The notes below the pieces were generated by a model. That model was not told the origin of the DNA, ran no database searches, and worked only from the letters and a program-made list of their open reading frames with translations. Positions 1 through 64,000 of a stretch of DNA of 64,000 nt are shown in pieces (within the stretch, counting starts at the first letter, position 1; each line of letters starts with the position of its first letter). A program made the translations under genes and the position numbers. The stretch comes from Chlorophyllum brunneum. Lineage: Eukaryota > Basidiomycota > Agaricomycetes > Agaricales > Agaricaceae. The stretch is taken from NCBI GenBank assembly GCA_963576785.1, contig OY756143.1, positions 1,736,001 to 1,800,000 of the forward strand, given 5' to 3'.

Positions 1-649
1 TGTTGGTGAATCTGGTACATTGCTGAAGTCGTCTATTCGACCAGCGGTGAATTATGATGAAAAGAAATTCCGTGTCCTCGTCGTAGAAGACAACGGTATT
101 CTACGCAATCTATTGTCAGTCTTGTCCTTCGCTCCGATGAGATTTGCTTGCTGACATATCTTCCAGAACGAAGTGGTTGTCGAATAAAGGATACGAGTTC
201 CGTCATGCCGTGGACGGACAAGCCGGTGTATCTGTGTACAGCGAGGAAGGCCCCTTCGAGTATGTTGGTTCATCCCACAGGATCATCACATCTAATTTCA
301 ATGTATAGTGTGGTTCTATTGGACTTGTCGATGCCCGTCCTTGACGGTTGGTGGATGTTTCGCTCCAGCCGTTTTTAGCACTGACTCCACCTCCCATTTA
401 GGCGTCTCTGCCACGGCTATGATTCGCAAGATCGAGAAAGAGGAATCGGGCGGTCACTATTCCCGAATTCTCGCACTCACAGGCATGTCATCTCTAGAAG
501 ACAAACGACGAGCATTTGAAGCGGGTGTTGATGGATAGTAAGCTGTGCAATCTCCATGGAGGAGTACCTGACCGACATCCTCTAGCCTTATCAAACCCGT
601 AGCGTTCAAAATCCTCGATGAGATGTTCCGCAAAATGGGGCTTGTCTGA
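1..649 (+). CDS. C-terminal receiver (REC) domain of a two-component protein, 5' truncated by the window edge
   Basis: The end of a gene entering from the left. Spliced over four short introns it gives one complete response-regulator receiver domain followed directly by a TGA. Seen: the acidic pocket VLVVEDN, the phospho-acceptor Asp in LLDLSMPVLDG, the conserved Thr in LALTGM and the conserved Lys in DGYLIKPV. Proposed introns start near bases 115, 263, 346 and 540; the second has a perfect GTATGT donor. The unspliced frame shows stops, but each is removed by a canonical intron, so the gene looks intact. A receiver at the extreme C-terminus is the usual layout of fungal hybrid histidine kinases, which relay phosphate from a sensor kinase to Ypd1-type proteins. 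A stand-alone response regulator cannot be excluded because the N-terminal part is missing. Confidence 0.85.
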
Positions 650-1602
650 GCCCACTGGAACCGGCGATCAACCATGACCTACCGAACCAAATACTTCTCC
701 ATTCCTTGCCGCCTCTTCCTCACTCGGTTCCACCACTCGGACATCAATTTCGATAATTCTTGGCATCTCCAGCATCTTAGTCTTGACCAATTTCGCTGTC
801 GCTCACAATTCTTGTGATATCCATGCCATAAATACCATCACCTGGATCAGTTATCGGCTGGTCTTTGTTCGACTTACTGAACTTTGACAGAAGCTAGTGG
901 TGTTTGATATTATTTTGCATCGTTTCCCCCCATTACAGTCTTTTCCTGCTTTGATTACAACTGTCTTGGTTCATACACATTGTTTCTATTTATATTCATT
1001 TTTATTTGTCCCGTCTTTATCTGTTTCCTAGTCACAAGCTCAACCCGACAGATGTTACTCTGATTAGTGATGATATACAAGCCAAGCGCTCAGCCTCTGT
1101 AACATTAATTTCTTGTCCCCCATTCACCATACATCCTCTCCCTCTTCGCCTACACAAACTTACTGACAAGAATTTGTAGCAAAGCCATTTCCCTTCCTTG
1201 TCATAGTACCAAACATAGACACATATTTAGCTTAACTCTAGTGTATCCTTCTTCCGGTCTATATACTCTGAGCAAGACGATCGGGTTCTAGCAATGGAGC
1301 TTGACAGATGCGACGAATTCCAAGGGTTCACGTCCATTAATTTAGGCATACACGCAGGCCGCAGTAAGGCTGTGGCCACCGAGTGCGTGATAAGAGGATG
1401 GGTAAATACTGACAGGGATATATACGACGGACATGAAGTTAGAGAGCGATAGTCAATTAAGTAACGAGTGCGCTCTTTTGATGGAAGTAGAGATCTACAA
1501 ATACAGATAGAGGCTTTTGGTTTCTTCGACGGTATCATACCTCGAGGAGGAAAGGTAGATGTGTGTACATACGGGAAAGGAGGCGATCCAAGCCGCTTCA
1601 GC
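650..1602. other. Intergenic region between two convergent genes
   Basis: About 950 bases between the stop of the receiver-domain gene and the stop of homocitrate synthase. It is T-rich, with short frames only on either strand, none showing a family motif or convincing splice sites. It should hold both 3' untranslated regions. No repeat or RNA gene was seen. Confidence 0.5.
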
Positions 1603-3459
<1,857 letters not shown>

Positions 3460-3713
3460 TTTAGAAGAGGAGAGAGAGACTGGAACGAGCTGTGAAATCT
3501 ATTTTCTACTTTTTGTATCCAATCGAGTCACTTCTAATCAATCACGTGTAGAGATATGCCTTCTCGGCCGAATCTGGGTGGTCAAAACCCGATGTCACAT
3601 AAGATCCTAGTCCATGTGAGTACCGAGCACCCTGTTGCCAGTTCTGTCGACAGCCATATTTCATGTGGTCGAGTAACCATCCGAAGAGATACGTCCTCTG
3701 GACCGGCAATCCA

Positions 3714-4396
3714 CTATACAACACGTCTTTCGCAACGTGTCTCTATATGAACTTTTTCACAACTCAGGTCGCAATAGGGCATTGCGCAGCGTTTGCACTT
3801 GTAACTGCCCCAAAAACTGCAGACAGAACACAACATGCGAGGCGGGTATGTGGGTGGGGGAGCTGCTGCAGTCAAATATGTCGGAATATTCGCGGGAAGG
3901 GCAGCGATACCCTGATGAGATGATGATGACAGGTGGTTGGTGACAAGAGTTATTCACTCACAGACTCATCAATAAGAGTATTGAAGTTCTTCTTGTATAG
4001 TAAAGCCGTACGAACACTCATTGCTGACTTCTTCTTGCGTGCGGCGGCAGATGTGCCAGGTATGATGAGGTTTGTCCGTTTGTCCGAGATGGTCTGCCGA
4101 GCGCGACCGTGCTTGACTCCACCTTCACCGCCTTCATCGTCGGATACAGATGCTACATTTGCCTCAGAATAATTAGACCTCTGCCAAGGTTGGTCAAGGT
4201 ACGTTGGAATCTGATATACATGTGAAACACACCTCGAGTTCGTCCAGATGCCGCTTGGTCCTCTTTGCGATGACTTCTGGCGTCAGGGTCTGGTTCGCAA
4301 GATTGACCTGCCGTGCTACTGTGGGGGGTCAATACCGTCAATGAATGAATGGAATTTGGAGGCCATACGCTGCTGTCTGCTCCTCTTTGGAGGCAT
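3714..4396 (-). CDS. VPS71: SWR1 chromatin-remodelling subunit Vps71/Swc6 (ZNHIT1 family)
   Basis: Component of the complex that exchanges H2A for H2A.Z in nucleosomes. The spliced product is about 165 residues: a basic start MPPKRSRQQ, a helix with LTPEVIAKRTKRHLDELE, an acidic stretch SDDEGGEGG, the conserved KKNFNTLIDES, PTYLTAAAPPPTYPPR, and a C-terminal HIT zinc finger with Cys pairs in MLCSVCSFWG, KCKRCAMPYC and the terminal ETRCERRVV. Ending on RCERRVV is typical of the family. Three introns are needed; the first (55 bases, GTATGG..CACAG) removes an in-frame stop and links the N-terminal peptide to the helix. A longer frame beginning upstream of this ATG gives unrelated sequence, so this ATG was preferred. 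The start lies 282 bases from the divergent start of the fusion gene. Confidence 0.9.
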
Positions 4397-4678
4397 CCTA
4401 CATGACTTGTCGATGGTATGATCAGGAGACGGGCGCTTGCATATTGAGCACGCAATTGATCGCTGCTTTCCGGATTTACATATTGTTCATAAAAGCGCTC
4501 TCCCATCTCCACTCCGTTCCTCCCTCCACCTCCATTATCAACTGCACCCTCAGGCTCAATATTGGGGTGCATTGTGAGGTCGCTAGATTCGAATTCATTA
4601 ATCCCACTAACACGTTCGCTTTCAGCACCTGACTACCCCACACTTTGACATTGTACTCTACCGCAACTCAAATCCACA

Positions 4679-7600
4679 ATGGCTGCAAAATCCCCGCCAG
4701 ACAAATTAGCATCCGTGAAATATGACCTCCCAACCCCCGAGCCGGAATCACCCCTTCGTCCTCGCAAACCCTACCGGTTTTCCACCCTCTGTGCCACCGT
4801 CGAAAATCCTGGGATGAAGGACCAATATGGTAGTTCTTCAGTCCCCATATACCAAACTTCAACCTTCAAAGGTGTATCAGGGGAGTATGATTACAGCAGA
4901 AGCGGAAATCCTACAAGAACCCATCTTGGTGAGCGAGCGTCTATCGGTGATGTGATTCGGCCTGTTAATGAGCTTGTGCCTTGCTCAGAGCATCACATCG
5001 CCAAAATCTCGTCTGCTGTCCATGCATTTGCAGTATCCTCTGGGATGGCTGCCCTTGACGTCATTCTGCGGTTGCTCAAGCCTGGAGACGAGGTTATTGC
5101 GGGTGACGACTTGTACGGTGGTACTAATCGCCTCTTGGCCTACATCAAAACCCATGTGGGCGTTACGGTCCACCACGTCGATACCACAGATTCAGCATCG
5201 CTAAACCCCTATATTCACCCAGAGAGGACCGCGATGGTACTCCTCGAGAGTCCGACCAACCCCTTGCTTAAGATTGCCGACCTCGCGACGATCAGCAGGG
5301 ATGTCAAGGAACGCGCACCAAACGCCATTATTGTTGTGGATAATACCATGATGAGCCCCTACCTACAAAGACCGCTGGAGCATGGTGCAGATATTGTATA
5401 TGATAGTGCCACGAAGTATTTGAGCGGGCATCACGATCTTATGGCTGGGGTTGTTACCTGCAACCGGGATGACGTTGCCAAAGTGAGTAAACGTGAGTGA
5501 ACGACAAGGTTCCTCTCACATATCATTTCCCAGCAAATCGCCTTCACAATAAACGCAGTCGGCAATGCTCTCACACCCATAGACTGCTTCCTCCTTCTCC
5601 GAGGTATCAAAACGCTCGCACTCCGCATGGACCGCCAACAAACCACCTCAGGCCTCGTCGCCAACTACCTCCACTCTCTCGGATTCCGTGTCAACTATCC
5701 TGGCCTTCCGGGTCATCCTGGGAAAGATATTCACGCCCGTATTGCCGACGGCAACGGCGCAGTCCTAAGCTTCGAAACTGGCAGCAAGACACTGAGTGAA
5801 AGCATCGTGGCGGGTACACGCCTCTGGGGCATCAGCGTCAGCTTTGGCTGCGTCAACAGCTTGATTAGTATGCCTTGTGTGATGTCGTGAGTATGACCCT
5901 CCACTCCTCTTGGCCCATTTCTCCGAGGACAATGGTTATTGATAGAGGGAAAATGAAACTTAGGCATGCTTCCATCGACGCCGCTACTCGAGCTGCTCGT
6001 GGGCTTCCGGAGGACCTCATACGGCTGTGTGTCGGTATTGAAGATCCTCATGATCTTTTAGATGATTTGGAACGTGCATTACTTGCTGCTGGTGCGATCG
6101 AACTTGATCAAATCCAGAATAACTATGTCCGCATTGCCGAACGTGATGGTACGGATGCTATCACAAGAGCTGTTCAGAAACTTGCGGATGGGGAGGAGTC
6201 TGATATGAAGGAATGGCTCGTTAGTGCTCCTGGAAAGGTCATTCTGTTTGGTGAACATGCTGTTGTTCATGGTGTGGTGAGTGTGTCATTGATGATCGAA
6301 TGTTCTTACCGGTTGCCCTGGTCCGAGCTCTCGCTAAGCCAACTCATGCACGCTAACCTGTTTTATTCCAGACTGCCATTGCGGCATCAGTCGATCTCCG
6401 GTGTTATGGTCTTGCGACCCCTCGCCAGGATCATCGTCTATCGGTTCACCTCCACGACATTGACAATTTTTTTTATGAATGGGACATCAAGAGTCTTCCT
6501 TGGGACTCAGTTACAGCAGCGGCTGCGGGGGAGGAACATCCGGATCTCGATCAGCGGCTCGTTGATGCACTGCTCCAAGGTCCACTGAGCCAGATCTCAG
6601 ACGCACAGAAAAATGCTCGAGTTGCAAGTTTGGCATTCCTCTATCTCTACATGATTCTTAGCAAGAGCGAGGAGCGGTAAGCCCATCGTCCACTCATATC
6701 TCCTAGACACCGCGGCGCTAAGATATCGTTTTCTTTCTCTCCCTTTCTCCCTCACTACGTTCTTCCGCTTTCCCGCGCTCTCGACAAAATAGACCAGCAT
6801 TCAACTTCAGCGCACGGGCAACACTCCCAGTAGGGGCAGGCCTAGGCTCCTCAGCATCTTTCTCTGTGTGCGCAGCAACTGCAATCCTCCTTGTATACCG
6901 ACGCATCAGTATTCCCCAGCTTCCGGCACCAACAGACCCCGCCACAGGACACGTCCACGTCTCTCACCAAGGCCGACGAGCCCTTCCATCAGCGATTGCG
7001 GAAGGGGTGAATCGATGGGCGTTCGTATCGGAAAAAATCCTGCACGGAAATCCAAGCGGTGTGGATAATAGTGTTGCTGTGTATGGTGGTGCGCTTGCGT
7101 ATACTCGGCCTGGGTTTGCAAGAAAGTGCGGGATGGAGGTTATTCAGGGGTGAGTGCCCGACTTTCCTTCTACGAACGCGGGAGCTGACCGTCGAACCTT
7201 TCTTTTCTCCCTTTCGTAGATTCAAATCACTCAAGTTCTTGCTTACGAACTCCAAGGTGCCTCGAGATACCAAGAAGTTAGTCGCGGGTGTTGGTGAAAA
7301 AAAGGCTAGCGTAGGTTGTTTCCCGACCGCAGTTCCTACCCACCAGTTGATAGAAGTAATATCATTTGGGGATATTACATTGTTTTCAGGAACCTGAACT
7401 CGTAAATGGTATTCTCGACGCCATCCAGAGTATCACTGATGAGGCAAGGAGGGCACTAGCGGATCCAGAATTACCTCGTGAATCGCTGCTCCGGGCTCTG
7501 TCTGTACGTGTTTTTCGTCATTCTTACAGCTGGCTGCTCACTCCTCGGTGTAATGGTGTGTAAACTCTTCAGGCACTTATCAACGAAAATCACGGCCACC

Positions 7601-8144
7601 TCGTGACGCTGGGTGTGTCACATCCGTCGTTGGAGGCCATCCGCGCCAAGACGACTGCGCCTTACGGCTTAAGCACTAAACTTACTGGTGCCGGAGGCGG
7701 TGGTTGCGCTGTTACTCTCCTCCCAGATGGTACGCTTTGAAATCGCACTTGCCTGTCCCTTCATCTCGGCATTAATCTCATTATCAACTTCATACTTACT
7801 TGACGGTTGCTGCAGAATTCAAGCCGGAAGACCTCCAAAGACTCGCGGACGACTTGATCCGCGAGAATTTTGAACCTTACATCACCTCTGTTGGAGGCAG
7901 TGGGATGGGTATCCTGTCACCATACCCCGACCATCGCAACCGTGGCGCTCCTTCGGCGGTAACACACGTACATGTACAGACAGAGGGCCAGGTCACCCCG
8001 CCCGAGACGCCCGCCCCTGAGCGTCAGATGCAGTTGGGTGCCAAGGAGGATACCATTGAAGAACTCAGGGCATCGTTCGAGACCAGCTCTGTTGAAAGAC
8101 TGTCAGAGTGGACAAGCGGACTTGGGAGATGGTTGTATGTATAA
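4679..8144 (+). CDS. Natural fusion: cystathionine beta-lyase + mevalonate kinase
   Basis: One reading frame of about 920 residues in ten exons joins two enzymes of unrelated pathways. Residues 1-410 form a PLP-dependent trans-sulfuration enzyme, best matched to cystathionine beta-lyase (cystathionine to homocysteine): YDYSRSGNPTRTHLE, SSGMAALDVILRLL, the PLP lysine in SATKYLSGHHDLMAG, VSFGCVNSLISMPC and RLCVGIEDPHDL. Residues 411-446 are a polar linker. From Met447 a full GHMP-type mevalonate kinase follows: KVILFGEHAVVHG, PVGAGLGSSASFSVC, the catalytic Asp in NPSGVDNSVAVYGG and KLTGAGGGGCAV. The exon at 5964-6276 spans the C-terminal end of the lyase, the linker and the first kinase motif with no stop and no intron, so the junction is not a splicing guess. 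Met447 could in principle act as an internal start, but the lyase then has no stop of its own. Confidence 0.9.
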
Positions 8145-9881
8145 CTCTTTTCTCCGTTGTGACTAAGATGGTTCGATATTCCACCAATATTCTGTAGAAT
8201 ACAGAATTAGCTCTTGTAGCCCTTCAGATCTTTTGTGCACATTTACTGATCGATTTTATACGCATGCTCGTATGTCGTTGATGTGGTATTTCGGGGTGTA
8301 GAATTCCATCAATTCACTCTGTTCCTCTTTTCCTGCAGGCCTCGCTCTTGGCTCCACCGAAAAAGCGGCTGGCTGGTCAGCCCCGTTGCCTCCATAGGGT
8401 GCTTTGTTACCACCCTGCATTGGGTACTGTTAGGCCAGCATTGCCCACTCACTGGCTACCAGTGACAAGTTACAAGATTCGTCCCCGCTTTGGCCACTAA
8501 ACTTGGGAATAGTATCACTTACCCTGCGGCGGATCAAATCAAAGTACTTCGACCCCTGATCCTAGCCCAGGGGCCTGAGACATAAATTCACACTGCTTAA
8601 ATTGTCCCCGCTTATTTCTCAGCCGTAGATTGAAATTGTGCCTTGGAGATCATAATCGTTGTAGTCGAAATGCACCTACTGGTTTTCTTCGTCTCCCATT
8701 GGGCTTCAACGATGAATGCACAGTGCATCCACTTGTGACCCAGAACCATTTGACTGTTGAGCTAGGGATATCTATCTCCTGTAATAGCTGGTAAAAAGCC
8801 CTACTTTCGTCTCCTAACGCCACCTACTTATGCTCAAGTCCCAGACAATGTGTAATAACGAACTTCTGCGGAATTAGGATAGGGACCATACAGTACGCAT
8901 GCTTCCGAGGGATGAACAATGGTTGTCTGCAGCGAACGTGGTTGCCTTGCTTCACACCCGCTCCCCTGACTCCTCCGTATCTTGCTTCAAGGGCTGGGCC
9001 TCGACATCCACAGACTACTGAAAGTTCTGATCCGCAACCCGGAAGTGCTTCTCCCCGTATCTCAGTATCTACAGGTGGCAACTTCACTCACACGCTGGGG
9101 ATAGCCCGCGTACGTGGGTTTGCGGATGAAACGAACACCAAGTTCAGTGATGAATCTCAGTTGTTGTTTACTGGATCTACCTTCCACACGCATCGCGAAT
9201 CTGGCTGTCAATGCGTGGTGCTAGGGAGATCCTGCCATCTCGCAGAGCTCTACCTTCTGCGGAATCCTCAGGCACCCAACGATGTGATGACTGCCTTGGA
9301 CTGTTGGCTACTGGTTGAACCTCTAGTTGTTGCCTACTCTTTTCTAAAAGTTGCCACGTTGCTTGGGCGGCTCATTATACCAAGATATAGATGTTGCGCA
9401 GGATCTCAGAGCTGGTCACACAACAGGGTGTAATACTGTAATGGGCTGCCCGCGCCGGTGGATCGTCTCGAGTTCTCGAGTAAAAGACAGTTCAATGATT
9501 GCTTAGCCACACCTTCATCTAGTTGTACTTATCTTGGTGTCAGACTATCATCAAGCCCGACTCTAATCCGCGCAGCACGAGACAGACTCACAAGAGACAC
9601 ACATCAGGGAAGGATGGTCAAGAGAGAAATGGCTTCCAAGCAGTCCGCTAGGTTCTATACACATAAATATGTACACGTGTCAAAAAGCATAATTGAGTAT
9701 GTAAAATAAAGCGTAAATAGTATCACTACATCTAAATATTTCCGTTGAACAATGCCGCATTTGTTAAGCGAAATTTTGAGTTGGAGAGGAGAAGAGAATC
9801 ATGCACTATGCTACACCATGTTGACCTTGAGAACCCCCATACGAACAGGATATTTTAGAGATGTGCCGACTGGGTAGACAT
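8145..9881. other. Intergenic region between convergent fusion gene and terpene synthase
   Basis: About 1.7 kb. Moderate-length frames occur (longest about 173 codons at 8912-9433, +), but they carry no recognised motif and no intron-exon pattern. I see no mobile-element ends or RNA genes. It should include the 3' ends of both flanking genes. Confidence 0.45.
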
Positions 9882-11118
9882 TCATTCGCAATCCGAGTCT
9901 GAGTCAACCTCCTCGGGCACCTCGCTGGGCCTCAAGGTCAGAGTCAAAGTGCGCTTGACCTCATCGTGTTCGTGGCCAAAGTAACGAGGAGATTCGAAGC
10001 TCCACCTAGAGAAGGGTTCCGTAAGTGAGTGTTCAGATTCGGAGAGGAGGTAACGTACTCCATGTTTCCAATAATCCAGCTACCGAGGGCATCAACAAAA
10101 CGTGAAGCATCACCACCAACAGTTACCCGGACCTCATCGCACGCAGCAAGGTAGTCGTTCATGAATTTCCGGCAGCGGATGCCGATGTAATCGCATGCCT
10201 CCTGGAGGCCGATATTACGGTCATTCATGAGGACAGTAACAACGTTGTTGCCAGTATGTCCCTTCGATTGCTCGACGTTGTACGAGTAAACATCCTTGAA
10301 GATACGCTGTGAGTTGGTTGGTATCACCAACTAGATCCATGCACTCACGTTAGCCCAGCAGACTTGATCGCATGCTGTCCATAAAGCTTTCATGAACACG
10401 GCGTTCTTGTACATATCTTCAGGGAGATCAATCCCGAGGACACACTCTACAAGAGCAAAACACAACAGGACGGCGCTGTTATTCCGTCGGAGGGGGATAT
10501 ACTCCTCCATGGACAGCACCTCTCCCGCCTCCCGAAGCTCAGCTTCTCTGATCACACACCGTGTGTAGTCTTCGCAGAGTGTGACGAAGCGGCGGAAATT
10601 GTTAGGCCCAGCAAGTCGGACAAGACGAGCACGGAATCTGAGGTCACGTTAGTTTCTCGAAACTTGGAAGATATGATATTAGGCTTACTCTTTTGTGGCT
10701 CTCGCAACTACGGAATCGTCGTTACAGTCAGGATTTCTCATTGCCTCGGCGAAACTGAAGCAAGTGGTTCTAGCGTCTTTGCCGTTTTGCTCATCGCTAA
10801 TTTCATCGACGACGAACAACACATTTACCTAACCATGATATCGCAATGAGAGACTATTCAGCGAGATTAGAAGCTCAAACTTACAAAGTCGCAGGTCGTC
10901 CTGAATTGCTCATATCCAGCGTAACAGTATACGTGAGAGCACAGGAGCTCGTTAAGACCTTGGACGAAGTCGGCGCGTTTGCGGTTGGTGAAAATATTGA
11001 AAGAGTTGATCCAAGCACGAGATTCAGCAGCTGCCTCTCGGTAGTAGGGATTCAAGGCATCCTTGAGGGGGCACTCTGAGAGAAGGTCTGGAAGAACAAA
11101 TTGCTGGGGGCGAGACAT
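9882..11118 (-). CDS. Sesquiterpene synthase (basidiomycete class I terpene cyclase)
   Basis: Ionises and cyclises farnesyl diphosphate to a sesquiterpene; the product cannot be read from sequence. Spliced features: N-terminal [18 protein letters not shown], then [18 protein letters not shown], the aspartate-rich metal motif as VVDEISDEQ, the NSE/DTE motif as [28 protein letters not shown] near the end and an acidic tail [10 protein letters not shown]. At least four introns. For the NSE motif the acceptor TTCAAG must be used; an acceptor 12 bases upstream would place four extra residues inside the motif. The DE-I-S-D form and the [11 protein letters not shown] region resemble basidiomycete delta-6-protoilludene-type enzymes (family knowledge). 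No P450 or other tailoring gene was recognised within the window; the nearest recognised gene is the mevalonate kinase fusion, 1.7 kb away and convergent. Confidence 0.93.
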
Positions 11119-12700
11119 GCTGAGTACTGAAGCAGTCGTTGGGGTATCGTTGAATGGAGAAGGGCTGGTTATCTCGAAGATGCTGAGATGACGGAAGGAT
11201 AATCCTGGTCTTTATATCTACCCCAGAGCGCCCAGATAGCACACCAGAACTGCAAGCCGATTTGGCTGGAAGCTGACCTTGTGCACTGCGAGATTCGATG
11301 GGTAGGAGTATGCGTGATGCTGGGCCGGAAGACTAGATCTGGCGATATATTGTTTAAAATTAACGGCCTGCCTAATTTGAGCATTCCTACACCCCCAGAA
11401 CAGTAGTTTCATGCCAGAAATTGAAAACTTTGAGATAGATCTCATTTGCGAGTGGCCCGGTGGTAAAAAGGGGAGGTTGGTAGCGGGTCAAAATGGGGAT
11501 CAGTAAACATTTGGGCGGGAGGTGCTAAAAGTGGTGTTCGTGCGATGACGCAGGATTGTAGCCCGGTTCTGCTTCTGCTAGTGCCAGGGGTTGACATTTC
11601 ACGTTTGGCTAATCCAACGGGGTCTCCGAGCTCGTAGGGAGCAGAAGTCGATTCTGCCACTAATTTGATGATGGATGTTTTCGGACCTAATCCTTCTACA
11701 ATAAGCAGAGACTGTCCCTTGATGGATCTCGATCTCGAACCACGTTTTTTAGGATCAAGGTTATGGAGGCTAAATTCAATCACCTTTGTACAGTCTTCAA
11801 ACCCAGTGTCTTATGCAAGGAAAGGAAAGCACGAACATCCTGAGCTCTAAATGTTTCTCAGGCCAGGAAGAGTTCGATGTTGACGGGGAGCGAGGCCCAT
11901 AATCCGGGTCAATCGGCGGAGCCATCACCTACCGGTCCCAAATGGTCGATTGTTGGGTGTGTTTCGGTCCGACGTCCTCAAGATGCAAATCCACTCTCCT
12001 GACACAATGCTCAAGCTAGCGCGATTCAACATATCTCGCATTATGGAGTAACGCAGTTCAATCAATCGTCTGAGATCCCAAACGGCTCGCGAGCGGGGTT
12101 CGTTCCTCCGCCCATCATATGCTATCTGGCGAGTGTTCGCAACAATGGGCGCGTTAGATGCCCGATGGACATGTGCGTGCAATGTTGATATCTGCCTTTC
12201 TGTTGTACTAGCCAAAAGCTTTTGGGGGTCACTCCGCGGTCATAGGACTGCAGAGTACCCACCGAATGTGTCCGTCTGGCTCTACCAGGTATTAATTCAA
12301 ACCTACGCAACACCGTGGAGTTCCTGACAAACGTTCCGCCAATAATTTAGAAGACCTTGCTTATTAATTCTCTTCCCGATGGGTATGTGAGAACCCGCCG
12401 GTTGTAAATATGGGTTCCAAAGATAATGTATCGAAATACATCAGTTCGGACGCGTATATGTTTCATGAGTCACTAATCATACTCGCGCTCCTGTTCACTC
12501 AGTGTCGTTCTGCAAATGTCTTAGCTCGTCCATACCGGGTCAAAGAAAAAAAAAACAAAAATAACATCATACGGCGATACACGGTCGGAGGAGCTCAGCC
12601 TAAGATAGTAAAGAAACAGACTCATGTAAGCAGACGAGCAGTTCGGTTAATCCGATACTCTATTCGAAGGTTACAACCGACCACTTGAGCGGCATTTGCC
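11119..12700. other. Region without a recognised gene upstream of the terpene synthase
   Basis: About 1.6 kb containing the terpene synthase promoter. Frames of about 60-110 codons occur on both strands, but none shows a family motif. No transposon-like termini or direct repeats were noticed. Confidence 0.4.
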
Positions 12701-12708
12701 TTCCAGCA

Positions 12709-14244
12709 TGTCAATGTCGCGAACACTCAGTATGCTATTCGGCTCGGGGAACAGAATTCTCGTCGTATGCGAAACTTATGGGCGGCGGTTGATGCGATAT
12801 GAAAGGGCTTCCAACGATGATCATTTGTGGCCAACTTGTGACGCATCCTCCGGTGTTTAACTGGCGAGTCTGTGGAATGACTAGGAAAAGCGCTACCGGA
12901 TGATTTGGCGTCGAATGTGGGTGTTAATATCGGGCTCTCCGGACGGAAATTGGTGCATCGATGATGGGCTATGGCAGTGAGATAGTTCCTTGGTCCGTTG
13001 TACAAGGAGCCACTGACCCTGATGACAAATGTCAAACCGTGAGCGCTTGACAAACATATCGGACTGGGTGTACTTATGGTCATAAGTAGAGCGCCCAATA
13101 TCATTATGATGCACGGTATCCAGAATTTTGCTAATACGGGTGTATTATTCATGCCACCTCTCTTGGCTAGCGATTCCCCAGGCGGCTCTTATGCAGTCCC
13201 GCCGCACATCCTTGAATCCGATTCAAAGTGGCCGCGGAGGATCAAGTAACCTCGAGCGACAGAAACCTCGCCAAATTCGCGTTCGTGTACGAAGAAACTC
13301 TTACGTAGCAGTTGATGTGAGAGAGGCTCTTTTTGTACAGTTTGTACATCTTCATGACTCATACCCCGAAGTATGCGCTTGAGCTAGAACCCCAAGGTGC
13401 AGCATACAGCCCACCGTCGGCCTCTGAACCCACAGAAACAGTCATATTTATCCCAGTGGCTCAGTATCACGACACCATAGCGAGAGATTGTCTGAATAGC
13501 GGGGGTACATCACAGATTCCATCGAACTACGGCTTGACGAGGTATCTTCAAGGAGGTGCTAGTTTATGGGTACAAGCTGATGGAAAAACGGATCTCGCGA
13601 ATTCCAGTATGGGAAGGGCTTTTGCAACTCCCATCTATCTCATCTATCTGTCAGCCACGGCGATATCTAGACCGAGTTTACGAAAAAATAAGCGTGATGC
13701 AGGGGGATGGAGGCTCCAACGTGAGTATGCTTGAGGAGCGATCCAACAACCTGGCGCATAAGGTTTCGGCGATTAGATGGAAAGGAGGGGCAGCGAGGTT
13801 TGCCGGTGATCGAGAATGATCTCCCGTCGATAGCAAAGTAGTATTTGCGTACACGAGAGGTCAGTCGTCGTCGTGATAAAGTTTATACTGCCGTCATCGC
13901 CATCGTCTCCTGGGCTGCCCTCTTCTCATATCATTATGGGGAAGAACGAAATGAACCGGAGGTGAGTAGGACGGAGTTGTATTGGGCGTCCCATAGAACT
14001 GGGAAGGCTCTATCTCTAGCGTCCATACCCCAGAAGATCTTAGCGAGAGGACCCTTGGATATAACGGTCGACGCAGGAGAGCTTGATCGCGAGGTTTTAT
14101 GAAGTGGTGTGGGTTCTTCCGGTCCTCATGAAGGACGCTTGCCAGGGGTTGAACGAGATAGGCGAAAATTCAGAAAAGGTTCTCAATAGTCTCGCAGGCA
14201 CCGGTCGGTTGAGGGATCATTCGAAGATCCAGGCTTGGAGATAG
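12709..14244 (+). CDS. Possible intron-rich gene of unknown function (limits approximate)
   Basis: I do not recognise this gene. Several protein-like frames follow one another on the + strand and can be partly linked by GT..AG introns: one containing ALPDDLASNVGVNIGLSGRK near 12.9 kb, one with LASDSPGGSYAVPPHIL near 13.2 kb that can be spliced across about 97 bases to INLYIFMTHTPKYALELEPQ near 13.4 kb, one with RRYLDRVYEKISVMQGDGG near 13.7 kb, and one with VYTAVIAIVSWAALF near 13.9 kb. A last frame with RFYEVVWVLPVLMKDAC ends at a TAG at 14242-14244, convergent with RPB5 at a spacing typical of this window. The first ATG at 12709 is tentative. Some joins remain unsolved, so it may be a decayed gene or partly a coincidence of open frames. 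Confidence 0.3.
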
Positions 14245-14480
14245 TGAGACGCAGGTCCCGCAGCCATGGATACCTCGGACTGTTGACTTTGACGCTGGTA
14301 AAGCTTGTAACCGCAGTTTTGCTCCAGATGGAGGTTCCGAGGAATGGCCACTGGCGCGTGGTCTAATGTTTAATATGGATTATACAAACGATATAGTGCA
14401 GACTGGGATAGACGAGCGAAAGGCAAACCGATAGAGGTCGTCGTGAGGTAGGTGAGCAGTGCAAGAGTGAGGTGGGAGGA

Positions 14481-15398
14481 TCAGAAGCATATCCGATAGC
14501 TTGCGTATCGACCACTAGTTTCACTTGGTCTTGTAATCTTGACCACTTGGCCTCGCCGCAAGCCATAATAACGCGCCACCGGATCCGCCAATTGAATGCG
14601 CGGCAACTGAGTCTCTTTGAGACGACTGAAAGGCACGCGAAAGTAAGCCAGAGATCCATGGATGTGTTCGAAAAAGTGAATTTGCGCACTATTTTTCAAG
14701 TAGGCTCTTTTTCTCCTCTGGCGTGAGGACTTCGTGCCGTGGTACCAATGTATGATGAACGATGTTGACCAAGAGGTCAGCTTCGGAAAATTCCTCGAGT
14801 CGATATTGTGCAGACATCGCAACTATAACCTGCAAGAGTATCCTCATGATTCGCGTTTTGCGGTGGATCACGAAGTCAATAATCTTCTCACTTTACGGGC
14901 TGAAGGAGTCATGTTTCCAGGGAAGACAATGATGCCTCGTTGAATTGACTTCTCCTCGAGAATATTAAGAAGTCTAGGGTCTGTGAGCGACGTCCATTGG
15001 CTACAGAATGCGATTAGAGGCTCACTTTCGCATTGTTTTAACGCCTACGCTCTTTTCCTCCGTAAAGTAGACGAAGATCTGATCGGTTGGGTTCATTCGA
15101 GAGGTGGTGTAGAAGTTGAGTTGGTTGCGGCTTCCGGTGCCAGAAAGTAATTAGGTGCGTTAGAAGGGACGTAGGATCATAAACTCACTCTACTGTACCG
15201 CTGTTGTTGGCGTAGAGATCGCGAAAACGCTGCAGATCCATATGGATTTCCTCGTCCGACACCAGGAATCCCTGGGGTAGGTAAGTGCTGAATGGTACAC
15301 CGGAAACTTGCAGAGAAATGACACACTCTATCTCGAACTAGTTCGTGAATTGTCCTGTTGACCTTCCACAGCTTTGCGGTCTCGTCGACGTCGCCCAT
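14481..15398 (-). CDS. RPB5: RNA polymerase I/II/III shared subunit RPABC1 (Rpb5)
   Basis: Shared subunit of the three nuclear RNA polymerases that contacts downstream DNA. The spliced product has the N-terminal jaw domain, [17 protein letters not shown] then [26 protein letters not shown], and [12 protein letters not shown], followed by [20 protein letters not shown] and [19 protein letters not shown]. It ends in the assembly domain: [39 protein letters not shown] and RYASYRICF before TGA. Several introns of 40-60 bases are needed; the junction giving LLEKYRLKE restores the family sequence exactly. Length (about 215-230 residues) matches the family. The start is the ATG of MGDVDE, the only one giving the conserved N-terminus. 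Its start is 124 bases from the divergent Swd2 start. Confidence 0.95.
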
Positions 15399-15522
15399 AG
15401 TGGAGCAACAGGGAATGAGGTCGGAAAAGTTGACCCAGTGATTCAAACTCCGATCACTCTTGTCTTCAACACTACAAGTCGGCGTTATGCCTCCACACAC
15501 GAGCTCGTCTAATGGTCAGCCT

Positions 15523-16841
15523 ATGCAGACGACTGTTGCGCTCAGCGACTCAATGATGGTAGGAGCCCGTCAACTGTGAAATGTACGCCATTGACTTTTG
15601 TGAACAGTCCAAGTACAAACCTGCCAAAATATTCAAAAATATTGTAGACCCACCAGCATCTGGGACACCCGCCCAGCGAGCAGGCAACGGACCAAGACAT
15701 ATAACAGGTCTGACATTTGATGATAGAGGGGATACAATTGTAACGTCGGCAGAGGATGAGACGTTCCGCGTATGGAATTGTAAAACCGGCAAGCAAGTTT
15801 CTTGTTGTGGTATTCGAGAGCTGTCCTCATTGGCATTTACAGAGCCATAAAGACGTTACACTCGAAGAAGTATGGCGTAGAGTTACCTCGCTTCACGCAC
15901 AAAAATACCAACATTCTTCACGCATCGACCAAGGAGGATGATTCAATTCGTTACCATTCACTCCACGACAACAAATATCTGCATTACTATAAGGGACACA
16001 AAGGGAGAGTAATTTCATTGGAGATTTCACCCATTGACGATGGATTTATGTCGGGGTCGATGGACAAGACGGTTCGACTATGGGACCTGCGATCAACATC
16101 CTGCCGAGGGTTGTTAGCTCTACCCTCGGCGCCTATAGTTGCGTACGACGCGTCCGGGTTAGTCTTTGCAGTCGCCGTGAATCACTACTCGCGGATCCTC
16201 TTGTATGACCAAGCCAACTTTGATAAAGCACCGTTCTTAACCATCACCCTGGAGGATCCAACGCTCTCACTCATTAGTTATCCCCCACGACCAATCTACA
16301 TCACATCCCTCGCCTTTTCTTCAAACGGCAAATACCTTCTTGTCGGGTGTTCTGGCGATGCACATTATATCCTGGACGCGTTTGAAGGGCATTTACTGGC
16401 GAAATTGGAAGGACACGTTGGTTTGGAACGCAGAAGCATGAGTTCCCCACCGAGTATTGAGCCCACGAAGGGAAGCAGTGGTGAAGAAATTGGTTGGACG
16501 CCTGATAGCAAATATGTGATTGGTGGTAGTCTGGATGGAAAAGTTCTGATCTGGGACGCGCAGAATCTGCCCCAGCGAACAGGGCCCGTGGATCTGAAGG
16601 CACATCCACTTAGATTACACCCTTTAGTCGCGTTGGAAGGACATCCTGGGCCCTCTAGATGTGCCAAGTTTAATCCAAGATGTAATATGATGGTCAGCGC
16701 GGGTGCTGAACTGGTGGGTTGCCTGCCTCGGCATTCAGAGACTTTTCTGACAGAACAGTGTAGGCATTTTGGCTACCGGATTATAGCACAGACATAGAGG
16801 AGATAGCACGGGATCTACTGCGGAAGAAAGGTCCTGCCTAG
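15523..16841 (+). CDS. SWD2: WD40 protein Swd2 (COMPASS H3K4 methyltransferase / cleavage-polyadenylation factor subunit; WDR82 family)
   Basis: In fungi Swd2 works in the Set1/COMPASS complex and in 3'-end formation. The spliced product starts MQTTVALSDSMMSKYKPAKI and forms a WD40 propeller: TFDDRGDTIVTSAEDETF then RVWNCKTGKA, KTLHSKKYGVELPRFTHK, SIRYHSLHDNKYLHYYKGH, SMDKTVRLWDLRS, GWTPDSKYVIGG, and the end AELAFWLPDYSTDIEE. The order and spacing match WDR82 throughout. The intron at 15793-15842 has a GC donor in perfect GCAAGT context and an AG acceptor; only this splice joins GKA to IKTLHSKKYG in frame. The final intron (GTGGGT..TGTAG) restores the AFWLP motif. The start was chosen because splicing its exon at GTAGGA gives the short N-terminal helix expected before the propeller. 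Confidence 0.93.
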
Positions 16842-16938
16842 CTGTGTACTGTAGAATGGATCATGTGATTTGTGAATCTCGATCACGCGTGGCAATGAGG
16901 ACGGAAATGTGGACGTGGCAGTAAGACTCGCAACTACC

Positions 16939-18155
16939 ATGCGCTTCAGCCATCTCGTAGCAGCAGCATTCTCCGTGGCTGCCCTCGTGTCTTCAGCCGT
17001 CGCAGGTACGCGCAGTCTCGTCTATTTTCACAGCCACTCACTCGGCAGCTGGTCTCTCATTTAGCTGAAGTTGTGGAAGAAGTCGAAACCACTGAACCCG
17101 AGGTCGTCGCGACTGCCGCCTTCCCTGAAACGAATCTCTTCAAGCGTGCGTTTTCGGTCGTGTTAGCTGCTTTCTAGCTATGTCCTGACTTGTCGGCGCT
17201 TCTCTTTCCCCCTCATCGGCATGGCCACAGAGATTGTGAACGGAGAGAAAAATACACTCACGCTGACTGTGGAAAATAATTCGGACCGGAATGTAACACT
17301 TCTCGGTGTTGGTGGCTCTCTACACCACCCAGATACAGATGCACTAATCAAGAACGTGCGTGCTTCGATTTTGCGTTGGGATGGTGGACGGCGACAGATG
17401 ACTAACTCGGCTGTATTGATAGTTAACTGCCTTCAATTATGGCATGCCTCTTCTTGAAGGAGTCAAGATCAACCTCCCATATGTGTTCTATAGCGAGTGA
17501 GTTAGCCCTGATTTGCCATGAATGACAGCTAACTAATTGTGTTCGTAGGTTCAAGGTATTTTTTTCTCCGTCGCAGACCCAACCATTTTCGTTTGAACAC
17601 ACCCGATCAGACTGGAGATGCCCGCTTGAATTTATGGTTGGAACACTCGTATGAGGTTCGACGCCTGTAGTCGTCCTTCCTCGATCATTAGCTGATGGCT
17701 CGCCGTGCTGTTAGGACCAAAAATATCGCATTTTGGCGTATGATTCTATCGTGACTATTGTCGAGCCTGAGATCTCCTGGTTGGACTGGAAGATGTACGT
17801 TTTCACATAACTGAGGTTCTTGTACGTTCGTACTAAGGGGGCCTTGCTTAGGTGGTCGACATACTTGGTTGTTGCGGGTTTCCTTGGTGGTCTCTCATAC
17901 TTCGCCTATATGACCTTTATGCCCCAACCCAAAAAGCGCACCAAAAAGTCTGCTCCTGCCGTCAGCGCCCCTGTTGGTACTGTCACCGCTACTGGCGCTG
18001 GTGGATACCAAGAGGAGTGGATTCCTGAGCACCACCTCCGCAAGACCAAGAAGTCTAAGCAGGCCGGTGGTGCTCTCTCCGGGACCAGTGGTGATGAACT
18101 CAGTGCTGCTGACACCAGCGGTACCGAGGGTAGGAAGAGGAAGGGACGCAAGTAG
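16939..18155 (+). CDS. ER membrane protein of the TRAP-alpha / Irc22 family
   Basis: Related to the alpha subunit of the translocon-associated protein complex of the ER. Seen: a signal peptide MRFSHLVAAAFSVAALVSS followed by AVAE, an acidic segment EVVEEVETTEPEV, a lumenal beta-rich domain with EIVNGEKNTLTLTVENNSDR and YGMPLLEGVKINLPYVFYSE, then RILAYDSIVTIVEPEISWLD, one membrane helix (STYLVVAGFLGGLSYFAYM) and a basic cytosolic tail ending KRKGRK. NNS near residue 60 is a possible N-glycosylation site. Six introns are proposed; the one removing an in-frame stretch before TGDARLNLWLEHSYE is 55 bases. Yeast Irc22 is the fungal relative; its exact role is unclear, so function beyond ER localisation is inference. 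Transcribed in the same direction as Swd2, with only 97 bases between stop and start. Confidence 0.85.
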
Positions 18156-19058
18156 GCCGAAACTGGGTCGGAGTTGGTTGAATGGGATGTGATGATGTTG
18201 GGGTCGGTCGGGGGCATAATGTCAAAAATGGGGTCCGTAGTTTTTAATTATCGTTCCGTGGACATGGTGACGTGCGCCGGAATGCGGCTTGGTGATTATT
18301 TATACCTTTGGCACCGTCGCTGCTTATGTCCCTGAGGTGTAGCCCCAAGCTAGGCACATGCCTCCTGAGATAGAGAAGTTGCAGGCTTTCGCACTTGGAT
18401 TATCTGTCCCGACGTAGTTTCTGGTGCGTCCCTGGCCTTAATCAAGCTCGGTTCCGGCCCAAGAGCAATTGAGAAACGTGGAATCTGGTTTCTTCTTTCG
18501 TTGGGTACTACGTAGGGTGCGCACGCGGGATGTATGAGCAATGGGCTAATGATACTCCGGCAAGGGGACGCGTTGGAACAGTAGTGGGCATAACATCTCT
18601 ACACGGACGCAGTAATAGCCCGAATTTGGCGAGATAAGGCGGTGTATAGCACATAATGGTTTCCCGTCAGAACATCTGTCTTCTGACCATGATTGAATTG
18701 CTTATTGAAATCCAAGTATCCGAAATGAGTATTTGCACATGTAGTCTACGTATGTTGGATCTGAATGATGCTGATGATGCTGATGCGGCGGTGGGAGATG
18801 GTTACGGAGGCAGAGGTTCGGGGCGCTCCCCGCACGATTAGTGACTGCTTATACGCTGTACATGAGCGGAGGCAGGCGGTGCGGGCGGTGGAGAGGGCAG
18901 CAGGGCAGGGAGGCAGTCGGAGAACAAGGCACCAGAATTCTCGAAAGGATCACAGTATGATGGGTCTGTTTGGCTGTGCTTGGCATATGTCCTTAAGAGA
19001 GGTGATATTCGCTCTTTGCCCTTTGCTCTTTCTTTTCTGTACATAACACCCATCTCCC
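18156..19058. other. Intergenic region upstream of Ras
   Basis: About 900 bases with no convincing gene. It contains a short imperfect GATGCT/GATGAT run around 18765-18790 and a pyrimidine-rich stretch just before the Ras start, as is common in fungal promoters. Confidence 0.5.
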
Positions 19059-20245
<1,187 letters not shown>

Positions 20246-20677
20246 AGATATATCTCAGTTTAAACACTTGGACCCTGGCACCCCTCTTTGCATCTTTTAT
20301 TTTTCGTCGCGCGACCCTTTCCGCGACTCTTATATTCCTCCATGATACCTTGCTTAATCTTGGATTACCTCGGTTCTTGCCATCTCCTTATTATCGAATT
20401 CCGTCAAGGAGGAACATTCGATTGAATTTTCGAAAACTTATTATGTATATTAGCTAGACCAAGAATTGTTACCAGGACTCATAGCTTGCCGCGCGAACTC
20501 TTGACTGTTTCCCTTCTTCCCGCGTCAGCGGAGAGTCAAGGTGGTAAGTACCCCGAGTTCGGTCGTGACCAAGAGCGGAATAATAGAAAGGCACTGTATC
20601 ACAATTCTGCCTGTTTCTCCCCTTCATCGGCCACTATAAGCATATGACATGACATGAGTGGCGGGTCCCTGAACAAG
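20246..20677. other. Intergenic region between convergent Ras and CIA30 genes
   Basis: About 430 bases holding the two 3' untranslated regions. No gene, repeat or RNA structure was recognised. Confidence 0.5.
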
Positions 20678-21599
20678 CTAAAATAACGAATCACCTCGCG
20701 CAGTTGGCTCGATATATTCGTCGTTGGTTATTCCAATCGAATCGATGCCCAATTCGTATCGTCCTCCTGAACCGCTGTTTCCACCAAGCAAAGATATTCC
20801 AATACTGCGAATTTTCTCCTTGTACATTTCTATATGCGAGTCAGAGACTTCACCGGAATTCGTACGGACAAAGCTGTCGAAGGGGATCTGTTTCATCCAA
20901 CCACTTAACCATGTCCAGGTATATAAGCAATGAGACCAGAATACGCACGTATATGTCTTCCCAACCACCGTCACGTCGCTTAAAGTAGAGGCGGTGTTGC
21001 CACAAGTCAGTCGTAATTGGGCCGTCGGTCTGGATATTGCAGAAGTATGAATTATGTGTTGATGAATCACCACCCAGACGGAGACGAAGTGAGATGTAGC
21101 GATGGTTTGAGACGTCTTCTGTCAATTCTCCAAATAACGAGGAACGTTTCTAATCCATGAACGGTTGGCGCTAAATATTTATCACGCTCGGAAGTGTACG
21201 GTACCTTATTCCGGAACCCAGCATAACCCCCTCTCAACTTTCCCTCCAAACCAGCTTTCACACCTAGTCTCATGTCACCCCAGAACACACCAGTAGCTTC
21301 TCCTCTAATCCTCGCGTTATCCTTCGCATTTTGGTTTAGTTCCAGGTGTACTGTCGACGTTCCCCCAATATCCGCATCGCAACCTGTTGCGAATTGGCTG
21401 ATGTCGTCTTGGGAGCTAAAAGTGAATAGTATTTGAGGTGCACGCGAGGGTGCGTCTGCGCCTTTCATTAGTAGAACTGCAGTGCAACGGCATTTTGGTT
21501 AGTTTCTTGAGTGTTGGTAAGGAAGAAATGCGTACTGCGCATTGTGTTTTCGCGGAGAACCTGTGCAGACCTGTTGAGATAGAGGGACAGCTGGGACAT
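20678..21599 (-). CDS. Complex I intermediate-associated protein 30 (CIA30/NDUFAF1 family)
   Basis: Mitochondrial chaperone needed to assemble the membrane arm of NADH:ubiquinone oxidoreductase. The spliced product starts MSQLSLYLNRSAQVLRENTM, then the CIA30 domain: PQILFTFSSQDDISQFATG, GVFWGDMRLGVKAGLEG, GYAGFRNK, VSNHRYISLRLRLGGDS, CNIQTDGPITTDLWQHRL, DGGWEDIY, IPFDSFVRTNSGEV, IRSIGISLLGG and GRYELGIDSIGITNDEY. Introns remove in-frame stops after exon 1 and inside the domain. The N-terminal helix with Arg and no acidic residues until RE could act as a mitochondrial import signal. With the 12-kDa subunit gene at 48 kb, this is one of two complex I genes here. Confidence 0.9.
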
Positions 21600-21945
21600 G
21601 GCGGATTGTGGACGAGTGCTGCACAAATCTGACGTCAGGCTCCGTGATTACATCATCTCAGGCCGGTCTACCTCTTGACAACTGGAGATTTGCACGGGTT
21701 TAAAAGATCGGGTTTTGTGGCTAGACTAGATTTCATGATCCTTCACGATCATACACAGCTAACGTAAGGTCGTGTAAGGCTACTAGCTGAATAAAATACT
21801 TGGAACAGCCTAAGCGGAGAGATCCAGCCGCTCAAATCTAAACGTCTCTTCTGAAAATTGGTGAACCCGGCTTCACGTAAATACAAAAGTGCTCATCCAT
21901 CCAAAAGTCCGCCTTTACAACTATATCAAACAATAAAACGACTGC

Positions 21946-24140
21946 TCAGAACATTTCAGGTACGGGGGTTACAGGGGGTCGGTGTGGTGCTGGAGGGAGT
22001 CCAACTGCAGATGAATTGCGGGAGAGTAACAAGGACCGTTGATTGGGTGAATACGAAGGTAAAGGTTGCGTTTGGTTGTATGGTGTGGTGTTCGGGCTGT
22101 TGTCAGTAGACAGCAATAGGGGGCGAGGAGTAGGGCTAGGGAACGTCGAGTTGACAGCGCTCAACAAGGGTCGATTAAACGCTGATTGATTCCGAGACCA
22201 AGAATGCGACACCCGATGAGTCACCCACTGTTCACCCGAGGAATGGTGGGTACTTTGCCGAGCGGTTGGTGGTGTCACAAGAGACCAGACACCTTCTGGG
22301 GTGACGATGGGAGAGGGTGCCGACACAATTGGGCTTGAAGTTGTACTCAAAATCGATAGAGCAGATGGGGAGACGTTGCGACGTGGAGGAGCTGGGAGGC
22401 TCTTGAGTGTCGTATCTAAGCTTAAATGGGTCTTCGCGTTTCCTACTACTGGAGACTTTTCGACAGCAGGCGGGGGTACGGCAAGCATCCTTTGAAGCTG
22501 ATCGGCCGGTGTAATGGGGCGATCCAGCGATACTGTGCTGTTATCACTCGCGTTCCGCTCGTGGTGAAGGGGCAACAAGCTCTGGTCTGAGGCCCGAGAC
22601 AGTGCTCTTCCTAGATACTCCGAGGGGGGCTCGGGTGGGGGCACAGGGAAGCGGTATTGGTCGATCCGCGCCCATAAAGTAGATTTCTGATCCCCATCGG
22701 AATATCCATATTGATCCAAGTACCCTGTGGGCCCGAAACTGTCCATGGTCTTGCGAGTGCTGTTAGCACTTGACCTGCCGTCGAAAGCAGGCCCGAGCAC
22801 GCGGAAGGTGTTGTAGAGCAACAATACATTGACAACCCCTGCGCAATGTTAGCCAAGTACACCGCATGAAGTCAGTCGCTCACCAAGGAGAAACCAGCAG
22901 ACATAGGCAAACACAATGGCCTCCCAGGCAATACTGAAACCGGAAATTACTAAGAGACGCATCACAGAATAAGGGACCAAGAGTGCGATATAAGCTGTCT
23001 CTCGTGATTAACGTTATTCCCTCAGGGACGAATAGGACGAGGCATACCAACAGGATACCTAGTCAGGGTATGGTAAGAAGGACGTCCAAAACGGGCTTTA
23101 GTGACCACGTACCATAGCATACTTCTCGCGACACGGGCAATGAAGCGATGGTAACTCTCCATATCTCCGTCCCAACGGTCACTGGGATCCAACTTCAACT
23201 TTATACCTCCCTTGATCATTAAGGTACCTCGGAGCACGAGGAAGACGACAGAATACAAGAAAGCTGAAAGTAGAGAGGCAATGAAAATCTGGACGTATAT
23301 TCAATCAACATCCTGCGAAAGTTATGGGTTGGGCTTACTGGAAGTAGGTGGAAGATGAACTGCAATTTCAGGAACATACTCTGAACGCCACATGATAACC
23401 CATCCGGTCCATAAATGTCACTTTCTGGCTGGCGAAGAATCAGTGGGACAGAAGCTAATGTACAATCATTTTCTGATAAACTATGCGATCGCTGCAGAAG
23501 CATGCTCACCGGTAGTCCCAGCAATACCCCAACCAATTATCATAGTGGGTAGAGAGATGAGGATCGACTGCTTTTTCTTCAGCACAAGTGAGTTGAGCGT
23601 ATGAATCGCAATAGCGACAGTAAAGTACGCGGAAGACCAATTTCCAACCTGCATGACGAAGGCTATCAGAAGTCACATCAGTTTTCGTCAGTCGGTCGGC
23701 TTGTCATGCAAGTCACCTTGCGACCTGCACACTGCGCCTAGGAAATAGTGAGCGGTTTGTCAAGGATAACAGACATAGATGACCTCACCGTCCGTTATAC
23801 CCTTCTGCAGCAGCCATGGCAGCCCCATAAGTCCGGCAGTACTAGTCATCATGTTGCCTACGAGTAAACACGCTGCATAGTTTCCCAGCTGTGTACGGAA
23901 AAAGACGTATTCCTGCGATTCAGTTGCGTCGGGATTCCACAGCTTTCTAACAGCCAACCACAGCACTCTGAGAGCAACAGATACTAATGCCAGTGCCGAC
24001 AGTATCGCGAACACGTCGATGGCCTGACTCGGGGCGTCAGTCTAAATGTTTAGAAAACAACAAGAATGTAAACTCACGATAGCACCTGCATACTGACTCT
24101 GCGCAATCGGAACGAACTCTCCGTTAGTTGTGATAAACAT
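21946..24140 (-). CDS. Seven-transmembrane receptor, Git3/Gpr1-like fungal GPCR family, with long Ser/Pro-rich tail
   Basis: The spliced protein shows seven hydrophobic helices: DVFAILSALALVSVALRVLW, LGNYAACLLVGNMMTSTAGL, SSAYFTVAIAIHTLNSLVL, ILISLPTMIIGWGIAG, IFIASLLSAFLYSVVFLVL, AYIALLVPYSVMRLLVISGF and FAYVCWFLLGVVNVLLLYN. A long cytosolic tail of about 270 residues follows, rich in Ser, Thr and Pro, encoded in one exon and ending PVTPVPEMF. The start ATG gives a short extracellular end, MFITTNGEFVPIAQSQYAGA. The third cytosolic loop has IKGGIKLKLDPSDRWDGDME. Layout and several motifs resemble the receptors annotated in mushrooms as glucose-receptor-like (Git3), which act through Galpha and cAMP. 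The ligand is unknown. Ras at 19 kb acts in neighbouring signalling pathways, but I see nothing that links their regulation. Confidence 0.8.
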
Positions 24141-24671
24141 TAGTAGCCGAAATATGATTGTAGAAGTGGGTCCCTTCTAGGTAAGACCACGAAATTCACT
24201 GCCTTCGAGGGAGGAAGAACAGATATAAATCAAGATCGGTCGCCCTGCGCCAATGTTGACGATGGTACAAAAACGACTCTCCAAGGAGTCAACAGGAGCC
24301 GGTCCAATGAAAGAACGAAAGAGGAGCAGAAAGTGGAAGTGGCTGAGCCAAGGTTCAGACGTTCAAGCCAACCCTTGGAATACAACTCGTTTGGGGCTGA
24401 CAGCTGTATGTAGGTGTTTACCCTGACATGACATGATGTTTCTGTGACCTTATACCTGCCTCCCACAGATGCATCCTACGACAACCCCATTTGATGAGAC
24501 CATGGAGACGCTGACCGCTGGATGTCTAAGCTTCCCACCGTAACAATAGTCCCGGTAAGCATCGCAACCATCACGGATCGTCATTAATACTAACCAGACA
24601 AACATCAGATCTAAAGACGCATAAATATAACGAGAATTCTTCTCACATGGGGCAGCAAACGGGCAACATCA
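24141..24671. other. Intergenic region between DNA polymerase eta (3' end) and the receptor gene (5' end)
   Basis: About 530 bases; likely promoter of the receptor gene plus the 3' end of the polymerase gene. No further gene was supported. Confidence 0.5.
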
Positions 24672-27267
24672 TCATGTTTTCGAAAAATACTTGTCGAGTC
24701 CTTGAGGTTCCTTCCGGCTTTTTTTCTTGGTGGCTCCCGGTTTAAATCCCCGCACTTTTGATGACGGTTTAACCGAAGAAACACGTTCATCAGACTCCAT
24801 CAGGTCCTCCGCAAAATGAAAATCCAAATGTTCAAGTTGTATGTTCGACAGTCCTGCCTGTCGAACGCTATGATCGGCGTTAGACAAGTGTTCCGGAAGT
24901 CCAAAAGCCTTTTCACAGCGAGGACATGTCCAAGATAGAAGTCGATTGCTTGATTGACATTCATGTGTTTGTACATCAAGTACGTCGTCCCCATGATTGT
25001 CCTCGGCCACGGCGGTCTCTAGGTTAGCCGGTGTAATCTGCCCCTCATCCCTCGGGCGTTTCTTTGGGGTGCTTGCTGAGGCTGGCTTGAGAAACCCTTC
25101 AATGCTTTTTTGTCCTTGTTCTGTAACATCGATACCAGTGAATGCCAGTGCTACATAGTTAACGACGATAGTCGTGTTTGTGCCAACGAGCTCCTTCCAT
25201 AGCTTATCACCAACATTGGCGATGACATCAACCGTTACCTTGCGGACGAAGGGGAAAGGGGCTTGCTTCGAATGTCCTGCATCGTATCCTTCGCCGACAT
25301 CAATTCCCATCTTTGTTACAGACTCGTAAAATACCTTTTCTTGCGTGCAACACGATCGTCCTCGGCCATAAATTGGGATTGACCTGGCGGGCATTATTGA
25401 GACGCAGAGTTAACTCTGCAGCGAGGACCCGAATCCAATGATATCCTTCAGGTGTACTTTTGATGGGCTTAGGGAGATTTTTCGAAGCCAGCATGCTCTT
25501 GTTGACAGCGGGCTTCTCTTTGACTACAAGCAGGAGTAAATCGTTGGGACAATCTTGGAAACGGGGCGAAAAGCATGCCTTCAGTTCTGTCAACCCCGCT
25601 ATTCAACGTTCGCAATGAACAATGAGACAATTGGTGGTACAGCAAAGATAGCATACCGAAGCACTTCGTATACCCAAAAGGCATTCTCCCCGAATTTGCG
25701 TTGGATTTCTTCTATAGATGGTGAAGCAAACCTATTGCACTGTCAACAAATTGGCTTACCGAGTGATATCGTCCTAGAAACAGAAACTTGATCAGACATG
25801 CATAAATTGGGTCAAAATATATAACGCTCACAGCAGATCACCGACAGTAGATACATCATATTCTTTGGCGAGTGCTTCACCAAGTTTACCACCGAGAAAC
25901 CGGATCTGGAGAATGATGAGATTAGACGTCATGTTTGAGGAATACCAAGCCACCCCGACATACTTTTCGGAATGGTAGAGGCCTCAAATAGGAAGGTATC
26001 GCTTTGTTCCTCAAAATATTCTGCATCAAGTTATTCAGTTTTGAGCTGACGGGGGCTGCGCACGTCAACCTTACCTGACTGTTCGGCTTCCTGTACGATG
26101 CAGTTAACTGCATATGTATTATCAATGTGATGGATGTATACTCATGGAGTGATGGACCTACCTTGGCGAGAAATTTATTTCGTGCAATTCCCTGGCAACT
26201 ATGGTTACGGGTCTATGAGGATTGCTTGGAGTGGGGACTTACTGCTGATGTTGTATACCCCATCTCCCTTACCTGGGCCCTCGCCTTATCCATGAGCTCA
26301 GCTGCAATCGACAACACAACGTCATGCCAAGTGGCAGTGTACTGTTCCTCCTCGATAACATCCTCTTCTAGTTTTTCCTGGGGTTTGGCGTCTCTGTTCT
26401 CTTTGACCGGGGAACCGCTCCCTTCCTCGTCCTTCTCCAATTCCCCTCCCTTGTCATCTTTATCTCCATCTACATTCTCCCCGCTTTCTCTTGATGATGA
26501 TCCATATAACGGTATGATATGGCCAACCCGTAGTTCAGTCCATTTTAACCGTGGGGGAGGCGGTAATGGGGTATCAACACCATCTTGGGCATCTTTCGGT
26601 ACCTGTGCAAGGTATGGGTACCGCTGCAGCAGTATCTCCTTCACCGTTTTCGTATAGTCGAAGAATGCTTCATCAATGGATGCCTTCTCTACACCAGACC
26701 AACGCAACCAATAAACAAAACAGTTATCTCGCCTTGGAAATGAGGCAATACGAACTCACCAATTTCTACAGAGGCGGGTAGGCTCTCTTTAAATCTCCCT
26801 GCAATCTTTTCACTCTCCCTCCTATAATGATCCAATGAGACTTTGTGCGTATTCGTGTCGATGTCCTCCCAGTATCTTGGCTCAGCATCCCCCTCTCTGT
26901 AGGTAGCTACATGCACGACCTTCAAATTCGGGCACAGCTTCAGCGCCTCCTTCAGCTTGATCATTCTTGTGATTCCGAACTTTCTCGCTGGATAATTCAC
27001 CGCAATCAAGGAATCCCATTGCAACACAACAAGAGGCGTTTCTTTATCTACGCCGAGGCGTACCATTTCGCATGCGGCATAGAAAGCATCGCTGTCACAG
27101 AGTGCAATAGCTCGGAGTGGGTCCTTGACACCGAGGCCGTTGGAAAGGATGTGTCGGTAGGTTATAACTGGCTCGAGGTCGATGTATTCGGGGTCGATAA
27201 GGGAGATCCAGTTTGCTTTTGCCTTTCCCTTCCAAGGATTCGGACGCGTTGGTGATGTGGGTGCCAT
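24672..27267 (-). CDS. RAD30: DNA polymerase eta (Y-family translesion polymerase)
   Basis: Copies past UV-damaged bases. Seen in order: a basic start MAPTSPTRPNPWKGKAKANW, the first catalytic Asp in ALCDSDAFYAACEMVRLG, NYPARKFGITRMIKLKEAL, and the second catalytic pair in EKASIDEAFFDYTKTVKEIL. An acidic insertion (Asp/Glu/Lys-rich, about 60 residues) splits the palm. Then GIARNKFLAK, NKAIPSYLRPLPF, IRFLGGKLGEALAKEYDVST (thumb), KPAVNKSM-type linker and the little-finger domain. The C-terminus has a ubiquitin-binding zinc finger (WTCPRCEKAFGLPEHL, then LEHLDFHFAEDLM) and ends in a PCNA-interacting QGLDKYFSKT. This full order identifies eta rather than iota or kappa. About eight introns. The long acidic insertion is unusual but many fungal members have variable loops at this place. 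Confidence 0.95.
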
Positions 27268-27787
27268 TTGATTAGGGTCTAAGTCCAGGAGGCTGCGTAG
27301 AATGGTGACAAAGAGATCAGCACATAGTCGATTGGGTCAGTCAGAATGAAACATAAGTGCATAAGCAGTAGTGGACGGTATAAATTACCAAACAAACAAA
27401 CGCGTCCCGTTTCTCATCGGCCGTATATACATGCTCAGAGCACGAATTCACGAAATCACACTACCCCACTTAAACCCTGACTCGCCGGAGACTATCGAAT
27501 GGCTCAACGTTGATTTCTGTCGTAAGCAGTCATGACCCGGGTAAGTGTGTTCGCTTGTACCGTCATTGAAAGCTCATTTATGTTAGGTCACAAGGGACGG
27601 AGGACGGAGGAAATGATCATAGTATGTACTCCGAGTTACACAAACCGACCTCCACCGGAGTGAGGACTCCTGGTCTTTCGGGAAGATTCCAAAAAGATTA
27701 CCATAATTCGGGTGCAATAGTCCTTTGAAAAGTTACTTATGATACAGCTTTCATATTTGTGCATTCTTATAACTTATTTCAACTTGT
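27268..27787. other. Intergenic region upstream of DNA polymerase eta
   Basis: About 520 bases between the polymerase start and the stop of the Rieske/AIF-like gene. It should hold the polymerase promoter. No gene was recognised. Confidence 0.5.
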
Positions 27788-30267
27788 TCAAGCCACCTCT
27801 TTCAATGAACCTGTGGTGCTGATATCAACACTCAGAATATCCTGCAACCCGAATGAGCGATATCATCCAACAGAGAAGACATATCTACTCACCTTGCCTG
27901 CCCTCAGCTCATCAGGTGAAGGCATGAGACCAAGCCTCAACAGCTCAGCTGCCTTCGTGACGTGAGGATCGTTCTGCATCGTGGAGACGGCAACAACGCG
28001 CCCATTCTGGACGTAGAATGCGATGAACTGTAAAAATATGATCCAAGTCAGTATCTCGCCAAGCTTGCAACGCATTGGAATCCCTACCTTGCTTTCGTCA
28101 GGATCGCCTCTGACAATGACTTCGTCAAACTTGTGACTGATGCCACAGTAACGCAGCTGTTGGCCCTCTGCAACCAGCTGAGCGAAGGGACAACACGTTA
28201 CAGATTAACACGCACGAGTGCTCCAGAAGATGGGAACCTTGGTGAAAGGCTGTGATTCACCACATATAGTCTTACCAGCAGCGCGTCCCTGGTTTCCGGC
28301 AACCTGTATCCAACGCAGGAATGAGGTCAGGTGAATGCCCGGGGAGCTGGGGCTACTCACGCTCCAGTGTTCAATCCTACCCTCGCCTCCAAGAAGCTGA
28401 GGATAGATAGCAATATCACCTAGATACGAATTTAACAACGTCAGAATTCCTCGCGGGTTCTTGACATACCGATAGCGTAAACATTCTCGGTGTCAGGACC
28501 GCTCCTCACACGAAGATACTCATCTACTCTAACACCTCCATCCCTCTCGACCTCGATCCCACTACCGTTCAAGAAATCTGTTGCTGGCCTCACACCGACG
28601 CCCATGACTATGAAGTCAGCAGGAAGTGTCTCGCCGTTGACGACAACGCCTCCCGCGAGCTTGGGATCATCCTCCCTAGGCACGATTTTTTCCACCTTGG
28701 TTTGCATATGGAACTTGACGCCTTGAGATTCGTGATACTACAAGTACAATCACCATGAGAGCATTCAGATATTTGACATGGAAGTACCCACTTTCTTTAA
28801 GCCTGCACCGACCTCCTTTCCGAGAACGAGTTCGAAGGGGAATTCTTCCATCCCAATTACATCGATAGACGCGAGTTTTCTCTTACAAAGAGCAACAGCC
28901 AGCTCCATACTGATGAACGAGCTGCCAATGATCACGGCTCGTTTGCCATCCTCGGCCGCTGTATTCATAGTTGCGGAAAATTCAGCATGATGTCGACGCG
29001 AGGTTGGCCTGAAACTGACCGGCATCGACTTTCTTTGAGTCTGCGAGTCCACGGAAAGTATACACATTTTCAAGATTAGCTCCTTCGATCGGCAATCTAC
29101 GAGGAATCGCTCCAGGTGCGAGGATGAGTTTCTCGTATGGGAGGGTGTCGGCGCCGTTATCGATAGTAACGGTCTTGTTCTTTGGGTCTACGGAGGTGAC
29201 TTCCTGTGACCAGTGCCGAAGTTAGGGGTCATATGATTGGGAGGAAAGAAAACGTACGACTCCGAGGCGGAGAGTTGTGCCATATTTAATCTTGAGGTCG
29301 GCTGCGGTCTTCCAGGTGATGTTAGTAGGATCAGTAATAAGAGCTTTACTGAGCTTCGTCCTATTTTCGACAGTCAGAAAGCGGTCCAACGTTAGGGGTC
29401 GGTTATAAAAACCTATCAATGGGCGCGTGGGGCTCTTTGGATACGATAGTAATGGGCTCCTTATACCCGTACTAACACAATCGCAAACGTCATTCTCTCC
29501 TCTCAAAAGTCTGATGAGCCCTACATACCTCACGTAAACTCTCCACAGCGTAGAAAGCACCTGAACCTCCACCAACAATAATCAGTCCCGTCTTGAACGA
29601 TGTATCCTCGTTGAGAAGGTTGGGGTGCCTTTTCATATTCTCTTTAATCGTATTCTCAGGATTAGCCGTGACATTAATCTTGCCATCGGCGACATGGACC
29701 TTAAATGAATGAAGGGCAGCTGGTGCTGGTGCATCCTCTACCCCGAGTATCAGAGACCGGTTGAAATGATGACCTGTGGACATGGCATCGTACCAATGTC
29801 GCCAGTGCAGGCCTTCCAGCAGGCTAGTCAAAGCGGACGGTGAGTGGTTAGTCTAGCTAAGAGCTGAGCTACAGGCAGACCTCCGTGCCATGGGCTGGGT
29901 GATGGCGTTCAGAAATGGCGTTGACTATGATGATTATGAAGCGCACCAAGTGATGCGACCGTCGGCGGTGAGTACACCCTTAGAGAGTGGAGCTCCATAG
30001 TGCGTGCACCACGCGCTCGTGGCGTGAATTTTGTCTCCAAGGCGAGACAGGAGAACTTTCCCGGATTCGAAATCGACCTCCTTCCTGTACCAACTATTCA
30101 GGACGCAATGGTGACTACCAGGTGAAGACTACATACATCTGACCATCCTGCAGGTCGGATTCGTTAAGGACAGCGATAGTTTTCGTCATTGTGGTAAATG
30201 TCTTCTTGCAAGCTAGAACGGGGGGGACGCGGAATGAAGAAAGGATAGAACTGCGTAGTGATATCAT
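27788..30267 (-). CDS. Rieske domain + FAD/NAD(P)H oxidoreductase, AIFM3-like
   Basis: A two-domain redox protein like apoptosis-inducing factor 3. The N-terminal Rieske domain has the [2Fe-2S] ligand motifs [12 protein letters not shown] and [17 protein letters not shown], the latter recovered only after splicing two small exons. It is followed by an FAD fold ([19 protein letters not shown]), [31 protein letters not shown], an NAD(P) fold ([18 protein letters not shown]), VYAIGDIAIYP and a C-terminal domain with [16 protein letters not shown]. The end [18 protein letters not shown] comes from a last small exon. I chose the ATG giving [19 protein letters not shown], a convincing mitochondrial import signal; an in-frame ATG 84 bases further upstream is possible. 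Electrons probably pass from NAD(P)H through FAD to the cluster; the acceptor is unknown. Confidence 0.9.
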
Positions 30268-30488
30268 ACGCCTAGGGCAGGCTTCGGTGATAAGGTAAGA
30301 TGGTCGATTGGAATATATACCGGCTTCCACGGCCAATAGCATTGTCGCCATTCGTCATGGCAGGATGTCACGTGCGCAGATGTCTGTCTCTCCATTTACT
30401 TCGTACAGCCCAGGCCTGGGAGTCTAAGTGTGGGTGTGTGCGTGCTCTGTTGGACTCGGCATTAAATATTCAGCCCAGGAATAATAAT

Positions 30489-30960
30489 ATGCGGCAGTTC
30501 CTCTGCCTGGCGCGAATGCATCGTCAGTACTGGCCTCCAAGTCATTGGAATCTGTCTTACAGCGGGCTAGACATTCGCAGCGAAACCAAGTTCCGACGGC
30601 TCAAAGCCTTTGCCGAATCGGCCAATATATCAGGCTTCGCGAAGAAGGGTCGACCTGGCGTGCTTGTCTTCGGCGGTGAAAAGGATGCGATTCGGACTTT
30701 TCTATCGAACGCGCGCAGTTAGTAACTTGTTCACGTATAGATGCTCGGGCAGAGGTCCACTGATTTCGCTAGGCTTGAGGTATTTAGATTTCCATCACGT
30801 TGATACCGTCCCACTACCCCAAGACACCGAGCGTCGAATTGCGAACGGCTGGTCCGGCTTGCACGAGATCCAAGATATGGCCGAACTTGTGGGAGCCCTT
30901 GAGAGCATCTCAATGAAGGAGTGGTTTCGTCAAAGCATGGGAATGGCCAAAGGGCCATAA
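30489..30960 (+). CDS. Small DUF1115 (RWDD2 C-terminal-like) protein
   Basis: Two exons. Seen: HRQYWPPSHWNLSYSGLDI, RSETKFRRLKAFAESANISG, FAKKGRPGVLVFGGEKDAI, then after a 57-base intron RYLDFHHVDTVPLPQD and ELVGALESISMKEWFRQS. The central Lys/Gly-rich GF-KKGRPGVLVFGG block followed by a W/L-R-x-L segment is the core of DUF1115, found at the C-terminus of RWDD2 proteins and of Prp3. There is no room for an RWD domain upstream, so this is a stand-alone version. The function is unknown. The chosen ATG begins MRQFLCLARM; the frame remains open upstream to an ATG at 30300 that would overlap the shared promoter with the Rieske/AIF-like gene, which is less likely. Confidence 0.7.
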
Positions 30961-31057
30961 CTTGCTGGGAGTGCACCATGCTGAGGGACAGATATAGAAG
31001 AGTGATATATTAGTGTCCTATGAGGTAAAGTACAAAGAGAAATACAAGATATCGTGC

Positions 31058-31953
31058 CTATGCACCAACAGCGTCAAGCGGGACCCCAACAACAGGAGGG
31101 GCGTCAGCAACAACGTCAGGTACTGCAGCTGTCGATTTCTCGGTTGTTCCTTTCTCTTTGCCCTTCCCCTTCCCATCCACTACAGTCCTCTCCTTGTCTG
31201 TCTCTGGCGACGGCGACGTCTTGGCCTTCTTTCTCTTCTTCAACAATCCAGCCGAAACCGCACTCTTCACATTATCCACTAATTCCCTGCTCTGTTCCAA
31301 GTATTCTGTGTCATCAAACCGATGTTTCTTCCCGGACAGGACTTCTACCGACGCCTCATCCGGTTTCCTCGCCTGTCCACGCTCAATGCCAAGTTTCTTC
31401 TCTAGCGCTTGAAGTTTTGCGCGTTGGGCTTCAGCCTTGGAAGCCAAACGCTGGGGTTCTGACTCGAGGTATTCGGCAAGTCTAGAGTAGCGTTAGCGGC
31501 CAAACATTCATCACAACGCCAAGGGGACGCTCACTTTTTGGCTTCCTTGATTGTGCTTAAACGCCTTCCGTTAAGATCCCTGCACGAATCATTGTTGCTT
31601 GTTTTTTGACTGCTCATGCGACCACCAGCAGCCCTCAGCTGACTTCCGAATCCACCTTTTCCGCCGACCAAACGAGGGGTAAGACGTAGCGTCACTAGAT
31701 TTGGCGTAGAGGATTCATCGTCCGAGTGTAGCGAGGCCAGAGATTGCTTCTGGTCGACGATCACGCCAAAGTGTGTCGAAAGGGAAAGCTGCGAAGCCAG
31801 GTGGGGCGGAAGACAGGAATAGCGGTTGCATAGGTGGTCGTAGACATCAGAAAGAGGAGTTGAAGAGGGTAGATATAGTGTAAGGGAAGAGAAAGGAGAG
31901 AAGGCGTCGACGAGCAAAGTCGTATAGCTCTTGTGGATCATGGCGGGGAGCAA
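31058..31953 (-). CDS. SDE2: Sde2 homologue (ubiquitin-fold precursor, splicing/genome stability)
   Basis: Sde2 is made as a ubiquitin-like fold that is cut after a Gly-Gly; the released C-terminal part joins the spliceosome (fission yeast) or acts at replication forks (human). Seen: an N-terminal ubiquitin-like domain (TTLLVDAFSPFSSLTLYLP, VTLRLTPRLVGGKGGFGSQL), where the cut would fall in GG/KGGFGS, then RAAGGRMSSQKTSNNDSCRD and LNGRRLSTIKEAKKLAEYL, one intron, and a Lys/Glu-rich C-terminal half ending PVVGVPLDAVGA. The GGKGGFGSQLRAAGGRMSSQ signature is specific to the family. The start may be this ATG or the one four codons later (MIHKSYTT). Divergent from the DUF1295 gene with only 98 bases between the two start codons. 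Confidence 0.93.
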
Positions 31954-32051
31954 TCCCAGGGCCTGTGGCTGTACCCTGGTAGTAATCCGACGATCACGTG
32001 ATAACCTGTCTCATCCACTGTTTCGAATCCTGTCGCTGCGTCCTTCGAACA

Positions 32052-33294
32052 ATGACCTTCCTCAACGTACCACCAGCTTTTGACTGGCCTGTCCAGTTCT
32101 GTGCAGTTGTAACTGCTGTCTGCTATATCTCCTCGGTCGTAACTTCGAATGTCTCCCAGGTCGATCGTCTCTGGACATTCTTGCCAGCAATCTATACGGC
32201 TTACTATGCACTCCTACCCCTTTTGCCGAACCAACAAGCGTTCTTCCTCGTGCCATATGCCCCTAAAACTCTGGGACATGCCGTTCTGAAAGATTACAGC
32301 CCGCGCGCAGTTCTCATGCTCACGCTTATCATCATCTGGATGTTCAGACTTTCATATAACACGTACCGACGCGGCCTCTTTAGTCTGTACGTTGCGATCA
32401 CTTTTCATTTGATTGTAATGCTCATGCTCATCTAGTAAGGACGAGGATTACCGCTGGGCCGTCCTCCGCTCCCAGGTTCCCGCCTGGTTCTTCCAGCTCA
32501 CCAACCTCACCTTCATTGCTGCCATCCAAAACATTCTTCTGCTTCTCCTTGGCGTGCCAGCATTCATAGCTGCTGTACTCCAACCTCACACAGAGCTCTC
32601 TACCTCCGACTATGCCCTTACATTCACTGCACTCAGCATCCTTACCTTCGAATTTATCGCCGACAACCAACAATTCGCGTTTCAAACATATAAATACGCT
32701 TATTTGGCTCATGTGAAGGGTGATAAAATCTGCGAACCATACGACCAGAAGCAACAGTGGCCTCTCGCCAGGCTTGACTGGACGCCTTCAGACGCCCGTC
32801 GAGGTTTTGTTACCAAGGGTCTCTGGAAGTACTCTAGGCACCCTAACTTTGCTTGCGAGCAAAGCTTCTGGGTACGTGATCGTCGTCCTTGTTTCAATTA
32901 TCTCCTGATAACGTAACAGTGGGTCATGACCTTGTTCCCACTCGCATCTCCATCTCCCCCCAACCTACCTTCGTTCCCGTCTTTACACGTCCTTGCGAGT
33001 CCTGAGCTTCGCAATCCAGCCCTTCTTGTTTACTTCAAGCAAGCGGGTCTCCTATTGCTGCCAGCCCTTGCTCTGTCCACACTTTTCTTCTCTTCTACAC
33101 ATTACACCGAAGCCATAACCAAGAAGAAATATTCAGTGGCGTATGCCGCATACCAAAAACGCGTCGGGATGTTCCTTCCAATCAAAGCAATCGTTACTGA
33201 GTTGGCTGGAGGCAAGGACGAGGAGCAGAGGGGTAAGTTAGTTTGGGGGGAGTTCTATGGAAGTGGGATGTCGAAATCGTCAAAGTCTAAGTGA
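32052..33294 (+). CDS. DUF1295 multi-pass membrane protein (steroid 5-alpha-reductase-like)
   Basis: Three exons. Seen: several hydrophobic helices (FCAVVTAVCYISSVVTS, VLMLTLIIIWMFRLSYN, LTFIAAIQNILLLLLG, ALTFTALSILTFEFIAD) and the DUF1295 signatures LKDEDYRWAVLRSQVP, ADNQQFAFQTYK, FVTKGLWKYSRHPNFACEQ and, close to the end, YAAYQKRVGMFLP. The family shares the steroid 5-alpha-reductase/ICMT fold, where SRHPN contacts the cofactor. The substrate is not known. The first intron (GTACGT..TCTAG) is needed to give the conserved LKDEDYRW. The short C-terminal tail is Ser/Lys-rich (SGMSKSSKSK). Confidence 0.9.
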
Positions 33295-33461
33295 ACTATT
33301 GGCTATTATATTTATTGATGGTGTTAGCGCTTGTATTATCTCTTGTATGGGCAGTTTGAGAGTGTACACATTTACGTTATCATTCCTGGCTTCTCATTAA
33401 ACAGCCTTCCAATAAAGGAAAGTTTAGATGTCCTAAATTGGACGTTTTTGATTTCCCAGGG

Positions 33462-33476
33462 GGAATTTCAAATTCC
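33462..33476. repeat. Short perfect palindrome in the gene A upstream region
   Basis: GGAATTT-C-AAATTCC: two 7-base arms around one base, about 100 bases upstream of the duplicated CCAAT elements. It could be a transcription-factor site; no function is shown. Confidence 0.4.
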
Positions 33477-33561
33477 TTTCCCGGAAATATCCCAATTTGG
33501 TTGTGGGCTGTTCTGTGCTTCTAAGCTTCCCACGAAACTTGCCTTCAACAGTAACTTTCCG

Positions 33562-33709
33562 AAACCTGGGTCTGAACCAATCCATCAAACTGCCTTGTCA
33601 AGTAATTTCTGAGGCACTTGCCTTTTGAAGGAATTTTCAAAAACTGGGTCAACACCAATCCAGCTGTGCAGCTCGATGGTATAAAGCGCTGCGCCCACAT
33701 GGCTGTGGG
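33562..33709 (+). promoter_or_regulatory. Promoter module of C2H2 gene A: two CCAAT elements, TATA box, CCCAC/GTGGG inverted repeat
   Basis: Two copies of an element built as AA(A/C)CTGGGTC-A-CCAATCCA lie at 33562-33591 and 33639-33669, each with a CCAAT box. TATAAAG follows at 33680-33686, and 7 bases later an inverted repeat CCCAC-N6-GTGGG at 33694-33709. The same elements in the same order and almost the same spacing occur upstream of C2H2 gene B on the opposite strand. The start codon of gene A lies 117 bases further on. Confidence 0.75.
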
Positions 33710-33826
33710 TCCGGACAACCCTTGGCTCTTTTGCTCCCCTCCAGAGCCCCTTTGAACCTCCCTGGACATCGCCCTCCCGCCTCTATCCTCTACTCGCCCT
33801 CACGCTCTTACTCAATCTTGATCGTC

Positions 33827-35185
33827 ATGCCCCGTGCCATGAAAGAGCAATCGGCTAAGCACAACCACAGCCGCCTTCGCTCTGCCCCTGTGGTACGGGG
33901 AACCTATGCTCATACATCGAACTATACCAATGATGTTTAGGACCTCAACCAGGGGAATAGGTACTGTGATGTCTGCAACAAGGAATTTTCTCGGCCCTCC
34001 GAGCTCAAACGACACCTTGCGAACACTTTGATGCACAACCCAAGAGCGAGGTAAGTTGTTATGATCGTGCTTACGTCATCGATCTTCTTGTGATAAATCC
34101 GGTTAACTGACGCAATTGATACTTTGTTCTTGTGCCTTTAGGAGATTCGAATGCAAATATTGTGGTTCTCAACACACTCAAAAGTCAAACCTCAGGATTC
34201 ACGAACGTATACAGTCAGTTGTCTCCCATCTATCCTCAGACGCCATTTTGATGCCCGATTCAAGCTTCAATGAACGAAAAGAATTCTGTCATCTCCCCTT
34301 TGACGAGCTCTACCACAAACAATGCGACTTCAAATGTAGCGACCCGTCCTCCATGATTCGCCACATTGATAACGTCCACATCTCGCCTTTCATCGACCAC
34401 AACCTTGGCAAACCAATATTACCCTCGTGGCTCATTAAGGCCATCAGGAAGAGGGAAAATGCAAAAGAAGCAACGCGTCGTGATGAATCCATTGGCTCTC
34501 GCACACCATCCACTTCTCCTTCCCCCTCTCCCTCTTCGTCGCCCTCTCCCTTCGGGTCTAGCCCACACACTCCCTTACCCTCATCAACCTCCGGGAAATC
34601 AGCTCTCGACGTGCCAAGCCGGTCCAAGGTACGTGAACCCTAACGCCCACTCGGGGATGCATGCTGACTCCCCCGTTACTCTCTCAACAGGCAGCCCACA
34701 ACCCAGATAACATTGACGCGTCAAGGCCCGTCATTACCGACACATATATCCCGCATCCCGCCCTACCCGACCCCTCACTGTACCCTCCAGTAGAGCAGCC
34801 AACGCCGCAGCACGCAGATTTCGGCTTCGATGCGTCGTGCTTTAACCACGACCTACCCCTACGACCTGCCTTCCCGGTCCTTCAATTTCAGCAACTACTG
34901 GCATCATCATCGTTAGCTTCTTTCCCTTCAGGCCCCGTATTTCCCCCGTTTTCTAGTCCCCTTGAATTTAACTGGGGTTTCCCACTGCCATACGAGCAGC
35001 TCCAGGTCCAAACTGACCAGCACAACCTCACTGAATCTCCTCACTTCATGGCCAGCTCGTTCTCTGATGCTCCATCCAGGGATCTGAATTTCAGCACCGA
35101 TGGGAACACCGGTTTCGACGGCCGAGTTTCCCTCGGCTTTTTCTCTCCAGGGCAGGTGCAGATGGAGCCCCACGACTTTGTCTAG
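33827..35185 (+). CDS. C2H2 zinc-finger protein A (probable transcription factor)
   Basis: Seen: start MPRAMKEQSAKHNHSRLRSA, then a zinc finger RYCDVCNKEFSRPSELKRHL with an unusually long His spacing (H-x6-H, HLANTLMH), NPRARRFECKYCGSQHTQKS and NLRIHER as a second finger, and a third finger-like segment CDFKCSDPSSMIRHIDNVH. The C-terminal half is rich in Ser and Pro, then Phe/Pro-rich, ending QVQMEPHDFV, as in activation domains. Three or four introns. The fingers and the MPR start are shared with gene B, while the rest differs. Family and target are unknown; DNA binding is inferred from the fingers. Confidence 0.85.
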
Positions 35186-35714
35186 TTGCATTCATATCCC
35201 GACTTTTCCTCATCTTTCTCTTCGACTTTCTGTGTCTTATTACTCAATTTATTGATTCCTTATAGCCACCGTACCTCTGTAGCTTTAGGTAGAAGAATTT
35301 ATTCTTCGGATTGTAGCACCCCCTTAGTGACAGAGGATTTACTGTGAGAGCGTTCGGGCACCGCGCATTCCGTTCGAATAAGAGCGTGACAGTAGGAAGA
35401 GCACCACAGGTGATGAAAGCGAACGAAGAGTCTCGGCTCAGATCGATAAGGTCTTGAGGGAGAGGCCTGTGATATCCCTGCCGGGAAGTGCAAGCCAACC
35501 AACAGGTTAAGCCGTACTCAAACGTTCAACCCAGGTCGTCTGCGTGCGAGGAACCTAAACTTTGCCCAGACATGATACCCAGAAATTGATTGTGGGGTTG
35601 TTGTTGGCTGGTGATAAACACAGCCAAACGACTTCGAGCGTCAACGGGTATCCGAAAAACAAGTTGAGCAAGCGGTTCGCTCCCCCTTGTCGGCACCCAC
35701 TGACCTCTGGAATA
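35186..35714. other. Intergenic region between gene A and homoaconitase
   Basis: About 530 bases including the homoaconitase promoter. The homoaconitase frame stays open upstream to an ATG at 35562, but that extension looks non-coding and precedes the import signal. Confidence 0.5.
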
Positions 35715-37944
35715 ATGCGCTTCGCGACGTCGCTGGTCCGTACATACGGACACCGTAGGCTTTTTGCTACTGTTGTTGCCAACCGGCTGCGGACACCTCA
35801 AACAATCATCGAAAAGGTCGTTCAGAAGTATGCAGTTGGCCTTTCAGAAGGCAAAGTTGTCAAGGCTGGTGACTATGTCATGATTCGTCCTGAGCATGTT
35901 ATGACCCATGACAACACTGGACCTGTCATCAGCAAGTCTGTATATTTTGATGTTCAATGATCGCCAACATACTCAATTTACAAACAGATTCAAATCAATC
36001 GGTGCTTCGAAAATCCACAACCCACAACAGCCTGTCTTCACTCTCGACCATGACGTACAGAACAAGACCCAAAAGAACCTTGCGAAATACGCTTCTATCG
36101 AAGAATTCGCAAGGAGGCATGATGTTGACTTTTACCCTGCCGGTCGCGGTATTGGTCACCAAGTCCTCGTGGAAGAGGGATACGCTTTCCCTTACACTCT
36201 GACTGTTGCCAGTGACAGTCATAGTAACATGTATGGAGGTGTTGGGTGCGTTGGAACACCCATTGTTCGTACCGATGCCGCTGCGCTGTGGGCGACCGGG
36301 AAAACGTGGTGGCAAGTCCCTCGTATGGTTAAGGTCGAACTCAAAGGCAAACTCGCACCAGGAGTTACTGGTAAAGATGTCATTGTCGCACTTTGCGGAT
36401 CATTCAACAAGGATGAAGTCCTCAATGCTGCAATCGAATTCACCGGAGATGGTGTTGCAGCTCTGACCATTGACGATCGTCTGACTATTGCAAATATGAC
36501 AACAGAATGGGGTGCTCTTGTTGGTATTTTCCCTGTCGACCAGACAACACTACAGTGGTATGAAACGGCCTTGAGCAAACTCGAATTACGTACCTTCTCC
36601 TCAGCAAACTCTGGTATCCCTCCACCTCCCACGCATCCCCGTATTAACCGTCAACGACTTAATGCCCTCCGGCCTGGTTTGATTAAATCAGATCCTGGAG
36701 CCGAATATGCCTCTCACCTCGTCTTCGACCTCTCCACTCTGGTGCCCCATGTTTCCGGACCCAATAGCGTCAAAGTCTCCAACACTCTTCCTGTTCTTGA
36801 AGAACAGAAAATCGCCATCAACAAAGCTTACCTCGTCAGCTGCACGAACTCTCGTGTATCTGATATTGCTGCCGCCGCCGAAGTTATGAAGGGCAACAAG
36901 GTTGCAGATGGTGTTGAGTTCTACATCGCGGCCGCCAGCTCTGTCGTTCAACAGGAAGCAGAGCGCCTCGGCCACTGGGACGCCCTCATCCAATCGGGAG
37001 CCAAAGTCCTCCCCGCAGGATGTGGCCCCTGTATTGGTCTGGGGATAGGCCTTCTTGAGGAAGGCCAAGTCGGTATCAGTGCCACGAATAGAAACTACAA
37101 AGGGCGTATGGGTCACCCAGATGCCCAGGCTTATCTTGCCAGTCCAGCTGTCGTGGCAGCCAGCGCCATCCGTGGCTATATCTGTGGACCGACATCTCTC
37201 GACCCTAATGGCTTTCCCCCTGTTCAGGCACCCTCCTTCTCTATTTCACAAACTCCATCGTCCTTCTCTTCCCCTTCCGCTTCTGCCTCGGCTGAGGAAC
37301 CCCTCCTCGAAGGTTTCCCCCGTGTATTCTCCGGGCCTCTCTTATTTGCTCCTCAAGACAACCTGAACACGGACGGCATCTATCCGGGTAAATACACGTA
37401 CCAGGATGATTTCACGCTCGAACGCCAAGCCCAGGTTGTAATGGAGAACTACGACCCAGAATTTGCGCCTCTTGTCGCTTCCATCATCACCAAGCAAGGC
37501 GACTCGGAACCATTCAAGGGTATCAAGAACGGGGTTGTTTTAGTTGCCGGATACAACTTCGGAACTGGTTCGTCCCGCGAACAAGCAGCAACCGCCCTCA
37601 AAGCCGCCGGTATTCCTCTCGTCGTCGCAGGATCTTTCGGAGACATCTTCAAGCGTAATGCTATTAACAATGGTCTAGTGTGCATTGAAAGCCCAGAGCT
37701 TGTGAGGGACCTTACAGAGGCGTATGCAAAGGGTGGAAAGCGGGGTTCCGGTGGTATAGACGGGGAGTTGACGGTGAACAAGGGCATCAACCTCACTATT
37801 GACATGGCTACAGGTAAAGTTGACGTGAATGGTGCGGTTAACAAGGCCTATACCGTTCGTCCTGTGGGTCCCTCGGTTCAGGAGCTCTGGATATGTGGTG
37901 GTCTTGAGGGCTATATCCTTAAGGAGATTCAGCCGCAAGCCTAG
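35715..37944 (+). CDS. LYS4: Mitochondrial homoaconitase (alpha-aminoadipate lysine pathway)
   Basis: Converts homoaconitate to homoisocitrate in lysine synthesis. Two exons give 725 residues. Seen: an import signal [20 protein letters not shown], the aconitase fold with [60 protein letters not shown], the [4Fe-4S] ligand Cys in [12 protein letters not shown] and GCGPCIGLG, then a swivel domain with [24 protein letters not shown] sequence, [17 protein letters not shown] and [16 protein letters not shown]. The pattern [15 protein letters not shown] in the swivel domain fits homoaconitase rather than aconitase. One 52-base intron after VISK. Its stop is 101 bases from the stop of the convergent trimethyllysine dioxygenase. 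Confidence 0.95.
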
Positions 37945-38045
37945 TCAACTCATAACCTGACAAAAGTAACCCTGTGCACTATCTTATCACTTTAATTGGA
38001 TTGTATCAATTAGGACCCGCTTTCAATGTTCGGTATCTACTAGAC

Positions 38046-39892
38046 CTAAAGGGCTTCGTTCCATATACTGCGCCCATTAACATTAGCCCCTGGCAAGTCA
38101 CTCGTGCCTTGCAGGACAGTGTCTGGGGCGAAACGTTCCCGGAGGACTGTTAGCTGAGACCGATATTCGTCGATGCCAACGTAAGCTCCACACATGCGGC
38201 GTTTTCCATCGAAGGCAGAACGGCCATGCAGGACACGATGATTGTCAACCACTAGAATACGCGCGTCAGGGAGAAGGGTTTCGACATAGGTAGACGACAC
38301 ACCGACAACAGTTCCAGGCTGCAGTTGCACCCAGTATTCAGAGTCTGGGTTCTTTAGGCACTTGTTCCATGCCCTGATAGCACCATACCTTAAGGACGGG
38401 GATACAGCTTAGACCTTCCGGCTTGAGTACAGCCGAAGCTTACCATTTCTCGACCAAATGGGGCTCCAGATGGTTCATGACGCTCCTGTCATCGTTATTC
38501 CAGCGCACTTGCACTAGCTCTTTTGTGTAGGGATCATGTCCAAGAACAGGATAGCCAGAAGGGGGGCTAGGCCGATAAATCGAGGAGGCTTCCCCGGCAG
38601 CATGTGCGGGGACAGGAACTTTCGAAATAAGTTCATAAGCTTCTGGGTGAAGTTCCTTCAAAATAGTTGCAACGTAGAATCCATCAACGAGTAGCGTAGC
38701 TCCTCCGCTACCATCCGTATGAGAGAGAAGGTGAAATAGCTGAAGGCCAGCGGGGTCTGTCTAGAGCAAAAGGAGTAAGGACTTCCATTGGTCTGGTTCG
38801 TAAAGAACAATAACACGAACATAATAGGTATTGTCTGTATGTGCCCCAAGGGCCAAAGTGGTATATGCGGTATCACCTTTGGCGAGATCAGACGTAAAGT
38901 CCCAAAAGCGTCCGTCTTTAAGCCATGTTATCAGCAACATCAGATGCATGCTCGTCTTTGGGCGCTTACATTGAGTCTCGCGGATAAAACCAATGCGTTC
39001 TACCAGTTTCTCGGTTGCCTCCGGCGTTGGGGGGACACCGGAAATGAAAGAGAAGCCAAATTGATCCTGGGTGTATACTGTCAACAACTCTCGTAGTCTA
39101 CGGAAATGAAGTAGACTCACGACATTGGTCAACCATTTAAAGAGACCCTTTTCGTCTTCGGCCATGGCTTCATTAAAGGTGATAACAGGTGGAGATCGTG
39201 CTATCTTTGCACCCCATTTGATCTTCCTAGGTGATATCAGAGCCTGATACAGTAAGATCTTCAACCCGACCTACTCCATACGTGGTTTCCCGTAGTTGAT
39301 CGGAGGGTCATAAGAATTCCGTTGAAGCCACGACCAAGGGTAGAGCGATGTGTGGGGTTCTGAGGAATGCCCTTGATACGAACATTATAAGTCAAACCGA
39401 AAGTGCCAGAACTTGCACACAAACAAATGACTTCCAAACCATCGGGTTTAGATTGTGCTTTGAGGGGTCTAATTTCTGGTGAGATCTAAAGATCCCGACA
39501 TTAATGTTTGTCGACGTGCCGGACCTAAAAACACTCACGTCAAAGGTGTTCACCAGGCGCTGCTTAGTGATGGAGTGGAAACACTTGGAACACCGGCAGT
39601 GATCGCGCAACCACACGTTGTGGCTGAGTGAACAGTCATATTGGAAGCTTCACGAGGAATTGGTCACCCAAGACTCACAATCTTGACCATGTTTTTGTGT
39701 CCCAGCCAATAGCTACCCTGTGCTGGTCGGCATTGATTATCGGAAGGTCCTCTGAGTTCACACCAGGTATAGCACGGTGGGTAGGTGGCCGTGGGGACCC
39801 TGGTGCAGCTGACCCAAAGGTCCGCGCTAGACGAGAAGTCGGCCATCCACAAATGACGGGCCATGCACCCTACACGACGCAGCTAAGCTCAT
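38046..39892 (-). CDS. Trimethyllysine dioxygenase (carnitine biosynthesis)
   Basis: Fe(II)/2-oxoglutarate oxygenase that hydroxylates N6-trimethyllysine. Seen: an N-terminal Gly/Pro-rich leader MSLAASSRTFGSAAPGSPRP, IPGVNSEDLPIINADQHRVA, the zinc-binding NVWLRDHCRCSKCFHSITK, QFGFSFISGVPPTPEATEKL, iron ligands in LGAHTDNTYYTDPAGLQLFH, SGGATLLVDGFYVA, VQVRWNNDDRSVMNHLE, and the second His with the 2OG-binding Arg in RILVVDNHRVLHGRSAF. The two 5' introns (47 and 59 bases) were needed to join the leader to WSRFHNVWLRDHC. Trimethyllysine dioxygenase and gamma-butyrobetaine dioxygenase are close relatives; the DPAGLQLFH and DNHRVLHGRSAF blocks favour the former. Divergent from the F-box-like gene (350 bases between starts). 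Confidence 0.9.
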
Positions 39893-40242
39893 AGCCAATC
39901 AGGTAACATGAAACCGGAACTTGCAGATAAACTCGGTCGAGGACACGGTCGGTGCACAGCAGAGGTTGTGCAAACTGAGCTCCTAGGTAACAAGCTGGAG
40001 GTCAAGAAGGTACGGGAACGGAACATGGGAGACGGGCCAGGATGAGAGCTAGATGGAGGTCAGTGGACAGAATGGAGAGATTACATTTGAGATAGGCCAA
40101 AAGGGGAAGGACAGAAAATAAAATATATTCCGTCAACAACCAGGGGTCCACATCATTCCTCCCACTACTTATACCTGCCAAGTTCGCGTTATGCATACTG
40201 CCTCCCAACCGACATCCCCCCTCTCTTTCCTTCTTGCTCCCC
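39893..40242. promoter_or_regulatory. Shared upstream region of trimethyllysine dioxygenase and F-box-like gene
   Basis: 350 bases between two divergent start codons, so it should hold both promoters. No specific site was identified. Confidence 0.4.
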
Positions 40243-41875
40243 ATGTCAATGGGCGTCGACGAGCTGAGTTTTCCATCAGGTGGGTTCATTTCCGACAACT
40301 CCCCATTCCGCTTCTCATGACATCAATTCATGTACAGAAGCAGAACGGAAACATGTGGCTGATAGAGTTGCCCAGAGACTCGAGAGGATCGCCCAGCTTC
40401 GACAGGAGATCGCTCAGCTAACAAGGGCGAATACCAAAGACCGCTTCTACATCGCCACCCATCGTCTCCTTCCGAGGGAAGTCCTGGGTGAAATCTTTGT
40501 CCACGCCGCCATCCAGAGCTCTGGTACCTGGCTAGCCCCGGTTGTAATTTCCCATGTATCACGGCACTGGCGGGTAGGTTGTAGACTTCGTCATAGCCGA
40601 GCACTCATTTGCTGACTTACTGACTCCTCGTAATCTTGACATTAGAACGTAGTTCGTAGGACGCCCCTTGCCTGGAGTTTTATATGCATCAGGATCATAC
40701 CCAATTCCTCCTACTCCCAACTCGTCGAGAAATGGCTGGAGCTCTCTGGCTGTTCCCCACTACATCTTCGCTTTGAAACTCCCCACTGGGGAACTGGCAC
40801 CAGAGAAGCCGTTCGGCAGGCCTCTTTGGGTAGCTATCTTACCCTGCTTCAGCCTCATACTTCCAGATGGTACTCTGTTGAAATCTTCATTGGCGACGCG
40901 CCCCATCATTCCATCTGGAACATACAACACCTTCTCCAACAATTCAACTTTGATATGCCGGTGCTCAGATCATTCTATTTGGATACGACACGGCAGTTGT
41001 GGCGGGATTATGTTGTTCTGAAAGGCGAGGTTTCCATGTTGAAATGTCTGAATATTGGACATTGTCGGCCTAGTACCTCAAATCATTGGCTTTCCCGCCT
41101 CGAGCAACTGGAAATCACGCATGCAACACACTCCCTGTACTACACGCATGGATTATTAAAAGCGTGTCCATTGCTAACAAGTCTCAAGCTCGACGTAGCC
41201 ATACAAGAACGTGAAGTACGTGGTTTAAACATCGTCAAGCTGCCTCGCCTGCGCAGTCTTCACCTCAACGACATCATCTACCTGTCCTTCCTCCGACTTC
41301 CTACCCTCACTTCATTCACTTTTGCGAAAGAGCCGACAACGGGGTTACAAGAGGGTCAGAAGCTTCTAGCTAGTTTGTCCATGATGCTCGAGGCATCGGA
41401 CAATTTCAGTTTCCAAGAGCTAGAACTGGTCGATGTTGACATTAACCGGTTTAATCTCACTACTACCGATCTTCCCTCGTTCTCGATTGTTCGTCTAACT
41501 AGATGCATCATACGCCCCGAGGCTTTGAAGCATCACGACGAACATTCGGTCTGGTCAGGTCTCCATACGCTGGAGTTCTTTTCCTGTGACCAGATACCGA
41601 GTGCACTGATTGAACTCTTCATCAAAGATGACACATGGGTCAGCTCCCTGAGACGACTCGTTTTCTTTGATTGTGTCGGTGTCAAGCCAGACTTAATCGC
41701 CAGGCTCCTTGCTTGCAAGATGCCGCCCCAGGTCGCTTATTCCGCGTCTGCTCGTCTGCCGTCTCTTCCATCCATTCCCACCTCGGCATTTCTCGGCCCT
41801 TCGAATCGAATTCTTCTCCCTGCTTCAGCCCCGTTTACCCTTCCGCTTCCGTCCATTCAACAAACGACATCTTAG
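40243..41875 (+). CDS. F-box-like protein of the Agaricomycete type
   Basis: Seen: start MSMGVDELSFPS, a coiled-coil stretch EAERKHVADRVAQRLERIAQ and LRQEIAQLTRA, then an F-box-like motif THRLLPREVLGEIFVHAA, APVVISHVSRHWR and, after an intron, NVVRRTPLAWSFICIRI. A long C-terminal half with degenerate leucine-rich repeats follows (LSRLEQLEITHATHS, LKACPLLTSLKLDVA, KLPRLRSLHLNDI, RRLVFFDCVGVKP). This domain order is very common in mushroom genomes, where the proteins are thought to select targets for ubiquitination. The first ATG was chosen because only this frame joins across the 58-base intron to the coiled coil; the other open frame here meets a stop after splicing. Target unknown. Confidence 0.85.
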
Positions 41876-42334
41876 TTCATCCCTCCCACTGGGCTAGGTT
41901 ACATCCAATTTTCGTTCGCCTTGCCATTTCCGCCATTGACAGACACATGCATACCTATTATGATCGAATTATACTTAGTATTCATTTCATGACGGTAATC
42001 GGGAAGTTCGCAATATATTTGGTTTTGACACAATGATCTATGCGTGATCCGTAGGACGTGTCCATATGATGCGAAATACCAGGTGCAATACGCGCTTTGA
42101 GCTAACGAAAGTCCAAAATTAGAGACGGTATACGTTCAGGAAGACGATGAAACGGAACGAGCTGTCCAGGAAAGGAAAGGAATAAGGTGGCTGGGATAGT
42201 AAATATTAATTACACTGGGCTGATAGGGCAAATTGTCGGTAATATTCGGGGGCATTTGATCGGCCGAAAGCCGTGACTCAACCAAAAGTTTTTAGAGGCA
42301 AGTTGAAGTTGTTCTCAGTTTCCAACTACCTGCC
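41876..42334. other. Intergenic region upstream of ketol-acid reductoisomerase
   Basis: About 460 bases with no recognised gene; holds the promoter of the downstream gene. Confidence 0.5.
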
Positions 42335-43901
42335 ATGGCCTCCTTCGCCGCTCGCTCTGCTTCTCAAGCCCTCCGTGCCTCGCGTCGTGCCTCTGGCACT
42401 GTTGCAAAGGCTGCTCTCAAGCCTGCCCAGATTGCATCCTACTCCCTGCTCGCCGGGACCACCGCCGCGAAGGTTCCAGCCTCCACTCTTCAGGTCCGTC
42501 TCGAATTTGACTAGAATTTACGAAAGGAAATTCATGTGCGTATAGGGAGTTCGTGGCATAAAGTCTCTCGACTTTGCTGGCACAAGGGAAACTGTCTACG
42601 AGCGAAGTGACTGGCCCTTGGCTAAGCTCCAGGACTATTTTAAGAACGACACCCTCGCACTCATTGGCTACGGCTCCCAAGGTCATGGTCAGGGCCTGAA
42701 TGCCCGCGACAATGGTCTCAATGTCATCATTGGTGTTCGCGAGAACGGTGAGAGCTGGAAGCAAGCTATTGAGGATGGCTGGGTATGTTGATTTTGCCAG
42801 CGTCTCCTATCGCGCCTCCCTGATACACTCTCTCAAGGTTCCTGGCGAGACCCTCTTTCCCATTGAAGAGGCCATTAAGAGGGGTACCATTATCATGAAC
42901 TTGCTTTCAGATGCCGCTCAGTCCCAGACGTGGCCCGAAGTCGCTCCCCTTATCACCCCTGGCAAGACCCTCTACTTCTCCCATGGTTTCTCCGTCGTCT
43001 ACAAAGAGGATACCAAAGTGATCCCTCCGAAGGATGTCGACGTTATTCTCGTCGCCCCTAAGGGCTCTGGTCGTACCGTCCGCACTCTCTTCAAGGAGGG
43101 CCGTGGTATCAACTCTTCCATTGCCGTCTGGCAGGATGTCACAGGCAAGGCTAAGGAGAAGGCAATCGCCATCGGTGTTGGTATTGGCTCTGGCTACATG
43201 TACGAGACCACCTTCGAGAAGGAGGTTTACTCAGATCTCTACGGCGAGCGTGGTGTGGTAAGTGGTAATTTGCTTAATGTTTCTAGGATTGAATGCTTAC
43301 CCTCTCTCCCCAGCTCATGGGTGGCATCCGTAAGCCAATATCCCTTGCTTCTCTTTGTCATTGTCTGAGTTTTCTTTTTGTGCAGAGGGCCTCTTCTTGG
43401 CTCAGTACCAAGTTCTTCGCAAGAACGGCCACTCACCCTCGGAAGCCTTCAACGAGACCGTCGAGGAAGCTACTCAATCCCTCTATCCCTTGATCGGTCA
43501 GAAGGGGTGAGTTATAGTCGACCTCCCTCCGACTTAGACTAAACTATTCTTCATAGCATGGACTACATGTTCAACGCCTGTTCGACAACCGCTCGCCGTG
43601 GCGCCCTTGACTGGGCACCTATCTTTGAGAAGGCTAACGTTCCCATCTTCGAGAAGCTCTACGAGAGCGTGCGTAACGGCACCGAGACCCGCAAGTCTCT
43701 CGAGTACAACAGCCGCCCCACCTACCGCCAGGACCTCGCTAAGGAGTTGGCTGAGATCGATAACCAGGAGATTTGGCGTGCAGGTATGTTTTGTTCCATA
43801 TACTGTTCTATTTTAAGGAATGGTTGCTAACTATAGGTCTTTCTTTTACAGGCAAGGTCGTCCGGTCATTGCGACCCGACTACAAGCCCGACTCTGAGTA
43901 A
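42335..43901 (+). CDS. ILV5: Mitochondrial ketol-acid reductoisomerase (valine/isoleucine synthesis)
   Basis: Second step of branched-chain amino acid synthesis, NADPH- and Mg-dependent. Seen: import signal [45 protein letters not shown] loop [80 protein letters not shown] (Mg-binding Asp and Glu), [39 protein letters not shown], and the end [15 protein letters not shown]. About six introns, including two very close ones around the LMGGIQ codons. Start and full length fit the fungal family. Confidence 0.96.
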
Positions 43902-45237
43902 ATTGCCTAGCGGTCGTGGCTTTGAGCTAAAAGTACCCGTGCGGTGCAGCTTGCATATTTTTTTACACGTCTATATACCTTGTTTATCTCTTTCGATGCT
44001 TAATTTCATGGCTTTGGTCAAGGAAGAATTCACTGCCTTCGAGAGTGGGAGAACCTCAGGCGTTGGGAACTTTGCTTATATACATGATCATGAGGTGAGT
44101 AGTCCCTGAAAAGTGCTGGATGGACCAATGACAGGGCCGTGGTCGGAAAAGAGTAATATCTGGATTGATCAGACTTCCAAAGAACCATAGCGTGCTGTTG
44201 ATTTAGCACATTCGCATCGGCAATGTTTCCTACCTTGCTTCCTTCGCATATATGACGGCCGGGATGTGAAGGCCCTAAACGGTCTCCAAGGTCCAATTCT
44301 CTTTCCACTTCCTCCATGGTTCAACGTTCAACTGGTTAGGCACCAAACCGAGCAGAGGGCCTTGAATCTGCCTTTCATCCGTGTGTTGTGCCCATCGAGA
44401 GTGCCGGCTGACATGTTTCAAGGCTAATCATTCTATTCAACGATTTCCTTTTACCATACCACATTCATTCGTTCTTCTGCGTGGTTCGACGTATATCGGA
44501 CACATATGAGTGTTATCGTGACTCGCACTCGTAACAAAGTGCCCTCCCCCTTATACATTGTCCTGCTACGTCACGGCGCTTTGTCTGCCGCCACTGGGTC
44601 CAGTCATGGTTTTTTCTGTTTTACAGACCGATGGATAGTTTCCATCACCTTGCTTCACGTTTCAAGCACAGTCGCTCTTCGGGGCAGGTGACCGGCCACT
44701 TGTCTTAAGCCCTGGCCGCACGGTGCGGAAATTGCCACTGAATAGTACAACGTCTTACCTATGCCCTTTTATACCCTCCTTGGTTTGACCCCGCCGTACT
44801 ATGTCGAAGGGGAAGAAGTCGTTCAAGTCAGGCAATATTCCTTACCCCGATGGTGGCGCAATGACATACGGGGATACTCTAAGGGCCAAGTGGGACGACC
44901 TGTTGAGTGTCCAAGCGTCGTGTCTATGAGGCGTGCGCGGTCGATGCACGGTCCATTAGCCAGGCGCGTTCTAGCACTATGTACTATGTAGTCAGTGGCT
45001 ACCCCTACCTGACTGATCTCCTGCTTTGTGGATGAAATGCAACCCTCAACTGCCTGAGACCCCATGCTCAAGACCACGACACAAATACAGATACGTTGAA
45101 ACTATTGTAGAATTACACCCGGTATAAAATGTAATAATGGAAAAATAAAAATATCAACAAATGGACTCCTGTAGATTGTGTTAAAAACGTGTAAGTGGAT
45201 GCAAATGCCGACCAATGAAAAATCCGAAATTGAAGAG
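43902..45237. other. Intergenic region between convergent genes
   Basis: About 1.3 kb between ketol-acid reductoisomerase and C2H2 gene B. Frames under 100 codons occur without motifs or introns. No tRNA or mobile element was recognised. Confidence 0.45.
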
Positions 45238-45305
45238 TATGTAAATGATGAGAATATGCGAGTCGTGAGAGTATACAAGTGGTAAGAATATACAAGCGGT
45301 GAAGG
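45238..45305. repeat. 17-bp imperfect tandem repeat, four copies
   Basis: Four head-to-tail 17-base units with consensus TATACAAGTGGTGAGAA at 45238, 45255, 45272 and 45289. The last two differ at three positions and the first two are more diverged. It lies 40 bases past the stop of C2H2 gene B, so probably in its 3' untranslated region. Confidence 0.75.
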
Positions 45306-45345
45306 TGGAAAGATGAGGTTTCCTCGAGGGGGACCAGTAGCCAAT

Positions 45346-46616
45346 TTACGCCATCCCGTATAAGGTAGTCAAGGTTTCAACGCCTGGTAATTGGGAGTGA
45401 TCAAAGAAGTTTGGCTGCGGCTGTTCTCCCAGCAAGTTAAATAAATCCTCGTAGTTGGTTGGATCCCAGCCCGTGGCGCCAATGCTCTGCTGAGCCCCAA
45501 AAGAAAACTCGTTCCCGACAAAGGATTTGGGGAAGGGCTCAGGTACAACGTCTGGGAACAAGTTGAATCCCTGACCCGGCTGTTGGTGAGGGAAACTGGA
45601 GGAAGGCGGTCCGAAGGGCGCAGGGCCTTCTTGGGGTGCTACCAGAGAAAAGTACAACCTGACCAGCTCGAGGAGCTCGCTATCTTCGTCAGGGGAACTG
45701 GAGGCAGGGAGCGGGATGAAGAGTGGCTCGAACGATGATGGAGCATCGGAGACGGTACCACAATGAGGAGAGTCGGGGAATAACGATTCAAATCCTGCGT
45801 GACGAGTTAGTCTCTGGCGCTGTGAAGTAATGGGGTGGCTACGAACCAGATAGTTCGACCTCGGTGTTGATGGTTTTGGAGAAAAGAGGTTGCATTGTAT
45901 CAAGAGATAGAACCTGAAATAAAAGCAACGTGGGTTGGGTCGTGAAGGGCTAGAATTCAAAGAAGATACGTACCTGTACGCTTGGAAGTGGCTCCGGAGA
46001 AGGAGTGACGAGAGGAGAGCTCGAAGGCGACCTCGAGGAAAGACTGGGAGAAGCCATTGGCTCCATCTTGATTGATATGCTTTCGGAAATTTCAGAGGTT
46101 TGACTAAGCAAGCGGCGTCCAGTTCCAGAGCGTCGTTTAGCGCGTTCGGTGAAGCGGCCGAGGCGGTTGTCGTCACATGATTCAATTTTTTGCTCCTTCG
46201 CCGAAATTATCATTCCATGTCTGATGTCCAATTATTGTCAGTATGGGCTCTTTCGTGATAGGGAAAGGGGCTTACGTTCTCCTGAGATGTTCAGGGAGGT
46301 TTGACTTTTGCGTGAAGCATTTATTACACATGGGGCAAGGGTGCCTCCTGAGTACGGGAACGGGAGGTACTCATTGAGCAATAACGTTAAGAGATGAGTC
46401 AAGTGGTCCCACCGTGCGTGACTATTGTGAATGAGTGTATCTCTGCGATGTCGTCTTAATTCACTCGGACGACTGAAAGCCTTATCGCAGTCGGGACAAT
46501 AACGATCTTCCTAAAATGGGGTGTCAGTGAAAGACAATGAGGGGAGTGGCACAGTTCCGCACCCAATGGACAAATTCGGATCCCCGAAGAAACGTGGTAG
46601 TAGGACAGCGTGGCAT
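45346..46616 (-). CDS. C2H2 zinc-finger protein B (probable transcription factor, paralogue of A)
   Basis: Seen: start MPRCPTTTFLRGSEFVHW, then after a 51-base intron the finger RYCPDCDKAFSRPSELRRHR with the same long His spacing as gene A (HRRDTLIH), NSHAR, and after a second intron a finger CPMCNKCFTQKSNLPEHL ending RRTH. A basic stretch RFTERAKRRSGTGRRLLSQ follows, then Ser/Pro-rich sequence, FESLFPDSPHCGTVSD, and an acidic, hydrophobic C-terminus (LPASSSPDEDSELLELVRLY) with YEDLFNLLGEQPQ and FFDHSQL, typical of activation domains. Intron placement before the first finger and between fingers parallels gene A. The third finger of gene A has no clear counterpart. Target unknown. Confidence 0.8.
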
Positions 46617-46712
46617 GTCGCTGGTATAATCGAGTGAGAGATGAGTGCTAGAAGGGGACGGAGGAGGGTAAAGGCGTTGAAAGCAGTCAAAGAAGTCTTT
46701 GTGGGTGATGGA

Positions 46713-46870
46713 CCCACCTCAAGTGGGCGCCCAGCTTTATACAGTCCTGCAGCACAGGTGGATTGGTCTTGACCTGGTTTTTAAAATTGCTTCATATAGA
46801 AGGTGGTACCGGAATTACTTTGCACGGTAATTTGATGGATTGGTCTTGACCTGGTTTTTGTGAAAATTGC
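46713..46870 (-). promoter_or_regulatory. Promoter module of C2H2 gene B, conserved with gene A
   Basis: On the minus strand, two copies of AAAACCAGGTCAAGACCAAT then CCA (46835-46870 and 46757-46790), each with a CCAAT box and preceded by CAATTTT, then TATAAAG (46735-46741) and the inverted repeat CCCAC-N5-GTGGG (46713-46727). Order and spacing match the module upstream of gene A. The start codon is 96 bases further. Confidence 0.75.
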
Positions 46871-47933
46871 CGAGAATGGTAGATTTTTTGTTGGTAGGTA
46901 GGGCCTACGTCAGAAAATTGCTACATTAATACGAGCTCCGAGCCTCTGGCTTGACCACCGGCTCATAATAGTAGATTCTGGGCTAGCAATTTGTTATTCA
47001 GCCGGTGAGAGACCAAAAATTGCCATTATAAGACTCACAAAATTTCCTTTTGTTCATTAGCGCCAAAGCGAGGTAACCAGGGGTATTTCCTTCAAGGAGA
47101 ATGATATGAGAAGGCAGTGCTCATGTTTTCCACTCAATATGGAGCGGTCACCCAGTACCCGGTAAGTGTAGCTTGTCTCCAGACGTGAACGTGTCGACAG
47201 GCTGCGTGGGCTAGAGGCCTACTGCTCAGGTGTAGCCAGAACCATTATTATCCTCATTCAATACGGATAACCACAAAGTAACGGCTAGATGGGCCGCTGT
47301 GATTGATGGTTTTGAGCTGTTGTAAATAAATCGGCCACCAGGAGGTCTGGGTATGTGATGACTTGGTAAGAAAAATCGGGAGTTCGGGTTCCTAGAAGTG
47401 CCCAAATTAGTATTGTTAAGGAAAGACCGGATCAACACCAAGATGGGCCAGGGAGCACGCCGAGAGTTATGCGGAAGGGCAGGAGAGCTCAATCGATAGA
47501 GTCAGGCTGCCACATTAACACACATGAGAATCACGTCCAGAAAACGGGGCCCAGGAATCCGCGAGAGACAATGGGGTCCGTTAGGCCTATAGGCAAGTCC
47601 TAACAGCCCTGTGTTACAGATCGTAGGACTACGGGAATCCCAACCTAGATATACCCAAAGGGCACAGAAGGGAGCCTGCAGCCATCTGGCAACCCACTGG
47701 GAAATCTGGAGCGACGATAACATCTTCCAACAGGTCTGTATATGGTTTGTTTGTCTCGAGAAAACACGTGAGGACCAGAGGTGGGTCTGGCTTTGAACAC
47801 TGTTAACGAGGTAAGAACAGGTCAAATTAGGTAGGTACGGTGGTCCTCCTCAATACAGTATAGCGCAGGGAACTCGGCGAAGAGGGGAGGTATCGAGTAT
47901 GTCTATTGTCGACGGTAAATGACAGGAGGGTGG
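46871..47933. other. Intergenic region upstream of gene B
   Basis: About 1 kb with no supported gene. Short frames only. It should hold further upstream sequence of gene B and the 3' end of the complex I subunit gene. Confidence 0.45.
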
Positions 47934-48277
47934 TTAAACATCAATGCGTTTATAGCCCTTCACCTAAAAGGATGAAATACATGTACAGTCGAAGTTGTGC
48001 GACTCGACGTACTCTGTTTTCCTGAAGCATATGAATGTACTTGTCTGCTAGCCATTTGCAGTTCTCGTAGTGGTTGACGCCCTCTCCCTTCTGGCATTTT
48101 TCCAGCTCGTCACGGACGAGTCGGGCCTCCATAGCCTTAACCCATGATTCGCGGATATGTTGGTCACGTTCCGCGAGTTTTTCTACCCAATAAGCAGACT
48201 TTGTGAGTAGTTCATACGGAACTGCCTACGCTGAACGCACCTTTGATCTGAGCTGCTCTTGCCTCGTCGAACGGCAT
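47934..48277 (-). CDS. NADH dehydrogenase (complex I) 12-kDa subunit, NDUFB10/PDSW-like
   Basis: Small accessory subunit of the complex I membrane arm. Three exons give a protein of about 80 residues: MPFDEARAAQIKEKLAERDQ, HIRESWVKAMEARLVRDELE, then a Cys-containing KCQKGEGVNHYENCKWLADK, YIHMLQENR and, after a last intron (GTACGT..TTTAG), VKGYKRIDV before TAA. Without that intron the frame gives an unrelated tail; with it the conserved ENRVKGY end of the fungal 12-kDa subunit appears, so the splice is well supported. The two Cys may form a disulfide in the intermembrane space. Divergent from the isomerase gene with 286 bases between starts. Confidence 0.85.
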
Positions 48278-48563
48278 GGTGGACGTTGAATGGACAGGAT
48301 GTGTTGTCCTTTGTTTGGTTGAACGGGTGTTTGCTCGGGATCTCCGGAAGCATCTTCAGAGGAGATTACAGCTGATCGGCCCTTGCCATCGTCTTGACCT
48401 CGGTTTCTGTCTAATCGTCCCGCTCGTCCTATGAACCATGCTATGGTCTGGAGACGCAGGACATTCGGCTAACAACACCAGCTAGAAGAGGCATTATCAC
48501 ATGCCTCTGCGCTTGATTTAAAACCAGCTTGAACCAGGACTTGTCACCGACCACTTTGGACGC

Positions 48564-49699
48564 ATGTCCTACAACTACCCTCTCCCCCTTCCTGTAGACA
48601 ACCCTGTTGTCACCCTCACCAACCGTGCGTGTTCATATTGTTTGAACGACTTCATCACTAAGGTTCTGAGATAGCCAAACCCCATCTTTGGATCATCGAA
48701 CTCCATAACGGCCAAGATAGCAGGCTGACCACCACTTTGGTCAACAAGGGCCTTCGTCCAGCCCTTGATACAGTCGAGAGACACTGGAGGGAACGATGGA
48801 GAAAAGCTTGTGCTGCTGGTGAGAAGGAAGGTGGTCGAGGTGCTTTGGTGATAGTTGGCCGTCGTGACCAGAACAAGTTTTTCAGCAATGGTGCGCCTAG
48901 CTCAGCATAACTTCGATGGTGTTTATCGACTCCCACCACCCCAGGTCTGGATTTTGAGAGCGTCCGTGGCGACCCTAATTTCTTCTCAGGTACGACCTTG
49001 ACTTATTGTAGCACCAATCCAGTAACTTACCAGCCAAGACAGAAACTTTCAACCCTCTCCTTGCCCGTCTCCTCTTGTTCCCAAGTATGCAGTGAAGTAT
49101 CGTGTCTTTCCGCGGGTCCTGATTCCGTCATAGTTCCCACCATTGCCGCAATCAATGGACACTGCTATGCTGGTGGCTTCATGCTGTCGCTGGCGTGTGA
49201 CTACCGTGTTATGACGGATGGCAGCAAACAAAATGCGTGGCTCTGCATGAATGAAGTATGCAATCCCGGTTGACCTTAGTGCCCATCGATATGAATTATG
49301 AGTCTAGGTTCATTTTGGCGCCGTTTGGCCCCTGTCCTTCACCGCCATTCTCAGTGCGAAAATCGGCAGCCATCTCCTAAAGCGCAAAATCGCTCTAGAG
49401 GGTTACCGCTTTGTTCCTAGCGAGGCCCTCACGGATGGCATCCTGGATCACCTGGTGACGGGAAACACGGCCGCTGTTCTTGCCAAGGCTGAGCAGGTGG
49501 CAGAAAAGATCAGTGTTAATGCTTCAACCGGTGTCTGGGGCTTGATCAAGGTACATTTCAAAGACTTCTTCAACTATCAATGTTGTCGCTGATTGATTGG
49601 TAGTCTGATCTCTATCGAGATACCGTACATAGTATCAGAAAGGATCTGAGGGCCACAAATTCGGTTACTGAGGACGATGCTGCCAAGGCTCGCCTTTAG
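48564..49699 (+). CDS. Enoyl-CoA isomerase/hydratase family protein (Eci-like)
   Basis: Crotonase-fold enzyme, probably of fatty-acid beta-oxidation. Seen: MSYNYPLPLPVDNPVVTLTN, IAKPHLWIIELHNGQDSRLT, RGALVIVGRRDQNKFFSNGL then DFESVRGDPNFFS, LLARLLLFPIPTIAAINGHC, YAGGFMLSLACDYRVMTDG (oxyanion-hole region), AWLCMNEVHFGAVWPLSF, KRKIALEGYRFVPSEALTDG, and SIRKDLRATNSVTEDDAAK near the end. The ME-type NEV segment sits where delta3,delta2-enoyl-CoA isomerases have their catalytic Glu, so isomerase is preferred to hydratase, with moderate certainty. The C-terminus (KARL) is close to a type 1 peroxisomal signal and may direct it to peroxisomes. Five or six short introns, the first only 38 bases. Confidence 0.85.
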
Positions 49700-51288
49700 C
49701 TGGTATGGACCCGAACAGTCTACGACGCGTGCATGATGACATTACTTGCACAAATAATATACTGCATGCTTCGGTGCTAGATTCAAAGAACAGTCCCGTC
49801 TGATCCCAAGCCGGAAAAAAACACCGCCTCGTCGGTCCAGTATCTATTCGGTGCGAGCGGGACCTACAACTATATCCCTGGATTTATGGTGCTTTCTGCT
49901 GGGGTCTCCGCGCGCCCTTGTATCAGCCAACTGGCCCTCTCCATGGGGCTGAAAGTGCACTGCTCTTAAAATTTGCGTCGTAAATGACCGTTTTGGGCGG
50001 TGGGGAACAACGCATGATCAGTACTCGAGTATGGCACTGCTTGAGCCTCAGATGCACAGGATTGCCTACATAGAAAACAAGCCACACTACAGAGGGGTCA
50101 GCTTTTCACCACCGTCAATTACAGAGTTAGGCACTTCTGAATCCTCCCCCACCACCTGACAGGCTTTTGATGCAACCCACCATGGGCGCGGAGAAATAGG
50201 TGGTCTCCCGGAAACTGATCATCGTCGAGTAGTAAATCATCAACCCATGGCCCGGGAACACCATACTCATGTTATTTCGCAGGAGCACATGAAGGTGTGG
50301 TCGAGATAGTGACCCATCAGAAATATCCGAAAATCGATTCCGATTCCACTACATTTGTCACTGGGTCCCTGTCGACCGCCCAAGCAGTTTTAGCTCTACT
50401 ATGAAGGTTCGGATACCCAAGGGTTCTCCCAAACCTGTGTATCGCCATCGAAATATTTGTTTCTTTGGAACGTCAGAGTAGACACGACCACATTTCCTAC
50501 GGAACCCCTTTAGCAAACGAGAGACTGAATAAGAGTTACAACAGAGCAACGCGCCGGCATGAGCATGGCATCGTCTCGCAGAATAACCACGATGGATAGA
50601 CAGACGTTACGTGGGGTGTGGTAACATGCGGCCTTCAGCTACCTCGCCTATTGAGGTTGCAACTGGTTGTCATCTTCTTTCCAGACAACTCCGCATGATT
50701 CCTCGGGCTTGGCTTATCCTACACCACTCACCGGGTCATAACAGTGGGCATGTAGTGTAAAAATAAATTCAGGCTGAGGCCGAGGCGCCTTTCGCGTGTT
50801 GCTTTGGAAACAGGTGCCGATTGGACCGACTGCACAACAAGATGAAAAGGGAGCCCAGCATTGTGGTTCTTCTATGTTTTTACACTGTGGTTTGGCTTCT
50901 GAGATCCGATATGTGGGATGGCACCTCGGTCGCCGTGTGTTTGTAATGGCGAGGCTTGTAACGTGTTCCTCTCCATTGGTATAACCATCACGGTCCCATC
51001 ATTCTGGTTGTTAAGTATGGCCCAATCTGTCAGGAGCGGGTCTCTGCGCAACTGGGTTGATCGAACGATGGGGGTGGCTGATGGGACAACAATACCATTC
51101 CCGTGTATTCCTATATATCCAGCACAGCTCTCCTTCCGTCCACACTCCTTTTCCTCCCCCGTTCCTCGGTTTGTGCTCCAGGCAGGGCATCTCTCTCCCT
51201 TTCATACTCTTCTTTTATTCGCCAATCCCTCTTGAAGAGGAACCTTCCAGTTCATTTCTTTATTATTCCACGTAGTTAACTCCTCAAG
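49700..51288. other. Intergenic region upstream of the protease pair
   Basis: About 1.6 kb without a supported gene on either strand. A TATATAT box at 51112-51118, about 170 bases before the first protease start, is a likely core promoter. Pyrimidine-rich sequence lies between box and start. Confidence 0.45.
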
Positions 51289-53472
51289 ATGCAACTCCAA
51301 GTGTCGTTTATGGCCTTGTTGGCCGGCATTTTTGTCGCTCTTTCAAGTACACCCAATCCCGTCAACGCCCTGCCCCTTTCTAAGAAGGAGACTCCGGGTG
51401 TTGTGACTCTTCCTCTCAAGCGAGTCACACTTCGGAGTACCGTTCACCCCCAGATTGTACGTCCCTTGCGCTGTACCAACGTAGTAGCTCAATGATCGGT
51501 CTTTAATGCTTTATCTAGCTCCTGCAACAGCACATTAACCGCAGCCGTCGTCGCCTTGCGCGGATGACCGGTCGTGAGGAACCATCCTCCGAAGAGCTCG
51601 AGCAACATCTTGTTAGACGAGTGATTTCCGTAGAAGGCCCCGCGGGCCTAGAGAAGCGTTATAACCGTCATGGTGTCCCCAGCTCCAAATCTGGCGGAGG
51701 GTCCTCAAACAAAGCGAAAACCAACAACCAAAAGGCAAGCGGAGACGGCGAACTTTTTGAACATCCCAAGCAGTCTAAAGGCCAGGGGAACACCACTGGC
51801 AATCACAATAGTCAACAGTCCAATGGTGGCGGAGGACAGAGCAGCGACTCTAACGACGGCACCCAGAAAAATGGAGGTGCCAACGGCGGCAAAGGGTCCA
51901 CAAAGGGGTCCAGTAAAGGTGCTGGTGCTGGTGCTGGTGCTGGTGCTGGTGCTGGTGCTGGTGCTAGTGCTGGTACCGGTGCCGGTACGGGCGCAAATGC
52001 AACCACAGGAGGTCAAACTGGTGGTAATTCAGCGTGTGTACTATTCTACGTTCAACATGACCGGTGGGCTTATCCTTGGTTCTCGCAGTGCCGCTGCGCC
52101 AGATACTGTCACGAACGCTAATACCCCCTCTGCCCCGAATTCCCTCGGACTTGACATTGAGTGAGTTTGCAGCTTCTCGGTTACTCCCACTTTTTTGACG
52201 CATTTCAGAGCAAACGATGTCGGGTACTTAGCCACTGTAAAGATGGGCACTCCACCCCAAGATTTTTTGATCCTCATGGACTCCGGGTCTGCTGATCTCT
52301 GGGTTGGCGCCGAGAACTGCCAGTCAGATGCTGGAGGCGATTGTGTGAGTGCTGCCAATGGATGGGATTTTGACGCTACCTTCTGATCATCCACTGTTTT
52401 AGGGAAACCACAGGTTTTTGGGCCCTGCTTCTTCTAGTTCCTTCGTCGACACAAAGAACCCTTTCTCCGTCACATATGGCACTGGTAAAGTCTCTGGAGA
52501 CATCATCACTGATAACCTGGATATTGCCGGTCTTCAACTCAACACGCACACCTTCGGGGTGGCTACTACTGAGAGCGTTGACTTCTCGGACGACACTACT
52601 CCCTTTGATGGCCTAATGGGTCTTGCGCAATCCGTAAGTTCCTCGTTCGCGTGGCTAATGGGTGAAATCCTTAATTTACTGTCACTGCTCAGACTTTATC
52701 TGAACAAAAAACCCTTACGCCGATCGAAGCTCTTGCTAAACAAGGGCTGGTAGATGCACCCATAATTGGCTACAAGATCTCCCGTCTTCAAGACAACAAG
52801 AATGATGGTGAAATCACTTTCGGGTGGGTACCTGGCTTGCTTTCGGCTACGAGAGCCTCTCTCATCCGTTACGGTAGTGGTGTTGATCAGGCGAAGTTTG
52901 ACCCTGCTACCGTCGTCAACCTTCCTAATGTGAACCAACAAGGATTCTGGGAATCAGCTATGGACGCTGTTTCCGTTAACGGCAAGGATACTGGTTTGAC
53001 TGGCCGCACTGCCATTCTCGACACTGGTTAGTTTACTTGCCTTCTGGGGTAGGGCTCGATCACTTACACCGCAGCGATTATTAGGTACTACGTTGATTGT
53101 TGCCCCCGGTGCTGATGCTCAGACTGTCCACGCTGCCATACCCGGAGCCCAGGCCGATGGCCAAGGTGGTTTCACCGTTCCATGCAATACTCAAGCTTCA
53201 GTTGCCCTCACCTTCGGTGGAAAGGATTTCGCAATCGACCCTCGCGACCTGGCCTTCCAGCCCATTGATCCCAATGACCCTAACGGTGACTGCGTGTCGG
53301 GCATCTCCTCTGGAAACGTCGGAGGTGCTAATGAGTGGCTTGTGAGTTTCTACCATGATTGTCTTTGTGATTTTACATAATCCCTTGTCAGGTTGGTGAC
53401 GTATTCCTCAAGAATGCGTATTTCTCGACAGACGTCGCGAAAAATCAGATGAGTCTGGCGGCCCTTGTTTAA
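51289..53472 (+). CDS. Secreted pepsin-like aspartic protease (A1 family) with Gly-Ala repeat in the propeptide
   Basis: Seen: signal peptide MQLQVSFMALLAGIFVALSS, a propeptide with VTLPLKRVTL and LLQQHINRSRRRLARMTGRE, then a long low-complexity segment rich in Gly, Ser, Asn and Lys that ends in repeated Gly-Ala. The catalytic domain follows: APNSLGLDIEANDVGYLATV, MGTPPQDFLILMDSGSADLW with the first active-site Asp, VTYGTGKVSGDIITDNLDIA, the second Asp in TAILDTGTTLIVAP, AIDPRDLAFQPIDP, and a last exon VGDVFLKNAYFSTDVAKNQM. About nine introns. The low-complexity segment lies before the mature enzyme and would be removed or act as a spacer. It resembles basidiomycete polyporopepsin-type enzymes. 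Head-to-tail with a second copy 459 bases downstream. Confidence 0.93.
51918..51997 (+). repeat. GGTGCT hexanucleotide repeat coding for (Gly-Ala)n
   Basis: Eight perfect GGTGCT units at 51918-51965 followed by degenerate units (AGTGCT, GGTACC, GGTGCC, GGTACG). In frame within the protease propeptide. The second protease has no counterpart, so the repeat arose or was lost after duplication. Confidence 0.9.
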
Positions 53473-53931
53473 ACGATTCCTTCAAACTACATACACTCGT
53501 TTATTGGATGCATGTATGAATAATTGCTGTAATCTATGGGGAGATTAGGACATATCAAGCATTTGGAAACATGCGCCCGCGTTCTGACCATCAACCATTG
53601 ATTGGTATATGTTTCCATGTCTCCTAGCACACCTCGGAAGTATGTTTCTCGTAGCTCCTCGCGACTGGACGGATCATGCAGCCTAACCCGTTCTGCCAGG
53701 TTGTCGAGAGTGCAATCTGAGAACGCAAGTGAATATTGATGGGCCGCGGATATCCCAGAAGTCCAGTTGCCCAGGCTCCATGACAGGCAACTGTACGCTT
53801 TCCCGCCCGTCTGGATTTCATTAGCACCCAACGTTGTCCTGCACCACGCTCGTCTGTCCTAACCCTGTTGTTCGCTCCTTAACACCTCCATTCTTTTCTG
53901 ACCCTATCCTCTCAACAGCCCTCGAGTGGCC
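53473..53931. other. Spacer between the tandem proteases
   Basis: About 460 bases carrying the 3' end of the first protease and the promoter of the second. No other gene was seen. Confidence 0.5.
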
Positions 53932-55934
53932 ATGGCACCAGTTCGTCAGCACTTCTTGATTCGTATCTTCGCCGTACTATGGCTCTTCTGCGTTGGGATC
54001 CGGGCAGGCCCAATGAACTCAATTGTGTCGGTTCCCCTTGAGGAAGTGAAGCCCGACATCCCTTCAATAGAATCCCTCCCTTCTGTCGTGGTGAGTGGAG
54101 CAAGAATTCCAGCCGCGGGGCATGGAGCTGAGGAGAATAAATCATATTTTAGGTTCAGCAGCAGCACGCGAACCGAGGTATTCGTCGATTGGCCCGTATG
54201 AAGGGGGAAGCACCGCCGCGGGACCATGATCTTCTTGGGGAAATCTACAATCGTTTGGCTGGCCTCTCCAAGAATTCGGAGTTCATGCAAAAATTGGAGC
54301 CTACGACCTTGATGTCAGTCGAACGCCGCCCGTCCCAGGGCTCATCCAACTCGACCGAGCCGCTCCGTCCTATTACCCCTAGCGCAGATAGGTTCAGTTC
54401 AACCGCGTCCACAGCACCGAACAGTCTGGGTCTTGAGATCCAGTGAGCTAAGTCCCTTACCAACCATTGATTCCTAGTGTTTGATCACGTATATAGATCC
54501 CATGACGTTGGGTGTGCGTACTACATTGCCAGCTCCAGTATTTGGTAGAGTGCTAGAGGCTCATCGCTCATTTACGTAGACATTGCCAAACTCTCGATCG
54601 GGACTCCACCACGTAATTTCTCCCTCTTACTAGACTCCGGCTCCGCCGATTTCTGGGTTGGTGGTGAAGGTTGCCGAGGTGGTGATGGACAAAATTGTGT
54701 ATAATACCCCTCCACGCAGATTTGAGTGAAACTGATCGCCTTTCGTTTATAGGGAAATCACACCTATCTGGGATCAAGCACTAGCTCGACCTTCAAAGAT
54801 CTACATAAAACGTGGGCTATCGACTACAATACAGGCGAGGTTTCCGGAACTATTGTTCAGGATGATATTTCAATAGCGGGCCTGTACCACAAGGGGTTCA
54901 AGTTTGGAATAGCTTTCGCCGAAAGCTCCGAGTTCACCGGGTAAGACTTTTTACCTGGTTATGGCAGTGGCAGTTTACCAGTTCCAGGGAGAATGTGTCC
55001 TTTGATGGGCTGGCGGGTCTTGCCAGTTCCGTAAGTGGCTTCTTTCACAGTTCCCCGTTGATGCGTGTTCAGACAACGAGTTCTTAGAGCGTTTCTAGAC
55101 AACGAACCATCACCCTTGTTGAAAGCCTTCGCAAATCCAGAGTCATTAGGAACTCAATTGTTTCACTAAAGATTCCTCGCCTCGCGGATAACAAACAAGA
55201 TGGAGAGATGACGTTAGGTGGCATGAATCCATTGAAATATGATGCTAGGTCCATCGTCGTGGTGAAAAACGTCAATGAGTTTGGGTTCTGGGAAACACCA
55301 ATCAATCAGGTCAAGGTCGGCGGCAAGCCGATGGGGTGGACTAATCGTACCGGAGTCTTGGATACCGGAACTGTATGTGATTCCTCCCTCGAAATCTGAT
55401 AAATTTGGAGGGTGGCTGATGATCTTTCGCGGTCTTTGATCTTTTAGGCGCTTCTAGTGGCACCTCGAGAAGTACGTCACGTCTCACCTCAGGTTCCGTT
55501 CCCTTACTTCCCAGACACTCGTGCTGAATACTGTCAGGACGTAGATGTCATTCATTCACAGGTTCCTGGGGCGAAGAAAATAGATGGAAGCTGGACCGTA
55601 CCCTGCGGGACCAAAGCAACCCTTTCACTTACCATAGGCAACATTGACTTCTCCATTGATCCTAGAGACCTCGCTTTCATCCCTGTCGATGCCAATAAGA
55701 TCAAAGGTGATTGTTGGTCAGGCATCAGTATCGGCACTGTCGGGCCATTCCAGTTGCCCACAACATGGCTAGTGCGTCCATCATAGCTCCAATCAGACCT
55801 AGGTAGCTAACGGAGTGATGTTGCGACAACGGATTTTGGTTGCAAAGCTCGGAAACACGTTCTTGAAAAATGTTTATCATAGCATGAACGCGGATAAAGG
55901 CAAGAACGAGATCACCTTTGCCAAGCTCAAGTGA
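53932..55934 (+). CDS. Secreted pepsin-like aspartic protease, tandem paralogue
   Basis: Same layout as the upstream protease. Seen: signal peptide MAPVRQHFLIRIFAVLWLFC then VGIRAG, a propeptide with VQQQHANRGIRRLARMKGE, APNSLGLEIQSHDVGYIAKL, SIGTPPRNFSLLLDSGSADF with the first Asp, WAIDYNTGEVSGTIVQDDIS, TNRTGVLDTGTALLVAP with the second Asp, SIDPRDLAFIPVDANKIKGD, and LGNTFLKNVYHSMNADK at the end. Joining SHDVGY to IAKLSIG uses a donor GTGCGT one codon past a nearer GT. The Gly-Ala segment is absent and the propeptide is shorter. Identity to the first copy is only moderate, so the duplication is not recent. Both active-site Asp are kept; I see no sign of a pseudogene, although the exon around 55080-55140 was the least certain to splice. 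Confidence 0.88.
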
Positions 55935-57446
55935 AAACGTCGTGGCATTATTCGTGATTAATCCACGCAGGCTTCTAGTATAGGTGGGCGGATCCTTCGA
56001 TCATGGCTATTTCTCGATCTTTGCATCCGTATGGACATAGTAGTCTCATGTCACATCTTCCTCATTATTGTTTTGTTTTCGAACCCGTCGTTTTGCTTAA
56101 CGTGTGCATTCCTCGTCACTATCATCTACCTCTTGTCGTCATTGTTCATACGAACCGTTGTTCCGAGTCAAACGAACCGAACCTGCATTGTTCGTTCCTG
56201 GATCTGCTCTTGCCCTGGTTTGGTTTGGCGTTACGGCGTCTATCACATTATCCTTTTGAGGTGATCGCGCCAGTCGGGCTGTTTTCTCCTCAGTCCTCAG
56301 TCCGGAAAGATGGATTCGTTGTGGTGTTGCGTGGAATTACAACGTATGCTAATGAGGGGGTACTTACTGATTGCCGGGCACCCATCGAACACCCACCTTG
56401 TTTCCAGACGCATGGTACAATACGGAGTATGTCGGGCACACCGAGTCACTGATACTGGAAGTGCCATTGTTCGCCTTCTCGGTGTGGGGGCTGGGTATTG
56501 AAAAGAAGCTGAGCAATTCATATGGAGGTAAGTAAAAAATAGGGAGAGCCGAGGTGACATTACTAACATGATAGCATCATTGCGGTGAGTGGAACCAATG
56601 GATTGTGTGGGACTGGTGTCCGTGAGAGGCAACCGAGGGAGCAAATTTTTTTTCCACCTGTCATATCCCCTTACCCACGCTCCCTCCTCCAGGCTCGGAA
56701 GGGCAACATGACTTTGGAGGGGCTAGAAGAGGAGCTGAGATTAATAAATATATTATAAATTCGGACTGCGGGGACGACATACATTCACGCGCCTACGAAG
56801 AAGTCATCCCAACATTGTTCCGTCAGATTAGCCGATGCCACCATGATGATGTTCACGGCGAACAGCGAACAACGCACAGATAGAGCAGAGAATTCTATCT
56901 AGATTGAGTTGCTAGAAAGCATGCACTAGGAGATAATAAAGACGAAAACCGAAAACAAAACATAGACAGGGAATTGTGTGGAAGGATTGTACAAACGTAG
57001 TGAACAATGTAAACTTGGTTGAAGGAGAGGTGAAGGCGCCCTATTGACAAGAAAATGGTGCGGTAATTAAAAAGAATGCGACAACAGCTGTGAAAAAGAC
57101 CTTAAACCTGGGTACTACGACTACTAATGAAACAACAGATATTAGCTATGCAGTGGGTGGGGGCTGGGGGGACGGGGCGCAGCTGATCGGGAAGGGGGGT
57201 TTGGGATCGAAAGTGATATGATGAGTTGCATTGGCATTGTGAATTGTGGTACAGTAAAAGAATTGAAGAAGGTTTTGCAAGGAACAAGCGAATGTCAGAT
57301 TTTGTTTCACGATACATTGGAGGATGCTCTTTGGCGTATGCGTGGGTGGTATGAATGAGTGGGCGAGTGACGCTAATCAAACAGTCGATCCGAAAGCAAC
57401 GGTCGAGCGCAGCAGACATGCAAGGGAATGACCTCAAGCGCCAGCT
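55935..57446. other. Intergenic region between convergent protease and LAMMER kinase
   Basis: About 1.5 kb. A 149-codon frame at 56003-56452 (+) has no motif and no coding-like character. An AT-rich patch lies near 56740. It should hold both 3' untranslated regions. Confidence 0.45.
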
Positions 57447-59381
57447 TCAGATTTCCCGGGGAATAGCTAACGAAAAGTAAGGGTGGTTTAGTGCGTCTCG
57501 CACTGTGATCCGTTGGGCGGGGTCGAAAGCCAAAAGCCGCTGCACAAGATGTAGGAATTGTTGGTTAATGTTGTCTCTTGGGGGGATAACTGCCTCCAGT
57601 GGGCGGGTGCTGCGGACGTCTCGCTTGCTTTGCCGAGTAGCTTTTGGTTTTGGCCAATCGAGTCGGCCGTCTCTGAAGAACTCGGGTTTTGATCGTTGGC
57701 CGGCGTGGGCAAAACGCTCGGGCATTTTACCCATAACCATCTCCATCATGGCAAGGTGTTCGAGATTGTCGTGAGTTTGATAGAGTGCAACTCCTGTGTA
57801 AAACTCAACAAGGATGCACCCAAGTGAGTATGCATCACAGGGGAACGACCAGCCGAGCCCTAATTAATCAGCAGATTGAGCTGACAAGTATCGAAACCAT
57901 TAGTCACGACGACTCACCTAGAATAATTTCAGGAGCACGGTAATGGCGTGTTGATACAACGGTTGAGTGGTATTCAGACTCGAATGTTGCAGAGCCGAAA
58001 TCTATTAGACGGATTTCGGTGGACTGGAGGATACGCTTGGGCTTTGCAGCAGCGTTGCGCTGTAAATAGAGATTAGCTGTGTGACAAACCGAGTGAAAAT
58101 CCATGACCTGCCTTATGCAATGATGGGACATGAACAACTTCGTAATCATTATGAACTAGGAGGATGTTTTCCGGTTTGAGATCAGTGTGGATAAGACGTA
58201 GGTCGTGTAAAACTACTGGCTGTCGGCTCATGTTGGTGATGAATGGTAAGAGAAACGTACATGCAACGCTGCCTAGGAGCTGTCTGGCAAAATCTTGGAT
58301 GTGGTGCCGAGGAAATGGTGCAAACTCATTTTCCTTCAGGAAATCATAGACACACATCCCAAGAAGCTCAGACACGAGGCATATATGGTTTCGGTGATCA
58401 AACCAATGCAAGAGGTGTATGCATTTGCTGTAATCGGATTGTTGAGCATGGCGTTACGGAACCTGGCGAGGCCGACCTACTTCCGGTTCATGGGATCGCG
58501 CTCCTTTAGCTTCTGGAGAACGCGAACTTCAATCCTACTGGCATCACGGTATTTGGGTATCGCCCGGATTATCTTGATGGCCACTTTAGTGTTTGTTTGC
58601 GTATCGATGGCTTCAACAACTTTGCCGAAGGTCCCTTGTCCAAGCAGACGAACCGTGCGATCTGCAAAAACATGAGGGGGAAAAGTTGCACTGATGTATG
58701 ATTGAGGACGCACAACGCCGGAATATCAAATCATCTGGGACGATGATATAGTGTCCCTCTTTGTCATCACAAGGAGCGGGGGCCTTGGATGCCTGGGAGA
58801 ACAACCAAGCGGTGGGTCAGTACGTCATCAAATGGGAAATGTGGGTGGCTACGGACATCATCTGTGACTGCGCCGTTTCTGAAATCGTTGGATTTTGGAG
58901 GGGCAAGGGCCTGGGTATGTTGGGTGTTTTGCACAGGCTTCTTGGGGGGCGGCGCACGGACCTCCTCATGAGGGTCTCGCTTCCGCTTCTTGGGAGCGGG
59001 GGCAGTGATTGAAGAGGAGCTAGAGGAAAGCGCTTGGGCTTCAGCGGCGGCTCGTGCCCTCGTGCGGATGGGGGCGGTGAACATGGGTGGTTGATATGAT
59101 GCGGAATAATTGGGATTGTGGGTTGTGGCAGGGGAGATTGTGGCAGGTGGAGGTGTATCCTCGATGACGATGACTTCGCGAAGTCTGCCATCGCTGTCGA
59201 CCTCCTGGACCTCGCTGTATTGTACCGAGTACCTCGCTGCGCGTTTCCGCTTGCGTGTGCCTACAGGTGGTGTAGGCTTTACGCTTGGGCCAGCTGGATT
59301 GGGATTAACGGCACCATTGATGGGCTGGCGAGGATACTGGGCCACAACTTGGGCGGATAGCGGGTGGACCGCTGCCGACAT
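57447..59381 (-). CDS. LAMMER (CLK/Kns1) dual-specificity protein kinase
   Basis: LAMMER kinases phosphorylate SR splicing factors and influence cell cycle and stress responses. Seen: a disordered N-terminus [20 protein letters not shown] with a nuclear-type basic stretch [20 protein letters not shown] and PAPKKRKRD, the short signature [19 protein letters not shown], then the kinase domain: [83 protein letters not shown], and the name-giving region [18 protein letters not shown]. The canonical EHLAMMERILG has Arg where this protein has Met. The end is [12 protein letters not shown] before TGA. About seven introns. Divergent from the MYST gene with 290 bases between start codons. Confidence 0.92.
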
Positions 59382-59671
59382 TGTCTGTGTGGTAGTGAAC
59401 GACGTGGTGGAAGAGGGAGAGAGGAGAAGTGAGGGAAACCTGGGTGCTTGCAGAGCCAAATGGATCCTGAACAGTGTAGATGGCCTGTTGACGCTTATTT
59501 GGAACGAGCCACCCACAGTGGTTCGGTTCGTCTCGTCACATGGCCAGCCGAACCGGTCTGCGCGTAAATAGGGCCAAGCAACCAAGGACACCGTCCGCGA
59601 CGACGAGCACTCATTTAGTCCTTCTCTGCCATCCACAACCACCTCGGCGCCATCGTCGGCAGTGACGACAA

Positions 59672-63040
<3,369 letters not shown>

Positions 63041-63113
63041 CGTGGGAGATTTGTCAGCAGTGTTGTGAACCAGGCTGGTGTGGTTTGTTCTGAGATGGCG
63101 CAGTGAGTCGACG

Positions 63114-64000
63114 ATGCAATACAGCCACCTGCCGTCCCTCCCAGAGCGCCGCGACTCGACTCTCGACAGCAACGGCTCGGTGCGTCCTCCGTCCCTCCCC
63201 CGCGCCTGCTCACCCCCCAAAGACCCCCTTCCAGACACACCAGTCCCTCGGCCAGGCCCTCGGCACCCACCTCCCGACCCAGTACCGCACCGACTACCGC
63301 AACCTCTCCACCTCCCCGCCGTCCCATCCCCAGCCCTCCTCCTCCCACTCCCCGCTTGCCTTCACCGTCCCCTCCGCAGCCTCTCCGGCCATCAAGCGCA
63401 AGCCCGCCGACAACCCCATCCCCCAGCAGGTCCTCAAGCGCAGACGCGACACCGACGATGCAGACCCCTACGACCTCGACCCCGCAGGCCAGGGCGCCAA
63501 GCACTGGACCGACGACGAAAAGACAAAGCTCTTTACCTGGCTCATGGGCCCCGGCCAGGACGAGCACTGGAACGCCCTCCGCGCCACCAAAAACTCCTGT
63601 CTTCGCGAGGCAAGTTTCTCCCCATCTCTCCCCGCGCCCACTCACCTCTTCCAGTGTGCTGTCGAGGTCTTTGACAGCAAAAAGACCTACCAGGCGCTCA
63701 AGGGCTGTTACGAGCGCAACTTTAATCTCTTCAAGCAGATATACGCCTTTGAGCAGTACCATGCCCCCAACAATGACCTTTCCACTCTTAGCGAGGCCGA
63801 CCGACTGAGAGAGTACGAACGCCGGCTCGGTGCTGCCCGCAAGGCCGGCTGCGACGTTGGCAACATCACCGCCCGCACCATCGAACACTGGCATCGCAAA
63901 GGCTGGTACAACCTCTTTTTCCGCCGGTACGTGAACCACTATCCCCACCACTCTGCCGTATTTACACACTACTGCCCAGATGGCACGGCGACCCTGCCAC
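63114..64000 (+). CDS. 5' part of a SANT/Myb-like protein gene, runs off the window
   Basis: Seen: start MQYSHLPSLPERRDSTLDSN, a 55-base intron, THQSLGQALGTHLPTQYRTD, a Ser/Pro-rich segment with a basic nuclear-type patch KRKPADN and LKRRRDTDDADPYDLD, then GAKHWTDDEKTKLFTWLMGP, GQDEHWNALRATKNSCLRE, CAVEVFDSKKTYQALKGC and YERNFNLFKQIYAFEQYH. The HWTDDEK-LF-WL pattern looks like a SANT/Myb-type helix bundle, as in a family of mushroom nuclear proteins of unknown role. After NSCLRE a 45-base stretch (63610-63654) begins GCAAGT and ends CCAG: either a GC-AG intron or an in-frame coding insert, since it is a multiple of three without stops. The frame continues past another intron to the window end. 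Confidence 0.75.

What the first reader, a model, noticed from the sequence alone, without database searches (positions are those of the whole stretch)
4679..8144. Cystathionine beta-lyase fused in frame to mevalonate kinase
The sequence shows one 920-residue frame: a complete trans-sulfuration enzyme (residues 1-410), a 36-residue linker, and a complete mevalonate kinase (447-920). A single exon (5964-6276) reads through from the lyase C-terminus into KVILFGEHAVVHG with no stop, so this does not depend on a predicted splice. All key residues of both enzymes appear intact. I know of no established bifunctional enzyme of this kind. Hypothesis: it ties homocysteine/methionine (and so S-adenosylmethionine, used by the sterol C-24 methyltransferase) to the isoprenoid pathway, or keeps the two activities in fixed ratio.
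Basis: partly seen in the sequence, partly recalled or inferred. Interest (0 to 1): 0.88.

Follow-up and report, generated by a model that had tools for sequence, protein, structure and literature searches.

The report
Known mushroom lyase–kinase fusion enzyme

Summary
Ten exons at 4679-8144 (+) give one 920-residue protein: a cystathionine beta-lyase (1-410), a 36-residue linker and a mevalonate kinase (447-920). The junction lies inside exon 5964-6276, with no stop. The lyase half passes the curated cut-off of TIGR01329 and the kinase half that of TIGR00549.

The belief that no such enzyme is known is wrong. Liu et al. 2012 (PMC3342255) described it as metC-MVK in 12 basidiomycetes (Laccaria bicolor the exception) and in no other species they examined. 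Two later papers report it in other mushrooms (PMC3720577, PMC4129116). In my search 120 of the 120 listed hits carry both halves. A kinase tree puts all 42 fused rows on one side of a supported branch, consistent with one early fusion. Most catalytic-type residues are near invariant in 129 long homologues while the linker varies, which suggests two working enzymes on a loose tether. It is the only mevalonate kinase I found in this genome.

Why the two are joined is untested. The proposed methionine/SAM-to-sterol link is possible but unsupported here. Verdict: real, already known, low interest.

The parts
4679..4928 (+). exon 1, N-terminal extension and start of the lyase (residue 1 on)
4989..5482 (+). 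exon 2, lyase with PLP-lysine Lys226 (assignment recalled)
5534..5886 (+). exon 3, lyase; ends at ...SLISMPCVMS
5964..6276 (+). exon 4, the junction exon: lyase C-terminus, linker (residues 411-446), start of kinase (VSAPGKVILFGEHAVVHGV)
6372..6676 (+). exon 5, mevalonate kinase
6793..7149 (+). exon 6, kinase: GLGSSAS ATP loop, insertion with SHQGRR, NPSGVDN with Asp663 (catalytic-base assignment recalled)
7220..7310 (+). exon 7, kinase
7390..7503 (+). exon 8, kinase
7573..7729 (+). exon 9, kinase with GAGGGG motif
7816..8144 (+). exon 10, end of kinase core, variable stretch, conserved tail ending GRWLYV, stop
   Evidence: tail of homologue P0001 modelled

Best explanation
This is the basidiomycete metC-MVK gene: one mRNA and one protein of about 100 kDa, with an N-terminal PLP-dependent cystathionine beta-lyase (cystathionine to homocysteine) and a C-terminal GHMP-fold mevalonate kinase (mevalonate to 5-phosphomevalonate), joined by a variable tether. 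Shown: the continuous frame, both families, conserved catalytic-type residues, conservation of the fusion in relatives. Inferred: that it is one mRNA and one protein, that both halves are active, and that the fusion arose once, early in Basidiomycota, and persisted because the gene became the only source of mevalonate kinase and of the dedicated beta-lyase. On this view the domains work independently, and the fusion mainly fixes 1:1 expression and shared regulation; the lyase tetramer (general knowledge of the family) may carry the kinase domains as passengers.
For: Open frame. Both halves pass curated equivalog cut-offs: TIGR01329 at 524.1 vs 487.5 bits, TIGR00549 at 210.8 vs 163.05. 120 of 120 listed hits fused. 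Identity to the window over the 129 of 169 fused homologues that have 780 residues or more: lyase 84%, kinase core 71%, linker 38%. Catalytic-type residues near invariant, e.g. Lys226 128/129, Glu652 129/129, Asp663 128/129. All 42 fused kinase rows lie on one side of a branch with SH-aLRT 96. Own genome: no other mevalonate kinase found; the other three GHMP hits are homoserine kinase, diphosphomevalonate decarboxylase and a short unassigned GHMP exon. Published as metC-MVK. In the model of homologue P0001 both halves match solved lyase-family and mevalonate kinase folds.
Against: No assay, RNA or protein data for this organism. The passages I read of the three papers that report the fusion give sequence or transcript findings, no enzyme test. 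In the tree the fused label needs 7 changes, not 1, because 8 unfused rows fall inside the fused side; 4 of them begin with lyase C-terminal sequence and look like cut gene models, one begins with linker-like sequence, and three show no lyase sequence. Five named basidiomycete kinase hits carry no lyase half (P0148, P0149, P0184, P0190, P0196); all cover only 56-65% of the kinase and look like fragments, but this was not proven. Liu et al. name Laccaria bicolor as lacking the fusion.
Confidence: 0.9

Rival explanations
1. Two genes that happen to read through: separate lyase and kinase mRNAs, or an internal start at Met447 making kinase alone.
For: Met447 lies at the linker/kinase boundary in this sequence.
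Against: No stop in the junction exon. Met at that column in 1 of 129 homologues, and any Met in the region 412-452 in 29 of 129. 120 of 120 listed hits fused. 8 of 11 fused proteins on contigs under 4 kb leave 177-433 nt non-coding, less than this gene's 703 nt of introns (inference). The Pleurocybella unigene found in mycelium is fused (PMC3720577).
Confidence: 0.04
2. The fusion couples two pathways: homocysteine/methionine, and so SAM for sterol C-24 methylation, is tied to mevalonate flux through contact or allostery between the halves, or through shared sterol control.
For: Fusion kept in many Agaricomycetes and in Malassezia. A mevalonate kinase gene is a direct SREBP target in Ganoderma lingzhi (PMC9810662, passages); if that gene is the fusion (inference), sterol signals would also drive the lyase.
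Against: The two reactions share no metabolite (general knowledge). The linker varies in sequence and length, and the model gives no firm relative placement of the halves (pTM 0.56), so a specific interface is not indicated.
Confidence: 0.1
3. The lyase half has lost activity and serves as an oligomerisation scaffold for the kinase.
For: Lyases of this fold are tetramers (general knowledge), so they could cluster kinase domains.
Against: The PLP lysine and substrate-site residues checked are conserved, e.g. Lys226 128/129 and Arg386 129/129, and the lyase half is the more conserved of the two; it passes the equivalog cut-off.
Confidence: 0.04

Closest known systems
metC-MVK fusion of basidiomycetes (Liu et al. 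2012, PMC3342255)
   Same: Order of domains, length class (average about 886 aa there, 920 here), only mevalonate kinase found in the genome
   Different: Species and linker sequence; no other difference found
Lignosus rhinocerotis GME67_g (PMC4129116) and the Pleurocybella porrigens unigene (PMC3720577)
   Same: Same fusion; 918 aa in Lignosus
   Different: Other species
Eukaryotic cystathionine beta-lyase (TIGR01329; Arabidopsis structure 1ibj)
   Same: Family score and active-site residues; best solved relative by sequence; 50% identity in the Foldseek match of the homologue's model
   Different: Stand-alone enzyme there
Eukaryotic mevalonate kinase (TIGR00549; mammalian structures 1kvk, 2r3v)
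   Same: Family score, fold and motifs; the homologue's C-terminal tail lies within the aligned range of three animal entries
   Different: Stand-alone there; here a long variable stretch precedes the tail

Membership tests
cystathionine beta-lyase, eukaryotic (TIGR01329) | score above the curated equivalog cut-off | tested here: met
   524.1 vs 487.5 bits
cystathionine beta-lyase, eukaryotic (TIGR01329) | PLP-binding lysine and substrate/PLP-site residues (assignments recalled) | tested here: met
   Present in the window. In 129 homologues: Lys226 128, Arg386 129, Tyr126 128, Asp201 127, Ser357 126; Tyr72 and Arg74 118 each, the other 11 being gaps
cystathionine beta-lyase, eukaryotic (TIGR01329) | beta-lyase activity on cystathionine | not testable with these tools
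   needs an assay
mevalonate kinase (TIGR00549, GHMP kinases) | score above the curated equivalog cut-off | tested here: met
   210.8 vs 163.05 bits
mevalonate kinase (TIGR00549, GHMP kinases) | GHMP motifs and catalytic Lys, Glu, Asp (assignments recalled) | tested here: met
   Lys457 128/129, Ser592 129/129, Glu652 129/129, Asp663 128/129, Ala799 128/129; Lys703 only 98/129
mevalonate kinase (TIGR00549, GHMP kinases) | phosphorylates mevalonate | not testable with these tools
   needs an assay
basidiomycete metC-MVK fusion | both enzymes in one frame, lyase first | tested here: met
basidiomycete metC-MVK fusion | only mevalonate kinase of the genome | tested here: met
   the search scores only the best candidates, and L003 is identified only as a short GHMP exon far below the cut-offs
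basidiomycete metC-MVK fusion | 16-residue insertion in the kinase, in 7 of 12 species of Liu et al. | tested here: inconclusive
   A segment with SHQGRR at residue 629 occurs in 85 of 129 fused homologues and 1 of 36 unfused ones scanned, and faces gaps in the two mammalian sequences aligned; the paper's figure was not available to confirm it is the same insertion

The most novel reading that the evidence does not exclude
The fusion gives basidiomycetes a functional coupling of trans-sulfuration and isoprenoid synthesis: sterol signals acting on this one gene also set homocysteine/methionine, and hence SAM, supply, or the ligand state of one half tunes the other, and this is why it has been kept in so many lineages.
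Probability: 0.1. Interest if true: 0.55.

Novelty: already known. Interest (0 to 1): 0.2.

Why it matters
It confirms a known curiosity: a sterol-pathway enzyme of mushrooms and their relatives is welded to a methionine-pathway enzyme. Practical consequences: the kinase in these fungi is often labelled only as cystathionine beta-lyase (many names), changes to the gene touch two pathways at once, and I found no test of why the two are joined in the papers whose passages I read.

Tried and rejected
Read-through of two genes, an internal start and an assembly artefact were considered and set aside.

Peroxisomal targeting as a reason for the fusion: no PTS1-type C-terminus in any of 129 long homologues, and no PTS2-type motif in their first 40 residues; nothing supports it.

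The conserved C-terminal tail (W....G.W[LMV][YF]x at the end in 121 of 129 fused, 0 of the 17 unfused kinases I chose to check) first looked like a fusion-specific element. In the predicted model of the Leucoagaricus homologue it is confident (block pLDDT 88-92), and structural alignments to three animal mevalonate kinase entries (2r42, 1kvk, 2r3v) end inside it, though that to 8tfo stops at 852. It is probably the ordinary C-terminus of the kinase fold, not a new domain.

SREBP-type motif near the promoter: the published pattern is too degenerate to use. Exact: 66 matches in the window vs 16.8 expected, none between 3103 and 4752, the nearest inside exon 1 at 4753-4763. With one mismatch: three overlapping minus-strand matches at 4519-4533 upstream of the start, but 637 such matches in the window vs 271.7 expected. 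Led nowhere.

Stand-alone basidiomycete lyases: of 104 lyase-only proteins I printed 21 C-termini; 7 stop at the residue where exon 3 ends here (CVMS or CVMR), so they are probably models cut at an intron, not unfused enzymes.

Papers listed for 'mevalonate kinase' with fusion terms that proved unrelated in their passages: PMC11121823 and PMC4393869. PMC3468542, PMC5114307, PMC12194055 and PMC10274911 were seen only as listings.

The Laccaria bicolor exception, Pucciniomycotina and Wallemiomycetes were not tested; hit lists show only the best 120 rows. A second structure prediction and domain-only folds were not run.

Full report
Observation. The region 4679-8144 (+) was read and spliced at nine GT-AG introns of 51-116 nt, giving a 920-residue protein from ATG to stop. 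The junction between the enzymes lies within exon 5964-6276, which is open throughout.

Identity of the halves. Pfam places Cys_Met_Meta_PP at 46-405 and GHMP kinase N and C domains at 570-607 and 755-820. The lyase half exceeds the NCBIfam equivalog cut-off for cystathionine beta-lyase, TIGR01329, 524.1 vs 487.5 bits. The kinase half exceeds that for mevalonate kinase, TIGR00549, 210.8 vs 163.05 bits. The best solved relatives by sequence are Arabidopsis cystathionine beta-lyase 1ibj and mevalonate kinases 1kvk and 2r3v.

It is already known. A paper search for the two enzymes and 'fusion' listed three papers, and I read passages of all three. The Ganoderma lucidum genome paper (PMC3342255, 2012; abstract, section 10 and a Discussion passage) reports the same fusion, calls it metC-MVK, finds it in 12 basidiomycetes with Laccaria bicolor the exception and in no other species they examined, and states that it is the only mevalonate kinase homologue in the basidiomycetes analysed. 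Pleurocybella porrigens (PMC3720577, passages) and Lignosus rhinocerotis (PMC4129116, passage, 918 aa) report it again. Seven further searches listed no title or abstract opening that describes a functional test of the fusion; the library lacks most subscription journals.

Distribution. Searching with residues 250-920, under a length filter that excludes most stand-alone enzymes, gave 946 hits among 7,998 scored candidates, of which the best 120 are listed; by BLASTP 120 of 120 contain both halves. Across the three searches 353 distinct proteins were listed: 169 with both halves, 104 lyase only, 80 kinase only. Named fused proteins include many Agaricomycetes, Malassezia brasiliensis (P0182) and, as a short model holding only the start of the kinase, Vanrija humicola (P0259). 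The named non-basidiomycete fungi among the listed kinase hits, such as Umbelopsis, Morchella, Candida and Aspergillus, are unfused. Against the pattern, five named basidiomycete kinase hits show no lyase half (P0148, P0149, P0184, P0190, P0196); each covers 56-65% of the kinase and is probably a fragment.

One origin. A quick tree of 81 kinase domains (42 fused, including the window, with the top-120 set thinned to every eighth row; 39 unfused) puts all 42 fused rows on one side of a branch with SH-aLRT 96. Eight unfused rows fall on that side. Four of them (P0125, P0172, P0178, P0189) begin with lyase C-terminal sequence and P0127 with linker-like sequence, so they look like cut models; P0154, P0191 and P0193 show no lyase sequence and may be fragments or true splits. 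The label therefore needs 7 changes on the tree as coded, and the tree is unrooted; a single early fusion is consistent with it but not proven.

How it most likely works. In 129 fused homologues of 780 residues or more (40 shorter ones dropped) the identity to the window is 84% for the lyase, 71% for the kinase core and 38% for the linker. Catalytic-type residues (assignments recalled) are near invariant; the exceptions are Lys703 (98 of 129) and Tyr72 and Arg74 (118 each, the other 11 being gaps). Linker length measured between BLAST ends is mostly 31-39 residues (117 of 162 measured). A predicted model of the Leucoagaricus homologue P0001 (mean pLDDT 78.7) has mostly confident enzyme cores, low confidence in 1-43, 46-78, 345-369, 429-444 (the linker) and 865-897, and pTM 0.56, so the relative placement of the halves is uncertain. 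This fits two independent working enzymes on a tether. Contact between the halves is neither shown nor excluded.

Own genome. Searching the assembly with the kinase half finds only this gene. The other three GHMP hits are homoserine kinase, diphosphomevalonate decarboxylase, and a short GHMP exon at C5:2769570 that no curated cut-off assigns. The lyase half finds this gene far ahead of a gene on C11, whose best family matches are cystathionine gamma-synthase types below their cut-offs on a partial frame, and a pair on C13 that match the O-acetylhomoserine sulfhydrylase family below its cut-off on partial frames.

Transcript evidence is indirect. Of the 11 listed fused proteins whose longest contig is under 4 kb, 8 leave 177-433 nt non-coding, less than the 703 nt of introns in this gene; the other 3 leave 888-1,007 nt. 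This suggests spliced cDNA for the 8. The Ganoderma lingzhi SREBP paper (PMC9810662, abstract and passages) reports its mevalonate kinase gene g3941 as a direct target induced by SREBP overexpression; that g3941 is the fusion is my inference. If so, one sterol-responsive promoter drives both enzymes.

Verdict. Real, correctly described, already published, ordinary for the group.

Noticed in passing
window 3714-3953 (-): HIT zinc finger (PF04438, E 1.4e-8) in an open frame on the minus strand just upstream; if the open frame reaching 4632 belongs to the same gene, it shares a very short divergent promoter with the fusion gene.
   Followed up: partly
L007, L008 (G000:C13 about 641 kb and 656 kb): Two neighbouring copies of an O-acetylhomoserine sulfhydrylase-type gene about 14 kb apart in the same genome.
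   Followed up: partly
G000:C8 about 235, 276, 338 and 428 kb: Four places on one contig match the Cys/Met PLP-enzyme family with similar scores (about 36-37 bits), suggesting a duplicated paralogue family.
   Followed up: no
window 7816-8144 (residues 849-920): The kinase carries a variable stretch with a TPPxTP motif before a conserved tail ending in GRWLYV; the tail pattern is in 121 of 129 long fused homologues.
   Followed up: partly
window, whole: Purine-rich GRVGRVGRVGR matches are about four times as frequent as in shuffled sequence (66 vs 16.8 expected, overlapping matches counted), with clusters near 34.5, 61 and 63 kb.
   Followed up: no
P0196 (Rhizoctonia solani, partial, 818 aa): A listed protein joins part of a mevalonate kinase (residues 77-311) to a PF20153 domain instead of the lyase; could be a mis-joined gene model.
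   Followed up: no
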